A program made the translations under genes and the position numbers. This document shows, piece by piece, positions 1-64,000 of a stretch of DNA of 64,000 bases. Each line of letters begins with the position of its first letter. Positions within the stretch are counted from its first letter, which is position 1. The notes below the pieces were generated by a model. The model saw nothing but the letters and a program-made list of their open reading frames with translations, was not told the DNA's origin and did no database searches. Origin of the DNA: Allofustis seminis DSM 15817 (GTDB lineage: Bacteria; Bacillota; Bacilli; Lactobacillales; Carnobacteriaceae_A); contig NZ_KB894079.1 in NCBI RefSeq assembly GCF_000374325.1, positions 341,301 to 405,300 on the forward strand, written 5' to 3'.

Positions 1-1693
1 TCATTTGTAACATCACATGCTCAAATGCTTTTAATTTTTCGTCCGCTTTTGCTCTCGTTTCTCCCACAGCACTCATATACAATTTAATTTTTGGCTCAGT
101 ACCACTTGGACGAAGCGCAATGAAACTCTCATCTGCAAATAAGTAACGTAAAACATTTGAAGAAGTGTAATTAAGCGGTGTAACAACACCATCTTCGACA
201 CTTTGTAAAGTGAGGAAATCTTCACGTCTTTTTACTGGATATCCTGCAATTTCATCAAGATCAGTTTTGCGGACACGATCCATGATCGCTGCCATTTTTT
301 CTTTTCCTTCAAGTCCTGGATATTGTACAGAAATAGTATTTTCGCTGAAATATCCATGTGTTTTATAAATTAACTCAAGTGCTTCCATTAAATTACGTCC
401 TTGCAAGAAATGGTAACTTGCGACTTCTGTCATTAATGTCAATGCTTGGAAGCCATCTTTATCACGTACAAATGGTTTGATTAGGTAACCAATCGCTTCT
501 TCATAGCCTAAAATCATTTCATGTGAATGTGTCGCTTCAAATTCTTTAATTTGATTACCGACAAATTTAAATCCTGTTAACACTTCAAAAACATCAACAC
601 CATGTGGCTTGACAATTTTATCTGGTAGATGACTGGATACGATTGAACGAATTAATGCTGGGTTATTAGGAAGTGGACAATGATTGACAAGATAGTCTAA
701 CATCAAACTTGCGGTCTGATTTCCAGATAATAGATGATATTTTCCTTTACCCATGCGTACGCAGACACCCAAGCGGTCAGAGTCCGGATCAGTCGCGAAT
801 AAGACGTCCGCATTTACTTCTTCAGCTAATTTCTTACTCAAGTCAAATGCTGGTTCTGTTTCTGGGTTTGGCGATTCAACCGTTGAAAAATCTGGATCTT
901 CCACGCATTGTTCGGTTACATATGCGACTTTTGGAGATTCTAGCTGCTCGAATACTCGCTTCACAAGGCGTGTACCTGTACCATGCATTCCTGAATAGAC
1001 AAATTGAATTTTGTCACTTGCTTCTTTCAAGACATCGCGGTTGACAGTTACTTTCTCAACTTCTTTTAAGTATGCTTGAATTGTTTCTTCGCCTAAAAGT
1101 TTCAGCACACCTTGTTCAATTAATGTTTCTTTATCAGCAACTTCTACATCAAATGGACTATCAATTTTGTCAATATATGAAGCTAATCGATCAGCAGCAT
1201 CTGGTGGGAATTGACCGCCATCTTCGCCATATACTTTATATCCATTGTAAGCTGGTGGATTATGGCTAGCGGTAATCATGATACCAGCCACCGCATTCCA
1301 GTGACGAACCGAAAAAGCTAACACTGGTGTCGGTGTTAAATGTTCAAATACATAACTGCGGATGCCACATTTTCCTAATACTTTTGCAGCTTCAAAGGCA
1401 AAATCTTGCGAAAAATGACGGTTATCATATGAAATAACCACCCCGCGCTCTTTTTCTTCTTCTCCTTGAGCAGAAATCCATTCTGCAAGTCCACGGGTCG
1501 TCTGTCTCACAATATATTTATTCATACGATTCGTGCCCAGACCGATAATGCCACGCAGACCTGCTGTTCCAAATGAAAGTTCGGTCTCAAAAGCATCTTT
1601 TTTCTCAGAGTCACTGAGCGCTTCAAGCGCTTGCTTGATTTCTCCCTTCGCTTTTGAGTGCCATTTTTCATAATTTGTTTGCCATAAAGTCAT
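1..1693 (-). CDS. pgcA: Phospho-sugar mutase (phosphoglucomutase), 3' end cut by window
   Basis: Interconverts glucose-6-phosphate and glucose-1-phosphate in the cytoplasm, feeding cell-wall and capsule sugar nucleotides. About 564 codons are visible and the reading frame is still open at the left edge, so only the last few residues are missing (family members are about 575 residues). The active-site serine loop TASHNP is at residues 141-146, and a metal-binding loop of the D-x-D-x-D-R type (DPDSDR) follows further on. The start is an ATG at 1691-1693 with an AAGGAGG-like ribosome site just upstream. It is transcribed away from the rest of the window. Choice between glucose and mannose specificity rests on family resemblance and length. 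Confidence 0.93.
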   Translation of the reverse strand, partial: MTLWQTNYEKWHSKAKGEIKQALEALSDSEKKDAFETELSFGTAGLRGIIGLGTNRMNKYIVRQTTRGLAEWISAQGEEEKERGVVISYDNRHFSQDFAFEAAKVLGKCGIRSYVFEHLTPTPVLAFSVRHWNAVAGIMITASHNPPAYNGYKVYGEDGGQFPPDAADRLASYIDKIDSPFDVEVADKETLIEQGVLKLLGEETIQAYLKEVEKVTVNRDVLKEASDKIQFVYSGMHGTGTRLVKRVFEQLESPKVAYVTEQCVEDPDFSTVESPNPETEPAFDLSKKLAEEVNADVLFATDPDSDRLGVCVRMGKGKYHLLSGNQTASLMLDYLVNHCPLPNNPALIRSIVSSHLPDKIVKPHGVDVFEVLTGFKFVGNQIKEFEATHSHEMILGYEEAIGYLIKPFVRDKDGFQALTLMTEVASYHFLQGRNLMEALELIYKTHGYFSENTISVQYPGLEGKEKMAAIMDRVRKTDLDEIAGYPVKRREDFLTLQSVEDGVVTPLNYTSSNVLRYLFADESFIALRPSGTEPKIKLYMSAVGETRAKADEKLKAFEHVMLQM

Positions 1694-2000
1694 TGTTAAG
1701 CCTCCTTACAATTTTTTGACTTATGTCTTATGCATCTTTCAATGCAGTCCTATTATCTTTATTATACAAGAAATGAAAACGAATTCTATGGATTTTTTAT
1801 TTTTTGTGAAATTTTTTTCAATTATTTTTAAAAATGTGATGTTGTGCGTTACATGCACACATATATATTTCACGTATTGACCGAATGTACCACTAATGAT
1901 TCATTATATAAAGTTAGCAAACGACTTCTAACACCTTTTATAAAATGAGTTACTTTCTTATATATCTCTTCGTCATAAATTTTTTAGAGTTATAAATGAA
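1694..2000. other. Intergenic stretch without a recognised gene
   Basis: AT-rich spacer between the pgcA start and the terminator of the hydrolase gene. It should contain the pgcA promoter; a TATAAT-like hexamer on the minus strand at 1761-1766 is a possible -10, but I see no good -35 for it. No convincing reading frame or RNA. Confidence 0.5.
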
Positions 2001-2046
2001 TAAAAAGAGTCCTCTTACTACTTTAATAGTAAAAGAACTCTTTTTT
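2001..2046 (-). terminator. Rho-independent terminator after the hydrolase gene
   Basis: An inverted repeat (AAAAAGAGT ... ACTCTTTTTT) with a long inner stem (TTACTA/TAGTAA) and a T-run on the minus strand, placed 5 bases after the stop of the alpha/beta hydrolase gene. Confidence 0.8.
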
Positions 2047-2050
2047 AAGA

Positions 2051-2983
2051 TTAAGATATTGCATCAATTTGGCGATTGAGCCAATGGATGACATCTTGAA
2101 ATACTTCTGGTGCCGACTGTTCAAGCAAAATTTCATGACGTAACTTTGGATAAAGGATTAAATCAACTGCAAATTGGTGACGTTTGAGCTGATTATAGAC
2201 TTGGCGAACACCTTTTCCATACTGACCTACTGGATCTTCAGCTCCTGCTATCAACAGAAATGGAATACCACTTGGCAACTGTGCCATACATTGCTTGGAC
2301 TGTGCACATTTAAGAAGCGAAAAAAGTGTATAAAAACCATTATTAGTAAAGATAAAACCACACAATGGATCAGCAACATATTGTGAAACATTATCTTCAT
2401 TTAGAGATAGCCAATCAAATGAAGTGCATTTTTTTGTTTTTTTATTGTAAGAAGCAAATGCCAAATCATTTAACAAATGACTTGGATGGTATGGCCCTTT
2501 CAATTGACACATGATTTTTGCCAATAAAATTGCAAAAGGAAGCGCATGATTTTTGCCTGATGTTCCACAAAAAATCGCGCCTTGATAGGTTGTTCTAAAT
2601 TGTGCTACATAAATTCGTGCAATAAATGACCCCATCGAATGTCCAAAAATAAATAGTGGCACATGAGGCAACTGTTGATGAATGATCTCATTCAATTGCC
2701 GCACATCTTGAAGCAATGTTGTAACACCTTCTGGTCCAAAATAACCAAGTGGCACCGAATCGCTAACACTTTGTCCATGTCCAGGCAAATCCATAATATA
2801 TGCTGCATACCCAGCTTCAGTTAATTTCTTCATAAATGGGAAATAGCGTTCCTTATGTTCAGCCATCCCATGTATAATTTGGACAACACCTTTTATTTGA
2901 TGACTATCTTTTGGAATAAAGGACGTTGCCGAAATATTCGTTAATTTTGAATAAGATTGAAATGTGAATATTTTTTGCTTCAT
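2051..2983 (-). CDS. Alpha/beta hydrolase (monoacylglycerol lipase / lysophospholipase-like)
   Basis: A 310-residue serine hydrolase of the Hydrolase_4 family, probably acting on lipid esters. The nucleophile elbow GHSMGS is visible near residue 112, an oxyanion HGMAEH segment comes earlier, and the C-terminal part ends with an LRHE motif that can supply the catalytic histidine. I take the ATG at 2981-2983, which has a GGAGC site 6 bases upstream, over a longer in-frame start at 3013 that has none. It lies 53 bases downstream of asnA on the same strand and may be co-transcribed. No signal peptide is seen, so it is likely cytoplasmic. The substrate cannot be told from sequence. Confidence 0.85.
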   Translation of the reverse strand: MKQKIFTFQSYSKLTNISATSFIPKDSHQIKGVVQIIHGMAEHKERYFPFMKKLTEAGYAAYIMDLPGHGQSVSDSVPLGYFGPEGVTTLLQDVRQLNEIIHQQLPHVPLFIFGHSMGSFIARIYVAQFRTTYQGAIFCGTSGKNHALPFAILLAKIMCQLKGPYHPSHLLNDLAFASYNKKTKKCTSFDWLSLNEDNVSQYVADPLCGFIFTNNGFYTLFSLLKCAQSKQCMAQLPSGIPFLLIAGAEDPVGQYGKGVRQVYNQLKRHQFAVDLILYPKLRHEILLEQSAPEVFQDVIHWLNRQIDAIS

Positions 2984-3036
2984 CGATTGCTCCTTATCAT
3001 GATATCTTAACAAGGCAATAGATTTAAGTTTGCCGA

Positions 3037-4050
3037 TTAAAGTAATGGAATATTATTTTTTTTGCAAATATTTCTTGTGCTCTCATCCCATAATGAAGCT
3101 TGAACTTCACCAATATGCGCTGTCCCAATAAGTAGCATGCACAGGCGCGACTGACCAATTCCTCCACCAATTGTCAAAGGAAGCTGTCCTGCCAATAATT
3201 TTTGATGATAGGGATGATGACGACGCTCTAGTCGACCTGCATCTTCTAGTTGCTCCAACAGCCGTTCTCCAGTTACACGAATCCCCATCGAAGAAATCTC
3301 GAATTCTTGTTCTAAAATATCATTCCAAAAAATAATATCACCATTTAATTGCCAATCATCATAATCTGGCGCGCGATGCCCATGCCGCTGACCTGACATT
3401 AGTGGTGCACCAATTTTCCCGACAAAGATGGTCTTGTGGATACGCGCAAATTCTCGCTCTCTTTCTTCTGGTGTCAAATGAGGATATAAATCTTCCAATG
3501 CTTGTGCTGTCGTAAAAGTAACTTTTCGGCGTAAAGTAGTATTACACTGCGGAAAGCGTGCTTTAAGTAGATGATTGACATTACAAATACTGTCCACAAT
3601 TGACTGCACTACATCTTTTAAATAAGTTTCTGTACGATCTTTTACTTGGATAATTTTCTCCCAATCCCATTGATCGACATAAATAGAATGAATATTGTCC
3701 AGTACCTCATCGCGCCGAATCGCATTCATATCTGTAAATAATCCCTCATATGTTCTAAAATGATATTCCGCTAGCGCTACACGCTTCCATTTCGCTAGCG
3801 ACTGCACCACCTGCGCATCTTCATTTAAAGCAGGCACATCAAAAGAAACAGGGCGCTCTACTCCAGATAAATTATCATTCAAACCAGATATAGCTGTCAC
3901 AAAAAGTGGCGCTGAGACACGCTGCAACCCTAATGTTGTCGCTAATTCTTGCTGAAAACTAATCTTTATAAAATCGATCGCTCTTTGAATATCATACTGA
4001 TTCAAGACAGGCTTATAATCTTTTGGAATTACAATCTCGCTCATGCCCAT
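3037..4050 (-). CDS. asnA: Aspartate-ammonia ligase (asparagine synthetase A)
   Basis: Makes asparagine from aspartate, ATP and free ammonia, unlike the glutamine-dependent AsnB. The 337 residues match the AsnA family length, and class-II-synthetase-like segments are visible, including GGGIGQSRLCMLL near the C-terminus, which resembles the motif 3 arginine loop. The first ATG has AGAAGG 4 bases upstream; a second ATG follows two codons later. A promoter is predicted about 90 bases upstream. I looked for a tRNA-Asn T-box in the leader and saw no T-box consensus. Confidence 0.95.
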   Translation of the reverse strand: MGMSEIVIPKDYKPVLNQYDIQRAIDFIKISFQQELATTLGLQRVSAPLFVTAISGLNDNLSGVERPVSFDVPALNEDAQVVQSLAKWKRVALAEYHFRTYEGLFTDMNAIRRDEVLDNIHSIYVDQWDWEKIIQVKDRTETYLKDVVQSIVDSICNVNHLLKARFPQCNTTLRRKVTFTTAQALEDLYPHLTPEEREREFARIHKTIFVGKIGAPLMSGQRHGHRAPDYDDWQLNGDIIFWNDILEQEFEISSMGIRVTGERLLEQLEDAGRLERRHHPYHQKLLAGQLPLTIGGGIGQSRLCMLLIGTAHIGEVQASLWDESTRNICKKNNIPLL

Positions 4051-4119
4051 AACCTTCTCTCAACTTCTTCAATATTTTTAAAATCATCGCAATAGAAATT
4101 ATTAAATGTCATCTCCTAC

Positions 4120-4148
4120 TATAAGCCTTGTTCCCCCCAACTTGTCAA
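4120..4148 (-). promoter_or_regulatory. Probable sigma-A promoter of asnA
   Basis: On the minus strand a perfect TTGACA (4143-4148) is followed after 17 bases by CTTATA (4120-4125); a shifted TATAGT is also possible with a 19-base spacer. It lies about 70-100 bases before the asnA start. Confidence 0.55.
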
Positions 4149-4293
4149 CTATTATCTTATAAATGGTACCATTAAAAATAGCAAAAATACATTTCTACCC
4201 TTAAAGTAGAAATTGACTGCGCATTATATGAAAAAACTTAACCTTGCATAACATGTACACTTCTGTATCCACATATCTTAAAATATTTCACAA

Positions 4294-4331
4294 TAAAAAA
4301 TACATCCCACAAAAATAACGCGAGATGTATT
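4294..4331 (-). terminator. Terminator of the bgl/gat operon
   Basis: A 10-bp stem (AATACATCTC pairing with GGGATGTATT on the minus strand, one G-U pair) followed by TTTTTATTG. It lies downstream of the GH1 relic and of the present phospho-glycosidase gene, so it probably served the older gene and now ends the current operon. Confidence 0.65.
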
Positions 4332-4350
4332 ATAATGACCAGTGATCTGA

Positions 4351-4425
4351 TTATTCTTGATTGAATAGCCACTCGCCATTTGTTTCGATGACTTTTTTAT
4401 GGAAAATCAAGTTAGAATCATGTTT
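4351..4425 (-). pseudogene. C-terminal relic of a second GH1 phospho-glycosidase
   Basis: Directly after the stop codon of the neighbouring GH1 gene and in the same frame, 24 codons ending in TAA read as a typical GH1 6-phospho-glycosidase tail: HKKVIETNGEWLFNQE. It parallels the end of the intact gene (FKDIIKTN), so it looks like the leftover 3' end of a displaced homologous gene. It has no start or ribosome site of its own. Confidence 0.6.
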
Positions 4426-5853
4426 TTAAAGAGTAATTTGATTGGTTTTAATTATATCTTTGAACCAATAAAAACTTTTCTTAGGAATTCGTTTAAAATT
4501 ATCATTTTCATCTACTCTAATAAGGCCATATCTTTTTACATAGCCATTTACCCAACTCCATACGTCAAAAGCAGACCATACAAAATATCCTTGAACATCA
4601 TAACCATCATCTCTAGCTTTTAAAACATAGTCCACAAACTGTTGAAGAACCTCAATTCTATCATCATCTTCAACATAGCCAGTTTCATCGGGGGTATCAT
4701 AAACTGCATGACCATTTTCTGTAATTACTATTGGGAACCCAGGATATTTCTCTGAAACATCTTTGATACCTTTATAAATGGCTTCTGGATAGACTTCTCG
4801 ACCCCAAAAATTTCTACTAACGTGTTCTGGTTCTGTGATATCAAACCAGTCTTTTAGTTTTATTGACTCTTTTTCATTAGACTTTTTGCCCGTATTATTA
4901 TGTGTCACAATTGTTTCTCCAGTGCTATCCGTAACATAAAATCGCTGATATGAATTTATTCCCAAGAAGTCAACAATACCTTCTTTTAATAGATTTTCAT
5001 CTTGGTAATTTATAAATGAGGTATCATATCCAGATTCCTTAAGAAATTTTTCTAGATTCGTTGGTATTTTCCCTTTCGCACACATATCTAAAACCAAGCT
5101 ATTAAAGAATAATTCTGCATGGTTATATACGTATTCTTTATCTCTTGTTTCTGGTGAAACTTCAACAGTGCCATGATCATGAACAATTCCAATATAACCT
5201 TCATAATTATTTTCTTTAAAATATTTAACAACTTTTGCGCTAGCAATCAGTTGATTATATACCGTTTCCCAATAGGACTGCAGGTCTTTGTGCTTATGTG
5301 GTGGCCAATTACCCATTACATAGCCACAGTAACTATAAAATCTAGGCTCATTTAAAGTTGTCCATAGCTTTACTCTGTCTCCAAATTCTTCTAAACAAAC
5401 TTTAGCATAATCAAAGTAATAATCAATAAGTCTTTTATCTTTCCAACCGCCAAATTCATCTTCAAATTTTTGAGGGATATCATAGTGATGGATGGTAACA
5501 TTAGGTTCTAATCCATATTTCAAACAAGTATTAATTACATCATTATAAAAAGCAATTCCAGCTGCACTTCTTTTCCCTACACCCTCTGGAATAATTCTAG
5601 TCCATGATAGAGAGAATCTAAATGAGTTATGTCCACCTTCAGCTAGCAATTTTATATCCTCTTTATAATGATGATAAAAATCTGTAGCATCATTTCCAGA
5701 AACATTATTTATATTGAAAGGATTATTATCACTATTACTAAAATGATCCCAATTAGAATATCCTTTGTCATCCACGTTCCAACCACCTTCAGCCTGATAA
5801 GCGGCGATTGCTCCGCCCCACATGAATTTATCATTCAGTTTAACATTTGACAT
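4426..5853 (-). CDS. GH1 6-phospho-beta-galactosidase/glucosidase (LacG-like)
   Basis: Cleaves a phosphorylated beta-glycoside delivered by the PTS, releasing a 6-phospho sugar. The 475 residues match GH1 length. The acid/base glutamate is in TLNEP (about residue 165) and the nucleophile in ITENG (about 370). Near the end SWVNGYVKRY carries the serine, lysine and tyrosine that hold the 6-phosphate. The tryptophan after that serine is the residue found in LacG-type phospho-beta-galactosidases, which fits the lacABD genes nearby. Its ATG has an AAGGAG site and follows the PTS IIC gene by 3 bases, so it is last in the operon. Substrate assignment is inference; phospho-beta-glucosidase remains possible. 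Base composition is more AT-rich than lacABD. Confidence 0.85.
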   Translation of the reverse strand: MSNVKLNDKFMWGGAIAAYQAEGGWNVDDKGYSNWDHFSNSDNNPFNINNVSGNDATDFYHHYKEDIKLLAEGGHNSFRFSLSWTRIIPEGVGKRSAAGIAFYNDVINTCLKYGLEPNVTIHHYDIPQKFEDEFGGWKDKRLIDYYFDYAKVCLEEFGDRVKLWTTLNEPRFYSYCGYVMGNWPPHKHKDLQSYWETVYNQLIASAKVVKYFKENNYEGYIGIVHDHGTVEVSPETRDKEYVYNHAELFFNSLVLDMCAKGKIPTNLEKFLKESGYDTSFINYQDENLLKEGIVDFLGINSYQRFYVTDSTGETIVTHNNTGKKSNEKESIKLKDWFDITEPEHVSRNFWGREVYPEAIYKGIKDVSEKYPGFPIVITENGHAVYDTPDETGYVEDDDRIEVLQQFVDYVLKARDDGYDVQGYFVWSAFDVWSWVNGYVKRYGLIRVDENDNFKRIPKKSFYWFKDIIKTNQITL

Positions 5854-5856
5854 TTT

Positions 5857-7275
5857 TTATTCTCCTTCTATCTTTTTAAGGTATTCGGCATTTCGTTTTT
5901 CCATCTCTTTTTTATACCATTGGAACAATCCCAAATAAATCGCTAAGAATATTACAAAAATAAACAAATCTTTCGCAGCCCCACTATGTGCTAATCCAAG
6001 AAAATAAGCTAAAAATTTTTCAACTGGTCCTTCCATAGTAGCAAACGAAATTTGTTGACTTGTCATCAAGCCTTCTGGCAACGCTCCAATTGAAGCTGCG
6101 GTGTCAGTTACAAATGGAGCTATAAGCGTAGCTGCCCATAGAAAAAGAGGTATTTCTAAAATACCAATTACCAACATTCTGATTAGTTTTCCTCTTGTAA
6201 CTACCAAAAGCGCAGGGGTTAAACCTACTGCTACAATACTTGCAGATGGTAATATTCTGTTCCCAGGTAATACCAATGATACCAACAATAATAATGGTGC
6301 TAATAAGTTAGCAACTACCCAAATTTCAGATCTTCCTGCAATAAATGGCCAATCAATACTGATATTTAATTTACGGCCACCGAGTCTCTTATTGGCAAAG
6401 TCATTAATACCTTGTGATAAAGGTTCAACGGCTTCAATAAACCACTGACCTATTATTGCAAATAATTCTAACATTGCCCCTGCCGTTAACGAAAGATTAA
6501 TTATTTCCTTAATAGGAATACGACCTAAAACTCCAATGAAAACACCTAAATAAATTCCTATCATGAATCTGCTACCCCAGAATCCAATTTTTTGATTAAG
6601 TTCTGTAGCATTAAAATCATATTTATCCATCCAACCAAAAAAATTATCAAATATTTTATCGAATATCATGATAAACGGGTTCATCATATAGCTAATATGT
6701 GTTGTGGTCATTGGACTTTCCAGTGGTGCATCTAATAAATCATTAAACGTAAGATTCATTAAATCTGCATTTTTAAATTTTAGAAACCCAATAACTAAAA
6801 CTAATGCTGTCGCTGTAAACATATTCGCTCCAACATACATCGCAAATAAACCAATGAAAGATAGATGCCACACATTAAAAATATCCGCATCGAAAGTATT
6901 TGTTTGTTTAGTTAAAATTAAAATGATATTTAGAATTATTAATGTTAATAAAAAATATAAAGTTAGAGGGTGACCCCAAGTAATTGTCCCAAGTGGAGCC
7001 CACCCAGTATCAATAACATTCAACTCAATACCAGTATTTTCAATAAAAGCATTTAATGGACCAGATAAGACTCCAGTTAACACACTCATTACTGCTCCAA
7101 TACCAATTAAAGCTACTGCTAATTTTATTCCACCTTCGAACGCTTGGGAAAATTTAACTCCAACTAGTACCGCCGCTAATGTTAAAACAATAATCATTAA
7201 TGGAGCAGCACCTATATTAATGAGTGGCTGAAGTATTTTATTTGCAAATTCAATAAACATATTAATCATTTTCAT
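5857..7275 (-). CDS. gatC: PTS galactitol-type transporter, EIIC component
   Basis: Membrane channel subunit of a galactitol-family PTS, importing and handing its sugar to EIIB for phosphorylation. It has 472 residues with about ten hydrophobic segments and the conserved N-terminal pattern of GatC proteins (FANKILQPLINIGAAPLM). It sits between the IIB gene (14-base gap) and the GH1 gene (3-base gap). GatC-type systems are used for galactitol, and in some streptococci for galactose together with Lac tagatose enzymes. Presence of a phospho-glycosidase suggests a galactoside here. AT-rich compared with the plus-strand lac genes. Confidence 0.88.
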   Translation of the reverse strand: MKMINMFIEFANKILQPLINIGAAPLMIIVLTLAAVLVGVKFSQAFEGGIKLAVALIGIGAVMSVLTGVLSGPLNAFIENTGIELNVIDTGWAPLGTITWGHPLTLYFLLTLIILNIILILTKQTNTFDADIFNVWHLSFIGLFAMYVGANMFTATALVLVIGFLKFKNADLMNLTFNDLLDAPLESPMTTTHISYMMNPFIMIFDKIFDNFFGWMDKYDFNATELNQKIGFWGSRFMIGIYLGVFIGVLGRIPIKEIINLSLTAGAMLELFAIIGQWFIEAVEPLSQGINDFANKRLGGRKLNISIDWPFIAGRSEIWVVANLLAPLLLLVSLVLPGNRILPSASIVAVGLTPALLVVTRGKLIRMLVIGILEIPLFLWAATLIAPFVTDTAASIGALPEGLMTSQQISFATMEGPVEKFLAYFLGLAHSGAAKDLFIFVIFLAIYLGLFQWYKKEMEKRNAEYLKKIEGE

Positions 7276-7289
7276 ACACTCCTCATCAT

Positions 7290-7589
7290 TTATAGTGCTT
7301 TAATAATAGATTCTATTTCATCATAAATTGGTTCTGCCATTGATGGAATTCTATAAAGAATCGGACCACAAACTACTATTGGTACATTAGTTTTAAAAGA
7401 TAAGTCGATTTTGGAAATTGGGCAAAAAATATCATATTTTTCAATCATTTCTTTAGTTATATTACTTAAAACCGTGGTGTCAGCCTTTACTTCATAGCCA
7501 CGAGTTTTCATTTCTTTAACGATCGCATTCTTAATTTGAGTACTTGAATTTATTCCTGTACCACATGCTGTTAAAATTTTTATCATCAT
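7290..7589 (-). CDS. gatB: PTS galactitol-type EIIB component
   Basis: A 99-residue cytoplasmic phosphocarrier. The phosphorylatable cysteine is in the N-terminal loop MMIKILTACGTGINSST, typical for GatB. I chose the ATG at 7587-7589, which overlaps the TGA stop of the IIA gene and has AAAGGAG 7 bases upstream; an in-frame GTG two codons earlier is possible but badly spaced. Receives phosphate from EIIA and passes it to the sugar in EIIC. Confidence 0.88.
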   Translation of the reverse strand: MMIKILTACGTGINSSTQIKNAIVKEMKTRGYEVKADTTVLSNITKEMIEKYDIFCPISKIDLSFKTNVPIVVCGPILYRIPSMAEPIYDEIESIIKAL

Positions 7590-8077
7590 TCCCACTCTCC
7601 TTTTATGTCTCTACTATTTATATAATTAAAAATATCTCTTTCATTAGTTAATTTAAAAAAAGAAGCTAGATTATCCACTGTTTGATTTTTTAAAAAATTC
7701 ATTATACTAGGTAACATTTCTACTTGACTTCCTGGATGTGAATTCAAGATCATGAATATAAATCCTACATCTTCTTTTTGATCAGGATTAATCATGTTAT
7801 TAAACTCTATTTTAGTATTTAATGATACTGGAACTACAAGATCAACATTACAAAACTTATAATCTGTATGAGGAATTGCTATTGAAGGTAATTTTTTAGA
7901 CATATGACTTAAATTTAATCCCGTTGGCGACCGATTTTCTCTTTCAATAATTTCTATTAAAAACTTTTCAGTAACAAGATTTTTACTAAAAAGATGATCA
8001 TAAATTTCTTTAAATAAATCTTCTTTACGCTTCGCATTCGAAATATAAATTTCATCTTTGCTTATATATTCTTTCAT
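7586..8077 (-). CDS. gatA: PTS fructose/galactitol-type EIIA component
   Basis: A 163-residue EIIA of the mannitol/fructose family (PTS_EIIA_2). The phospho-accepting histidine is in AIPHTD (about residue 86 of this start), after the conserved ENRSPTGL segment. It takes phosphate from HPr and gives it to the GatB protein encoded next. The ATG at 8075-8077 is 9 bases after GGAGG; the upstream in-frame GTG is too close to that site. First gene of the minus-strand operon and divergent from the lacR gene. Confidence 0.88.
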   Translation of the reverse strand: MKEYISKDEIYISNAKRKEDLFKEIYDHLFSKNLVTEKFLIEIIERENRSPTGLNLSHMSKKLPSIAIPHTDYKFCNVDLVVPVSLNTKIEFNNMINPDQKEDVGFIFMILNSHPGSQVEMLPSIMNFLKNQTVDNLASFFKLTNERDIFNYINSRDIKGEWE

Positions 8078-8083
8078 ATTCAC

Positions 8084-8174
8084 ATGCCTCCTTTAGTTTG
8101 TTTTTGTTTGATTGTTCGTTTTAAACATTTTAGTTTTTGCTTTTTATTGCTATAATTAAAGCGAGGTGAAACTT
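8084..8174. promoter_or_regulatory. Divergent control region between gatA and lacR
   Basis: A T-rich stretch with TTTGTTTG-like repeats and a TATAAT at 8151-8156 on the plus strand that fits a lacR -10 box, though the -35 is weak. DeoR-family repressors commonly bind such repeats, so the encoded regulator is the likely ligand; exact operators are not resolved. Confidence 0.4.
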
Positions 8175-8930
8175 ATGAAAAATGCGAGACAGGATGTTAT
8201 TTTAGAAACTCTTGATAAAAAAAATTCGGTAAAAGTGTCGGAGTTAGTCGATGAATTAGAAGTTACGGATATGACCATTCGCCGCGATTTGCAAGAATTG
8301 GAAGATGAGAACCTTCTTATTCGTGTGCATGGTGGAGCACGCAAGGTATCCAATGGAAATCAAGGGTTTCTAGAGCTCAGCCACAATACCAAACGCGATA
8401 TCAATCCCAAAGAGAAAAAAGAAATTGCAAAATTGATCGCCGAAAATATTAAAGATCATGATATTGTCTATCTAGGTTCTGACACTACAATTGAGCTAGT
8501 GTATGACTACCTTGATATAAATCATGCCAAAATCATTACGAATTCTATTTATGTTTTTAATAAGTTTAAGGATGATGAGCGTTTCGATCTTATTCTAATT
8601 GGTGGAAGTTTTCGTACAAAAACAGGATCTTTTGCAGGATCCATTACTAATGATATCCTCTCTTCTATGCATGTAGAGAAAGCTTTCATCGGGGTAAATG
8701 CTATTAATGAAAATAATATTTTTAACGCAAATGAAGATGAAGGGGTCGTTCAGCGAACAGCATTTGAAAATGCGAAAATTCGTTACATTATTGCAGACAC
8801 TTCAAAATTCAATAAGTTAGATTTTTATCAATTTTATACCCTTGATAAAATTGACTATCTTGTGACGAACAAAGATATTTCACCTAGTTTATTAAAGCAA
8901 TATGAACCTTATGTCAAGATTATTTACTAA
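8175..8930 (+). CDS. lacR: DeoR-family transcriptional regulator (LacR-like)
   Basis: A 251-residue repressor with an N-terminal DeoR helix-turn-helix (about residues 4-58, VSELVDELEVTDMTIRRDL) and a C-terminal sugar-phosphate sensor domain. By analogy with LacR it should respond to tagatose-6-phosphate or a related intermediate and control both divergent operons. The ATG at 8175 follows GAGGTG by 6 bases; the upstream in-frame GTG overlaps that ribosome site and is unlikely. It leads the plus-strand lacA-lacB-lacD genes with a 27-base gap. Confidence 0.85.
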   Translation: MKNARQDVILETLDKKNSVKVSELVDELEVTDMTIRRDLQELEDENLLIRVHGGARKVSNGNQGFLELSHNTKRDINPKEKKEIAKLIAENIKDHDIVYLGSDTTIELVYDYLDINHAKIITNSIYVFNKFKDDERFDLILIGGSFRTKTGSFAGSITNDILSSMHVEKAFIGVNAINENNIFNANEDEGVVQRTAFENAKIRYIIADTSKFNKLDFYQFYTLDKIDYLVTNKDISPSLLKQYEPYVKIIY

Positions 8931-8957
8931 ATAAGAAAGATTTAAAGGAGGAATACT

Positions 8958-9389
8958 ATGTCGACCGTATATATTTCAGCTGATGAGGCCGGAATGGTTT
9001 TAAAGCAGGAGCTCTTTTCTTATTTAAAAGATTTGGGACATGATGTCACTGATTTAGCAGAGCAGCCAGCAGAAGATTTTGTGGCATCTACTGAACAATT
9101 AGTGCAGTCATTAAATGAAGATTTAAAGGCTCTGGGAATTCTTATTGATGCATATGGTGCTGGAAGTTTTATGGCAGGTACAAAACATCATGGAATCGTT
9201 GTTGCCGAGCTCTCCGATGAGCGGACGGGATATATGACACGTGAACATAATAATGCGCGCGTGATTGCTATCGGAAGCGAGATCGTTGGACGTGAATTAG
9301 CAAAACAAATTGCACGTGAATTTTTAGAAGCGGATTATGATGGCGGTCGCCACCAAGTTCGTGTCGATATGCTAAATGCTTTGTGTTAA
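8958..9389 (+). CDS. lacA: Galactose-6-phosphate isomerase subunit A
   Basis: Subunit of the LacAB enzyme that converts galactose-6-phosphate to tagatose-6-phosphate. 143 residues, the usual length; carries the RpiB/LacA-LacB fold signatures IDAYGAGSFM (about residues 63-72) and RTGYMTREHNNARV, and the ending GGRHQVRVDMLN. AAAGGAGG lies 6 bases before its ATG. It is 12 bases upstream of lacB, with which it must assemble. Confidence 0.93.
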   Translation: MSTVYISADEAGMVLKQELFSYLKDLGHDVTDLAEQPAEDFVASTEQLVQSLNEDLKALGILIDAYGAGSFMAGTKHHGIVVAELSDERTGYMTREHNNARVIAIGSEIVGRELAKQIAREFLEADYDGGRHQVRVDMLNALC

Positions 9390-9401
9390 GGAGGGATAAA
9401 T

Positions 9402-9926
9402 ATGAAAATTGCAATTGGCTGTGACCATATCGTAACGGATACCAAGATTGCGGTGGCGGATTTTTTGCGTGAGCAAGGCCATGAAGTTACTGATGTTGGG
9501 ACCTATGGATTTGTTCGCACACACTACCCTATCTTTGGAAAGAAAGTTGGCGAATTAGTCGCAAGTGGCGCTGTTGATTTTGGGGTCGTTATTTGTGGAA
9601 CGGGAGTTGGTATTACTAATGCCGCAAGTAAAGTTCCTGGTGTGCGCGCAGCACTTGTCCGCGATATGACAACGGCGCTTTATGCGCGGCGTGAATTAGA
9701 TGCCAATGTTATTGGATTTGGTGGCAAGATTACTGGCGAATTCCTCATTAAAGATATCGTAGATGCATTCATCCATGAGGACTATATTGAAACGCCTCAA
9801 AATAAAATATTAATCGAAAAAATTAATGCACTGGATGGAAAAACACGTACAAAAGAAGAAAGTGAACATCTCTTTGATGAATATTTAAAAAAATGGGATG
9901 CAGGCTATTATAAGGACGAGGAGTAA
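9402..9926 (+). CDS. lacB: Galactose-6-phosphate isomerase subunit B
   Basis: Catalytic partner of LacA. 174 residues, as in the family, beginning [13 protein letters not shown] with the RpiB-type CDH motif and carrying the ICGTGVGI anion-binding loop around residue 65. It is embedded between lacA and lacD with short gaps and GGAGG-type ribosome sites. Cytoplasmic. Confidence 0.94.
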
Positions 9927-9930
9927 TATC

Positions 9931-10920
9931 ATGTTAAAAATGACACAACAAAAAAAGGCAGCTATGGACCATTTGTCCGCCTCTGACGGCTTTATTAAAG
10001 CTTTAGCTATTGATCAGCGTGGAGCGATGGTGCGTATGTTCGATGCATTAGGTGCAGAAGCAACACAAGAAAAAATAGAACATTTAAAGAAACTCGTTTC
10101 TGAAGAATTAACACCCTATGCTTCTTCTATCTTATTAGATACGATTTATGGCTTGCCTGGCGCAAAAGCACGTGCAGAAAATGCAGGACTTTTATTAGCA
10201 TACGAACAAACAGGTTATGATAAAAATGTTCCAGGGCGTCTACCGCGACTGATTTCCAATCTTTCTGTAAAACGTCTAGTAAAAGAAAGTGCTGATGGCA
10301 TTAAATTGCTCTTATACTATGATGTTGATGAAGATGAAGTCATTAATGATCAGAAAAAGGCTTTTGTCGAACGTGTTGGAAGTGAATGTGCTGCTGAAGA
10401 TGCACCTTTTTATTTAGAAATTCTGACTTATGATGCGCAGATGGACAATACAAATGATGCAGCATTTGCAAAAGTAAAACCGCATAAAGTCAACCAAGCC
10501 ATTCGCGAATTCTCAAAAGATTGCTACGGCGTCGATGTATTAAAAGTCGAGACACCTGTGAATATGAACTTCGTTGAAGGGTTCGCAAAAGATGAAGTGG
10601 TCTACTCGCAAACAGAAGCCGCTGCCGCATTCAAAGCACAAAGTGAGGCCACACATCTGCCATTTATCTTCTTAAGTGCAGGAGTTTCTGCTGAGTTGTT
10701 CAATAAAACATTAATCTTCGCAAAAGAATCTGGCTCTACATTTAATGGTGTACTTTGCGGACGTGCTACATGGAAAGGTGTCGTCAAAGTATTTATCGAA
10801 GAAGGCGAAGAAGCTGCCAGACATTGGCTACGTACAATTGGAAAAGAAAATATTCAATCACTAAATCAAGTCGTTGAAGAGAATGCAACATCTTGGTACG
10901 ATTTAGTCGAAATTCAATAA
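9931..10920 (+). CDS. lacD: Tagatose 1,6-diphosphate aldolase
   Basis: Splits tagatose-1,6-bisphosphate into dihydroxyacetone phosphate and glyceraldehyde-3-phosphate. 329 residues, class I LacD family; AIDQRGAM near the N-terminus and the [10 protein letters not shown] strand (about residue 205) with its candidate Schiff-base lysine are visible. The ATG at 9931 has GAGGAG 7 bases upstream, preferred over an earlier in-frame start inside lacB. It ends the operon at a strong terminator. The kinase that should make its substrate (LacC) is not encoded between lacB and lacD, where it is normally found. Confidence 0.94.
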
Positions 10921-10960
10921 AGCAATAAGTCTTTCTAAAGACTACCTTATATTTTAAATA

Positions 10961-10998
10961 AAAAATAGAGCGACCTAAAATAGTTCGCTCTATTTTTT
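10961..10998. terminator. Bidirectional terminator between lacD and the dehydrogenase gene
   Basis: Inverted repeat AAAAATAGAGCGA / TCGCTCTATTTTTTT flanked by A-runs and T-runs on both sides, serving the convergent lacD and short-chain dehydrogenase genes. Confidence 0.9.
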
Positions 10999-11014
10999 TA
11001 TATAGTTTTCTGAA

Positions 11015-11812
11015 TTAATTGGTACCCATTCCTGGAGTTTCAGGTAATGTTGCAGCACCGTCAATTACAAATTGTGCACCAGTAATATAGCTGGACTCTT
11101 CAGATCCTAAGAATGCAAAGAGTTCTCCAACTTCTTCAGGAGTTGCAAGGCGTCCCATTGGAACATTTCCTGCAATACCTGCAATAACAGATTCTGGATC
11201 TTCTGGTGCAGATTCAAGGGCCATTTTTTCTACCATTGGTGTACGAGCATAACCAAGTTGAGAGCAGTTCACGCGAATGTTACGTTGTGCATACTCTACT
11301 GCAAGACATTTTGTTAGTCCTACTAATGCTGCTTTAGACATTGCATAGCCTGCTTCACCAGGGTCTGCTACAAGATCTCCTGTCACAGATGAAGCAATTA
11401 CAATTGCTCCGCCTCCTTGTTTTAACATGTAAGGAATAACTGCTTGACATCCATTCCAAGTTCCTTTGATATTGACATCAATGTGTAAGTCGCGCATTTC
11501 ATCAGACATTTCTTCAAATGGTGCAAGACGGCATATTCCTGCATTAAGGCAGGCAATATTAATTTCGCCAAATTTTTCGGCAGTTTTTTGAGCGGCTTCA
11601 ATCATTTCATCTTTATCTGCCACATTACCAACATAGGTAATGACTTCCACACCATATGCATCTTCTAATTCATCTGCCACGTCCTCTACATCTTCTGATA
11701 GGTCCACAAGCATCATTTTTGCGCCATATTTCGCATAGACTTCTGCAATTCCTTTACCCAAACCTGCTGCTGCACCCGTAATAAATGCAACTTTATCTTT
11801 TAAATTCGCCAT
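11015..11812 (-). CDS. Short-chain dehydrogenase/reductase
   Basis: A 265-residue classical SDR oxidoreductase using NAD(P). The cofactor loop TGAAAGLGKG is at residues 13-22, NAG in the fourth strand at about 91-93, the catalytic serine in ASSVTG and the YxxxK pair in YAMSK (about 157-161). The aspartate at the end of strand 2 (LVDLSED) suggests NAD preference. AAAGGAGG precedes the ATG. It follows the permease gene by 56 bases on the same strand, so the two may handle one compound, but the substrate cannot be named; acetoin, sugar or hydroxy-acid dehydrogenases all look alike here. Confidence 0.85.
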   Translation of the reverse strand: MANLKDKVAFITGAAAGLGKGIAEVYAKYGAKMMLVDLSEDVEDVADELEDAYGVEVITYVGNVADKDEMIEAAQKTAEKFGEINIACLNAGICRLAPFEEMSDEMRDLHIDVNIKGTWNGCQAVIPYMLKQGGGAIVIASSVTGDLVADPGEAGYAMSKAALVGLTKCLAVEYAQRNIRVNCSQLGYARTPMVEKMALESAPEDPESVIAGIAGNVPMGRLATPEEVGELFAFLGSEESSYITGAQFVIDGAATLPETPGMGTN

Positions 11813-11868
11813 TTTTCGGCCTCCTTTTTATATTCTTCATTTTCATTATACTGGAAATACTTTATAAG

Positions 11869-13296
11869 TTAAAATTCTTGCATGCCATCAGGCGTTTCTA
11901 TGCTGACTTTCGTATCTTTCCAACGAACAACCACCATCCAAAGCCAAATCATGACACCAATTCCTAGATAAATGCCAAATGAAATCCATGAGCCACGTCC
12001 TTGTCCCAAGGTACAAAAGAATGCAATAGCGATCATAATAAACATTGCCAAAATACGTAAGACATTTCCACCTTTTACAACGTTCTGATTTCCTTGATAC
12101 CATTTAGCATGATGTGTGCGAATGCGAACAGCAGAAATCATCGTCAATGCATAAGCACATGCACAACCAAAGGACATTAAGTTGAAGAAGTCTTTGAAGA
12201 AATCTCCACTATTCATCAAAATAATGAAAGTTAAACTAATTCCCAACAAAAAGACATTGGGTAAAATAGGTTGTTGATGTTTGTTCACTTTTGTAAAGAC
12301 TTTAGGCAAGAAGTTCTTTTCACCCATTGAATAAAGCATGCGCACTGTAGACATCCAAAAACCTAAAACGGAAGCTGTCATGCCAAGTAATATGGAAATG
12401 AGTCCCCAAATGAGTGGCCAAAGGGTCCAGCCAAATTCTGTTTGTAACGTAAAAATACTTAAAAAACCATTTTCGGCAGTCGTATCAAGTAGTGCTTTGA
12501 AGCCTGAAAAATCATTTATGCCCCCTAAACAGAAGAAGAAAAAGGTATAAATGGCACCACATGTTAAAACTGACCCGCAAATTGCTTTCTTAGTATCGGT
12601 AATTGGAAAATCTCCTTCTTCTACCATTTGTGGAACAGTTTCAAATCCAAAATATGGCGTAATCAAAAGCGCCATCCCAATCACCCACCCTGGAATTCCT
12701 CCGATGCTATCCAATGTTGTTTGGAATACATTGCCAAAGTTCGCAATATGCCAATGCCCTGAAAAAAGAAGCAATAATCCCGTAATAATAGTCGTTGTAA
12801 TATTTAAAAACAAAAAGGTAGCTTGTGCTTTAACTAAAAAAGTAACTTCTTGCAAGCTCATCGCAAAGACTAAAATTAACATGACAACGCCAATGGCCAT
12901 AATTTGCATAGGAGACAAATTCAATTGAAACATCGTATTCAAATAGGTCGCAATTCCCATCACAACAGCAGGAGGAACTGAAATCCATGCCGCCATAATC
13001 ATCCATGATGACAAAAAGCCAAAATGCTTATTAAGACCCACTGTATTATAAATGAGTTCCCCTCCTGAGGTGTGAAAGAGTGACGAGAGTTCACTATATA
13101 CTAAGGCCGTTGGCAAAATAGCCAGCGTCATCAAAGCAAATGCAAGGAACGTTCCTGGCCCACAATAGCCGTAAAAGACCGAATCCCAATAGCTTACAAA
13201 AGTAAAAATAGAACCCGTTGCCACAGTATATACAAAAATCAATTTCAGACTTTTTTGTAAACCATGTTTAGGTTCTAGTTCTGTGTTGTTTTCCAT
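11869..13296 (-). CDS. APC-superfamily amino-acid permease
   Basis: A 475-residue membrane protein with about twelve hydrophobic segments, resembling the amino acid-polyamine-organocation family (glutamate/GABA-antiporter-like loops such as SSLFHTSGGELIYNT near residue 63). The ATG at 13294-13296 has AAGGAGG 8 bases upstream; a longer start at 13344 has no such site. It is the first gene of a probable two-gene unit with the dehydrogenase. Substrate unknown. A CcpA-like site lies about 220 bases upstream. Confidence 0.82.
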   Translation of the reverse strand: MENNTELEPKHGLQKSLKLIFVYTVATGSIFTFVSYWDSVFYGYCGPGTFLAFALMTLAILPTALVYSELSSLFHTSGGELIYNTVGLNKHFGFLSSWMIMAAWISVPPAVVMGIATYLNTMFQLNLSPMQIMAIGVVMLILVFAMSLQEVTFLVKAQATFLFLNITTTIITGLLLLFSGHWHIANFGNVFQTTLDSIGGIPGWVIGMALLITPYFGFETVPQMVEEGDFPITDTKKAICGSVLTCGAIYTFFFFCLGGINDFSGFKALLDTTAENGFLSIFTLQTEFGWTLWPLIWGLISILLGMTASVLGFWMSTVRMLYSMGEKNFLPKVFTKVNKHQQPILPNVFLLGISLTFIILMNSGDFFKDFFNLMSFGCACAYALTMISAVRIRTHHAKWYQGNQNVVKGGNVLRILAMFIMIAIAFFCTLGQGRGSWISFGIYLGIGVMIWLWMVVVRWKDTKVSIETPDGMQEF

Positions 13297-13511
13297 TTTT
13301 AATACCTCCTTAAGTATTGACATGGCTTCTAAAAAATTAGGCAAAACATTGTCAAAATTTTTAGGAGTCGTTAACTACCTTTAGTCTATACCCACAGCCT
13401 TTAAAATTCAACATGAGAATTATTTCACAAATTAAAATTGTCATCTATTTTGAATGTGCACCCTTATCCATTCAATGATAAAAAATTTACAAATTTATTT
13501 TTTGTGAAAAA

Positions 13512-13525
13512 TGTAAGCGTTCTAT
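13512..13525. promoter_or_regulatory. Possible cre (CcpA) site
   Basis: TGTAAGCGTTCTAT resembles the catabolite-response consensus over the first ten bases and sits inside a wider palindrome (GAAAAAT ... ATTTTTC). It lies about 220 bases upstream of the permease start, which is far for a promoter operator. Low confidence. Confidence 0.25.
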
Positions 13526-13623
13526 TTTTCAATCATTTTCAAAACACTTTATCTTCTTATTCTCAAGAAAGGAATTATGCTATTCTTTTAACAATAGTCA
13601 GCAGAATATTACTTCACTTTTCC

Positions 13624-13657
13624 ATAAAAAAAGACGATACATTGATCGTCTTAAATT
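13624..13657 (-). terminator. Terminator of the trhP-chorismate mutase operon
   Basis: Perfect 8-bp stem AAGACGAT/ATCGTCTT with a 6-base loop, followed by a T-run on the minus strand, about 90 bases after the chorismate mutase stop. Its presence argues that an open frame crossing it on the plus strand (13438-14007) is not a gene. Confidence 0.85.
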
Positions 13658-13744
13658 CTAAAAAAGTGTCTTTTACTGAATTCATTCGAATATTATCTAT
13701 CTTACGATTTATCCATAAATGTCCAATTAGTCCAACATCTTATA

Positions 13745-14011
13745 TTATTTTTTTATATGATCTGCTTGATATTGACGAGAAGTTGCCATTAAAGCAGTAT
13801 AGAATTCACGCAAGTATGGGCTATATGCTTCATTTTGCAAATAAGAGACAACTTTTTCCAATACTTGCTGTTCTCGAGAACTATCCAATATTGGGAGTCC
13901 AGCAGCTTCTTTTTTATGAGCTACTGAAGTTACCACATTCATTCGCTCTTCAAATAATGCAACCATTTCTTTATCAATCTGATCAATCATTGCACGTTCT
14001 TCAGTAAACAT
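13745..14011 (-). CDS. Chorismate mutase, AroQ type (small monofunctional)
   Basis: Converts chorismate to prephenate. 88 residues, the size of a stand-alone AroQ domain: IDQIDKEMVALFEERM (helix 1), VAHKKEAAGLPILDSSREQ with the conserved lysine, aspartate and RE pair (about residues 31-48), then the third helix. AAAGGAG lies 6 bases before the ATG. It is the last gene of a four-gene unit with trhP1, trhP2 and an SLC13 transporter, 12 bases after the latter. That context suggests its prephenate feeds tRNA uridine hydroxylation, not only aromatic amino-acid synthesis; no other aromatic pathway gene is in the window. Confidence 0.85.
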   Translation of the reverse strand: MFTEERAMIDQIDKEMVALFEERMNVVTSVAHKKEAAGLPILDSSREQQVLEKVVSYLQNEAYSPYLREFYTALMATSRQYQADHIKK

Positions 14012-14023
14012 CTTCTCACTCCT

Positions 14024-15487
14024 TTAAAAAATTGCACGACTTATAGGATAGGCAACAAAAGACGCTATTAAAATTGCCCAAAAGAGTATCCACATTCCAT
14101 AACTAAAAGCTTGCCGACTTGTCAGCCAGTTGGAACCAATGGCAATACCTACATAAGGCATTGCTGGCGGTGTCATCATAGCTAGCGATGACATGAAGCC
14201 AATTAAGCATACTATTCCTGCAATATTCAATACATCTTGCTGGCTTTGAAGCAACGTAACCGCCATACTGCCAACAACCGTTACTGTGACTAAATTCGAA
14301 GATAAGTTGGTTTGTAACCCCGCCCAAAGCATAAATAACATGACCACTATCCATGGAGATAAGCCGAGCAAGTTATTCCCAATGTTTGAATTAAAAATAG
14401 TCATTAAACCAATCTCAGGATGAGTCAGCGCACCGCCAAGTGCAAGAGCAGCACCAACAAGTAACAAGCTCGGCCAAAATACGCCATCTTTCAGCACTTG
14501 AGAAACTTTAGCTACGGGCTCACCATCAATTGAAATAATTGCCATTAGAATCAGTCCCACTAAGGGTGGGAATGCATTCCCAGCAGCTTTAAAAAATTGA
14601 CTGACATTTGGAACAATAGATGCTAACCACTCTGGCACAAGCCAAAGTACAATGACAAAGAGAAAAATTGCAACCGCTGCATATTCTTGTCGCGTAACAA
14701 CTGGCAAGTCGCGTGCAACGCGCACTTCGGTCGATTGAATCGTTGTCCAATCAATTTTCCAAATCCAATATAAGCTTGCAATAAGCGTTAGAAATAGCAA
14801 CAAACCTGCAGGAATCCCCATCATCATATATTGATGATAAGAAATTGATACATGGTAAGCCTCTTCATAAAGACCCATCGCCGTTACTGCAAATACATGA
14901 TTAATAGGTGTCATAGCGGTACCTATCGCAATGGATGTATATGTTGCAAATAATAATGCTGCTGCTTGACGATCGCCTTTTTGCCAACCAAATGCTTGAA
15001 CCATTGATTCATAGATTGGAAAAGCAATCATAAATAGAATTGTCGGGGACATTACACAAGCCATTAAAAGCAAGGTCCCTAAATAACACAAGATAAAACG
15101 CTTGCCACTTGCTTGAGCCCAATGTGACTGTAAAGTGCGAGCAGTGATGCGTTTGAGCGCAGATGTTTGTTCTAAAGTATATGTAAGAGCAAAAGTCAGC
15201 GTCAAAAAAACAAAAGTAGAACTTCCAAAAGACTGTGCAAACACTGCTCCAAAATCAATTTCAGGAAGTGCCCCCAATACAAGTAGACATAAAAGGCTAG
15301 GCCAATCAATCGAAACAAATAGCCACAACAAAAGTGAAGCTACAAATAACATCAGTAGCTGAAAGGTTGAATGCCCCATACCGAGCAAGTCTAGATTTTG
15401 CCACCTATTTATACCGCCTAAAAGCAAAAAACTAAAAGCTAAAAGTGTCATCACCTTTTGAAATCGATTCAGATGTCCTAAAATCAT
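14024..15487 (-). CDS. SLC13/DASS-family anion:sodium symporter
   Basis: A 487-residue membrane transporter with eleven or more hydrophobic segments. The divalent anion:Na+ symporter signatures are the two repeat loops, TAMTPINHVF (about residues 204-213) and the TNLSSNLVTV / MMTPPAMPYVGIA pair near the end. Such proteins move dicarboxylates, tricarboxylates or sulfate with sodium. The ATG overlaps the trhP2 stop (TGATG) and the gene is 12 bases before the chorismate mutase, so it is translated as part of this operon. Substrate unknown; a dicarboxylate of the aromatic pathway is a context-based guess. Confidence 0.82.
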   Translation of the reverse strand: MILGHLNRFQKVMTLLAFSFLLLGGINRWQNLDLLGMGHSTFQLLMLFVASLLLWLFVSIDWPSLLCLLVLGALPEIDFGAVFAQSFGSSTFVFLTLTFALTYTLEQTSALKRITARTLQSHWAQASGKRFILCYLGTLLLMACVMSPTILFMIAFPIYESMVQAFGWQKGDRQAAALLFATYTSIAIGTAMTPINHVFAVTAMGLYEEAYHVSISYHQYMMMGIPAGLLLFLTLIASLYWIWKIDWTTIQSTEVRVARDLPVVTRQEYAAVAIFLFVIVLWLVPEWLASIVPNVSQFFKAAGNAFPPLVGLILMAIISIDGEPVAKVSQVLKDGVFWPSLLLVGAALALGGALTHPEIGLMTIFNSNIGNNLLGLSPWIVVMLFMLWAGLQTNLSSNLVTVTVVGSMAVTLLQSQQDVLNIAGIVCLIGFMSSLAMMTPPAMPYVGIAIGSNWLTSRQAFSYGMWILFWAILIASFVAYPISRAIF

Positions 15488-16749
15488 CAGGCTCTCACCT
15501 TTTCTATAACATGCGCTTGACGAATCAAATCATACCGTTCAACGGGAAATTCTACTGGAATTTTGATTGTCATCAATGCATGCGGGCAATCTTGAATTCT
15601 CTCGCCCATTTCATTTTCCATCCATTTAACAGTTTGAATAGCATGACGCATCCCTGGCCCGTAAAATTCAATCTCATCCCCTACAGCAAATTTATTTCGT
15701 TGCTGAATGGTCGCAATGCCTGTTGCATGATCATAATTTAACACTTGACCGATAAATGTATCTTTCGGGGGTCGGCGGACACTGTCATAAAGTTGCTCGT
15801 GAGCTCCTGGCTTTTGATAGAAAAAGCCTGTGGCTAATTCTCTTTGTGCCACTTTCCATAATTCATCTACCCAGTCTTGTTTTAATTCATAATTTTGAGG
15901 ATCTTCACAATAGGCATCAATGGCTATACGGTAAACATTGGCAACTGTTGACACATAATGAATGGATTTCATGCGCCCTTCAATTTTTAAGCTATCGACT
16001 CCTGCTTCCACCAAATCTGGAATATGTTCGATCATGGTCAGATCCACTGCACTCATAGAAAAAGGGATTTCAGTTTCTAATGCTTGATCGGGACCGATAG
16101 TTGTCATTGTGCCATCTTCATCCATCGCCATCAAATCATAAAGCCAACGACAAGGTTGTGCACATCCCCCACGGTTCGCATCGCGCCGCGCCATATAACT
16201 AGAAAGAGCACAACGACCAGAATATCCGATACACATCGCGCCATGCATGAAACATTCAATCTCAATCGTTGTTTTTTCTTTCATTCTTTTAATCTCCGCT
16301 AGCGATGCTTCTCGCCCCAAAACCACGCGTTCCAGTCCTTCATGTGCCCAGAAGTTGAGCGTTTCATAATTCACTGCTGAAGCTTGTGTCGAAAGATGGA
16401 TCGGCAGTTCAGGGGTCGTTTCATGACAGATTGCCATTAGTGCTGGATCAGAGATTAATACCGCATCCACGCCAACGGCTTCAATCTGTCTAAAAAAAGA
16501 TGCCGCTCCTTCTTCATTTCCTTCATGCGTTACCATATTCGCCACCACATATACTTTAGCATTGTGGGCATGCGCAAAAGCAACCGCCTCTTTCATATCT
16601 GCTTCATCGAAATTACCCGCCCGCGTACGTAGACCAAAGTCAGTTCCTGCAATATAACATGCATCGGCACCGTAGCGAATCGCAATTTTTAATTTTTCTA
16701 ATGTTCCTCCAGGGCATAGAATTTCTGGTTTTTTTAAAATTTTCGTCAT
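15487..16749 (-). CDS. trhP2: tRNA 5-hydroxyuridine synthesis protein TrhP2 (U32 peptidase family, YrrO)
   Basis: U32-family protein that, with TrhP1, hydroxylates U34 of tRNAs (ho5U) in a prephenate-dependent way. 420 residues beginning KPEILCPGGTLEKLKIA. Five cysteines, at about 166, 173, 180, 196 and 200 (ECFMHGAMCIGYSGRC then GGCAQPC), fit the iron-sulfur binding set of TrhP. AAAGGAG precedes the ATG, 12 bases after trhP1. Older annotation as a peptidase or collagenase should be avoided. Downstream, it is translationally coupled to the transporter gene. Confidence 0.9.
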   Translation of the reverse strand: MTKILKKPEILCPGGTLEKLKIAIRYGADACYIAGTDFGLRTRAGNFDEADMKEAVAFAHAHNAKVYVVANMVTHEGNEEGAASFFRQIEAVGVDAVLISDPALMAICHETTPELPIHLSTQASAVNYETLNFWAHEGLERVVLGREASLAEIKRMKEKTTIEIECFMHGAMCIGYSGRCALSSYMARRDANRGGCAQPCRWLYDLMAMDEDGTMTTIGPDQALETEIPFSMSAVDLTMIEHIPDLVEAGVDSLKIEGRMKSIHYVSTVANVYRIAIDAYCEDPQNYELKQDWVDELWKVAQRELATGFFYQKPGAHEQLYDSVRRPPKDTFIGQVLNYDHATGIATIQQRNKFAVGDEIEFYGPGMRHAIQTVKWMENEMGERIQDCPHALMTIKIPVEFPVERYDLIRQAHVIEKVRA

Positions 16750-16761
16750 ATTCAGACTCCT

Positions 16762-17682
16762 TTATCGAATATCACTTGAAGACAATTCATAAAATCCTAA
16801 ATTAAGTGTGCGCTGTTTAGGATGCAACGTTTCAATCATTTGCGACAGGGTGCCCACTTGATGAGCTGACCATTTTCTGTCCGACAAAAGATCGGCGGCT
16901 TTCTTAAAAATGGACACAACTTCGGTATAAGCCTCTGGTTCTACGAATAAGCTATTCAGACTCCAATGGGTCAAGTTCATCTCCACCAATTCATCCAACA
17001 CAGGTAACAAATTCAAATCATCACTCGCAAAGATATGTGTCCCTCGTTGATCTTCATATATCGTATAGCGCTTGTCATTTTGGCGTGATGGAGTGATATA
17101 TAGTGGCTCTTCTCGGGTTGCTTGAATCGCCTCCACGTCAAGATAATCCAAATAGTTAAAAACTAGATTTCTCAGCGACTGATGAATGCCACTTGCTCCA
17201 TAAACTTGTATGCTTACTGGAATCTCTATTTTTTTCATTAAGATTTGTAATTCATCTTGTGGTAACTCACGTGCTAAAACAGCACCGATGGCTCCTCTTT
17301 TACCCCAAAAATTCAAATTCCCAGAACTTGTATTCAATGTCTGTGCATCCCAGATCATAGGAATCTCCATCTTAGCATCGCGCATTACTTGAACAATCCC
17401 CGGATCCCCAGTCATAATAGCATCAATTTGCACATCATATAAAAAAGGCAAATATGAATGAAAATCTTCAATATCTTCATTATGCATCATGCCATTTACG
17501 GCAACGACTACTTTTTTATGTGCCTCATGTGCCAATTCAATGATGGCCTGCTGCTCATTACGTGTAAAATTAGCTGGAAGTTCAACGCCGAATTGATCCT
17601 CACCAATCACTAAGATATCAGAATATTTTAATAAATCCTTGGCATGGGCAACAGATTTTGGATATGTTATTAATTGAATCAT
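16762..17682 (-). CDS. trhP1: tRNA 5-hydroxyuridine synthesis protein TrhP1 (U32 family, YrrN)
   Basis: Shorter U32-family partner of TrhP2, 306 residues, lacking the cysteine cluster, as in Bacillus YrrN. TIM-barrel-like pattern with VVAVNGMMHNEDIEDF, IMTGDPGIVQVM and VLARELPQDEL segments matching those of the larger paralogue. First gene of the four-gene unit, which gives the same yrrN-yrrO order as in Bacillus. In Bacillus a methyltransferase (trmR) usually precedes it; none is seen here. Confidence 0.88.
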   Translation of the reverse strand: MIQLITYPKSVAHAKDLLKYSDILVIGEDQFGVELPANFTRNEQQAIIELAHEAHKKVVVAVNGMMHNEDIEDFHSYLPFLYDVQIDAIMTGDPGIVQVMRDAKMEIPMIWDAQTLNTSSGNLNFWGKRGAIGAVLARELPQDELQILMKKIEIPVSIQVYGASGIHQSLRNLVFNYLDYLDVEAIQATREEPLYITPSRQNDKRYTIYEDQRGTHIFASDDLNLLPVLDELVEMNLTHWSLNSLFVEPEAYTEVVSIFKKAADLLSDRKWSAHQVGTLSQMIETLHPKQRTLNLGFYELSSSDIR

Positions 17683-17913
17683 CTTTTCACCTAAGTTCTC
17701 TTTTATATGTCATCATTATACAGTGTTCACACTATTTTGTAATCTTTTCTTGGATGCAAGCACTCTATAATCGAACACTTTTACTCCGCAAAATAAAATG
17801 ACGATATTGCTACCGTCATTAAATAGTTGGCATTAATTTTCAATTTTTTCTTTATTTTTTCATATTATAGCATGCTATGCAGTCGCTATAAATATCTAGC
17901 GCATATTATCATA
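17683..17913. other. Promoter-side spacer of the trhP operon
   Basis: AT-rich spacer holding the presumed trhP1 promoter. A 7-bp inverted repeat AATGACG/CGTCATT with a 10-base loop lies at 17797-17820; it is followed by T-rich sequence on the minus strand, and its role is unclear. No gene recognised. Confidence 0.4.
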
Positions 17914-17963
17914 TAAAAATCGGCTTTCGCAATCCGATGACTCTAGGTACGAAAGCCGATTTA
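17914..17963 (-). terminator. Terminator after the surface-protein gene
   Basis: A 13-bp perfect stem (AAATCGGCTTTCG with CGAAAGCCGATTT), a 20-base loop and a T-rich exit on the minus strand, 33 bases past the stop of the LPKTG protein. Confidence 0.85.
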
Positions 17964-17995
17964 TTTAAAGTTATTTCCTTTGGCTAAACGGTCGT

Positions 17996-20629
17996 TTAAT
18001 GTTCTTCTTTTTTGATAAGACTTGCCACAACAAACACTACCCCAATAATACTTAATAGCCCAGCATATTGTAATGAAGGGATGTTAATTCCTGTTTTTGG
18101 TAAAGTTTTACCAAATTCAGTATGCGCTGGTTCTTTTGTTGATTTATTTTCATTAGTTTTTGATGGTACTTTGGCTTTTTCAACTACTGTAACCACTGCT
18201 TTTTTAGTAATTGTTGCACCTTCATGATCAGTTAAAGTATATATAATCTCATATTGACCAGGTACTTTATTATTGAAATGACCTTCATCGATGACGACCT
18301 GGTCTCTTAAGTCTTGGCCATCTTCTTCATCTGCCGCTTTCACAATCAGCGCTTCTAAGTCTAATGCATCTCCGACTGTAATCGTTTTATCTTCCACTTC
18401 AAGTATTGGAGCATGATTGATAATTGCCACTTTAGGATTAACTGTAATGGTTGCCGTCTTCGTGACTGTTGCACCATCATGATCTGTCAAAGTATATGTT
18501 ACTTCATATGTTCCAAACTTAGTATTATCAAAATCACCGGGATCAATCGTGACCTGATCTTTCAAGTCTGGACCATCTTCTTTATCTTCAGCTTTAATAA
18601 TTAGAGTGCTTAAGTCAAGCACTTCTCCTGCCGTAATGGTCTTATCTTCAACTACAAGCGTTGGAGCATGATTGATAACCATCGCTTTAGGATTGACGGT
18701 AACCGTTGCTTTTTTCGTAACCGATGCGCCACCAGTATCTGTCAAAGTATATGTAATCTCATATTGACCAACCGCCGTATGATCAAAATCACCCGCATCA
18801 ATGACAACCTGTGCCTTAAGATTTGCACCATCTTCTTTATCTTCGGCTTTCACAATAAGACTGGACAACTCTAGCACATCCCCAACTATAATCGCTTTAT
18901 CTTCAACTACAAGCATTGGGGCATGGTTGATAACCATCGCTTTAGGATTGACAGTAACCGTCGCTTTTTTCGTAATCGATGCACCGCCACTATCTGTCAA
19001 AGTATATGTAATCTCATATTGACCAACCACTGTATGATCGAAATTACCTGCATCAATAACAACCTGTGTCTTAAGATTTGCACCATCTTCTTTATCTTCA
19101 GCTTTAGTAATCAAGGTTCTTAAATCAAGAGCGTCTCCTGCCGTAATCACTTTGTCCTCAACTTCTAACACTGGTGCACTATTGAGTGGCAACTGCTTCA
19201 TGCTATAGATTGCATAGACTGTCATATCATCATTCACAATGGTCTCACCAGTAAATGATGTACCTTTACCATCTGCTTGTGTATTCCATTCTTTGAATGT
19301 ATATCCTGCCTTAGTAGGATCATTAGGCATAGACTCGTCCGTAAGCGCATCACCATTAATCGTCTTGCCATTTTCTACTTTAACGGTAGCATATGGGTTG
19401 CCTTCATTTATAAAATTAACTTCAAGTTGTCTTTCAAATGTCAAAATTTCATCTTTAGAATTAATAGGTCCAAAATATACACCTTTTACAAGGCCATCTA
19501 TGACACCATTTATCTTGATAGGCTCAGCTTTTCCATCCGCAATGTCTTTGGCAACTGCATGAGGCACCACGAAATTAGCATTTTCGACAGAAAGCTCCAT
19601 ATCGGACTGAATCTGTTCCATGGTCAACGGTTTTATTTTGTTGCCATAATTATCATATCCCGTACGAATACGCGTGCGTATAACAAAATTATGAACTGGC
19701 ACTTTTTCTCCATGCTCGTCCAATATGTAAGATCTCGCTTTAAAGGTCGTATTCGGATTATTATCTTCAATCTTCTCTAAGACACCATGTTCTGCTTTTC
19801 CACCAGGAAGATCCACTCCCAAATAAGGATAAACTTCATCATTGCCTACAGGAGTCCCATCAGCTTTTGTTGCAGAATAGACACTATATGGTCTAAAAGT
19901 ATAGCTATGGAAAGTAATTTCAAACTCTTCTGGCAACACAATTCTCTTATCAAGGTCAACATGCAGATCCACTACTGTCACATTTCCTTTGTTCTTGCCA
20001 AGTGCACTCCAGTCTGATCCATTCTCTAAAGCACCCACCCATGGATCTTTATAAATTGAAGAAGCAATAAAAGGATTGATTGAAAAATTACCATGTAATT
20101 CATTTATTGCATAATCGCCATCATCTTTTCCATAAGTAACCGTCGTCATATCGCCAACTTTCTTCGGTAAACCTGGACTAACAAAATTAGCCCCTGACAC
20201 ATTGTCATTAATACGGACTGTGGTTAAATCCCCCATACGTGTAACTGTCCCAGTATTCGCATAAAGCGCATAAAGTTTTGTTCCACTTTTAATATTGGCT
20301 TTCAAAATATCACTCACTGGCTGATCCTCATAGAATAGATGCCCTGTCCCTTCAGTTGCATAATTTTTATTGTCGGACCAACCAACAAAATATGACTTAA
20401 ATATCCAAAAACCTGTCTGTCCAGGTGTTCCATTTAAACCAATCGAAACGGTCGGATCATCATATTGTACCGTTTCCTCACTTCCATCTTGCTTCACAAA
20501 AGTAAATGTTGCAGCCTCTTCAGCTGGCGTTTGCGCAGTTTCTTCCGCAATTGCTAGATTAGCCGGTAACATCGTGAAGATTAATGTCGCAATCACAAAA
20601 AAAGCAGCAGCCTTCAGTCTTTTCATCAT
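17996..20629 (-). CDS. LPxTG cell-wall-anchored surface protein with InlB-type and Ig-like repeats
   Basis: An 877-residue exported adhesin-like protein. A signal peptide (MMKRLKAAAFFVIATLIF, cleavage after AIA near residue 28) is followed by a unique region of about 400 residues, a Listeria-Bacteroides type repeat (GYTFKEWNTQADGKGTSF, about 440-460), four 85-residue Ig-like repeats (DUF5011-like, starting NHAPxLxVEDKxIxxGxxL), a short charged linker, and LPKTG at about 843 with hydrophobic segment and KKEEH tail. Sortase should fix it to peptidoglycan. The start is one of two adjacent ATGs after GGGAGATGGAGAG. The N-terminal region also shows an InlB-like YFVGWSDN stretch. Ligand unknown. 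No sortase gene is nearby. Confidence 0.9.
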   Translation of the reverse strand: MMKRLKAAAFFVIATLIFTMLPANLAIAEETAQTPAEEAATFTFVKQDGSEETVQYDDPTVSIGLNGTPGQTGFWIFKSYFVGWSDNKNYATEGTGHLFYEDQPVSDILKANIKSGTKLYALYANTGTVTRMGDLTTVRINDNVSGANFVSPGLPKKVGDMTTVTYGKDDGDYAINELHGNFSINPFIASSIYKDPWVGALENGSDWSALGKNKGNVTVVDLHVDLDKRIVLPEEFEITFHSYTFRPYSVYSATKADGTPVGNDEVYPYLGVDLPGGKAEHGVLEKIEDNNPNTTFKARSYILDEHGEKVPVHNFVIRTRIRTGYDNYGNKIKPLTMEQIQSDMELSVENANFVVPHAVAKDIADGKAEPIKINGVIDGLVKGVYFGPINSKDEILTFERQLEVNFINEGNPYATVKVENGKTINGDALTDESMPNDPTKAGYTFKEWNTQADGKGTSFTGETIVNDDMTVYAIYSMKQLPLNSAPVLEVEDKVITAGDALDLRTLITKAEDKEDGANLKTQVVIDAGNFDHTVVGQYEITYTLTDSGGASITKKATVTVNPKAMVINHAPMLVVEDKAIIVGDVLELSSLIVKAEDKEDGANLKAQVVIDAGDFDHTAVGQYEITYTLTDTGGASVTKKATVTVNPKAMVINHAPTLVVEDKTITAGEVLDLSTLIIKAEDKEDGPDLKDQVTIDPGDFDNTKFGTYEVTYTLTDHDGATVTKTATITVNPKVAIINHAPILEVEDKTITVGDALDLEALIVKAADEEDGQDLRDQVVIDEGHFNNKVPGQYEIIYTLTDHEGATITKKAVVTVVEKAKVPSKTNENKSTKEPAHTEFGKTLPKTGINIPSLQYAGLLSIIGVVFVVASLIKKEEH
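18164..19183 (-). repeat. Four tandem 255-bp coding repeats
   Basis: Repeat units begin at 19183, 18928, 18673 and 18418 on the minus strand, an exact 255-base period (85 residues). The first two are closest to each other; the last is the most diverged. Such arrays change copy number by recombination. Confidence 0.9.
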
Positions 20630-21035
20630 CTCTCCATCTCCCATAATCATTAATGCTACAGCACCAATTGTATATTACAAATTCAATTTTGTATAGTACA
20701 TAAGCATATGTTTGATTGCACTATAATATAATGTAATGACAAAAAGACAAAAGCGATACTTATTCTTATACCCGCTTGACATGACCGATCGTCTTAAAGT
20801 TGTGCATAATTTTAAGCAATTTTTAGAGAATTATTCCTAAATTTCGTCCGCAATAGCGAGAAAATCGATAAAGTTAACCTAGTCTTTTATGTATTGCAGT
20901 TGTATAAATGCTTTAGATTAAGAACAAATAGCTATTATACTTTAAGCCACCCGACTTTGTTCAACCTCATTTTTTTATAACTATTTTTGCTGGCAGAATA
21001 ATTAGTTAAGGGATCCATTGAACCATTTGAATTAA
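20630..21035. other. Intergenic stretch upstream of the surface-protein gene
   Basis: About 400 AT-rich bases with the promoter of the surface protein presumably near 20680-20740. It contains one copy of the 22-base direct repeat (20744-20765). I recognise no gene; a 32-codon open stretch on the minus strand near 20945-21035 could be a worn relic but matches nothing I know. Confidence 0.4.
20744..20765 (+). repeat. Left copy of a 22-bp direct repeat
   Basis: Shares 21 of 22 bases (core AAAAGCGATACTTATTC) with 26686-26707, in the same orientation. Together they bracket about 5.9 kb containing five co-directional genes and their regulator. Confidence 0.6.
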
Positions 21036-21066
21036 AATAAAAACTGCACTATAAATAGTGCAGTTT
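21036..21066 (-). terminator. Terminator of the SSS/C69/NCS1 operon
   Basis: Perfect 11-bp stem AAACTGCACTA/TAGTGCAGTTT with a 3-base loop and T-run on the minus strand, 12 bases past the symporter stop. Confidence 0.9.
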
Positions 21067-21078
21067 AATCAAGTAACT

Positions 21079-22611
21079 TTATTCAGCAATATCATAAAAT
21101 CTAGCCATTCCAGCCTCAAGTTTGTCATAGAATTCTTTACTATCTTCTTCATTTTGTTTTGTCATTTTACTTACAACAATCATTACAACTGTTGATACTA
21201 GCATACCAATTGAACCGTACCATGTATTTCCTAAATCCCATACAAAATATGTACACAAAACAACAATAACACCTAATATAGAAGATAATATAGCAGCTTG
21301 TTTAGTAGCTTTTTTCCAATAGATTGCCATTATTAAAATAGGGAATAATGGCATGACTATGGCTATTGAGAACATAATTAACGTAAATATTAAATCAGGT
21401 GGATTAATTGCTAACATAATGGATATTATTCCTATTGCAGCAATTATAATTCTGTCCACATTTTTTTGATTACGTTCTTTAATCGTTATATTTAATGTGT
21501 TTTTAATTATATCTGAAGATACAATCCCTGAAGATACAGATAAAAATGCACATGCAGTAGATATTCCAACTGCTGTAGACCCCACAAAGAAGCCAACCAT
21601 CAACCCTTTAGCTAGCAAAGGACTATAACTGATTATAAAGTTTTGTATCATATAAGGAATAATTAATTCGGTCTCACTTGAGCCAAGATTAGAGTTTAAG
21701 CCCAAACCTATGGCCCCTATTATCATAGTTCCTGTCCAAATTAACACTTGTAATATTGGAGTAATTTTAGATAGCTTTCTTTGTGCTTTTAAATTATCTC
21801 CGTAATATCCTGAACGAACAAATACATGTGGTAACATTATTGTCCAGCCTATAGCACAAGACAGTGGATATCCAAGTCTTGTAGCATACGTTATAGCATT
21901 AGATGATCCTGGATATGAAAAGAAAGAGTTGCTATTGTTCCAAATTTTTTCTACGACATTTGTCAAAGAGCCATTGAAGCCGACAATTAAACAGCTAATT
22001 GCTATTACCCATAATAAACTAATAAATACAACGCCTTGCACCGTATCGGCCATTGCTGTTGACTTAACACCACCGATACAGACAAATATCGTCATAATTA
22101 ATCCGATAACTATCACTGCTATTTTGTAATCAATAGCTCCACCCGTTGCGTAAGAAGCAGATTGAGCGATAGCTACTAAAACGGAAGCTACATATGGAAG
22201 AGATGCACCTAAAAAAACAAATCCTAAAATACTTCTTAACAATGGACTTTTAAATCTCTCAAAATAAAAATCAGAAGGTGTAATAAACTTACCATTATAT
22301 TCTTGATTTAATACCCAAACTTTGTTCATGGTAAAATGAGTTACTATTGGAAATAAAGCAATGTAACTTAACTCACTTACCCAATAAAATAACCCGTTTC
22401 TGTAATAAGCACCCGGTCCCGCAAAAAACACCCAAGTACTCATTAATGAGGAAATATATGTCATGACTAATACAAACCAAGGAATTGATGCTTTCAGCAT
22501 ACTCCCTGTATTTTTTTCTTTCTTCTCTTTCATGGTCACGTATATTGCCACACTTAATAAAAATACCATGTACAGTGCAAACGCGGTCCATATAACACTT
22601 GAATTTAACAT
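21079..22611 (-). CDS. Sodium:solute symporter (SSS family)
   Basis: A 510-residue membrane protein with about thirteen hydrophobic segments, of the sodium/solute symporter family (SLC5/PutP/PanF type). Recognisable features are the SxxxSxWVFFAGPGAYYRNG region in the second and third segments and GGVKSTAMADTVQGV near residue 183, the family signature. It ends a five-gene cassette and follows a small membrane-protein gene by 4 bases, an arrangement common for SSS carriers with a small partner. Substrate unknown. AT-rich. Confidence 0.85.
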   Translation of the reverse strand: MLNSSVIWTAFALYMVFLLSVAIYVTMKEKKEKNTGSMLKASIPWFVLVMTYISSLMSTWVFFAGPGAYYRNGLFYWVSELSYIALFPIVTHFTMNKVWVLNQEYNGKFITPSDFYFERFKSPLLRSILGFVFLGASLPYVASVLVAIAQSASYATGGAIDYKIAVIVIGLIMTIFVCIGGVKSTAMADTVQGVVFISLLWVIAISCLIVGFNGSLTNVVEKIWNNSNSFFSYPGSSNAITYATRLGYPLSCAIGWTIMLPHVFVRSGYYGDNLKAQRKLSKITPILQVLIWTGTMIIGAIGLGLNSNLGSSETELIIPYMIQNFIISYSPLLAKGLMVGFFVGSTAVGISTACAFLSVSSGIVSSDIIKNTLNITIKERNQKNVDRIIIAAIGIISIMLAINPPDLIFTLIMFSIAIVMPLFPILIMAIYWKKATKQAAILSSILGVIVVLCTYFVWDLGNTWYGSIGMLVSTVVMIVVSKMTKQNEEDSKEFYDKLEAGMARFYDIAE

Positions 22612-22615
22612 AATA

Positions 22616-22813
22616 TCACTCTTTCAACTTGTACTTTTTAAAAACTTTACCCAAACCTACATATACCGTTATCCATAAAGGAATTACAGTTAATGCAGCA
22701 TGTATAAATGCTAATTTGGTATTATTGTAAGGGGGAAAGCCCGGGATATTATAGAGAACATAAAATGTTAAAGTTAAAAGCAACCATACTTTTTCAATTT
22801 TTAACAATTTCAT
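22616..22813 (-). CDS. Small two-helix membrane protein, likely partner of the SSS symporter
   Basis: 65 residues with two hydrophobic segments (about 9-29 and 36-56) and a basic tail. GAAAGGGG precedes the ATG. Its size, topology and place 4 bases before the symporter resemble the YhdT/DUF997 or DUF3311 subunits often coded next to SSS carriers. The family assignment is by context and topology rather than a clear motif. Confidence 0.65.
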   Translation of the reverse strand: MKLLKIEKVWLLLTLTFYVLYNIPGFPPYNNTKLAFIHAALTVIPLWITVYVGLGKVFKKYKLKE

Positions 22814-22835
22814 AAAATTCCAAACCCCTTTCTAC

Positions 22836-24260
22836 TTATAACCAAGTTAAAACTGTATTACTTAAAAATTTCCCTTTTATATATTTTCCTAATTTTAATG
22901 CTTCTTCATACGTTTTCGTTGCACAAGTATCAGAAAAATCTTGTAGATATTTTCTAGATTCTTCCTTTGTTTTTCCTTCCAGAGTGACCAACAACTCATC
23001 TTTTTCTTTAATCATTTCTTTTTGGTAATTTAAGAATGTAGGCATAACAAGGTCTTTAGCTATTAACTCATAATTTCTAAAACAAACTTGTCCTACTTCT
23101 TGGAAAGCCCACCAAGCGGAGTCTAAATCAAAGTCACCCATCTTAGCCTTTGTATAATGTTCTTGAACAGAATCCTGATTCACAAAAAATGGAATAAAGC
23201 AACTCAATTTACTTGATGCACTAGCAACCCACATACAAGCATTATCATGCTTAGTACTCAGTTCAAACACCATAGAAAAAACAGTCCCGCCTTGACCGAT
23301 ACTATAGCTTGTTTCCATCCACAATGGATTATTGTGTTCCCCTGCTTCATCACATTTCGATAGATCATATTCAGTCCCTTCAAATGTATCTCTTAGAATA
23401 TTCATAATATCTAATACAGATACCTTTTCTTTAGCTATTCCACTATATACTTTTAAAGAAGGATCGTGATCTAAACCGCATAATCTATACACACAGTTAA
23501 ATCTTCTCATTGCATTTACTTTTCTATTTGCTCCGCCAAATGCTTCTGAAATTAAAGGACCTTCTCCAAAATATTCAGCAAAATTAAATTTCAGTCCCTC
23601 ACTCCATAAGTTGTTTTCTTTTAAAAAATCTAATAACTTGTCCGAGTATACAAATGTTTCTTTATCTTCAAAGTCAACCTCTAAAGTACCAAAACAATTG
23701 GGTCTACATTCAACCTCATTATCCTTTACTCTTTTAGCTATCCAATATCCTCCAGGAGCACACTCAAAGAAAAATCCTTCATTAGGGTCTGCAATGGCAA
23801 TGGTTGCTACCCCTTCGCTTCCTTCAATAGAAGATGTAGAAAAACCATATTCATCAATAAGTGCTCCTAACATTTCTACTGTTTGTCTTGCGGTCTTACC
23901 TCTTTCCAACGCTAATATGGACAAATCATCACATTCTAATATATCTTTTTCAGTCTGAAAGTTTTTGAAAGTATACACTCCCATCATCCCGACAGCTACT
24001 TGGTTTTCATTTATACCATCTGCCCAAGATAAATTTCTTGTTCCTGTTTCATAATCGCATACCGTATACGTATATGCATACGTTTCTTTCACTTGAGGAA
24101 TTTCTACTCCCTTAACTGTTAAGAATTTATCACTTTCATCGTATGTTTGACGTTTCTTAATATGGACTTGTCCAGGGCACCCTGGCCAGTCATCGTTTGC
24201 ACCTAAAATAACAGCATTATTTTTTGTGGCATGTTTACCAACTATTACAGAAAAGCACAT
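22836..24260 (-). CDS. C69-family dipeptidase (N-terminal nucleophile hydrolase)
   Basis: A 474-residue peptidase of the C69/PepD type. The protein starts MCFSVIVGK; removal of the initiator methionine would expose Cys2 as the catalytic nucleophile, and DWPG-type and SWADGINENQVAVGM segments follow as in the family. No signal peptide, so cytoplasmic. The ATG is 1 base after the stop of the NCS1 carrier gene, so translation is coupled. Because related N-terminal nucleophile hydrolases cut other amides, the substrate may not be a dipeptide; the neighbouring carriers suggest it acts on something imported. Confidence 0.82.
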   Translation of the reverse strand: MCFSVIVGKHATKNNAVILGANDDWPGCPGQVHIKKRQTYDESDKFLTVKGVEIPQVKETYAYTYTVCDYETGTRNLSWADGINENQVAVGMMGVYTFKNFQTEKDILECDDLSILALERGKTARQTVEMLGALIDEYGFSTSSIEGSEGVATIAIADPNEGFFFECAPGGYWIAKRVKDNEVECRPNCFGTLEVDFEDKETFVYSDKLLDFLKENNLWSEGLKFNFAEYFGEGPLISEAFGGANRKVNAMRRFNCVYRLCGLDHDPSLKVYSGIAKEKVSVLDIMNILRDTFEGTEYDLSKCDEAGEHNNPLWMETSYSIGQGGTVFSMVFELSTKHDNACMWVASASSKLSCFIPFFVNQDSVQEHYTKAKMGDFDLDSAWWAFQEVGQVCFRNYELIAKDLVMPTFLNYQKEMIKEKDELLVTLEGKTKEESRKYLQDFSDTCATKTYEEALKLGKYIKGKFLSNTVLTWL

Positions 24261-24261
24261 A

Positions 24262-25653
24262 TTACTTATCCTTTCTAAATATACTAATTACATAATAAAT
24301 TACACAAGTAGCTATAAAACTGAATAAGACACTTCCCAATGTATCATTTACAAAACTAACATTTTCAATAACAAAATATGATGCAGCTCCTAATATCCAT
24401 GCAAAAATTGCTGAATAGTTAACTCCATTTTTATACCAGTAAATACCATTTTCTACATTAAATTGTTTTATATCATAATTACCTTTTCTAATGAGATAGT
24501 AATCGACCACCATAATTGCAATACATGGTGGGAATAGTGCACCTAAATAATTTAAAAATACCTGGAAAGTATCTAAGAAAGAACCTAATACTAATGGCGA
24601 CAAGCCAATAATAGCCGCCAGCATACCTAGTGATATCATTGAAGTTTTTGCTGGAACCTTTTCACTGATATTCGCTGTAGAAAAACCGCCAGAGTAAATA
24701 TTAATCATATTAACCGCAATCGTTGAAATCACTATTAATACGTTAGCGATCATTCCCATTCCCAAAGTACTACAAATATATGCTAAATCAGCAGAATAAG
24801 GATCAAAGTATCCACCATTCATTACAGCAACAGCTATAGCTCCCGCAGCACCAATTGTAATAAACCATAACATACCAAATGCAGCACCAAACATTGGCGC
24901 AACAGTAGCTGCTTTTTTGCTTGTTGTATATCGTGTATAGTCTGCAACACACATTATCCATGCAAAACCATTAGCCAATATGATATTTAAACCACCGCCA
25001 AATGATAAAGTCCATCCTGCATTTTGAATATTATCTGATAAACTCCATGAAAATAAATCGTCAAATGACACTAAACCAAGAATTTTAATTGTAATCCAGA
25101 TGCTTAAAACAACTAAACATATTACAGCAATTATTTGTGCTTTAGAAATGTACTTAGCACCGTATACCGCTGTAATGGTGGAAGCTAGCATTATAGCGGC
25201 AACTGATATCGTAATTAAAATAGGATTATAAGCATCGCCACCAATAAAAGAAGTAATTAAGCTAGATAACGCTGTAGCAGCAATATAAGTATTAACTCCA
25301 CACCAACCTACAAACTGTAATGCATTAATAAATGAAGGTAATTTACTACCTTTAATACCAAATGGAACTCTACAAAGTCCCATATTAGTTGAAGCAACTT
25401 TAAATCCCATTAAACCGACTAAAGTTAAAATAAAATAAACAATGGGATTACCAATGAGAGACGTAACAATTACACCGCTTAATCCTAATGCTCCCATTAT
25501 TGTACCCATGTACCATGTAGTAGGATTAGCATTTGCACATATCCAAGTAGATGTCATTTCTTTAGCACCATAGTATCTAGCACTCATTGGAACATATTCA
25601 TCAATTGCATAATCACGTACTTCATTGGCTTGATTATTGTCTGCCTTTTCCAT
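24262..25653 (-). CDS. NCS1-family (cytosine/purine-type) permease
   Basis: A 463-residue carrier with about twelve hydrophobic segments of the nucleobase:cation symporter-1 family. The N-terminal region PMSARYYGAKEMTSTWICANANPTTW and the middle NGFAWIMCVADYTRY match CodB-like members. GGGAGG lies before the ATG, and a sigma-A promoter with operator palindromes lies about 80 bases upstream. First gene of the operon downstream of the MarR gene. Likely substrates are cytosine, hydantoins or similar heterocycles; not decided by sequence. Confidence 0.83.
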   Translation of the reverse strand: MEKADNNQANEVRDYAIDEYVPMSARYYGAKEMTSTWICANANPTTWYMGTIMGALGLSGVIVTSLIGNPIVYFILTLVGLMGFKVASTNMGLCRVPFGIKGSKLPSFINALQFVGWCGVNTYIAATALSSLITSFIGGDAYNPILITISVAAIMLASTITAVYGAKYISKAQIIAVICLVVLSIWITIKILGLVSFDDLFSWSLSDNIQNAGWTLSFGGGLNIILANGFAWIMCVADYTRYTTSKKAATVAPMFGAAFGMLWFITIGAAGAIAVAVMNGGYFDPYSADLAYICSTLGMGMIANVLIVISTIAVNMINIYSGGFSTANISEKVPAKTSMISLGMLAAIIGLSPLVLGSFLDTFQVFLNYLGALFPPCIAIMVVDYYLIRKGNYDIKQFNVENGIYWYKNGVNYSAIFAWILGAASYFVIENVSFVNDTLGSVLFSFIATCVIYYVISIFRKDK

Positions 25654-25707
25654 AATTTTTCCTCCCTTTTATATAATTAATGATCATTAAATTAGTTATT
25701 TATTTAA

Positions 25708-25765
25708 ATATTAGTCTGTTTTTGGACTATATCTATATATTAGTCTAATTTTGTACTAATTGCAA
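25708..25765 (-). promoter_or_regulatory. Promoter with two MarR-type operator palindromes
   Basis: On the minus strand TTGCAA (25760-25765), a 17-base spacer and TAATAT (25737-25742) form a good sigma-A promoter for the NCS1 operon. One inverted repeat, TTAGT...ACTAA (25740-25759), fills the spacer; a sister repeat with TAGTC...GACTA (25711-25730) lies 29 bases away, just past the -10. Both share the ATATTAGTCT half. This layout fits repression by the adjacent MarR protein. Confidence 0.7.
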
Positions 25766-25796
25766 CAGACATTACTTTAAAAATTTAAAAAAGCAA

Positions 25797-25825
25797 TAAA
25801 AAAAAGAGGGGGGTATCCCTCTTTA
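25797..25825 (-). terminator. Terminator of the marR gene
   Basis: AAAGAGGG/CCCTCTTT stem with a 6-base loop and T-run on the minus strand, overlapping the marR stop codon. Confidence 0.8.
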
Positions 25826-26275
25826 GTTTTTAAAGCTATTTTCTAAATTCTCAATTAATATTTTTAGACCTTTTTTTACAGTTATTCTCTCGTTTTCGGA
25901 CATATTTTTAAAAGCTTTTACTTCAAGATCTCTCATTTCACCCACAATATTTCCAGCATATTTGCGACCTTTATCAGTTAAAAATATTAACTTTTCACGA
26001 CAATCAATTAACGATCTCTTTCTTAAGATATACTTTTGCTTTTCTAATCTAGTTAATATAGAAGATACAGTTTGTTTAGTAAAATCTAAATACTCAACGA
26101 GATCTTTTTGAGTACACTTGCCATCATTGTAATATATTCTCTCTAGTATAAATAATTCATGATCAGTAATGCCAAATTTATCACACCAATTATCATACAG
26201 TCTGTTTTGTCTATAATATTTATCATAATAATCGTTAATTAAATCTAAAATCTCCAGTTCAACTTTATTACTCAT
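25823..26275 (-). CDS. MarR-family transcriptional regulator
   Basis: 150 residues with a winged helix (recognition region about 54-78: TQKDLVEYLDFTKQTVSSILTRLEKQKYI) and the wing RKRSLIDCREKLIFLT. AAAGGAG precedes its ATG. It is separated from the operon it probably represses by its own terminator and by a promoter with two palindromes. The likely effector is a substrate of the cassette. Confidence 0.85.
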   Translation of the reverse strand: MSNKVELEILDLINDYYDKYYRQNRLYDNWCDKFGITDHELFILERIYYNDGKCTQKDLVEYLDFTKQTVSSILTRLEKQKYILRKRSLIDCREKLIFLTDKGRKYAGNIVGEMRDLEVKAFKNMSENERITVKKGLKILIENLENSFKN

Positions 26276-26524
26276 TCAATCATTCTCCTTTTAAAGCTGA
26301 AAGTTATTAGTTTAGTATATCAAAAAAGAGAGGCTCATACGAATCCGAAATGTCCATAAGATAGATTAAAGAAGAAAACCATATTAAAAATAGCAAAAGG
26401 TCCCTTGCTTATTTTGCTCCCCACTTTAGAAATAGAAGAAATTTTAGTAAATAGTCATCTATTTTTAATAGTGAGCTATCTACCCGATAATTATTAACTT
26501 TGTCATTTTAATCATACACATTCA
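26276..26524. other. Intergenic stretch, nothing recognised
   Basis: AT-rich spacer upstream of the MarR gene, expected to hold its promoter. Short open stretches on the minus strand are interrupted and match no family I know. Confidence 0.4.
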
Positions 26525-26559
26525 AAAACTCTTGAAGCAATATCCACTTCAAGAGTTTT
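26525..26559 (-). terminator. Terminator downstream of the UvrA-like gene
   Basis: Perfect 13-bp stem AAAACTCTTGAAG/CTTCAAGAGTTTT with a 9-base loop. It lies 140 bases beyond the UvrA-like stop on the minus strand. Confidence 0.75.
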
Positions 26560-26685
26560 CTACACATTATTTTATAATATTTAATCTATAAATACTTCAA
26601 TTCCATTGAAATTATTCATAAAAATTCTTATACTTCGGGCTTCTCCATTTTTGAATTACTTTGAATCCTTCTCTAATAACATTCC

Positions 26686-26707
26686 AAGATAAAAGCGATA
26701 CTTATTC
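26686..26707 (+). repeat. Right copy of the 22-bp direct repeat
   Basis: Matches 20744-20765 at 21 of 22 positions. It covers the last codon and stop of the UvrA-like gene plus 16 downstream bases, a typical place for insertion at a gene's 3' end. Confidence 0.6.
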
Positions 26708-28963
26708 ATCATCTATCGCTAAAAATCGTCTCAAATGACTTGCAGTATACGAGTTCCTGCATTTAATAAAATCAATAGGATAACCTTGAAATAGCAGATG
26801 TCCACCTTTGCTTCCACCTTCGAGTCCAAGATCAATCACCCAATCCGCTTGACTGATTATCGATAAATTATGCTCAATGATAATTACAGTACTGCCATTA
26901 GCCACTAATTCTCGTATGCGTTGCAATAAATGAGTAATATCCGATTCATGAAGTCCTGTTGTCGGTTCATCTAAGATGATAATGTCTGATGTTTTTTTCG
27001 CTAGCAGTTGAGCGATTTTTAATCGCTGCAATTCTCCCCCAGAATAGGAATCAAGAGATTGTCCGATTTGTATATATGAAAGACCCGCTTTTATAATAGA
27101 ATCTAAATTGCGACGTACTCGATCATTGTCACAAAATATAGCTTTTGCTTCTTCAGCGGTCATTTCAAAGATTTCACTGATATCTTTTCCTTTGTATAAA
27201 TATGAAAGCGTTCGTTCATTAAATCTTTTTCCCTGACATCTTTCACAAATTTCTTCTGCATCTCCAAGATATGCCAGGTCATATTTTACCATTCCCTTTC
27301 CTTTGCATATTGGACATGCCCCTTTACCTGTTACAGAAAACCATGATGGTGCAACATGATTGGCTTTGCTAAAAACTTTTTTAATTTCATCATAAATTTG
27401 TAAATAGGTCGCAATATTAGAACGACTGGAGGCATGCGGTAAGCTTTGATCTAAAATGGTTGCATTTGGATATTTATCTGTAAACACATCGCGGATCAAT
27501 GTGCTTTTACCCGAACCTGCTACACCTGTTACCACAGTTATTGCATTTTTAGGAATTTTTACACTGATATTTTTCAAATTATATTTCGAGACATTTTCCA
27601 ATGGATAATAGCTCGCAAATTTTTCCTTTTCTGGATTAATCACATGTTGTTTTAAAAAGGCTTTAGCTGTCACTGTGTCAGACTTTAATAAATCGGCAAA
27701 TGTCCCTTGAAAGGTCACATTACCTCCATGAATTCCTGCGCCTTCGCCAAAATTTATTACTTCATCACAAATTTTGATCATATCTGGGTCATGGTCTACA
27801 AATAAAATAGTATTTCCTTTATTTTTAATTTTTTCAAAAATATTAGTAATTCCTTTAATATCTTGAGGATGTAGTCCAACACTTGGCTCATCAAAAATAT
27901 AAAGTACGTCAGAAAGTGAACTATTTAAATACTTAACCATCTTAATCCTTTGCGATTCACCACCAGAAAGTGCACCTGTTGGTTGATTCAATGTCAGATA
28001 ATCTAAACCTACCATTGCTAGACCTTTTAATTTACTTTTTAATTCAGCAATAATAATGGTAACGCTCTGATCATCAATGCTTTCAACAAACTCAAGCAAG
28101 TCGCTTAACATCATATGAGTGCAATCTGCTATAGACTTTCCCTTTATTTTTGCGCTTAGAACTTCTTTATTGAGTCGCATACCGTAACATGCAGGGCATA
28201 TACTCGTGAGTACAATTCGATCTACATCTTTTTTATATGAGGTCGTCTCCATATTAACAAAGCTTTCCATAATTCGCGGAACAACCCCAAAATATTTTGC
28301 CGTCTTATGCCAATTTTTACTCGGATTTTGTGGCACAATCTTCGGTGAATATAATAGGAGTTCAAGTTCATCTGCCGTATAATCCGATATTTTCTTATCA
28401 TTGTCAAAAAATCCAGATTCCGTGTATTGCGTTAGCCGCCATCCTCCCTTTTGAAATATCGGAAATTGAATGGCACTTTCATTCAGTGATTTGTCAAAAT
28501 CAATTAATTTTTTTATATTTAACGTCTTAACAGTTTCTAAACCTTGACACATCTTACACATCCCTTGCGGATTATTAAAGGAATATTTCATTGAATAACC
28601 AATAAAAGGTTTGGCCATTCGGGAATATAACAATCTTAAATCAGAATAAATACCTGTGACAGTTCCTACAGTTGACCTTTGATTTTTTTGTAATCGTTTT
28701 TGATTAATTACTAAAGAAATTGGAAGATTAGCAATCGCATCAACGAGGGGTTTCTTATATTTAGGAAGTAAATTTTGGATATAACTAGAGTACGTTTCAT
28801 TTAAGAGTCTTTGAGATTCACTTGCGATAGTATCAAAGACAAGTGATGATTTTCCCGAACCCGAAACACCCGTAACCGCAATTATTTTATGTTTGGGAAT
28901 ATTAAGAGAAACATTTTTTAAGTTATTTGTTCTCGCATTTTTTATCATTATAAAATTATTCAT
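26702..28963 (-). CDS. UvrA-like ABC ATPase (drug-resistance-type UvrA paralogue)
   Basis: 753 residues, shorter than true UvrA (about 940). Two ABC ATPase halves are visible: Walker [10 protein letters not shown] at about 32-40 with signature [10 protein letters not shown], and GVAGSGKST near 475 with signature [10 protein letters not shown] and DEPTTGLH. Zinc-finger cysteine pairs ([26 protein letters not shown]) are present. The N-terminal UvrB-contact region is reduced, as in UvrA paralogues paired with MarR regulators and linked to protection from DNA-binding drugs. The ATG at 28961-28963 has GAGGAGAG upstream and lies 1 base past the marR stop. It is not expected to replace housekeeping UvrA. 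Confidence 0.85.
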
Positions 28964-28964
28964 C

Positions 28965-29384
28965 TTATTCTCTCCTCGACTCGCGCAACTGATTGGACAA
29001 TTTATTAGATAAATATGCAAAGGTTTCTTGCTCTTCTTTAGTAAAAACTCGTAAAGCCGTTTGGTAAAGTACTGCATGCTTGAATGAAATATTATCAAGC
29101 AACGTACGTCCTTGCTCCGTAATCGATGTATAAAGTTCCCTTCCGTCAAATTTATTTGGCGATTGCTGAATATACCCCTTAACTTTTAATCCTTTTAATG
29201 CTTTTGATATTTTAGTTCGTGACACTCCCAAGGTCACACTTAAATGCGATGGTAATATTTCACCCTCTTTTTTCAGTTGATATAAAATGTCATATTGTAG
29301 CCAACTGATTGCCTTAGGATTAACTAAGTTTCTTTCCGCAACCATTTCACATTGCAAATTTATAAGTGCAGCTTTTAAATCCAT
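28965..29384 (-). CDS. MarR-family regulator of the UvrA-like gene
   Basis: 139 residues, winged helix with recognition region [19 protein letters not shown] (about 48-66). It is directly upstream of and coupled to the UvrA-like gene. A perfect 13-bp-arm palindrome overlapping a TATAAT lies 20 bases before its start, so it probably represses itself and the ATPase until a drug binds. AGAGGAG precedes the ATG. Confidence 0.85.
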
Positions 29385-29403
29385 CCTTATCTCCTCTTTT
29401 TTT

Positions 29404-29435
29404 ATGATATAATTTCTATATGGAAATTATATCAT
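29404..29435. promoter_or_regulatory. Perfect palindrome at the marR-uvrA-like promoter
   Basis: Arms ATGATATAATTTC and GAAATTATATCAT are exact complements, separated by 6 bases. A TATAAT hexamer lies within it on both strands. It suits a MarR dimer site covering the -10. Confidence 0.75.
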
Positions 29436-29523
29436 AACAGAAATTGTTTTTGCATAATTTTGCAATGAAGAAGGAGCTTAGGCTTAGTAGCAACATTTCT
29501 ATTAAAGTAAATGTTCCCATTAT

Positions 29524-29558
29524 AAAAAGACCACAAGTTTTAAACTTATGGTCTTTTA
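29524..29558 (-). terminator. Terminator beyond the methyltransferase gene
   Basis: Stem AAAAGACCA(C/T)AAGTTT paired with AAACTTATGGTCTTTT, nearly perfect, flanked by A- and T-runs, about 245 bases downstream of the methyltransferase stop and beyond the small relic described next. Confidence 0.75.
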
Positions 29559-29658
29559 TTCATCAGACAGCATTGTCTATATTATGGAGAATTTTCATTA
29601 CAAGCATCTCCAGCCTATAATGATTCAAAATTAAATTTCAGATTAGTAAATTTAAGTG

Positions 29659-29790
29659 TTAATATTTCATAAAATGCATTCTAAAACCAAAGGCAAAATG
29701 ACTTTTAGCATTTTTCTTGGCAGTCCTAATCATTTCTTCTGAGAAATATTGTCCACAAATCTCGCCATCATAGTCATATAAAATTGAAAT
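29659..29790 (-). pseudogene. Short coding relic of unknown origin
   Basis: 43 codons between two stops on the minus strand read as plausible protein (including GEICGQYFSEEMIRTAKK and SHFAFGFRMHF) but have no start codon with a ribosome site. I do not recognise the family. It may be the 3' remnant of a gene, in line with the other remnants in this accessory region. It may also be chance. Confidence 0.3.
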
Positions 29791-29802
29791 TTATCTGTGC
29801 GA

Positions 29803-30552
29803 TCATTTTACTGACTTAGTGGCTATATATGTTTTAATATTCAAATCATGAAGTCTGCCTATTCCATTTGTATCTTCATATAAATCAATCAAAGTAAAAC
29901 CTGCCTTTAATTGCCCGCCGATTTGTTCCGTCATATTATGTGAAAATTGCATTCCTGCATCCTCTTTCATTAAAAATGCTCTTGCTCTTTCATCTTTTAA
30001 AGGATTGAAGGGCATATTCCAAATGATTTCTTTTTCTTCACTATCCACAAAATAATTGATCTCGTTATTTAATCCCGCTAGAAAAATTCCTCCCTTTTTC
30101 AAAACGCGATATGCCTCTTGAAACACAGGATAGACATCTTCAATATAGCAGTTGGACACAGGATGGAAGATTAAATCAAATGTTTCATCAGCAAAAGGGA
30201 GCCTCTGGGTGATATCCCCCTCAATAGCATCTATCTTATAACCTTCTCTTTCAGCAATCTTCAGCTCAGACATAATCTGTTTTGAAGAATAGTCAATCAC
30301 ACTACATGTTGCACCAAGAGCATTGAATATTGGCATTTGCTGTCCACCACCTGATGCCAATCCCAACACCTTCTTCCCTTTTATATTCCCAACCCAATCA
30401 TGTGGAACAGGTACAGTAGGCGTAAGTAAGACATCCCATACACCACTTCGTGCCTTGATATATTCTTCATGTGAAATAGACTCTCCCCATGCCCAGCCTT
30501 GCTCAGCCCATCTATCAATGATTGCTTTATTTATATCTTGATATGACTTCAT
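29803..30552 (-). CDS. Class I SAM-dependent methyltransferase
   Basis: 249 residues with the SAM-binding motif KKVLGLASGGGQQMP (about 58-72), motif II acidic residue VIDYSS, and the post-I EGDITQRLPFADETFDLIFHPVS segment of small-molecule methyltransferases (Methyltransf_11 type). GAGAGG precedes the ATG. Stands alone between two terminators. Substrate unknown; no sign that it modifies DNA, so I do not assign it to the neighbouring restriction system. Confidence 0.85.
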   Translation of the reverse strand: MKSYQDINKAIIDRWAEQGWAWGESISHEEYIKARSGVWDVLLTPTVPVPHDWVGNIKGKKVLGLASGGGQQMPIFNALGATCSVIDYSSKQIMSELKIAEREGYKIDAIEGDITQRLPFADETFDLIFHPVSNCYIEDVYPVFQEAYRVLKKGGIFLAGLNNEINYFVDSEEKEIIWNMPFNPLKDERARAFLMKEDAGMQFSHNMTEQIGGQLKAGFTLIDLYEDTNGIGRLHDLNIKTYIATKSVK

Positions 30553-30623
30553 AAATGATTAACCTCTCACATTCAAATTGATCTACTTTTAGTATACCTT
30601 GAAATACTCATTCCATAAATAAA

Positions 30624-30648
30624 AAAAGACGATTTTATATCGTCTTTT
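30624..30648 (-). terminator. Terminator of the type III R-M operon
   Basis: 10-bp stem AAAAGACGAT/ATCGTCTTTT, 5-base loop, T-run on the minus strand. Confidence 0.85.
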
Positions 30649-30657
30649 AGAAAGTGC

Positions 30658-30807
30658 CTATTCTAATGTTTCTTTTTCCTCTAATTCCTTTAATGATAGA
30701 CCATTTTTATTTTTCCAATCAATTCTACCATTTCTACTCATTCCTAGAATAAACATTGAGGCGTATGTAGAAACTGTAGAAGGTACAGGGAAAATTACAG
30801 ATGTCAC
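30658..30807 (-). pseudogene. DUF4357-like C-terminal fragment after res
   Basis: In frame with res, one codon after its TAG stop, 49 codons beginning GTG encode a segment with the pattern S-x-x-x-x-Y-A-x-x-F-x-L-G-M-S-R-N-G-R-x-x-W-K, then NGLSLKELEEKE. It resembles the end of DUF4357 proteins, often tied to GIY-YIG nucleases or R-M loci. Without the rest of such a protein it is probably a relic. A read-through extension of Res is conceivable. Confidence 0.45.
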
Positions 30808-30810
30808 AAA

Positions 30811-33759
30811 CTATTTAATTAATTTTTTTATCATTGAAACTATATCATCATCTTTAAGTTGTTTTTCAAAATTTACATTTAACCCATCTCTCTTTAATTC
30901 TTCAAAAAACTTCTTAGCAGATTCTATTTTTAAACTTTCTACACCTCTTAAAGTGGAGTCTTTATCTACATCCTTAGTTTCAATAATAAAGTTTATCTCT
31001 TCTTTTCCATCTTTTCTTATGACATACATAAAATCAGGACTTGTTGTTCCTCCAAAGTATAGTGGTACCTGCACACTTCTTCTTGGTATTTTGCCAAATA
31101 CTACTACTTCTTCAATATTACTATCTTTGATACTATCTTTTTCTTTAGGACTATCAAAAATAAATTTATCATACAAGAAATTATCTGGAACGTTCATATT
31201 ATCATCTTTAATAATACCAACAACTCCTTGCACTATCTTCTCTCTTGGATTTCCATCTATATCCGTAAGTGCAGTTTCTAATGAATTAACATCAAGTGCC
31301 TTGTAAGAAAATCTTTTTATAAAAGCACCTTCAAACCAAGTTTGAAATTCTTTTATAAAGTTATTTAGCGTATTTTTATTAAAGAATCCTTTATCTATTT
31401 TATTGGACTTATTATATTCGAGAAGTGCTTTATGCATTATCTTAGCCTGTATTCCCGTTGCACTTTGAACTTTTCTCAAAAATTCTCCATAAGGCAAAAT
31501 CTCTTCTAAGATATAACAATTCGCAGTACCTTCTTTAAGTACAAATTTATTTTCTTCTGTAGCTGTTCTTTTTTCTATAGCTCTTGCAATGGTATCTCCC
31601 TCTATCCCCTTATTTAGGATATCTAAGGCACTTTTATATAATTCATCTTCTGAAATATCATCTAAAGTTAAATAATATTTTTTATTAATTTTAGACCATA
31701 GCTCTTTTATCTCTTTAAACTTATCTTTTCTAATATGAACTACACCTTGCTCTTTTTTGTTCTTATCAATGATTTTATTTTGTTCTAATCCTACATTAAA
31801 TTCTGGATAAGCTGCAATAAGTTCATCTTTTTTATCAAGGATAATATTTCCTTCACGATCTATATAATCATTCAATAGAAGAAAAGCAAAAAGTTTATTT
31901 TCTTCCATTCCTCGATTTTCTGCAACTTTACTTAACATTAGATTGATATTAAGCGATATATTTTGGTTGTCCTTATTAATTTCACTTATCAAGCTTTCAG
32001 CAAAGTTTTTTTCAGAATAATCATAAAGATAAGTTAGGTAAAATTGTTCATCTGATATTCTATTTCCATATTCATCAACAGGAAGTCTAAGCCCTCGTCC
32101 TACTTCTTGTAATTTGCTTATTTCTGATCCACTTGATCTAAGTTTACATATTTGAAATACATTGGGATTATCCCAACCTTCTCTCAGTGTCCATTTCGAA
32201 AATATAAATCTTCTAGTATTCCAATTACCTTTTTCATCTTTAAAAGAAAGTAGACGCTCTTTGTCTCTTAAAATTTGGTCAACTTCTTTTTGTATGTCTT
32301 CATCTTTATTTGAATTATCTTCTGCAAAATAACCTCCATTTGTAGATGAAATATCTTTTATAGATGAGTCAAGAAAAGAAGCATATTCTTTGTGAATATC
32401 CAAATTAGAATTTACATATTTATCTTTTTCTATCTCTAATTCTTTCTTTAGTAATTCCTCAAATCTAATCCTTAAACTTCCATCTTTATCTTCTCCTCTA
32501 TATGAATAAATAGAATCTATAAAAAATAAAGATAAAGTTTTAATCTTTCTTTCTCTAAAAAAGTTCTCCCTCTCTTGTTCTATATGGTTTTTTATCGCTT
32601 GTTTCATCATTAAGTCTTGATAAGTAGCGCCATATATTCCAGCATAAATTTGATCACCTTTTACTAGAATTCGACCATTGGATAAAGTGATACCTTTTTT
32701 AATATCGTCATCTTCAGTTTTTCCAATAGCACTTATAGCAATTCCGCCAAAATCACTATCAATTACAGATAAGCTATCTCCTACTCTCAATGTATAGCTT
32801 TTATTTGTCTTTTCATTTCTAATAACACAAGACTTAGGACGATATGTAATTTCCATAAGTTTTACTCTAGTTTCATTTAGACTTTCTTGTTCAATCATTT
32901 GAGTTGCGACACCTTTAACTAAATTTCTATTAAAAGCATCGAATGATCCTAAGTTAAAGATGAGATTGTTATAATCTTTTTTATCAGACTTAGCTAAATT
33001 TGGAAAGGTAGCTCCAAATCTAATCACACATAAAGGGTTGATTCTTTCTATTAATCTTTTATATGCAACATTTTCTCTTTTAAACTTATGCGGTTCATCA
33101 ATGATTACAATTGGTCTAGTCGCTTTTAAAGTATCATATGGGTTTGAAAAAGTCCCAAATAATGTTTGATCATATTCATTATCCATAGTAGCTTTTGATA
33201 TGAGCATACCACTCGACATTAAAAGTGCACTTATCCTATTCTTTTCTAGTGCTGTACCTCTTGCATAATCAGAAATTGCTTGAGGAAACATCTTTTTACC
33301 TCTTTTATTCTTTTGAGCATTGAGAATAGACAAAGACAATTTCTTTTCTGGATAAAGATCTGCAAAGTGTTTTTTGGCATACTCTGATTCAATAAAAGAC
33401 CTTGTCCCCTCTTTTATAGGAGTTGTAGGCACTAAAAGAATAAATTTATGAAATCCATATCTTTTATTTAACTCATACATCAGCCTCGTATAGCAATAAG
33501 TCTTACCAGTGCCTGTTTCCATTCGAATATCTATACCAAAGTTTTCTTCATGACTTCCTCTAAATTCCCTTGGTATTTCCTTACCGTCAAAACTTTCCTG
33601 AATCTCTCTTATATTATCTTTTATCTTTATATCATTCTTATCAAACACAGGATTTGCAAATATATCATCTGTGTGGGTTATTGTTACACCTTCAAATACT
33701 TTACTTACTCTATCTAAACATTCTGTTTGATGAGGTAAAATGCTCAACTGAATTCCCAT
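30811..33759 (-). CDS. res: Type III restriction enzyme, Res subunit
   Basis: A 982-residue ATP-dependent translocase and nuclease that, with Mod, cuts foreign DNA bearing unmodified head-to-head sites. Helicase motif I METGTGKTYCY is near residue 82, motif II DEPHKF near 215, motif VI QEVGRGLRLP near 570, and the C-terminal PD-(D/E)xK nuclease reads SPDFMYVI ... FIIETKD near 925-945. The ATG at 33757-33759 with GAGAGG upstream lies 1 base past the mod stop; a TTG further upstream is less likely. It appears intact, while mod is out of frame, which should leave Res without its partner. Confidence 0.92.
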   Translation of the reverse strand: MGIQLSILPHQTECLDRVSKVFEGVTITHTDDIFANPVFDKNDIKIKDNIREIQESFDGKEIPREFRGSHEENFGIDIRMETGTGKTYCYTRLMYELNKRYGFHKFILLVPTTPIKEGTRSFIESEYAKKHFADLYPEKKLSLSILNAQKNKRGKKMFPQAISDYARGTALEKNRISALLMSSGMLISKATMDNEYDQTLFGTFSNPYDTLKATRPIVIIDEPHKFKRENVAYKRLIERINPLCVIRFGATFPNLAKSDKKDYNNLIFNLGSFDAFNRNLVKGVATQMIEQESLNETRVKLMEITYRPKSCVIRNEKTNKSYTLRVGDSLSVIDSDFGGIAISAIGKTEDDDIKKGITLSNGRILVKGDQIYAGIYGATYQDLMMKQAIKNHIEQERENFFRERKIKTLSLFFIDSIYSYRGEDKDGSLRIRFEELLKKELEIEKDKYVNSNLDIHKEYASFLDSSIKDISSTNGGYFAEDNSNKDEDIQKEVDQILRDKERLLSFKDEKGNWNTRRFIFSKWTLREGWDNPNVFQICKLRSSGSEISKLQEVGRGLRLPVDEYGNRISDEQFYLTYLYDYSEKNFAESLISEINKDNQNISLNINLMLSKVAENRGMEENKLFAFLLLNDYIDREGNIILDKKDELIAAYPEFNVGLEQNKIIDKNKKEQGVVHIRKDKFKEIKELWSKINKKYYLTLDDISEDELYKSALDILNKGIEGDTIARAIEKRTATEENKFVLKEGTANCYILEEILPYGEFLRKVQSATGIQAKIMHKALLEYNKSNKIDKGFFNKNTLNNFIKEFQTWFEGAFIKRFSYKALDVNSLETALTDIDGNPREKIVQGVVGIIKDDNMNVPDNFLYDKFIFDSPKEKDSIKDSNIEEVVVFGKIPRRSVQVPLYFGGTTSPDFMYVIRKDGKEEINFIIETKDVDKDSTLRGVESLKIESAKKFFEELKRDGLNVNFEKQLKDDDIVSMIKKLIK

Positions 33760-33760
33760 A

Positions 33761-35694
33761 TTAATACCTCTCAATCAATTCTACATTTTTATTATTTCTT
33801 AGATTAAAAAGATTTTTCTTAAGTTCATGCATTACATTGAAATTTATAGAACTTGCAAAAATGACAATCCTATTTATATCTAGTTCTAAGCTTTCTATTC
33901 TTTTGATAAGTTCCATTACATCGCTTGATTCAAGCCCTTCATCAATGATATAAAGGCTATTATCTTTTTTATCAGCAACATACTTATCTAACTTATATTT
34001 TTCTGCCCCTTCACTTAATCCATATCCATCTAGTAGAAGATAGGTAGAAAGAATAGCGTCACGACCCTTAGAATTTTTTGTATCAAAAATAGAGATCATA
34101 TCATTAGAAATTAATTTTGGATTATCATCGAAATAATCAAGGTCAGTAAGCACTTTTTCATCAACAGTTTCTAAGAAGTAAGTCTTAAAGCCATAGTCAA
34201 TATCAGCACCTGTTTCTTCTTTTATCTTTTTGGCAGCACGTCTTATTCTTTCGCGACCAATTTCATCAATGGTTCTGTAACCTGCTTTATAAGCGGGTTT
34301 CTTTTCATCAATTACTTCAGGAAGTTGAACTAATATATATTTTCTATTAGCTCCAGCCCCCCCCCCGAATTTTGGGCGTTTTCAGCATTTAATTGCATTA
34401 CTGCATGGGCTGTTGTAGCACTGCCTGAAAAGAAGTTTAGTATGATGGAGTTATTATCGTTTATCATATTAGCAATATATTTTACAAGGGTTACAGGTTT
34501 AGGAAAATCAAATATTGTTTTATTATTAAATAAAGTTCCTATCATTTTGCTAGCCTCTTCATTTGTTCCAACATTACACTCTAGTTTATTGATAATATTT
34601 GATGGTACTTTTATTCTGCTTTCTTTTCTTTCATAACGTATAGCAAATTTTTCAGTCTTTACCCAGAATACCGTACCTTTTTCAATTTCATTATCTAAAG
34701 TTTCTTGTGTCCATTTAAATTTACCTTTTAATTTCAAATCAGATGTAGACTTTCCATTTACAATTTCAATATCTTCTAAAAGCTCAACCCTATCATATTT
34801 ACCTTTTGGATAAAAGCCGTTTATCTTAAAAATTATAGAATTTTTTCTAAAATTTAATTTTCTTTCTGCATTTGACTCATTTAATAAAGGCATATCACCT
34901 CCATCAATAATACCGGCTGATAATCCATTTTCTCGATTATTAGAAATCTTATAACATATAATATATTCATATTTTTTTCTTACATCTTTTGACAAACTAG
35001 GAGGTGTAGAGGTCTTATTCCATAGAAACATTGATATAAAATTCTCTTCCCCAAATATCTCATCACACATAAGCTTCAAATTAGCTTGTTCATTATCATC
35101 AATCGATATAAATATTACCCCATCATCGCTTAAAAGTTCCCTTGCCAGTATTAATCTTGGGTACATAAAGGTAAGCCATGCAGAATGGGAGCTTTTACCT
35201 TTTAGGTTGATAATCCTTTCAGCTTCTTCTTCCTCAATTCCTATCATTTCTGATAGTTTTTTGGCATCAAAAGAAAAGTCGTCTGGATAGACAAATCCAT
35301 CAGAACCTGTGTTGTAGGGTGGATCAATGTAAATGCACTTAATCTTTCCTGCATAAGAACCTAGTAAATGTTTTAGCGCATCAATATTATCTCCAACGAT
35401 ATATAGATTTTCACTATTTTTGTTTTCATCTTTTGCATTTTCTTCTATATGTGGGGATACAAAAGTTTCTGTTTTTGTAGAGGAAAGGTATCTTGCATAA
35501 GATTTTCCTAAAAACTTTAGTTCATATCCTTCTTTGCTAAGATTGATATCACTTGTCTTTAGCATCTCCATAAATCTATCTATTAGAAATTCTCCGTCCT
35601 TATCAAAAAACTGTGGGAAATTTTGTTTTAACTTCTCAATTTCATTACTATTTGGCTTTATATTCTCATTAGCCAACATATGATCTTTTAACAT
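33761..35694 (-). CDS. mod: Type III DNA-methyltransferase Mod, interrupted at a G10 tract
   Basis: N6-adenine methyltransferase of the beta class: IYIDPPYNTGSD (motif IV) at about 121-132 comes before NFFSGSATTAHAV (motif I) near 425. The frame opened at 35694 reads through a run of ten G and stops after 454 residues. The remaining C-terminal part, beginning GANRKYILVQLPE and running to the stop at 33761, is in another frame. Eleven (or eight) G would join them into a protein of about 644 residues, the usual Mod size. So the gene is intact apart from the homopolymer. It is likely phase-variable and OFF here; a sequencing slip is the main alternative. XRE regulator gene 9 bases upstream. Confidence 0.88.
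34357..34366 (-). repeat. G10 homopolymer inside mod (phase-variation tract)
   Basis: Ten C on the plus strand, ten G in the coding strand, in an otherwise AT-rich gene and just 3' of the catalytic motifs. The tract is preceded by AATTC and followed by CTGGAGC. A change of one base (to 11) restores the full frame. Confidence 0.85.
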
Positions 35695-35703
35695 AATTTT
35701 CTC

Positions 35704-35907
35704 CTATTCTTTCGCAAACTCTAAAATATCATCGACTTTACAATCTAGAGCATGACATATTTTTTCAATAACTTCTACAGTAACATTGCCCCCACTATTT
35801 AGCTTATTGATAGTATAGATACTAAGTCCAGAAAGTTTAGCTAAGTCTTTCTTTTTTATATCTCTACCCCGTAGCAAGTGCCAAAGTTTTTGATATGAAA
35901 CACTCAT
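35704..35907 (-). CDS. XRE-family (Cro/CI-like) regulator of the R-M operon
   Basis: 67 residues consisting almost entirely of a helix-turn-helix domain (DLAKLSGLSIYTINKLNSGG, about 21-40) of the type acting as controller proteins or YozG-like repressors. First gene of the mod-res unit with a 9-base gap, AGAGGTG before its ATG. A near-ideal 38-base palindrome 45 bases upstream is the likely operator. Confidence 0.82.
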   Translation of the reverse strand: MSVSYQKLWHLLRGRDIKKKDLAKLSGLSIYTINKLNSGGNVTVEVIEKICHALDCKVDDILEFAKE

Positions 35908-35951
35908 ATTACACCTCTCATAATTCTATGACACTACTATATCATAAATAA

Positions 35952-35989
35952 AATCATAGAAATATAGCGAACGCTATATTTCTATGATT
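35952..35989. promoter_or_regulatory. 38-bp perfect palindrome upstream of the XRE-mod-res operon
   Basis: Two 18-base arms (first arm AATCATAGAAATATAGCG) are exact reverse complements separated by AA. It sits in the promoter region, with another AGCGCT-containing repeat just beyond. It fits a double or extended site for the XRE protein; a cruciform or transcript hairpin is also possible. Confidence 0.75.
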
Positions 35990-36069
35990 GTTTTAGCGCT
36001 ATTTATTTATAATTGCACCTTGGCGAATTATTCCTTCTACTTAATCCAAAACAATAGAATCGTAAAAGA

Positions 36070-36215
36070 TTACAACTTCCAATTCATTGCTTTTTCTCTG
36101 TTCATAATAAAGTTTTTGTAAGTGCCTTCTTTTTTGATAAGTTCTTCATGTGTGCCTTCAGCTTCTATAGTGCCTTCATTTAGTATGAATATTACGACAT
36201 TAGAGAATTCCTTCA
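36070..36215 (-). pseudogene. 3' remnant of an ABC exporter gene
   Basis: On the minus strand about 45 codons ending in TAA read as the extreme C-terminus of an ABC transporter ATPase: FILNEGTIEAEGTHEELI, then KNFIMNREKAMNWKL. The D-loop, H-loop and everything upstream are missing; the frame runs into a differently oriented gene remnant near 36190-36215. Clear truncated pseudogene. Confidence 0.75.
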
Positions 36216-36935
36216 AAATTTACATCCATATATTACATTAAGAATTCTAAGTGAAAATAAAAAAAATCATAACCTAGATATAATTTGGGAATATGCAGAT
36301 GTTGTTGAAAACGGATGGATTTTAGAAGAAGATATTATTCCAAAACTAACTATACAAGAAAAAATACTTATTGTAACAGAGGGTAGTTCTGACACAGATA
36401 TTATAAAAAAATGTATTAAACTACTTTATAGTGATATCGCAGATTTCTTTGATTTTATAGATATGGAGAAAAATTATCCTTTTACCGGAACAGGTAATTT
36501 AAAGAATTTTGTTAAAGGATTATCCAAAATAAATATTTTAAATAACATTTTAGTTATTTTAGATAATGATACAGTTGGTAAATCTGTTTATAATGATATT
36601 AAAGGAATTGATTTGCCAAATAACCTAAAGGTTATAACTCTGCCTAATTATAAAGATTTTGATAATTTTAAATGCAAGGGCCCCAGGGAGATTCTACAGA
36701 AAATATAAATGGAAAAGCAGTTTCTATAGAATGTTTTTTAGATCATAGTTCAATAGACGATGAAATTTATGTTAGATGGACTGGATTTAACGACAAGTTA
36801 ATGCAATATCAAGGAAATATTGAGCCAAAAAATTTACTTATCAAATCATTTCATCAATTCTATAAAAAAGAATATGATTTTACTAAATTAAAATATCTTG
36901 TTGATTATATATTAGAAAGTTGGATTTCCATATAA
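36184..36935 (+). pseudogene. Truncated and frameshifted HEPN/Toprim-type gene
   Basis: Plus-strand coding remains resembling HEPN/Toprim-associated proteins, a group found in defence islands. The Toprim core is visible: ILIVTEGSSDTDIIKK with the conserved glutamate, later ILVILDNDTVGKS with the acidic pair, then LPNYKDFDNFKCKGP. At the GGGCCCC run near 36679-36685 the frame shifts; adding one C joins it to QGDSTENINGKAVSIECFLD and on to the stop at 36935. The N-terminal region is replaced by the ABC remnant, and no start with ribosome site is present upstream. Both truncation and frameshift mark it as non-functional, though a base-calling slip could explain the frameshift. Confidence 0.7.
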
Positions 36936-36962
36936 ATTAATTTTCGTAATATTTACTCAAAA

Positions 36963-36995
36963 AGACCGCAGCATGAAACTACGGTCTAATTTTTT
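36963..36995 (+). terminator. Hairpin downstream of the HEPN/Toprim remnant
   Basis: AGACCGCAG / CTACGGTCT stem (one mismatch) followed by AATTTTTTG on the plus strand, 28 bases beyond the remnant's stop. A weaker 7-bp hairpin at 37067-37091 (GTTACAG/CTGTAAC) may be the guaA terminator on the other strand. Confidence 0.55.
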
Positions 36996-37125
36996 GTCCA
37001 AATGTAAACCACTTGGAACTATTATTTAGTTTATTCTTTTTTATAAATGTTCCCATTTTAATCCCAGTTACAGTTTTTCATCTTCTGTAACAGTTGATTT
37101 TACAAGTTTTTTTAGTTTTTTGCGA

Positions 37126-38670
37126 CTACTCCCACTCGATCGTGGCAGGTGGTTTTCCAGTGATGTCATACACGACGCGGTTAACATGTGGTACTTCATC
37201 GGTGATACGTGTTGAGATTTTTGCAAGTAGGTCAAGGGGGATACGTGCCCATTCAGCTGTTACGCCATCAACGGAGTGAATGGCGCGAATGGCTACTGTA
37301 TAGTCATAGGTTCTCTTGTCATCGCGTACTCCGACACTCTTGAAGCCTGGCAAGATTGTGAAATATTGCCAAATATCGCGTTCAAGTCCGGCATTTTTGA
37401 TTTCTTCACGTAAGATAGCATCACTTTCACGTACAATGGCTAATTTCTCGCGTGTAACTTCTCCGACAACGCGAACGCCTAGTCCTGGTCCTGGGAATGG
37501 TTGGCGCCATACTTGATGTTCAGGCATGCCAAGTTCTGTTCCTAAGGCGCGCACTTCATCTTTGAATAATGTATTCAGCGGTTCAATCAGTTGGAATTCT
37601 AAGTCTTCTGGGAGGCCGCCAACGTTATGGTGGCTCTTAATGGTCTCGGCAGTGTCTGTTCCGCTTTCGATAATGTCGGTATAAATGGTTCCTTGTGCAA
37701 GGAATTTAGTTCCTGCCAATTTTCTTGCTTCATCATCAAAAACTTCAATAAATTCTTTTCCGATAATTTTTCGTTTCTCTTCAGGGTTAGTTATGCCTTG
37801 TAATTTGTCCAAGAAGCGATCTGCTGCATCTACTTGAATAATATTTAGACCGAATTTGCCACTGAGGCTGTCCATTACTTCTTGGACTTCATTTTTTCTC
37901 AAAAGTCCATGATCGACAAAAATACATGTCAGTTGGTTGCCGATTGCTTTTTGAATTAGGACGCCTGTAACAGAGGAATCTACTCCACCTGACAAACCTA
38001 AAAGTACTTTTTGATCGCCAACTGTTTCGCGAATTTTTTGGACTTCTTGTTCAATAAATTGTTCCATTGTCCATTCTGCATCTAGATGGCAAATATCAAA
38101 TAAGAAATGATGGAGCATGTCTAGTCCATTTTCGGTTCGTGGACTTTCAGGATGGAAATGCAAGCCATATAAATTTTTTCCGACATTTGCAATGGAAAGC
38201 AATTCGCTATCTTCACTTGTGGCAATAACTTCAAAGCCTTCTGGTATTTTTGTAATAATTTCTTTTGCTGCAAGATCTGCTTCAAAGGAGTCCATATTGG
38301 ATAGGAGGGGTGTTTCTTTTGTCCAATTAGTCGGTAGTGAGTCATGATGCGTTGTTAATTTCTTCATTTCTCCGCCGAGTTGGCTTATCATTAGCTCGAG
38401 TCCATACCCAATTGCTAAAATTGGCAGGCCTGCTTCATAAATTTCTGGATCAATGGTAAATGCATCTGGCGCATCCACGTGACATGGGCTACTAGTAAAA
38501 ATCAGTCCTTTTACGTTAGCTTGTTTTAATTCTTGAACTGTCGTTTTTCGCGAAACAAGCTCCGCATAAACGCCTGCTTCACGAACTAAACGGGTAATGC
38601 GTTGATTCATTTGGCTACCAAAGTCAATGACTGCAATTTTGTCCAAATTCTTCATTCCTTTGATTTTCAT
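37126..38670 (-). CDS. guaA: GMP synthetase with a degenerate glutaminase domain
   Basis: Amidates XMP to GMP. The 514 residues have the normal two-part layout. The synthetase half is intact: ATP-pyrophosphatase loop GLSGGVDSS at 225-233, [10 protein letters not shown], and the dimerisation end KPPATIEWE. The glutaminase half is not: the usual GICYGMQ nucleophile loop reads AIGYGLE with Gly88 in place of the catalytic cysteine and E for the glutamine-contact Q, and the oxyanion GGP strand reads SSP (60-62). His173 and Glu175 (HFHPE) remain. The codon is GGG, so this is not a one-base misread of Cys. It may depend on free ammonia. Start chosen at the first ATG; a second ATG five codons later is possible. 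Confidence 0.93.
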
Positions 38671-38706
38671 CTTTTATCGATCCCCCATTTTTATAATTTC
38701 GAAAAG

Positions 38707-39630
38707 TTAATGTTTTCGAAGTAAGATTTTGTCAATATAATGGTCGACTGTCTTGTGCAAAATAAGATCTGCACGAAACCTCGTCGGCAAGATATATTCT
38801 ACCAGATTCACCTCATTCACGTCTTGCCATATCCCTTGAGCATATGCAATTGCCTCGGTTAGTGGAACATCTGCAAAGCGTGTATAATAGTTGTCTGGAT
38901 TTTTGAAAGAGGTATTCACTAAGAGGCGGAAACGGTCCAAGTACCATTTTTCGATATATTCGGGTTTTGCATCAACATACAAATTAAAATCAAAAAAATC
39001 ACTGGCATAAATTTTCTCATTTGATGGAAGCTGCAATGTATTAATGCCTTCCACAATTAAAATGTCAGGTTGATTAACGATTTGATATTCATCTGGAATA
39101 ATATTATAAAATTCATGAGAATATTTAGGGACTCTAATATTCGGCGTGCCTGCTTTTACTTGCCCCATAAAGTTAATCAGGCGATCCATATCATAACTTT
39201 CTGGAAAGCCTTTACGGTGCATGATATGTCGCTCTTTTAAAATCTCATTCGGGAATAAAAAGCCGTCCGTTGTAATCAAATCTATTTTGAGTGCTTTATA
39301 ATATTCATTCAAAATTATCTGCAATACGCGAGCGAGCGTACTTTTTCCTACGGCCACACTTCCAGCAATTCCTATGACATAAGTTTCATGCTGTGGTGAT
39401 TGATTGAGCAATTTACGCATGGCACGCTGACGTTTTAAATAATTCTCATATCGAATATTCAAAACTGATAAAATGGGCAGATAGACTTCTTTAACATCTT
39501 TCAAAGATACTTTATCATTTAAAGCGCGAACGGACTCTAATTCTTCATTCGTCATCGAAATCATTTGCGTTTTATTCAATTTTTTCCATTCTTGGCGATC
39601 CATAATATAGTAAGCATTTGATTGTTGCAT
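38707..39630 (-). CDS. coaA: Pantothenate kinase, type I
   Basis: Phosphorylates pantothenate, the first step of coenzyme A synthesis. 307 residues, typical CoaA; P-loop GIAGSVAVGKST at about 86-97, then DLITTDGFLFPN with the catalytic aspartate, and the RKGFPESYD segment. GGAG precedes the ATG. It is 36 bases upstream of guaA on the same strand and divergent from the mevalonate operon. Confidence 0.95.
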   Translation of the reverse strand: MQQSNAYYIMDRQEWKKLNKTQMISMTNEELESVRALNDKVSLKDVKEVYLPILSVLNIRYENYLKRQRAMRKLLNQSPQHETYVIGIAGSVAVGKSTLARVLQIILNEYYKALKIDLITTDGFLFPNEILKERHIMHRKGFPESYDMDRLINFMGQVKAGTPNIRVPKYSHEFYNIIPDEYQIVNQPDILIVEGINTLQLPSNEKIYASDFFDFNLYVDAKPEYIEKWYLDRFRLLVNTSFKNPDNYYTRFADVPLTEAIAYAQGIWQDVNEVNLVEYILPTRFRADLILHKTVDHYIDKILLRKH

Positions 39631-39768
39631 AAATTTTCTCCAATTTTTTATTTGCCTTTATAGTACCACAAAGGTCATTTATTTTTTGGAGAATGTTAAG
39701 AGTTTTAAGTTTTTTTAAATAACTTGTGCTATGCTATGACTATTATGACAAAAGAAAGGACACGCAAC

Positions 39769-40704
39769 ATGAACATACAGCATGGAATAGGTACTGCGCA
39801 TGGGAAAATTATTCTCATTGGAGAGCATGCCGTTGTATACGGTGCTCCAGCTCTCGCGTTACCTTTACAAGATTTAACCATTCGGGTTGAGATTACGCCA
39901 GATAAGGATTTTACAACCCTTCATTCAAAATATTTTAATGGAAAATTACATGAAGCACCGAGTGATTTGGATAATTTAAAAGCTATTCTGCACCATTTCA
40001 TGAATGATCATCCTGAATTTTCAAAGCCACTTTGTATAACGATTGATAATACGCTACCATCAGAGCGTGGAATGGGAAGTAGTGCTGCTGTTGCGACAGC
40101 GTTGGTGCGTGCACTTTTTGATTATTTTGCACTACCACTTTCTGAAGAAGAATTGGATGAATATGTTGACATTGCTGAAAAAATTGCACATGGCAATCCA
40201 AGTGGGGTCGATGCGCTTATCGTAAAAAATGACATGCCTTTTTTATTTAAAAAAAATACTTATGCAAAAAAAATTACATTACATATGCCCGGTTATTTGG
40301 TTATTGCTGATACAGGACAAGTTGGTCAGACAAGAGGTGCTGTAGCAGGTGTGGCAGAATATCGCAAAGAAAATATACAGAAATTTGAAAAAGAATTTGA
40401 AGAAATTTTAGCACTTATTGAACATACATTAAGCGCAATCAATGAGAAAGATTTAGAAGCATTAGGAATGGCGATGAATGAAACCCAAGATATTTTAAGA
40501 AATTGGACCGTCAGCAATGAAAAGTTAGATGAATTAACATCTGCTGCTCTAAAAGCAGGAGCCATTGGAGCAAAACTTACTGGAAGCGGTCGTGGTGGCT
40601 GTATGATTGCTTTAGCTTCAAACTTTGAAAAAGCCGAAGAAATTGCCCATACGCTAGAACAAAGTGGCGCTGTCAGCACATGGATTCATTCATTAAATCG
40701 TTAA
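39769..40704 (+). CDS. mvaK1: Mevalonate kinase
   Basis: First kinase of the mevalonate route to isopentenyl diphosphate. 311 residues of the GHMP family: GKIILIGEHAVVYG near the start, the ATP loop PSERGMGSSAAVA at about 102-114, and GSGRGGCMIAL near the end. I use the ATG at 39769, 9 bases after AAAGG, giving the usual N-terminus; an earlier in-frame ATG at 39724 would add 15 unlikely residues. Leads a four-gene operon. Confidence 0.93.
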   Translation: MNIQHGIGTAHGKIILIGEHAVVYGAPALALPLQDLTIRVEITPDKDFTTLHSKYFNGKLHEAPSDLDNLKAILHHFMNDHPEFSKPLCITIDNTLPSERGMGSSAAVATALVRALFDYFALPLSEEELDEYVDIAEKIAHGNPSGVDALIVKNDMPFLFKKNTYAKKITLHMPGYLVIADTGQVGQTRGAVAGVAEYRKENIQKFEKEFEEILALIEHTLSAINEKDLEALGMAMNETQDILRNWTVSNEKLDELTSAALKAGAIGAKLTGSGRGGCMIALASNFEKAEEIAHTLEQSGAVSTWIHSLNR

Positions 40705-40716
40705 AGGGAGGACAAA

Positions 40717-41724
40717 ATGAATACAAAAAGTTCAGATTGGATGCGAGCTTATGCTAATATTGCTTTCATCAAATATTGGGGGAAAAAAGATGAAGCACTC
40801 CTCCTTCCGCAAAACAATTCATTATCCTTAACATTGGATGCTTTTTATACTGATACAAAAGTCGAATTTTCAAAAGATTTAATGGCGGACGAGCTATGGA
40901 TTAATGGGCAAAAACAAGAAGCACATGCTTTAAAAAAAGTTCAGCAAATTTTAGATATTGCAAGAGAGTTAGGACAAGTTACGGAATATGCTAAAGTTTC
41001 TTCTTATAATGCTGTACCAACTGCTGCCGGCTTGGCAAGTTCGGCATCAGGGCTTGCTGCACTTACTGCTGCAGTAGATGATGCCTTAGGCCTTCATTTA
41101 TCAAAACAAGAACTTTCATGTCTAGCACGCCGCGGATCAGGTTCTGCTTGTCGCAGTATTTTTGGCGGATTTGTCGAGTGGCAACAAGGAACAGATGATA
41201 GCGATTCATATGCTATTCCCATTGATGAAGCAAATTGGGATATTGGCATGATTTTTGTCATTGTTCATGATGGTAAAAAAGATATCTCAAGTACTGAAGG
41301 TATGCGTAGAGCCGTTGAGACATCTCCTTTTTATAATGCATGGAAATCATCTTGTGAAAAAGATTTACATGAAATAAAAAAAGCAATTAAGCAACGCAAC
41401 CTTGAACGTGTCGGCCAAATTGCTGAGCATAGTGCGCTGAAGATGCATTCACTTAATTTTAGTGCACAACCCCCTTTTAATTATTGGTCGCCTGAAAGTA
41501 TTCAGGTCATGAATTGCGTCAAAGATTTACGAAAAGCTGGATATGTGGCCTATTTCACAATGGATGCTGGACCTAATGTTAAAATTATTTGCAAAGCAAG
41601 TGAAATGGATATCATATATGACAAATTATTGTCGAATTATTCCCCAGACCAACTCGTAAAAGCCCTTCCAGGACCTGGTGTCCAAAAAGTAAATGAAGAT
41701 CAGGTGATGATCATTGAAGATTAA
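40717..41724 (+). CDS. mvaD: Diphosphomevalonate decarboxylase
   Basis: ATP-dependent decarboxylation of mevalonate diphosphate to isopentenyl diphosphate. 335 residues; starts with the family's ANIAFIKYWGKKD segment, has the GHMP loop PTAAGLASSASG at about 103-114 and the SGSACRSIFGGFVEW region. Strong AAAGGGAGG site. 12 bases after mvaK1, and its end overlaps mvaK2. Confidence 0.95.
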   Translation: MNTKSSDWMRAYANIAFIKYWGKKDEALLLPQNNSLSLTLDAFYTDTKVEFSKDLMADELWINGQKQEAHALKKVQQILDIARELGQVTEYAKVSSYNAVPTAAGLASSASGLAALTAAVDDALGLHLSKQELSCLARRGSGSACRSIFGGFVEWQQGTDDSDSYAIPIDEANWDIGMIFVIVHDGKKDISSTEGMRRAVETSPFYNAWKSSCEKDLHEIKKAIKQRNLERVGQIAEHSALKMHSLNFSAQPPFNYWSPESIQVMNCVKDLRKAGYVAYFTMDAGPNVKIICKASEMDIIYDKLLSNYSPDQLVKALPGPGVQKVNEDQVMIIED

Positions 41725-42820
41725 ACCTATTCAAGTTCCCGGAAAAATTTATATTGCAGGAGAATATTCTATATTAAGTCCAGGGCATTGTGCAATTGTT
41801 GCAGCCATTGATCGTTATATAACATTTGAAGCACAGCTGACTTCTGCCAAATCTGCAACAATCTATTCGGAAGGCTTTATGAAGCGCCCTATTCGCTGGG
41901 GCCGTCTAGCTTCAGGGGAGATTATTCTAAAGAGTAAATTTCATTTTAAATATGTTGTCAAAGCAATCGAAATAGCGGAGCGTTACGTAAAAGAAGTCAA
42001 AAATATAAAAAGTCTCCCTTACTATTCATTGCATACTACCACTCAATTAAAAAATGAAGCGGGACAAAAATTCGGTCTGGGATCAAGTGCCGCTATTACC
42101 ATTGGTACAATTCGCATAGTGTTAGAGATATTCAAAGTTCCTTATGATGCAGAGTTACTCTTTAAATTGGGAGTCATTACACATCTATCCATCAATGCTA
42201 CTGGTTCTTATGGTGACTTAGCAGCATCCGCTTATGGTGGCTTAATTGAGTATACGAATTTTGATCGCGAAAAAATAACAAAATTGTTGCGCCATTCAAC
42301 AATTCAACAAATAATTTATAATGATTGGAATTCATTTAATGTTAAACCGTTGCATCTGACAAATGATTGGCAAATGCTAATCGGGTGGACCGGTCATCCT
42401 GCTTCTACACATCATTTAATTCGGCGTGCACACCCTAAAGATAAGTCATCAAAAGAATACAAAATCCTATTGCATAATATTCAAGAAATGGTTAAATTAG
42501 CAACTTCAGCTATTGAACATCAGCAATTTGATATTTTCTCGCAGGCTATTTGTTGTAATCAGCAATTAATGTTGAAATTAGAACCTTTCACGAAAAAAAC
42601 AATTGAAACAACCGCTTTAAAAGAACTTGTTGCAATCTGTACTCGCTATCATGTGCCCGCAAAAATATCAGGCGCTGGTGGTGGCGACTGTGGTATTGGA
42701 TTTGCACGTCAAACTACAACAAAAGCAACGATCACCAAAGAATGGCGTAAAAATAATATTACGCCACTCAATTTAACTATTACCCCACCTTTACAAAAGG
42801 AGGATTTCAATGAAAGATAA
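41714..42820 (+). CDS. mvaK2: Phosphomevalonate kinase
   Basis: Second kinase of the pathway. 368 residues, GHMP family: VPGKIYIAGEYSIL at the N-terminus, KFGLGSSAAITIG loop at about 118-130, KISGAGGGDCGIGF near the C-terminus. The start is a TTG at 41714, inside the mvaD end (11-base overlap), with AGGTGA 6 bases upstream; no better ATG exists before the conserved N-terminus. Confidence 0.92.
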   Translation: MKIKPIQVPGKIYIAGEYSILSPGHCAIVAAIDRYITFEAQLTSAKSATIYSEGFMKRPIRWGRLASGEIILKSKFHFKYVVKAIEIAERYVKEVKNIKSLPYYSLHTTTQLKNEAGQKFGLGSSAAITIGTIRIVLEIFKVPYDAELLFKLGVITHLSINATGSYGDLAASAYGGLIEYTNFDREKITKLLRHSTIQQIIYNDWNSFNVKPLHLTNDWQMLIGWTGHPASTHHLIRRAHPKDKSSKEYKILLHNIQEMVKLATSAIEHQQFDIFSQAICCNQQLMLKLEPFTKKTIETTALKELVAICTRYHVPAKISGAGGGDCGIGFARQTTTKATITKEWRKNNITPLNLTITPPLQKEDFNER

Positions 42821-43883
42821 TCGTAAAAATGAACATGTTTCACTTGCGGAACATTTCTATCCGATGCACGCTGAAACATCTTCCTTTTCAAATATTCGTT
42901 TCGTGCCACAATCGCTGCCTGCTTTCGATGTTTTAGACATCTCTTTAACTACTTCTTTTTTAGGAATGAAGCAGCCACTTCCTTATTTTATTAATGCAAT
43001 GACAGGCGGAAGTGAGTGGACAAAACATGTTAATCAAAAACTTGCACAAGTCGCTAAGGCACTTCAAATTCCTATGGCACTTGGTTCATTGAGTGCAGCC
43101 TTGAAAGATGAAAGCGTTGCTGATTCTTATACCATTGTTCGCCAAATATACCCTGATGGAGTGATACTCGCCAACCTTGGTGCAGGATGTACAGCTGAGT
43201 CTGCTCAAAAAGCGATCGATTTAATTCAAGCAGATGCTTTACAAATTCATCTAAATGTTGCACAAGAACTCGTGATGCCTGAGGGGGATCGTCATTTCAA
43301 AAAATGGAAACAAAATATTTTAGAAATTATTGATGCCATTGATCGACCAATTATTGTAAAAGAGGTCGGCTTTGGTATGAGTCGCCAAACAATTGAATGG
43401 TTGGACAAGGCAGGTGTCGCTGCAATTGATATCAGTGGGCGTGGCGGTACGAATTTTGCACAGATTGAAAATTATCGCCGAAAAAAACAACAGCTTGCAG
43501 ATCTCTCTTCTTTTGAAACATGGGGTCTTACAACACCTGAAGCGTTATTAGAAGCAAATGAAGTACAGCCTCATGCTCAAATTATCGCTTCTGGTGGCAT
43601 TAAATCACCGCTAGATATTATCAAAGCATTAGCACTAGGAGCAGATGCTGTTGGAATCTCTGGTAAAATATTGCACTTAGCCATTAAAGATCCACAACAT
43701 GCAATTGATATTTTGCATGAATGGAATGAAGAACTCATCAAATGGATGGTACTATTAAATGCTCAGGCACCCAAAGCATTACACCAGACAGATCTTATCT
43801 TTGAAGGAGACTTACTCAATTGGTGCAATCATCGTGCAATCCAAACAAAAAATTATAGCTTTCGTTCAAATTATAATGACTAA
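42810..43883 (+). CDS. fni: Type 2 isopentenyl-diphosphate delta-isomerase
   Basis: FMN-dependent isomerase making dimethylallyl diphosphate. 357 residues of the type 2 family: PLPYFINAMTGGSEWT near the N-terminus, QIHLNVAQE around residue 150, DISGRGGTNFAQIEN and SGGIKSPLDIIKALALGADAVG for FMN phosphate binding. It overlaps mvaK2 by 11 bases and has AAAAGGAGG before its ATG. Last of the mvaK1-mvaD-mvaK2-fni operon, an arrangement common in lactic acid bacteria. Confidence 0.95.
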   Translation: MKDNRKNEHVSLAEHFYPMHAETSSFSNIRFVPQSLPAFDVLDISLTTSFLGMKQPLPYFINAMTGGSEWTKHVNQKLAQVAKALQIPMALGSLSAALKDESVADSYTIVRQIYPDGVILANLGAGCTAESAQKAIDLIQADALQIHLNVAQELVMPEGDRHFKKWKQNILEIIDAIDRPIIVKEVGFGMSRQTIEWLDKAGVAAIDISGRGGTNFAQIENYRRKKQQLADLSSFETWGLTTPEALLEANEVQPHAQIIASGGIKSPLDIIKALALGADAVGISGKILHLAIKDPQHAIDILHEWNEELIKWMVLLNAQAPKALHQTDLIFEGDLLNWCNHRAIQTKNYSFRSNYND

Positions 43884-43892
43884 ATATAAAAA

Positions 43893-43963
43893 GAAGCTAC
43901 TGCTGTTACTATTTCTTCTTAAATCTTTTAAGAAGCACAAGGCAGCAGTAGCTTTCTTTTTTT
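43893..43963. terminator. Long bidirectional terminator between fni and pdp
   Basis: Outer stem AGCTACTGCTG/CAGCAGTAGCT (43895-43905, 43943-43953) with an inner stem CTTCTTAAA/TTTAAGAAG, flanked by A- and T-rich ends. Serves the two convergent operons. Confidence 0.85.
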
Positions 43964-43965
43964 AA

Positions 43966-45264
43966 TTATTGAATAATTTCATGGATTAGTGTGATATCTT
44001 GTGGATGGTCGCCAATGACAATATTTTCTATTAATTTATTAATTGTCTCACTTACATCTTCTTGATCAGCATAGATAGTAACAAGAACATCTCCTTTTGC
44101 TACAGGATTTCCAATTTTTTTATGAAGTTCTAGACCAACGGCCAAATCAAGTTCAGATTCTTTTGTTGCACGACCTGCACCTAAAATCATTGCGGCAATT
44201 CCAATTTCGTTAGCATTCATTGATTCAATGTAACCTTCACGATCAGCTTTTACTTCAAATTGATAGCGTGCTTGTGGAAGTAGTTCTGGATGGTCAATGA
44301 CATCTGGATTGCCACCTTGAGCTTCAACAAATACTTTCATCTTTTCAAGGGCAGCGCCTGACTGAATGGCATCAATTAATTTTTCGTGCGCTTCTTCTAA
44401 AGAATTTGCACCTTTTCCTAAATAAACCATTTGACTACCAAGTGTTAGGCAAAGTTCTGTTAGATCTTCTGGCCCTTCTCCTTTTAATGTATCAATGGCT
44501 TCTTTTACTTCGAGGGCATTTCCTATCATTCGTCCTAGTGGTTGATTCATATCGCTGATGACTGCCATTGTTTGACGACCGACTGATTTGCCAATATTTA
44601 CCATTGTCTGGGCAAGTGTCTCTGCATGTTTGATATCTTTCATAAAGGCTCCTGAGCCGACTTTTACATCAAGAACGATAGCATCACTTCCAGAAGCAAT
44701 TTTCTTGCTCATGATAGAACTTGCAATAAGTGGAATTGATTGAACAGTTCCCGTTACATCACGTAAAGCATAAATTGCTTTATCGGCTGGCGTTAAGTTA
44801 CCCGTCTGGCCAATTACTGCGATTTTATTCTTATTAACCATTTCAGCGAATTCATCTTCTTCAATTTCAATATGAAATCCTTCAATGGATTCCAATTTAT
44901 CAAGGGTGCCACCTGTATGACCTAAGCCGCGTCCGCTCATTTTAGCAACAGGTATTCCTAATGCAGCAACGAGTGGTGCTAAAACAAGTGTCGTTGTATC
45001 GCCAACCCCACCTGTCGAGTGTTTGTCAACTTTTACTCCCTCAATAGCTGAAAGGTCAATTTGATCTCCAGACTCGACCATTGCCATCGTTAGCTCTTTT
45101 AACTCCTCAGTCTCCATCCCATTAAAATAAATGGCCATTAACATTGCGCTCATTTGATAGTCTGGGATATCTCCTGCTGTATATCCTTCAATCATAAATT
45201 TGATTTCTTCCGGAGTTAAGACGTGGTTGTCTCTTTTTTTAGCAATTAAATCGATCATTCTCAT
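43966..45264 (-). CDS. pdp: Pyrimidine-nucleoside phosphorylase
   Basis: Phosphorolysis of thymidine, uridine and deoxyuridine. 432 residues beginning [12 protein letters not shown]; the phosphate-binding [14 protein letters not shown] is at about 79-92 and the glycosyltransferase-3 fold pattern continues to the end. The ATG at 45262-45264 sits 7 bases after GGAGG, preferred over an in-frame ATG five codons earlier that overlaps that site. Follows rpiA by 22 bases, consistent with use of the released pentose phosphate. Confidence 0.94.
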
Positions 45265-45286
45265 GTTTTGTTCCTCCATTTGTTGC

Positions 45287-45964
45287 TTAATGTCTTACTT
45301 CTATTACTTTTATGTCTTGATCTGTGCCTATAATAATTTGATTTACGATATCAATAAATAATCCATGCTCTACGACTCCGACCAATGTCGATAATTCATG
45401 TGCTAGCTCTTTAGGATGGGCAATCTTTTCTAGATGCAAATCAATAATATAATGGCCGCCATCTGTTTTTAGCTTCTCACCTGTGTCATTTAAGCGAAAA
45501 GTGGGTTTATAATTCTTTTCTTGAAAATATTTGAACAAATGCTCGCTACCATAAGGGACGACTTCAATAGGAAGTGGAAAAGCTCCCAATTCTTGTACTT
45601 GTTTACTTTCATCAATAATCCAAATATTTTTATTAGAATAAGTAGCAACAATTTTTTCAAATAGTAACGCTGCCCCGCCGCCTTTTATTCCTTGATAATC
45701 TTTTGAGATTTCATCGGCACCGTCAATTGTCAAATCAATATGGTCCACATCATCTAGATCTTTAATGACAATTCCTAATTGTTTTGCTTGCTCGCTTGTA
45801 CGTTCAGAGGTTGTGACACACTCGATGTTTAGATTCTCTTCGCGAATACGGCGCCCGACTTCTTCCACCATATAATACACAGTCGAACCTGTTCCTAATC
45901 CGATCGTCATTCCTGATGTAATATATTGTGCTGCAGCAATTCCTGCACGCTTTTTTGGATTCAA
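45287..45964 (-). CDS. rpiA: Ribose-5-phosphate isomerase A
   Basis: Interconverts ribose-5-phosphate and ribulose-5-phosphate. 225 residues from a TTG start at 45962-45964 with AAAGGGTGA 5 bases upstream; the longer ATG frame from 46000 would prepend 12 residues absent from the family. Signatures: [14 protein letters not shown] (about 21-34), DGADEI (about 85), [11 protein letters not shown] (about 97) with the catalytic acidic and lysine residues. Confidence 0.92.
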
Positions 45965-46072
45965 TAAAATCACCCTTTCACAAAAATAAAACGCTATCAT
46001 TAATTCATTATATCACAATCTTTTTATTTTTTTAGGTCTTTCCTTATTTTTTCACAAGAAACTGCTTATTTT

Positions 46073-46125
46073 AAAAAAAAAAAAAAAAACACTTAGTGCT
46101 ATCAAAAATATTAGCATCTAAGTGT
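46073..46125 (-). terminator. Terminator of murB with a 17-base A/T tract
   Basis: ACACTTAG/CTAAGTGT outer stem with an inner TGCTA/TTAGCA pairing and a run of 17 A on the plus strand (T on the transcript strand). Confidence 0.9.
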
Positions 46126-46135
46126 CTTTGTTTGG

Positions 46136-47038
46136 TTATTCACTAACTTCTTCACCAATAATGTGAACTTCTGTTTCTAATATCACATCATATTTTTCTT
46201 TTATGACGGCTTGAATGTGTGCAATTAATTTCACATAATCCGTAGCGGTAGCATGATCAATATTCACAATAAAACCTGCATGTTTAGTGGAGATTTGTGC
46301 TCCACCCCATTGAAGTCCTTGAAGCCCTGCATCTTGAATTAATTTTCCAGTAAAATGTCCTTCTGGGCGCTTAAACACTGACCCACATGAAGGATATTCT
46401 AATGGTTGTTTAGAAGTGCGTAGTTCTGTTAGCTCGTCCATCTTACTGCGAATGTCTTGAACATTTCCTGGACTTAAGGCGAAAGTCACTTCAAGCACTA
46501 TATCGCCAGTTTTTTGAACTAGACTATGACGGTAGGAAAAATCTAAGTCAGCATGAGTATATGTTTTTATTTCGCCCGCACGTGTGATAACGGTTGCCTT
46601 TTCAATGCAATCTTTGACTTCGCCACCATAAGCTCCTGCGTTCATATAAAGTGCGCCACCAACACTTCCAGGAATACCACAAGCAAATTCCAGCCCTGTT
46701 AAATGATGTTGACAAGCTTGTTCACTTGCATCAATTAAAGCTGCTCCTGCTTGTGCAACCACTTTGTTATCGGCAACTGCAATCTGATCCAAAGCCGTTA
46801 GCATCATTACGACACCACGAATCCCGCCATCGCGTACGATTAAATTACTTGCATTTCCTAAAATAGTGAGCGGTAGCTGCTTTTCATTCACCCAGTTGAT
46901 AATTTCTTTAACTTGAGCTACTGTTTCAGGGAAGACGACATAATCTGCTGGTCCGCCCGTTTGCGTATAAGTATATTGGGATAAATGTTCGTCCTTTTTA
47001 ATTCGTAAGTTTGGAAATTTCTCTCTAATATAGTGCAA
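46136..47038 (-). CDS. murB: UDP-N-acetylenolpyruvoylglucosamine reductase
   Basis: FAD and NADPH dependent reductase in peptidoglycan precursor synthesis. 300 residues, type II Mur[14 protein letters not shown] at about 26-38, [14 protein letters not shown] (FAD), [21 protein letters not shown] and the catalytic serine in [14 protein letters not shown] near 220. The start is TTG at 47038, with GGGAGATGGAGAG upstream and no usable ATG before the conserved region. Confidence 0.95.
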
Positions 47039-47099
47039 ATCTCTCCATCTCCCTCATTCTATTCATGAATAAGTATACGATAATTTTAGCATGAACTTT

Positions 47100-47129
47100 T
47101 AAAAAAGCAACCACAGGTCAGTGGTTGCT
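47100..47129 (-). terminator. Terminator after the CNNM-type gene
   Basis: 9-bp stem AGCAACCAC/GTGGTTGCT, 6-base loop, T-run on the minus strand, just past the stop at 47139. Confidence 0.85.
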
Positions 47130-47138
47130 CCTTATTCA

Positions 47139-48509
47139 TTAATCTTCTATTTCTTCTTCTGGTTCAATCGCATCACAAAGTTCTGCAGTCACTTCGATTT
47201 GGTGCTCAGGATCAGGGCGCGAAATCAAACCATAAATGCGACCATTTTCAATATGATCCATTTCAATCACTGCATCATTGATACGAATTTTGACATTATC
47301 CGTACTTCGTGGCACATAGCCCAACTTCTCAATGATTAATCCCGCAATGGTATCGAATTCATCTGAAGATAAATGTTGACCAAAAAATTCATTATATTTT
47401 TCGATTGAAAGCGTCCCATTTAAGTAATAGACGCCTCCTCCCAGATGGCGAATCTCTGAGATATCGTGCAAGTCTGTTTCATCATCAATTTCGCCGACAA
47501 TTTCTTCTAGCAAGTCCTCCATAGTGACTATACCTTCCACGCCACCATATTCATCAATTAAGATGGCCATATGTTGCTGCTGACGTTTGAATTCAATCAA
47601 CAAATCATCAATATAAATCGTTGCGGGCACAAATAGTGGCTCATTGGCAATGTCTTCCAAATTCACATCATTTATGCCATTTTGACTAATCGCTTTAAAA
47701 AGATTTTTTACATGGATCACGCCAATTACATTATCTTTTTCTTCTTGATAAAGTGGTAAGCGTGAAAAAGGACTGTCAATCATCTCTTGCAAATTCTCTT
47801 CAAATGGGTCTTCAATATTTAACATTTCAGTATCTGTACGTGGCACCATGACTTCACGTGCAATCTTTGAATCCAATGAGAGCACGCCTTCCATCATGGA
47901 AAGCTCTTCTACATCCATCCCGCCCGTCTCGCGACTTTCCGATAAAATAGCTTGCATCTCATCACGCGTAAATTTTTCTTTCGTTTCAGAAAAATTAATA
48001 GGTGTGATTTTTTGCAAAAAGGCGGTCGCTACAGAAAGTAACCACACAAATGGGCGGAAAAACTTACGTGAAAGATAAATAATTCCACTAGTAGCCATTG
48101 CTACTTTTTCAGGCATTTGTAGTGCTATCTTCTTCGGAAACCATTCTCCTAGAACAAGCGAAATATTTGCCAATATAATAGTCACAATAACTGTAGCAAC
48201 TATCTTGACTCCTGAAAAGTCTGGCAACATTTCTACCACATAATGACTGAAAGTAAGTGCTGCTAATGCACTCGATAAAAGGCTCGCTAGCGTAATCGCC
48301 ACTTGAAGGGTTGCTAAAAAGCTATCCGAATCTTTCAAAAGTTCTAAAACTCTCTTAGCTTTTTTGTTACCTTCTTCTGCTGAACATTCCATCTTCAATG
48401 GATTAATCGAAACAAAGGCAATCTCTGCTGCTGAAAAAAAGGCATTGATGGCCGTTAATATGATAATGATGATCAATGGTATAAATAACGAATTCCCCGA
48501 GGGATCCAT
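47139..48509 (-). CDS. CNNM/CorC-type membrane protein with CBS domains (hemolysin-family)
   Basis: 456 residues: four hydrophobic segments forming a DUF21/CNNM domain (about 1-185), a pair of CBS domains (MVPRTDTEMLNI to VTMEDLLEEIVGEI, about 205-335) and a C-terminal CorC_HlyC domain. Proteins of this type export or exchange magnesium and other divalent cations; the old name hemolysin is misleading. It lies 31 bases downstream of the P-type ATPase and may be co-transcribed with it under the riboswitch, which would fit a metal role. Confidence 0.88.
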   Translation of the reverse strand: MDPSGNSLFIPLIIIIILTAINAFFSAAEIAFVSINPLKMECSAEEGNKKAKRVLELLKDSDSFLATLQVAITLASLLSSALAALTFSHYVVEMLPDFSGVKIVATVIVTIILANISLVLGEWFPKKIALQMPEKVAMATSGIIYLSRKFFRPFVWLLSVATAFLQKITPINFSETKEKFTRDEMQAILSESRETGGMDVEELSMMEGVLSLDSKIAREVMVPRTDTEMLNIEDPFEENLQEMIDSPFSRLPLYQEEKDNVIGVIHVKNLFKAISQNGINDVNLEDIANEPLFVPATIYIDDLLIEFKRQQQHMAILIDEYGGVEGIVTMEDLLEEIVGEIDDETDLHDISEIRHLGGGVYYLNGTLSIEKYNEFFGQHLSSDEFDTIAGLIIEKLGYVPRSTDNVKIRINDAVIEMDHIENGRIYGLISRPDPEHQIEVTAELCDAIEPEEEIED

Positions 48510-48540
48510 GGAAATACTCTCTCCTCTTTTTATAAATTGA

Positions 48541-51252
48541 TTAGTTTTTAATCACCGCACGTTTTTGATATTTTTTGTCAATATTGAGCGCTCTTAGTAA
48601 CCATTTTACCACTTCTGTGAAAATAGTAATACTAAATGCTGAAACAACTATAATCGCCCAGCCTTTAATATCTGGCATGGTAATATCAAAGAATTGGTTG
48701 ACCCCCGGCGTTAAAACAACGCCAAGAAGTAATGCACCACTTCCAACAGCGGCAAGATTTAAGTGTCGATTGGCAAATGGATTGATTGAAAATAATGATT
48801 GGAAGACGCTCTTCATATTGAAGGCATGGAAAAGTTGAATCAAACCAAGTGTCATAAAGGCCATAGTTTCTGCCAAGTTGATAATGTGTGCTTGATCAGC
48901 ATAATATTGCGGTGCAAATTGATAACGTGCAAACCAATAAACAAATAATGTCAAGGCAGCTTCAAAAATTCCTTGGTAAATGATACTTGGCAAAATCCCA
49001 TTCGATAAGAATGATTCGTCCACATCGCGCGGCGCATATTCCATAGCATCTTTATCGCCATTTTCCATTCCTAAGGCAATCGCAGGGAAAACATCTGTTA
49101 CTAAGTTAATCCAAAGAATATGAATAGGTTCTAATATTTGCCAGCCTAAAAGTGTCGCAATAAATAAGACAAGCACCTCACCTAAGTTGGCAGATAATAA
49201 GTATTGAACTACTTTTTGAATGTTAGAGAATACTTTACGTCCTTCTTCAACAGCATGAACAATCGTTGCAAAATTATCATCAGCAAGAATCATATCACTT
49301 GCACCTTTTGATACTTCTGTTCCAGTAATGCCCATTCCAACACCAATATCTGCTTGTTTCAGGCTTGGTGCATCATTGACCCCATCACCGGTCATGGAGA
49401 CAACTTTACCATTGGCTTGCCATGCTTTAATAATTCTAACTTTATGCTCAGGTGATACGCGAGCATAGACGGAGTACTGTGCAATATTTTGAGCCAAGTC
49501 TTCATCGCTCATTTCGTCAAGCTGTGCTCCTGTCATCACATGCATTTCATTGTGTTCATCTGTTGGATTAAGAATTGTCAAACGTTCCGCAATTGCTTGA
49601 GCTGTTACGGCATGGTCTCCTGTAATCATAATCGTACGGATTCCTGCTTTACGTGCCTCATTAATGGAATCGCGCGCTTCTGGTCTTTCTGGATCAATCA
49701 TTGCCACCAGTCCAGCAAAGACTAAATCATTCTCAATCGTTTCAGTTGTCAGTGATTCAGGGAGATGATCGATAATTTTATAAGCTGCTGCGAGCACACG
49801 CAAGGCTTGTTTTGCAAAATCGGTATTCACTTGCGACACATGCTGACGGTCTTGCGCAGTGAACTCACTGATCTGTCCATTTTCTTCTTTTTGACTTACT
49901 CGATTAATCAGTTGATCGGGTGCACCTTTTACCGCCACAAAATAGCGGCCGTCTGCCATCTTATGGATGGTTGACATTAATTTTCGCTCAGAATCAAAAG
50001 GGAGTTCGCCTACTCGTGGCATTTCGTCAAGTGCTTGCTGCAAGTCATAGTGATGATCAAGTGCAAATTGAATGAGAGATGTTTCAGTAGGATCTCCCAC
50101 GAGACCATCGTCTTTATCTATTTTTGTATCATTGGCAAAGGTTAGCGTACGCATTAAATGACTGTCCTGTGCCACACCATCAGCAGCAGAATGCACCTGA
50201 CCATCATAATAGCTTTGCTCTACAGTCATTTGATTTAAAGTGAGTGTTCCCGTCTTGTCAGAGCAAATAACTTGTGTACTTCCCAAAGTTTCTACTGCAG
50301 GAAGTGAACGAATTAGTGCATTACGTTTCGACATATTCTGGGTTCCAATAGATAAAATAATCGTTGAAATTGCTGGTAAGCCTTCTGGAATAGCAGCTAC
50401 TGCTAATGAAACAGCAACCAACAACATCTTCGTCCATGCGATACCTTGAACAAAAGTACCAACTAAAAAGGTAGCAATCGCAATTATAATAATCGCATAT
50501 GTTAATTTCTTGCCTAATTCATCTTGATCGCGTTGCAATGGAGTCTTTTGTGCTTCCGTAGTCGCTAGCATACGTGCAATGTGCCCAACTTCAGTAGCCA
50601 TTGCCGTAGCTGTTACAACACCCACTGCTCGGCCATATGTAACATTTGTACTTGAATAAGCCATATTGCGCCGATCGCCAATTCCTACCTCTTCTTTGAT
50701 GACTGCTACATCTTTCTCAACTGGAACAGATTCACCAGTGAGTGCTGCCTCTTCTATCTTTAAAGAATTCGCTTCAACTAGACGAATATCAGCAGACACC
50801 ACATCTCCAGCTTCGAAGTGAACAATATCGCCTGGTACAATCTCACCGCTTTTGATGATTTTTATTTGACCATCGCGAACAACTTGTGCTTCAGGAGAGG
50901 CCATTTGTCGCAATGCATTAATAGCTTCCTCAGCTTTATTCTCTTGAAATACTCCCATCACTGCATTTAAAATGACAACAATCAAAATCACAACGGCGTC
51001 TGCAAATTCTCCGCTAATTGTCCATGAAATAATGGCTGCAACTAAGAGTACAATAATCATAAAATCTTTAAATTGATTGATGAACTTTTGCAAAGTAGAA
51101 ATTTTTTCTTCCGTTTGCAATTCATTTGCGCCATATTGTTCTAAGCGTGCTTTTGCTTCTGCCGAAGAAAGTCCTTTGTTTTTATCAACATTTAAGGCAT
51201 TTAGAACCTCTTCACTTGTTTTTAAGTATGCATTTTTTGCTTCAAATTTCAA
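48541..51252 (-). CDS. P-type cation-transporting ATPase (P2A type, YoaB/PacL-like)
   Basis: 903 residues with the full P2 layout: N-terminal cation ATPase domain, TGES actuator motif (near 180), phosphorylation site SDKTGTLT (near 332), KGAPDQL nucleotide site, and GDGVNDAPSLKQADIGVGMG hinge. EGLPA in the fourth transmembrane segment and NLVTD in the sixth are those of Ca/Mn pumps. The start is TTG at 51250-51252 with GAGGAGA upstream. A yybP-ykoY-like manganese riboswitch in the leader strongly suggests Mn2+ (perhaps with Ca2+) efflux as its job. Confidence 0.92.
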   Translation of the reverse strand: MKFEAKNAYLKTSEEVLNALNVDKNKGLSSAEAKARLEQYGANELQTEEKISTLQKFINQFKDFMIIVLLVAAIISWTISGEFADAVVILIVVILNAVMGVFQENKAEEAINALRQMASPEAQVVRDGQIKIIKSGEIVPGDIVHFEAGDVVSADIRLVEANSLKIEEAALTGESVPVEKDVAVIKEEVGIGDRRNMAYSSTNVTYGRAVGVVTATAMATEVGHIARMLATTEAQKTPLQRDQDELGKKLTYAIIIIAIATFLVGTFVQGIAWTKMLLVAVSLAVAAIPEGLPAISTIILSIGTQNMSKRNALIRSLPAVETLGSTQVICSDKTGTLTLNQMTVEQSYYDGQVHSAADGVAQDSHLMRTLTFANDTKIDKDDGLVGDPTETSLIQFALDHHYDLQQALDEMPRVGELPFDSERKLMSTIHKMADGRYFVAVKGAPDQLINRVSQKEENGQISEFTAQDRQHVSQVNTDFAKQALRVLAAAYKIIDHLPESLTTETIENDLVFAGLVAMIDPERPEARDSINEARKAGIRTIMITGDHAVTAQAIAERLTILNPTDEHNEMHVMTGAQLDEMSDEDLAQNIAQYSVYARVSPEHKVRIIKAWQANGKVVSMTGDGVNDAPSLKQADIGVGMGITGTEVSKGASDMILADDNFATIVHAVEEGRKVFSNIQKVVQYLLSANLGEVLVLFIATLLGWQILEPIHILWINLVTDVFPAIALGMENGDKDAMEYAPRDVDESFLSNGILPSIIYQGIFEAALTLFVYWFARYQFAPQYYADQAHIINLAETMAFMTLGLIQLFHAFNMKSVFQSLFSINPFANRHLNLAAVGSGALLLGVVLTPGVNQFFDITMPDIKGWAIIVVSAFSITIFTEVVKWLLRALNIDKKYQKRAVIKN

Positions 51253-51288
51253 AAATGTCTCCTCTTTCTTTTTTATTTGGGACTATCA

Positions 51289-51440
51289 CATAAAAAAAGA
51301 CTTATGCAACTCCCTATTAATGGTGGCATAAGTCTCACTATTTAAGTTTAATACCAGCTATTTCTTAAAAAAACAGCTTATCGTTGTTGATATTAAACAA
51401 GGACTCCTTGCCTGAAGGTGATCCTTTAGTTACTCCCCTA
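51289..51440 (-). ncRNA. yybP-ykoY (manganese) riboswitch with terminator
   Basis: The transcript leader opens with CATAGGGGAGTA (around 51430-51442 on the minus strand) and closes with TGAGACTTATGCC, the conserved ends of the yybP-ykoY class. CATAGG can pair with CTTATG to form P1. The same GACTTATGC segment also forms a terminator (10-bp stem AGACTTATGC/GCATAAGTCT, 51298-51335, then seven U), so ligand-stabilised P1 would prevent termination. It precedes a P-type ATPase, the same arrangement known for lactococcal yoaB. Confidence 0.78.
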
Positions 51441-51514
51441 TGTATATAGTATATACTGAATATTATAACGCAAAATAAAATAGATTTCCAAAAATTAGTC
51501 ATCTTTTGACTTTT

Positions 51515-52876
51515 TTAATTCGTCATGCCTTGAAAAGGTGCTGGAATTCTTCCCCCACGCTCAAATAAACGCTTGCTTGAAAAAGGCTTCACCGAAATAA
51601 TTGGTGCACGTCCTAATAATCCACCAAATTCAGCCATCTCACCTACTTTTTTGCCGATAACTGGAATAACACGCACTGCTGTTGTTTTTCGATTAATCAT
51701 GCCAATCGCTGCTTCATCTGCAATAATTCCAGCAATTTGATCAGCAGTGGCTGTCCCTTCAATTGCAATCATATCCAAACCAACAGAACAAACGGCCGTC
51801 ATTCCTTCTAATTTATCAAGTGTTAAAGCTCCTGCTTCAATTCCCGCAATCATCCCATTGTCTTCGCTCACAGGAATGAAGGCACCACTTAAACCCCCAA
51901 TAGCATTGCTTGCCATGGCACCACCTTTTTTGACAGCATCATTCATCATCGCTAAAGCTGCAATTGTACCATGTGTGCCCACACTTTCCAGACCAATTTC
52001 TTCTAAAATATCAGCGACACTATCATTTTGAGCATTGGTCGGTGCAAGTGATAAATCGATAATGTTAAAGGGAACATCTAACCGCGCAGCTACTTCACGT
52101 CCTATCATTTCTCCAGCACGTGTAATTTTGAAGGAAGTTTTCTTTATAATGTCATATATTTCATTTAGATCGGCATGAGGATGACGCTTGAGCGCATTAT
52201 AGACAACTCCAGGGCCACTCACACCAACACTTAAAGAAACTTCGCCTTCACCTGCACCATGAAAAGCACCTGCCATGAATGGATTATCTTCAACAGGATT
52301 ACAAAATACGACAAATTTTGCACAGGCTAGACTATCTTGGTCTTTACTCATCTCTGCCATCTGCAAAATTGCTTCACTTAAATCATAAATTGCATCCATA
52401 TATATTCCAGAACGTGTAGAGCCGATTGAGGCACTTGCACAGATCCGCTCCGTCTGACATAATACTTGCGGCAACGCCTTCAGCCAGTTGTAATCGGCAT
52501 GGGTAAGATTTTTATGAATCAGTGCCGAAAAGCCCCCAATAAAATCTACATCCACTTCCTTAGCTACTGCATCAATTGCACGGGCAACTTTGACAATGCC
52601 TTCTGGCGATGCTTTCCCAATAATTTCTGCAATTGGTGTAATTGCAATTCGTTTATTAATGATTGGTATCCCATATTCTTTAGCTACTTGGTCAGCAATT
52701 TTTTTTAAGTCTTTTGCATAATAGCGTATTTTTCCCGTGATATTCTGGCAAAGCGTCTCAATCTGTGCATCCACACAACTATGTAAATCAATACCTAAAG
52801 TTACTGTACGAACATCTAAGTTCTCGGCCTGTACCATGCGGACTGTTTCTGAAATTTCATCAATGTGTAGTCTCAT
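51515..52876 (-). CDS. UPF0210 / PFL-like family protein
   Basis: 453 residues of the UPF0210 (DUF711) family, a glycyl-radical-enzyme-like fold of unknown reaction. Family-typical stretches include GFSALIHKNLTHADYNWL, SIGSTRSGIYMDAIYDL and GGLSGAFIPVSEDNGMI. It is 11 bases downstream of the ACT-domain gene, the standard pairing for this family. AAGGAGAA precedes the ATG. Function unknown. Confidence 0.88.
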   Translation of the reverse strand: MRLHIDEISETVRMVQAENLDVRTVTLGIDLHSCVDAQIETLCQNITGKIRYYAKDLKKIADQVAKEYGIPIINKRIAITPIAEIIGKASPEGIVKVARAIDAVAKEVDVDFIGGFSALIHKNLTHADYNWLKALPQVLCQTERICASASIGSTRSGIYMDAIYDLSEAILQMAEMSKDQDSLACAKFVVFCNPVEDNPFMAGAFHGAGEGEVSLSVGVSGPGVVYNALKRHPHADLNEIYDIIKKTSFKITRAGEMIGREVAARLDVPFNIIDLSLAPTNAQNDSVADILEEIGLESVGTHGTIAALAMMNDAVKKGGAMASNAIGGLSGAFIPVSEDNGMIAGIEAGALTLDKLEGMTAVCSVGLDMIAIEGTATADQIAGIIADEAAIGMINRKTTAVRVIPVIGKKVGEMAEFGGLLGRAPIISVKPFSSKRLFERGGRIPAPFQGMTN

Positions 52877-52887
52877 GCTATTTCTCC

Positions 52888-53160
52888 TTATAAATGATGC
52901 ATTGCTTTAAATGTATCGGCCCGTTGTGTAACAGTCGTCACGCCCATAGCATGACTTGCAACCTCTAATTCATCGCTTAACTTTTCAAATTGATCGACAG
53001 CCACTTGAGCGATCATCATCATATTAAAATAACCGTCCACGATCGTTTGGGAGATATCCAATATATTCGCATCATATGCTAGTAATACGCGCGATACTTC
53101 TGCAATAATTCCTTTTTTATCGAGCCCAAATGTTGTCAGTACAATCTTAATTTCCATCAT
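52888..53160 (-). CDS. ACT-domain protein (UPF0237)
   Basis: 90 residues forming a single ACT domain (VLTTFGLDKKGIIAEVSRVLLAYDANILDIS), a small-ligand-binding regulatory module. The first ATG overlaps the tsaE stop by one base (TAATG). Always found beside UPF0210 genes and probably regulates or binds that protein; ligand unknown. Confidence 0.88.
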   Translation of the reverse strand: MMEIKIVLTTFGLDKKGIIAEVSRVLLAYDANILDISQTIVDGYFNMMMIAQVAVDQFEKLSDELEVASHAMGVTTVTQRADTFKAMHHL

Positions 53161-53648
53161 TATTCTCCTTTTTTATGCTTAAGATATTCATCTATTAATT
53201 GTTGAATTAACCTCTCATATTTATTGCCTTTTGCTTGAAAAATAAATTCACGTACGGTCGGTTGCTCGGCAAATGTCTTAATTTCAATTAGCAAATGCTC
53301 TTTAGGTAGCTCTTCGGGAGCATTCGATCCCCATTCGATAACTGTTACCCCTGGACTTTCATAATAATCTTCCAAATACAAATCTTCAACGGCCGCTTCT
53401 TCCAAACGATATAAATCGATATGATAGAGTGGAAGTCGTCCCTCTTCATATTCCCGCACTAATGTATAGGACGGGCTTTTTACGGCACGCCGAATACCAA
53501 GCCCCGCTGCCAAACTCTGAGTGAAGGTTGTCTTTCCTGCACCTAATGTGCCTTCTAAACAAATCACTGAATAAGGAGTTAAAAGCTGGGCAAGTGTTTG
53601 GGCAAGTGTCGCAGTTTCATCTAAGGATTCAATATGAATAGTTGGCAT
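53160..53648 (-). CDS. tsaE: tRNA t6A37 threonylcarbamoyladenosine biosynthesis ATPase
   Basis: ATPase that activates the TsaB-TsaD complex. 162 residues; P-loop LEGTLGAGKTTFTQ at about 34-47, SPTYTLVREY-like segment (here SPSYTLVREY), and HIDLYRL and VIEWGSNA motifs. GAAGG before the ATG. Divergent from the MBL gene. Its partners tsaD and tsaB lie 7-9 kb away in this window. Confidence 0.92.
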   Translation of the reverse strand: MPTIHIESLDETATLAQTLAQLLTPYSVICLEGTLGAGKTTFTQSLAAGLGIRRAVKSPSYTLVREYEEGRLPLYHIDLYRLEEAAVEDLYLEDYYESPGVTVIEWGSNAPEELPKEHLLIEIKTFAEQPTVREFIFQAKGNKYERLIQQLIDEYLKHKKGE

Positions 53649-53738
53649 ATCGCTACCTTCTTTCTAGTCGTAAAAGTTTTTTCTCTTGAATTTTTTCGTT
53701 ATACTTATCCTAACATAATGGTAAGGAGGCTATTTTTT

Positions 53739-54362
53739 ATGATAGACATTCAGCAAATTGTACTTGGTGATATTGAATCAAATTGCTATATCTTATCAAA
53801 AGAACAACATGCATTAATTGTCGATCCTGGTTTCTCACCCGAAATTATCATAAAAAAAATCAAGGCGCAAAACGTTACCCCGCTCGCAATCTTACTCACA
53901 CATACACACTATGATCATATTGGTGCCGTCGATGCGCTGGTTGAAGAATATCAGATTCCTGTCTATGTTGCTCCTGATGAGCGTGATTGGTTAACTGATG
54001 CACAGAAGAATTTATCAGCACGAACACTCACACCTGTCACTATCTGTGCAAAAGCGCACACTTTTAACTATCAAGAAATCTATCATATTGGACCTTTTAC
54101 ATTTCAAGTGGTACACACCCCAGGGCATTCGCCAGGTGGCGTCTGCTTTATTTTTGAAGAAGGGCGTTTTGTTATAACAGGTGATGCTCTCTTTGCAATG
54201 AGCGTAGGGCGGACGGACTTTCCAGGAAGCGAACCTGACAAACAAATTCCCGCGCTTCGCCAAAAAATACTGTCACTTCCTGATGATTATAAAATATATC
54301 CTGGCCACCGACACCCTAGTACAATTGGCAAAGAAAAAAGGGATAATCCCTTTTTTCAATAA
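53739..54362 (+). CDS. MBL-fold metallohydrolase (YqgX-type)
   Basis: 207 residues of the glyoxalase-II-like branch of metallo-beta-lactamase-fold hydrolases. Metal ligands are visible in LTHTHYDHIGAVD (about 53-65), TPGHSPGGVCF and ITGDALF, and the final histidine in YPGHRHPST. The ATG at 53739 has AAGGAGG 8 bases upstream; an upstream in-frame ATG at 53634 lies in the tsaE start region and has none. Likely a cytoplasmic thioesterase-like hydrolase; substrate unknown. Confidence 0.88.
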   Translation: MIDIQQIVLGDIESNCYILSKEQHALIVDPGFSPEIIIKKIKAQNVTPLAILLTHTHYDHIGAVDALVEEYQIPVYVAPDERDWLTDAQKNLSARTLTPVTICAKAHTFNYQEIYHIGPFTFQVVHTPGHSPGGVCFIFEEGRFVITGDALFAMSVGRTDFPGSEPDKQIPALRQKILSLPDDYKIYPGHRHPSTIGKEKRDNPFFQ

Positions 54363-54472
54363 GCAACATTTGCTACAATTATTATAACAAACTCTTCAAA
54401 AAAACGAATGAAAAGCCTATTTTTTTGAAAAGTTACTGATGAAATTCAAGCTATAAAAGGAGAGCGAAGAAC

Positions 54473-55627
54473 GTGAACTCATCCATGTATATGAGCACAG
54501 CGCGATTATCAAAAGCAAACTTGCGCTATAATATTCAACAATTTAAGCAATGGATTGGACCAGAAACAAAACTCTTATGTGTATTAAAAGCCAATGCTTA
54601 TGGCCATGATGCCGTCATGTATGCGACATTCATTCAAGAAGAAGGCTACGCAGATTATCTAGGCGTTGCCCAACTGGAAGAGGCAAAGGAATTACGTGAT
54701 GCACATATTACGTTGCCCATTTTAATTTTTAATCCAGCACCTCCAAAACATATCGCATATGCCATAGAAGAAAATATTACACTCCCAATTTTTACTAAAG
54801 AAGCAGCACATGCTGTCGTAGAAACAGCTGAAATGTTGCAAAAAATAGTAAAAGTTCATTTGAAAGTAGATAGCGGCATGAATCGCATCGGAGTAAAAAG
54901 TGTCACAGATGCTGTGGAAATTGCTCGCATTTTAAATCATTCAAAATGGGTGGATCTCGAAGGGATATTTACACATTTTACCGATGCAGATGAAAAACCT
55001 GCAAATGCATTCACAAAAGAACAATTTGCTTTTTATATGAAATGTGTTCAAGCTATCGAACAAGATGGACACACTTTTGCTATCAGACACTGCTGTAATA
55101 CAAGTGCAACGCTGAATTTCCCTGAATACCATTTAGATATGGTTCGTGTAGGAATTGGACTTCATGGTTATTTACCAGATGAGTCAATGGCTGCTTATGC
55201 CCCATTTCCACTGCATCCTGTTATGGAAGTGGCTGCACCTATTACACATATAAAAACTACACCCGCTCATCAATTCATTGGCTATGGCTGCACCTATCAA
55301 ACACCAAAAGATGAGACCATTGCAACGGTTGCTCTCGGCTATGCAGATGGCGTAGAACGAAGACTCTCAAATCACTTCAACTTCACCACACATCAGCAAC
55401 AATTTCCAGCAGTTGGTCGCGTATGCATGGATCAGACCATGGTAAAATTACAAGGTGATCAAGAAAATCTAAATGTTGGTGATTTTCTCATTTATTATGG
55501 CGATTATACTACTTTTCCTACAGTTAATAATGTTCATACACTTGCAGCTCAAGCAGGCACTTTCCATTATGAATTTTTATGTCATTTAGGACAGCGTGTT
55601 AAACATGTATGGGTTGAAAAGCATTAA
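54473..55627 (+). CDS. alr: Alanine racemase
   Basis: PLP enzyme making D-alanine for peptidoglycan. 384 residues; the PLP-lysine motif VLKANAYGHD is at about 38-47, HLKVDSGMNRIG near 133, VGIGLHGY near 220, and the catalytic tyrosine region IGYGCTYQTPKDE near 265. The start is GTG at 54473, 8 bases after AGGAGAG. An ATG four codons later is an alternative. Confidence 0.94.
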   Translation: MNSSMYMSTARLSKANLRYNIQQFKQWIGPETKLLCVLKANAYGHDAVMYATFIQEEGYADYLGVAQLEEAKELRDAHITLPILIFNPAPPKHIAYAIEENITLPIFTKEAAHAVVETAEMLQKIVKVHLKVDSGMNRIGVKSVTDAVEIARILNHSKWVDLEGIFTHFTDADEKPANAFTKEQFAFYMKCVQAIEQDGHTFAIRHCCNTSATLNFPEYHLDMVRVGIGLHGYLPDESMAAYAPFPLHPVMEVAAPITHIKTTPAHQFIGYGCTYQTPKDETIATVALGYADGVERRLSNHFNFTTHQQQFPAVGRVCMDQTMVKLQGDQENLNVGDFLIYYGDYTTFPTVNNVHTLAAQAGTFHYEFLCHLGQRVKHVWVEKH

Positions 55628-55634
55628 ATCATTA

Positions 55635-55671
55635 AAAAAAGCTTTGAAGCACTTGCTTCAAAGCTTTTTTT
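55635..55671. terminator. Bidirectional terminator between alr and groEL
   Basis: Perfect stem AAAAAAGCTTTGAAGC/GCTTCAAAGCTTTTTT with a 4-base loop between the convergent alr and groEL genes. Confidence 0.92.
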
Positions 55672-55701
55672 GTTTTATATACATGTCTCTTTTTAAATTG
55701 C

Positions 55702-57342
<1,641 letters not shown>

Positions 57343-57382
57343 TCAAATAAATTTTAAATGATCCATCATCACAATGATCATA

Positions 57383-57694
<312 letters not shown>

Positions 57695-57701
57695 TTAGCC
57701 A

Positions 57702-57728
57702 TTAGCACTCTGATGTGTCGAGTGCTAA
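57702..57728. promoter_or_regulatory. CIRCE element (HrcA operator)
   Basis: TTAGCACTC, 9 bases, GAGTGCTAA: an exact match to the consensus, 35 bases before groES and just past its promoter. Indicates HrcA-repressed heat-shock control. Confidence 0.97.
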
Positions 57729-57739
57729 CTCACATGATT

Positions 57740-57768
57740 AGTATAAGAGATCTGAGTGAGAGTTGCAA
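57740..57768 (-). promoter_or_regulatory. Sigma-A promoter of groESL
   Basis: TTGCAA (57763-57768), 17-base spacer, TATACT (57740-57745) on the minus strand, directly upstream of CIRCE. Confidence 0.88.
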
Positions 57769-57855
57769 GTTTTTAAATATTAAATTTTTATTAATTGGCA
57801 GGAATGATAATTTTATGATAATCTATAGTCTATTAAAGAAAGGCTTGTGGAATAA

Positions 57856-58065
57856 ATGACAGATAAAGCAATTTTATACTCTGCAATTATGAGCTTCATT
57901 ATGTTTTTATTAATGTTTTATTTTCTCGTACAATCGCTGGCAATAAGCGGTTGGACATTTTATACAATACTTCTTGCAGCTTTTGCTACACGCAATTTTG
58001 TCAGTACTATACAAATGGGAAAACTTTATTATGACATACAACGACTAAAAAATAATAAGCATTAA
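57856..58065 (+). CDS. YdiK-like small membrane protein
   Basis: 69 residues with two hydrophobic segments (about 7-29 and 32-47) and a basic C-terminus. It lies between groESL and rex as ydiK does in Bacillus, and its length and topology fit the YdiK/DUF4305 family. AAAGG lies upstream of the ATG. Function unknown. Confidence 0.72.
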   Translation: MTDKAILYSAIMSFIMFLLMFYFLVQSLAISGWTFYTILLAAFATRNFVSTIQMGKLYYDIQRLKNNKH

Positions 58066-58140
58066 AAAAAGTAACCCTTTTAGTGAAATTTAAAAAGGCC
58101 GTATCCTTTTTAAATCGCAGCTTAAAGTGTTGCTTTTTTT
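58064..58140. terminator. Terminator-like inverted repeat between ydiK-like gene and rex
   Basis: AAAAAAAGTAAC pairs with GTTGCTTTTTTT (one G-U) around a region that includes a second stem (AAAAAGG/CCTTTTT). Fits a shared terminator for the convergent genes. Confidence 0.6.
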
Positions 58141-58144
58141 GTTT

Positions 58145-58783
58145 TTATTGTAAGTCATCATGAAACTCAATAAAATAGACCAGCGACTGTAATTCATTGG
58201 ATAAATCAACGGTTTGAACAAGTACATCATGCGGTACATTGAGACGATTTGACGTGAAATTCATGATCCCTTTAATTCCTTGCTTAACAAGACGGTCGGC
58301 TAATTTTTGTGCTTGGTTGCCAGGAACTGCCAAAATAGCAATTTCATAATTCCCCACAGCAAGTCGATCTTCAAGTGCATCAACGGAATAAATCATTACA
58401 CCATTATGCTTAGTTCCGATAATGTCCTCATTTACATCAAATGCTTCGCTAATGCTGATATTATTTTTCCCTTGAAAATTATAATTTAACAATGCACTAC
58501 CAAGTGAACCTACACCAATTAAAATAACACGTGTTAAGCGATCTTGACGTAATTGTTTTGCAAAAAAATTCATTAATTTTTCAACATCATAGCCGTAGCC
58601 ACGTCGCCCAAGCGTTCCAAAAAATGAAAAATCGCGGCGAATTGTAGCGCTATCAATCTTTACTAACTCACTAAATTCAGCACTTGAAATACGATGAACT
58701 CCCTCATCATGCAAAAAAGTTAGGTAACGATGGTAAATGGGCAGACGTCTAGCAGTTGCACGTGGTACTTTTTTATTTGTCAT
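58145..58783 (-). CDS. rex: Redox-sensing transcriptional repressor Rex
   Basis: Senses the NADH/NAD ratio and represses fermentation genes. 212 residues: N-terminal winged helix (RATARRLPIYHRYLTFL and ATIRRDFSFFGTLGRRGYGYDV) and a Rossmann domain with VGSLGSALLNY near 92-102. AAAGGGGG precedes the ATG. Divergent from the ABC-F gene. Confidence 0.95.
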   Translation of the reverse strand: MTNKKVPRATARRLPIYHRYLTFLHDEGVHRISSAEFSELVKIDSATIRRDFSFFGTLGRRGYGYDVEKLMNFFAKQLRQDRLTRVILIGVGSLGSALLNYNFQGKNNISISEAFDVNEDIIGTKHNGVMIYSVDALEDRLAVGNYEIAILAVPGNQAQKLADRLVKQGIKGIMNFTSNRLNVPHDVLVQTVDLSNELQSLVYFIEFHDDLQ

Positions 58784-58921
58784 AAATATCCCCCTTTAAC
58801 TTTCTTTTCGCAAATTATTCTACAGGGTATTATAGCAAGTTGATGCTATATTTTAAAGCTATATACCTCCGCGAGTTTTTTGTGCTATCATTAAAAATAT
58901 CAATGAAAAAGGAGGGATCTC

Positions 58922-60868
58922 TTGCTTATTCAAGCCTCAAATGTTACCCGCCGATTTGGTGGTGTTCCCTTATTTGAAGGAATCAATGTATCAATTAAAA
59001 AAAAATCACGAATTGGTCTGGTCGGCCGCAATGGAACAGGAAAAACGACACTTTTAAAAATAATCGCAGGCATCGAGTTGCCTGATGAAGGACAAGTCAT
59101 AAAAAATAAGTCAACTTCTATTGGCTACTTGGATCAACATACTGGACTTGATGTAAATAAATCTATTTATGATGAAATGCTTTCTGTATTTGAACCACTG
59201 ATTGCAATGGAAGCTCAAATGCGCCAAGTTGAGAAATTATTAGGACAAACCACAGACCATGACAATGCAAAATATCATGACCTATTAATGCAATATCACC
59301 AGCTGCAAGAGAATTTCGAACGTCAAAATGGCTATGCCTACCCAAGTGAGATCAAAAAAATATTAAGCGGCTTCCGCTTTGATGAATCCATGTACCAACA
59401 AAAAATTTCTACCCTTTCTGGCGGTCAAAAAACACGTCTTGCACTTGCTAAACTATTGCTCGAGCAAAAAGATGTCCTTATCTTAGATGAGCCCACAAAC
59501 CACTTAGATATTGAAACACTTCGCTGGCTAGAAAATTATCTCAAGTCCTATCCTGAAGCTCTTGTTTTAGTTTCTCATGACCGTTATTTTTTAGATGAAT
59601 TGACTCAAGAAATTTATGAAATGGATCACCATGGGGTCCTTAATCATTATCATGGGAATTATACAGATTATTTGAAATTGCGTGCCGAACGTATCGCAAA
59701 AGAACAAAAAGACTACGAAAAACAACAAAAAGAAATCGCCCATTTAGAAGATTTTATTCAAAAAAATATTGTACGTTCTTCAACAACTAAGCGTGCACAA
59801 TCTCGACGTAAAAAACTCGAAAAAATGGACCGTCTAGAACGTCCTACAAATGATCAACGCTCTATGTTCTTTCATTTCCATCCCGCACGCATGTCTGGAA
59901 ATGTCATTTTAAAGACCGATAATTTAGATGTTGGCTTTGGTGATAATGTCCTATTGCAACACGTTAATTTAGATATTCGCCGTGGAGATGTCATCGCACT
60001 TGTTGGCCCCAATGGAACAGGAAAAACAACACTTTTAAAAACTTTAATCGGAAAAATTCCCGCACTTGGCGGAACACTCTCATTCGGGGCAAAAGTTGAT
60101 ATTGGCTACTATGATCAGGAACAAAAAAATCTTTCACCTCACCAAAGTGTCCTAGAAGAACTATGGAATGACCATCCACTTGAAGATGAAGAAACGATCC
60201 GAACATTTTTAGGAAGCTTTTTATTTACTGAAGAAGATGTCAATAAAAAAATAGAAGCATTAAGCGGTGGAGAACGTGCCCGTCTCTTACTAGCAAAATT
60301 AGCACTTGGAGAATATAACTTTTTATTAATGGATGAACCTACAAACCATTTAGATATTGACTCCAAAGAAGTGCTCGAAAATGCACTAATTGATTTTGAT
60401 GGCACGCTTTTATTTGTGTCGCATGACCGTTATTTTATCAATAAAATGGCAAACAAAATTTTAGAAGTAGATGAAAACAAACTTCAGCTTTATTTAGGGG
60501 ATTATGACTATTACTTACATAAAAAAGAAGAACAAGCGGCATTTGATTTATTAAAAGAAGAGCAAGCTCAAACTAGTGCACCTGCTTCATCACTGACCGC
60601 TAATAGTGCAGAAAATTTCGAACAACAAAAAGAACGCCAACGAAAAGAACGGCGCCTAAAACGAGAGTTCGCAGCATTAGAAGAAAAAATAAGTGAGCTA
60701 ACGAAAGAAATTGAAAGTCTGGAACACTTAATGCTTGATCCAGCATTGTTTGAAAATGAAGAAAAAGCACGACATGTTACGCAAAAACATCAAACCCTTA
60801 TTGCCGAAAAAGAAAAATTAAACGATAAATGGGAAGCATTATTTTTAGAAATAGAGTCTTTCCTTTAA
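58922..60868 (+). CDS. ABC-F family ATPase (YdiF-like)
   Basis: Ribosome-associated twin-ATPase of the ABC-F family, 648 residues, no membrane segments. First ATPase: GRNGTGKTTLLK (about 35-46) and LSGGQKTRLALA; second: GPNGTGKTTLLK (about 363-374) and LSGGERARLLLA; P-site tRNA interaction linker between them (FIQKNIVRSSTTKRAQSRRK) and a charged coiled-coil tail (about 565-648). The start is TTG at 58922 with AAGGAGG 6 bases upstream. Position between rex and tsaD resembles Bacillus ydiF. Not evidently an antibiotic-resistance type. Confidence 0.92.
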   Translation: MLIQASNVTRRFGGVPLFEGINVSIKKKSRIGLVGRNGTGKTTLLKIIAGIELPDEGQVIKNKSTSIGYLDQHTGLDVNKSIYDEMLSVFEPLIAMEAQMRQVEKLLGQTTDHDNAKYHDLLMQYHQLQENFERQNGYAYPSEIKKILSGFRFDESMYQQKISTLSGGQKTRLALAKLLLEQKDVLILDEPTNHLDIETLRWLENYLKSYPEALVLVSHDRYFLDELTQEIYEMDHHGVLNHYHGNYTDYLKLRAERIAKEQKDYEKQQKEIAHLEDFIQKNIVRSSTTKRAQSRRKKLEKMDRLERPTNDQRSMFFHFHPARMSGNVILKTDNLDVGFGDNVLLQHVNLDIRRGDVIALVGPNGTGKTTLLKTLIGKIPALGGTLSFGAKVDIGYYDQEQKNLSPHQSVLEELWNDHPLEDEETIRTFLGSFLFTEEDVNKKIEALSGGERARLLLAKLALGEYNFLLMDEPTNHLDIDSKEVLENALIDFDGTLLFVSHDRYFINKMANKILEVDENKLQLYLGDYDYYLHKKEEQAAFDLLKEEQAQTSAPASSLTANSAENFEQQKERQRKERRLKREFAALEEKISELTKEIESLEHLMLDPALFENEEKARHVTQKHQTLIAEKEKLNDKWEALFLEIESFL

Positions 60869-60881
60869 AAGTGATAAATTT

Positions 60882-60920
60882 AAAAGGTGATTTTGACTTT
60901 TGTCAAAATCACCTTTTTTT
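60882..60920. terminator. Bidirectional terminator between ABC-F and tsaD genes
   Basis: 16-bp perfect stem AAAAGGTGATTTTGAC/GTCAAAATCACCTTTT with a 4-base loop and T-run. Confidence 0.93.
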
Positions 60921-61920
60921 ATAAACTAAGTCCTGGTTTTGCATTTAGATCAAGTTCAGCACGCTCTCCACGAGTATATGCAATATATGCAGCAGCACCA
61001 ATCATAGCAGCATTATCCCCAGTCAATGATAAGGGAGGTACAATTAAACGCACATTGGGCAGCTCGTGTTCAACTGCCTTAGCTAACTCATTACGAAGCG
61101 CTGAATTCGCAGCTACACCTCCCGCAAGTACAACCTGTTTGACAGGATACTCTTTCGCTGCACGAATTGTTTTATCAATTAATACATCCACTGCCGCCGC
61201 TTGAAAGCTGGCTGCAAGATCATTGGAATCAAGTACTTCATCGCGTTGTTGTGCATTATGAACTTTATTGATGAATGCTGATTTTAATCCACTAAAACTA
61301 AAATCATAGTGATCTTCCTTTATCATCGCACGCGGAAAATTATATCTATCTTTTCCGTGATGAGCCATTTCATCAATATGTTTCCCGCCAGGATAAGGTA
61401 CCCCAATCACGCGACCAATTTTATCGTAGGCTTCACCTACTGCATCATCACGCGTTTCGCCAATAATCTCATATGAACCGCTCTCTTTCATATAAACCAA
61501 TTCCGTATGTCCACCGCTCACAACAAGTGCAAGCAAAGGAAATTCAAGCGTATCATTTAAATTTGCTGCATAAATATGCCCTGCAATATGATTCACAGGA
61601 ATCAGCGGTAACCCTGCAGCATATGCAATTGCTTTTGCAGCACTAACACCAATTAGAAGTGCCCCAACCAATCCTGGACCTTCTGTTACCGCGACTGCAT
61701 CGATCTCTTTCAATGTACATTGCGCTCTTTGCAGTGCTTCCTCAATCACAAGTGTAATAAATTCAACATGATGACGACTTGCAATTTCAGGAACCACACC
61801 ACCAAAACGCTTGTGACTTTTGATCTGACTGGCGACAACATTAGATAATTGTCTGCACCCGTCTTCAATCACTGCCGCACTTGTTTCATCACAACTTGAC
61901 TCTATTGCTAAAATTTTCAT
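60919..61920 (-). CDS. tsaD: tRNA N6-adenosine threonylcarbamoyltransferase
   Basis: Transfers threonylcarbamoyl to A37 of ANN-decoding tRNAs. 333 residues; [15 protein letters not shown] at the start, iron-binding histidines in NHIAGHIYA (about 110-118), VSGGHTELV, and [10 protein letters not shown]. Rossmann/ASKHA fold. AGGAATTG upstream of ATG; last of tsaB-rimI-tsaD. Confidence 0.96.
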
Positions 61921-61934
61921 TGCTCAATTCCTAA

Positions 61935-62417
61935 CTATTTTTCATTTTTATTAGACCATACCATACGATACGCATCTTCTGTCGGCTGCTTATAATAATC
62001 ATTAATCCGGCTAACAATTTCAAAGCCGCATTTTTGGTAAACAGCTAGTGCCGGTTGATTGGAACAGCGTACCTCAAGGGTAATATCAGCGCCCGCAGTG
62101 ATTGCGGCAGCTTGGACATGTTCAACCAAACAAGTTCCCAAGCCATTCCCCTGACTCTCTTTCAAAATAGCAATCATATAAATATCAAAGCTATCCAATA
62201 CATGATGCCCTAAAATAAATCCTTGCCATTCTTTCGTAGCAACTTCTTCTATCACATATAAAAAAAGTGGCGCATGACGATGAAATGTATCACTGAATTG
62301 CTCGACACTCCAAGGACTTCCTAGTTCATATGCACACTCGGCAATATCATAAAGTCTCCTTGCTATCAAAGTGGCTGACAAATGAATAGCTGTTCTCTCT
62401 ATGATTTTATATTTCAT
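61935..62417 (-). CDS. rimI: Ribosomal-protein-alanine N-acetyltransferase
   Basis: GNAT-fold acetyltransferase acting on ribosomal protein bS18. 160 residues with the acetyl-CoA loop ESQGNGLGTCLVEHV (about 86-100) and the LEVRCSNQPALAVYQKCGFE motif B. The ATG at 62415-62417 is 8 bases after GGGG; the ATG two codons earlier is too close. Between tsaB and tsaD as in Bacillus ydiCDE. Confidence 0.9.
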   Translation of the reverse strand: MKYKIIERTAIHLSATLIARRLYDIAECAYELGSPWSVEQFSDTFHRHAPLFLYVIEEVATKEWQGFILGHHVLDSFDIYMIAILKESQGNGLGTCLVEHVQAAAITAGADITLEVRCSNQPALAVYQKCGFEIVSRINDYYKQPTEDAYRMVWSNKNEK

Positions 62418-62435
62418 ATGCATTGCCCCTTTTTA

Positions 62436-63170
62436 TTAATAAGTATCGACCAGCGATTCTCCTTCTTGCAACGTATGACGTGCTAACCAATTCGCTTCCG
62501 CTTCCGCCAATTTTAAATATTGTGGAACAAAAGTGTGAATATCTGTTACCTCTTTGCATGCACCTAATTGTGAAAGTTGCCATGCATCGGGAGTTTGTAA
62601 TATTGCTTTAGAAAAATATGCACGATCAGCAAGATGTTTTTTTATGGTATCTTTTATTTTCCAAGCATCTTCCCCCACAAAATATATTGTTTTATCTTGA
62701 TGTGCTAAATAATCTAACCATTCTACCAATGCAATATGAGTATCTGGTTCAATCACCACCGCTTGTCCGTCCATATTGATGCGGTAAAGGCCGGTATAAA
62801 AATTACCTCGCCGCGCATCAAATAATGGGCAAATCCATTGCCCTTCAAGCATCGCGGCATTTTGGGCAAGCACTTGCAAACTTGAGACTCCTACAAGGTC
62901 AATACCTAATGTCCAAGCAAGTGTTTTCGCAGTAGTTGCCGCAATCCGCAGTCCTGTATAAGAACCTGGACCTTCTGCCACCACAATACGTTCCAACATT
63001 TGCGGCGTCCATTTTGCATCTTGCAGTAGCAAATCAATGGTTGGCATCAGTTGAATGCTATGATTTTTTCGTACATTAACCGTTTTTTCGGCAAGCAGTT
63101 GTTGCCCGTCCACAACCGCAACGCTCATTGCCGTATTTGATGTATCAAATGCTAATATTTTCATTTTCAT
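62436..63170 (-). CDS. tsaB: tRNA t6A37 biosynthesis dimerization subunit TsaB
   Basis: Inactive TsaD paralogue that scaffolds the t6A complex. 244 residues; KILAFDTSNTAMSVAVV start and GPGSYTGLRIAATTAKTLAW (about 68-87). AAAGGA lies before two alternative ATGs two codons apart. First of the tsaB-rimI-tsaD operon. Lacks the metal histidines of TsaD, as expected. Confidence 0.93.
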   Translation of the reverse strand: MKMKILAFDTSNTAMSVAVVDGQQLLAEKTVNVRKNHSIQLMPTIDLLLQDAKWTPQMLERIVVAEGPGSYTGLRIAATTAKTLAWTLGIDLVGVSSLQVLAQNAAMLEGQWICPLFDARRGNFYTGLYRINMDGQAVVIEPDTHIALVEWLDYLAHQDKTIYFVGEDAWKIKDTIKKHLADRAYFSKAILQTPDAWQLSQLGACKEVTDIHTFVPQYLKLAEAEANWLARHTLQEGESLVDTY

Positions 63171-63241
63171 CGTATCCTTTAGTCTTTTTCATCCTCCATG
63201 ATAACATATGTGAAGTCGTTTCAAAAAGAATCTTGCCAAAC

Positions 63242-63270
63242 TTGTCAAATATCAATCTTTCCGTTATAAT
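63242..63270 (+). promoter_or_regulatory. Sigma-A promoter of tRNA-Ala
   Basis: TTGTCA (63242-63247), exact 17-base spacer, TATAAT (63265-63270), 14 bases before the tRNA. Confidence 0.9.
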
Positions 63271-63284
63271 GATAAAAGTATTTA

Positions 63285-63357
<73 letters not shown>

Positions 63358-63458
63358 TTTTATGTTTTCAAAGTAAAACAAAATCGTCTAAAACCGTTGA
63401 TGTTACAACGTTTATAATTTTTATATATGCAAACAAAAACAATAAAATACAATCGGAA

Positions 63459-63481
63459 CGTAACAAATTACGTAACAAATT
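63459..63481 (+). repeat. Two 11-bp direct repeats downstream of tRNA-Ala
   Basis: CGTAACAAATT occurs at 63459-63469 and again at 63471-63481. Short repeats like this beside a tRNA and an apparent mobile-element edge may be integrase arm sites, but this is only suggestive. Confidence 0.35.
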
Positions 63482-63485
63482 TATA

Positions 63486-63516
63486 AAACGCATCTCTTAT
63501 TTTGTTGAGATGCATT
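63486..63516 (-). terminator. Terminator of the small HTH gene
   Basis: GCATCTC/GAGATGC stem with 10-base loop, flanked by AAAA and TTTT, 8 bases beyond the HTH gene stop. Confidence 0.7.
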
Positions 63517-63523
63517 TTGTTTT

Positions 63524-63718
63524 TTAATCATTTTCTTTCATTAATCGATCAGCGTATTCGGTTAACTTGCTAGCCGTTTCAAAAGTAATTCCTTCTAAAG
63601 AAATTTTATGGTTTACCAATTTTGACAAATTCTGCTGGGCAACGCCTGTTTCTTTCGATATCCGATACTGTGACTGATTTTCAAGTAGCCATTTTATTTT
63701 ATTGCTGTCTGCGTACAT
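63524..63718 (-). CDS. Small XRE-like helix-turn-helix protein
   Basis: 64 residues: KIKWLLENQSQYRISKETGVAQ forms a helix-turn-helix of the Cro/CI type, with a second helix pair after it. AAAGGGAG precedes the ATG. Its size and the tiny neighbours suggest a gene of a prophage or integrated element starting next to tRNA-Ala. Confidence 0.7.
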   Translation of the reverse strand: MYADSNKIKWLLENQSQYRISKETGVAQQNLSKLVNHKISLEGITFETASKLTEYADRLMKEND

Positions 63719-63735
63719 TTTTGAGCTCTCCCTTT

Positions 63736-63823
63736 TTATTTACTAAACATCCAAATTAAATTAAATATTAAAAACATGCTGAGCAAAAAAATAATTACAT
63801 AATCTTTTTGTTTTTTTGTTCAT
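63736..63823 (-). pseudogene. Possible small membrane-peptide gene with a slipped A-run
   Basis: An ATG at 63821-63823 with GGGAG upstream opens a frame that ends after 20 codons. If a run of seven A (63811-63817 on the plus strand as T) were six, it would continue as a 28-residue hydrophobic peptide (KDYVIIFLLSMFLIFNLIW) to the stop at 63736. Either a frameshifted relic, a sequencing slip or chance. Confidence 0.3.
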
Positions 63824-63861
63824 TGTAATTCTCCCTTTTTTCTTTTAAAATAAAGAGGAAG

Positions 63862-63877
63862 GGAAGGTCAACCTTCC
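63862..63877 (-). terminator. Hairpin after the last gene
   Basis: GGAAGGT/ACCTTCC, 2-base gap, just past the stop at 63884. The loop is tight and there is no clean T-run, so weak. Confidence 0.35.
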
Positions 63878-63883
63878 ACTAAT

Positions 63884-64000
63884 TTATTTAAATTCTTTGT
63901 AAGCTGTTAAGATTAAATTAAGCAATGTGAGTATTGCTTGTAAAATCTTAATAGCTTTTTTAGTTTGTTCTTCTTTAATTCTTTGTCTTTTTTCTGTTCT
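63884..64000 (-). CDS. Small hypothetical protein, 5' end beyond window
   Basis: 38 codons to a TAA at 63884, open at the right edge. A basic stretch (TEKRQRIKEEQTKKAIK) is followed by a hydrophobic helix (ILQAILTLLNLILTAY). Not recognised; could be a holin-like or other small phage/element peptide. Confidence 0.45.
   Translation of the reverse strand, partial: RTEKRQRIKEEQTKKAIKILQAILTLLNLILTAYKEFK

Follow-up and report, generated by a model that had tools for sequence, protein, structure and literature searches.

The type III DNA methyltransferase gene (mod) of Allofustis seminis DSM 15817 is broken by a run of ten G, and this tract is probably a contingency locus, recorded in the OFF state, at which slippage during DNA replication turns the enzyme ON or OFF. 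The two reading frames of mod would be joined or split as the replicating tract gains or loses G. In the OFF state Mod would end after its FxGxG motif, missing both the strand that follows and the C-terminal domain of the EcoP15I type, and is expected neither to methylate nor to form the Mod2Res complex; since Res needs Mod to find its site, restriction would be switched off together with Mod. Cells in the ON state would carry Mod methylation at one short non-palindromic site throughout the genome, with Res restricting DNA that lacks the mark, and cells of the same population are predicted to differ in their sensitivity to phages and plasmids and possibly in gene expression. The switch may in addition control other genes, i.e. 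constitute a phasevarion.

The mod gene and its G10 tract

The window, i.e. the whole 64-kb stretch of DNA that was analysed, holds three genes on the minus strand in the order xre (35907 to 35704), mod (35694 to 33761) and res (33759 to 30811), each with a plausible ribosome site in front. The xre-type regulator (HTH_26, 67 aa) ends 9 nt upstream of mod and is likely cotranscribed with it in one operon, and a single base separates the end of mod from the ATG of res. A 17-bp hairpin, terminator- or operator-like, is found upstream of xre (35952-35989). The res gene is intact (982 aa) and matches NF012027 with 1199.7 bits over positions 1-983 of 986, so that the neighbouring intact res required of a type III restriction-modification system is present at near full length.

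The first part of mod (34330-35694) spans 454 codons followed by a premature stop and matches N6_N4_Mtase (PF01555, 116.1 bits). It holds the features of an EcoP15I-type type III enzyme in their order: DPPY at residues 124-127 (35314-35325), which we take to be catalytic, a target recognition region at residues about 229-400 (34495-35010, with approximate boundaries) and the FxGxG motif, here FSGS, at residues 422-425. With ten G the first frame meets its stop 8 codons beyond the tract, at 34330. The last part of the gene (33761-34366) lies in another frame, which is uninterrupted from the tract to the stop at 33761 (201 codons), and matches T3RM_EcoP15I_C (PF18273, 95 bits) in full despite being out of frame with the head. 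The OFF product thus retains both DPPY and FSGS but neither the next strand nor the C-terminal domain. In the alignment to EcoP15I Mod (4zcf_A) the first part ends at residue 459 and the last part starts at residue 462, and the tract therefore codes for a loop. A simple repeat inside the open reading frame that sets the frame downstream of it, as in phase-variable mods of the simple sequence repeat (SSR) class, is found here in the form of G10.

The tract consists of exactly ten G on the coding strand, seen as C10 on the plus strand at 34357-34366. It is the longest G or C run of the window, the runners-up being one C6 and one G6, and the DNA around it has 31% GC. Markov models (order 1-4) fitted to the window minus the tract predicted 0.0016-0.0064 G or C runs of at least ten in 64 kb, counting both strands, and 0.04-0.14 in 1.44 Mb, the size of the assembly (14 contigs, 99.69% complete). 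An origin of the tract by chance is very unlikely. The preliminary description had called the gene a type III mod with a run of exactly ten G that is exceptional in such AT-rich DNA, that places the C-terminal third out of frame in the OFF state and that would give a normal-length protein with eleven or eight G; the profile matches, the neighbouring res, the frames, their arithmetic and the expected counts all agree with this.

Runs of at least eight G occur at five places in the whole genome, these being the G10 of mod, one G9 and three G8. As 1.4-3.7 such runs are expected genome-wide under the Markov models, the G8 runs are ordinary; two of them lie in genes for a BglG-type regulator and a RodA/FtsW-type protein, named from reading their translations, and the third close to where a short ORF ends. 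That G8-G9 runs are present also in other, housekeeping-type genes counts against a switch. The G9 (G000:C1:304528-304536, locus L002) lies where the ORF of a PP2C-type phosphatase ends, the stop of this ORF overlapping with the start of a PrkC-type kinase, both again named by translation, and slippage in the run could result in a changed or fused reading of the pair. An A17 run was also observed in the window (46073-46089), between genes reading like murB and rpiA and upstream of the rpiA-like gene.

Position of the tract and comparison with known systems

A homology search with Mod scored 7998 candidates, and the best 120, including Mod itself, were compared. Mod is a mosaic. Among the matches listed, its head is up to 93% identical to P0013 and its tail 80% identical to a Peptoniphilaceae MAG, whereas the recognition region matches Capnocytophaga cynodegmi at 75% and both Riemerella and a Helicobacteraceae MAG at about 71%. 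Comparison of the joint with that of the relatives showed the tract to lie in a derived stretch (34349-34380, minus strand) reading NAE-NAQNSGGG...AGA-NRKYI against the usual NAEDGGNRKYI. The short joint was present in 118 of the 119 other best matches, the remaining one, P0003, being broken off before the joint. The block from the motif-I TT to RK(Y/F) measured 13-16 residues in these 118 and 14 in 111 of them, and neither a longer joint nor three consecutive glycines was found in any of the 118 readable joints.

No second allele of mod was found among the best 120 proteins of the full or the tail-only search, A. seminis being the one genome covered for its genus, and tract lengths other than G10 were accordingly not observed; searches of plasmids gave only distant relatives. 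Many of the 120 listed tail-only matches are 204 aa long and start with MQLN or MKLN; the canonical joint was read in them and they were rejected as OFF alleles. Among 67 related loci, a run of at least seven G was placed inside mod only for L026 (G7), L036 and L052, eight of the runs being read in sequence and the rest judged by position. A Synergistaceae MAG has a G12 on the reverse strand (L031:1262), within an ORF and at a distance of about 3 kb from the mods of that MAG.

In Helicobacter pylori, modH is a poly-G phase-variable type III mod which governs a phasevarion and whose OFF state gives a truncated protein (PMC5700931). Its tract lies 104 bp downstream of the recognition domain, compared to about 130 bp in A. 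seminis mod where the boundary is approximate, and the flanking primers printed in that paper translate to AVLESNKS and RFILVQL; the flanks in A. seminis read AVMQLNAEN and NRKYILVQL. In both genes the coding region thus contains a poly-G in the loop that follows the motif-I helix and precedes RxILVQL, which is a match of position only, seen through translation of the primers. Unlike A. seminis mod, modH is ON with ten G (PMC3230613, which gives the tract counts per strain, and PMC5700931), and unlike modH, A. seminis mod has mostly Firmicutes among its nearest relatives and a recognition region of the Capnocytophaga/Riemerella kind. Of the two genes, switching and a regulon have been demonstrated for modH only. 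The best reading of these features is that A. seminis mod is a putative phase-variable mod of the SSR class, modH-like by position and logic.

ModS of Streptococcus suis, termed the 'first example of SSRs' switching a methyltransferase in a Gram-positive, is like A. seminis mod a Lactobacillales type III mod with DPPY, FxGxG and a variable recognition domain, but its repeat is GAGCA at the 5′ end and not a poly-G two thirds into the gene (PMC6265453). No tandem array scoring at least 30 was found in the 5′ region of A. seminis mod, and a repeat of the ModS type is thus absent. Mid-gene poly-G tracts are shared with methyltransferase genes of the wall-less Mycoplasma agalactiae and the Gram-negative Anaerobiospirillum. 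In M. agalactiae a poly(G) of 6-11, the length variation of which was measured, sets the frame of a methyltransferase that is a CpG enzyme, whereas the type III mod of that species uses GA repeats (PMC9465063). The Anaerobiospirillum genes are type III mods: L036 has three tracts of G9-G10 (2650, 4981 and 7374), all out of frame, and L052 has a G8 in frame at 7381 and further runs at 2672 and 5041. These loci differ from that of A. seminis in holding several mods each and in having the tract about 50 codons further downstream, after a CTKxVH-like sequence in those that were read.

Repeats are carried by 17.4% of mods (PMC7394358), and poly-C and poly-G in type III methyltransferase genes are named in general terms in PMC3711429. 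No poly-G-controlled type III mod of a lactic-type Gram-positive was found in the literature consulted, and the dedicated survey of type III repeats (Atack 2018, gky192) may list some. Should the tract vary, restriction and genome-wide methylation would be under poly-G control in a lactic-type Gram-positive, and the ModH design would extend to a distant lineage.

Repeats in the family and in other Lactobacillales mods

A plain search for G9 in 27 genomes of the same family gave five G runs of at least ten, in addition to a G31 at a contig end which was taken as an artefact. Type III mods hold two of the five, namely the G10 of A. seminis and a G11 in a genome of another genus (G019, one contig). 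In G019 the 44-codon ATG frame of mod ends just past the G11, near the start, and the body of 641 codons is open in another frame, inside which an alternative start may be located. With the A. seminis run left out, one of the four remaining runs lies in a mod, and the probability of at least one doing so is about 0.001 when the mods are assumed to occupy 7 genomes × 2 kb of 59.3 Mb (a sum of rounded sizes). A further one of the five runs belongs to an ABC-2-type permease gene, which has a G10 in G005, giving one 270-codon frame, and a G9 in G002, giving two frames, in stretches that are identical over the 400 bases before the tract and 98.7% identical over the 300 bases after it. The length of such a tract therefore differs between related genomes of the family. 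Taken together, the G019 mod and the permease tracts support a candidate contingency locus at A. seminis mod. The permease tracts are located at L109:1501 (G005) and L118:1225 (G002) and a MerR-type regulator then follows, both genes being named from translation.

PF18273 was found over its cut-off in 13 of 395 genomes of the order and in 20 of 397, 4 of 105 and 8 of 295 genomes of three of its families, these samples overlapping to give 36 distinct genomes including A. seminis. A simple repeat in or just upstream of mod was seen in 10 of the 36. Poly-G accounts for three: the G10 of A. seminis, the G11 of G019 and a weak, merely suggestive G8, in frame, in G028. Units of 4 nt were found in G285 (AGAC ×20) and G313 (TCAC ×9, on both sides of an assembly gap), and units of 5 nt in G085 (GCACA ×10, at a contig edge), G939 (ACTCA ×11), G1031 (ACTCA ×10), G1055 (GAGCA ×30) and G1328 (AAGAG ×5). 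The start of mod is lost at a contig end in G345, G991 and G796, where 5′ repeats lie outside judgement. The same scan detected no arrays elsewhere in 35 surveyed loci (130 kb), and when its criteria were relaxed for the 17 loci examined first, a few shorter runs were listed elsewhere in them. In a phylum sample of 398 genomes only three passed the PF18273 cut-off, A. seminis among them, and the two other mods showed no G or C run of at least six in their loci and none of the scanned kinds of array in longer stretches.

Poly-G control had at the outset been considered noteworthy in a lactic-type Gram-positive. An affiliation with Lactobacillales is likely also from the phosphomevalonate kinase of the genome, whose two best other matches are metagenome proteins without a species name (56% and 50%) and whose named matches, at 33-39%, come mostly from Enterococcus, Vagococcus, lactobacilli and related genera, besides a few others. 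Poly-G control recurs within the same family, but repeat-bearing mods as such are not rare in the survey, and the count suggests that heterogeneous methylation and phage sensitivity may be widespread in Lactobacillales. A wider proposal, which we put forward as tentative and somewhat doubtful, is that type III methyltransferases switched by repeats could form a large repertoire in Lactobacillales. The poly-G class of this family would have its switch in the same loop as Helicobacter modH, either through convergence or because the joint was transferred, and another class would switch the reading of a leader peptide through a terminator before mod.

A terminator-like hairpin was observed between the upstream repeats and mod in four of the surveyed genes, in G939 and G1031 (reverse strand of L160:885-1060 and L162:928-1101), in G085 (L144:1-150) and in G313 (L142:2073-2320). 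In G939, with 11 ACTCA, a 23-codon leader ORF stops before the hairpin, and in G1031, with 10 ACTCA, a 57-codon leader passes through the hairpin to the start of mod; no leader start was found upstream of mod in G085 and G313. The difference between the two leaders suggests a putative repeat-switched attenuator in front of mod. The GAGCA ×30 array of G1055 (L163:1015-1164) lies inside the mod of another family of Lactobacillales and has the same unit as modS of S. suis.

Conservation of mod and competing explanations

Codon 420 of mod (34435-34437, minus strand), just before FSGS, encodes Asn, and Asp occupies this position in 115 of 115 full-length relatives aligned. A motif count beyond the alignment gave Asp in 170 other protein occurrences and Asn in A. 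seminis mod only, and among 118 motif reads of loci L010-L176 the three with Asn were all copies of this same gene. The Asp before FxGxG is conserved in the aligned relatives and is not a formal family criterion, so that the family assignment is unaffected by Asn420. Judged from this residue, the ON-state Mod may be weakened or dead owing to Asp420Asn at motif I. The earlier view of mod as intact except for its tract thus stands with respect to stops and frameshifts, of which there are no others, and fails with respect to Asp420, replaced in the A. seminis copy alone.

Asp420Asn counts in favour of a decaying pseudogene, in which the function of mod has been lost and the G run is merely the site of the frame break. 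Plain decay of mods occurs, as 3 of the 36 surveyed (G112, G089 and G1109) are broken without a repeat counted by the scan. The break in G112 is at an A9; this genome, a single contig, was set aside as support since both its mod and its res are broken and a sequencing error may be the cause. Decay of A. seminis mod is nevertheless unlikely, as the gene has no further stop or frameshift, res is intact, the tract occupies the modH site within a derived stretch and a second family member, G019, has G11 in its mod. Of the positions that at least 90% of relatives share (115 for the first part, 110 for the tails), 80/80 are furthermore kept in the head and 25/25 in the tail. The figures are 4/5 for the recognition region and 13/15 for residues 401-441, and the departures of residues 250 and 439 from the consensus count, like Asp420Asn, against the switch. 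The tail aligns to ten close relatives without gaps save for one residue absent from P0109, at a mean identity of 0.755; the range of the relatives themselves is 0.71-0.81, eight of the ten being higher, which is a small point against the switch.

Homopolymers this long are hard to sequence, and in the poly-G pilus switch of Bifidobacterium breve the tract length of the reference differs from that of the main population (PMC9187656). An assembly or sequencing error, with a true tract joining the frames and the gene simply ON, is on this basis conceivable but improbable, and it would remove the OFF claim and leave the switch in place, because a long G tract would remain at which slippage is still expected. 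Programmed transcriptional or ribosomal slippage, known to occur at homopolymers in other genes, would give short and long Mod from one genotype with a fixed tract and is highly improbable given that the G005/G002 tract differs in DNA length within the family.

Mods broken at another site were also encountered. Tail-only matches starting at GS(A/G)TTAHAV were rejected as tract alleles; the L011 mod is split there by foreign sequence after FFSG (L011:7270-7300), and mods split exactly at the FFSG/S codons were likewise seen in P0003, P0127, P0130, P0139 and P0148. The insert of L011 includes an ORF which we take to resemble a RepA initiator, and the conserved FFSG/S motif of mods may be targeted by a mobile element.
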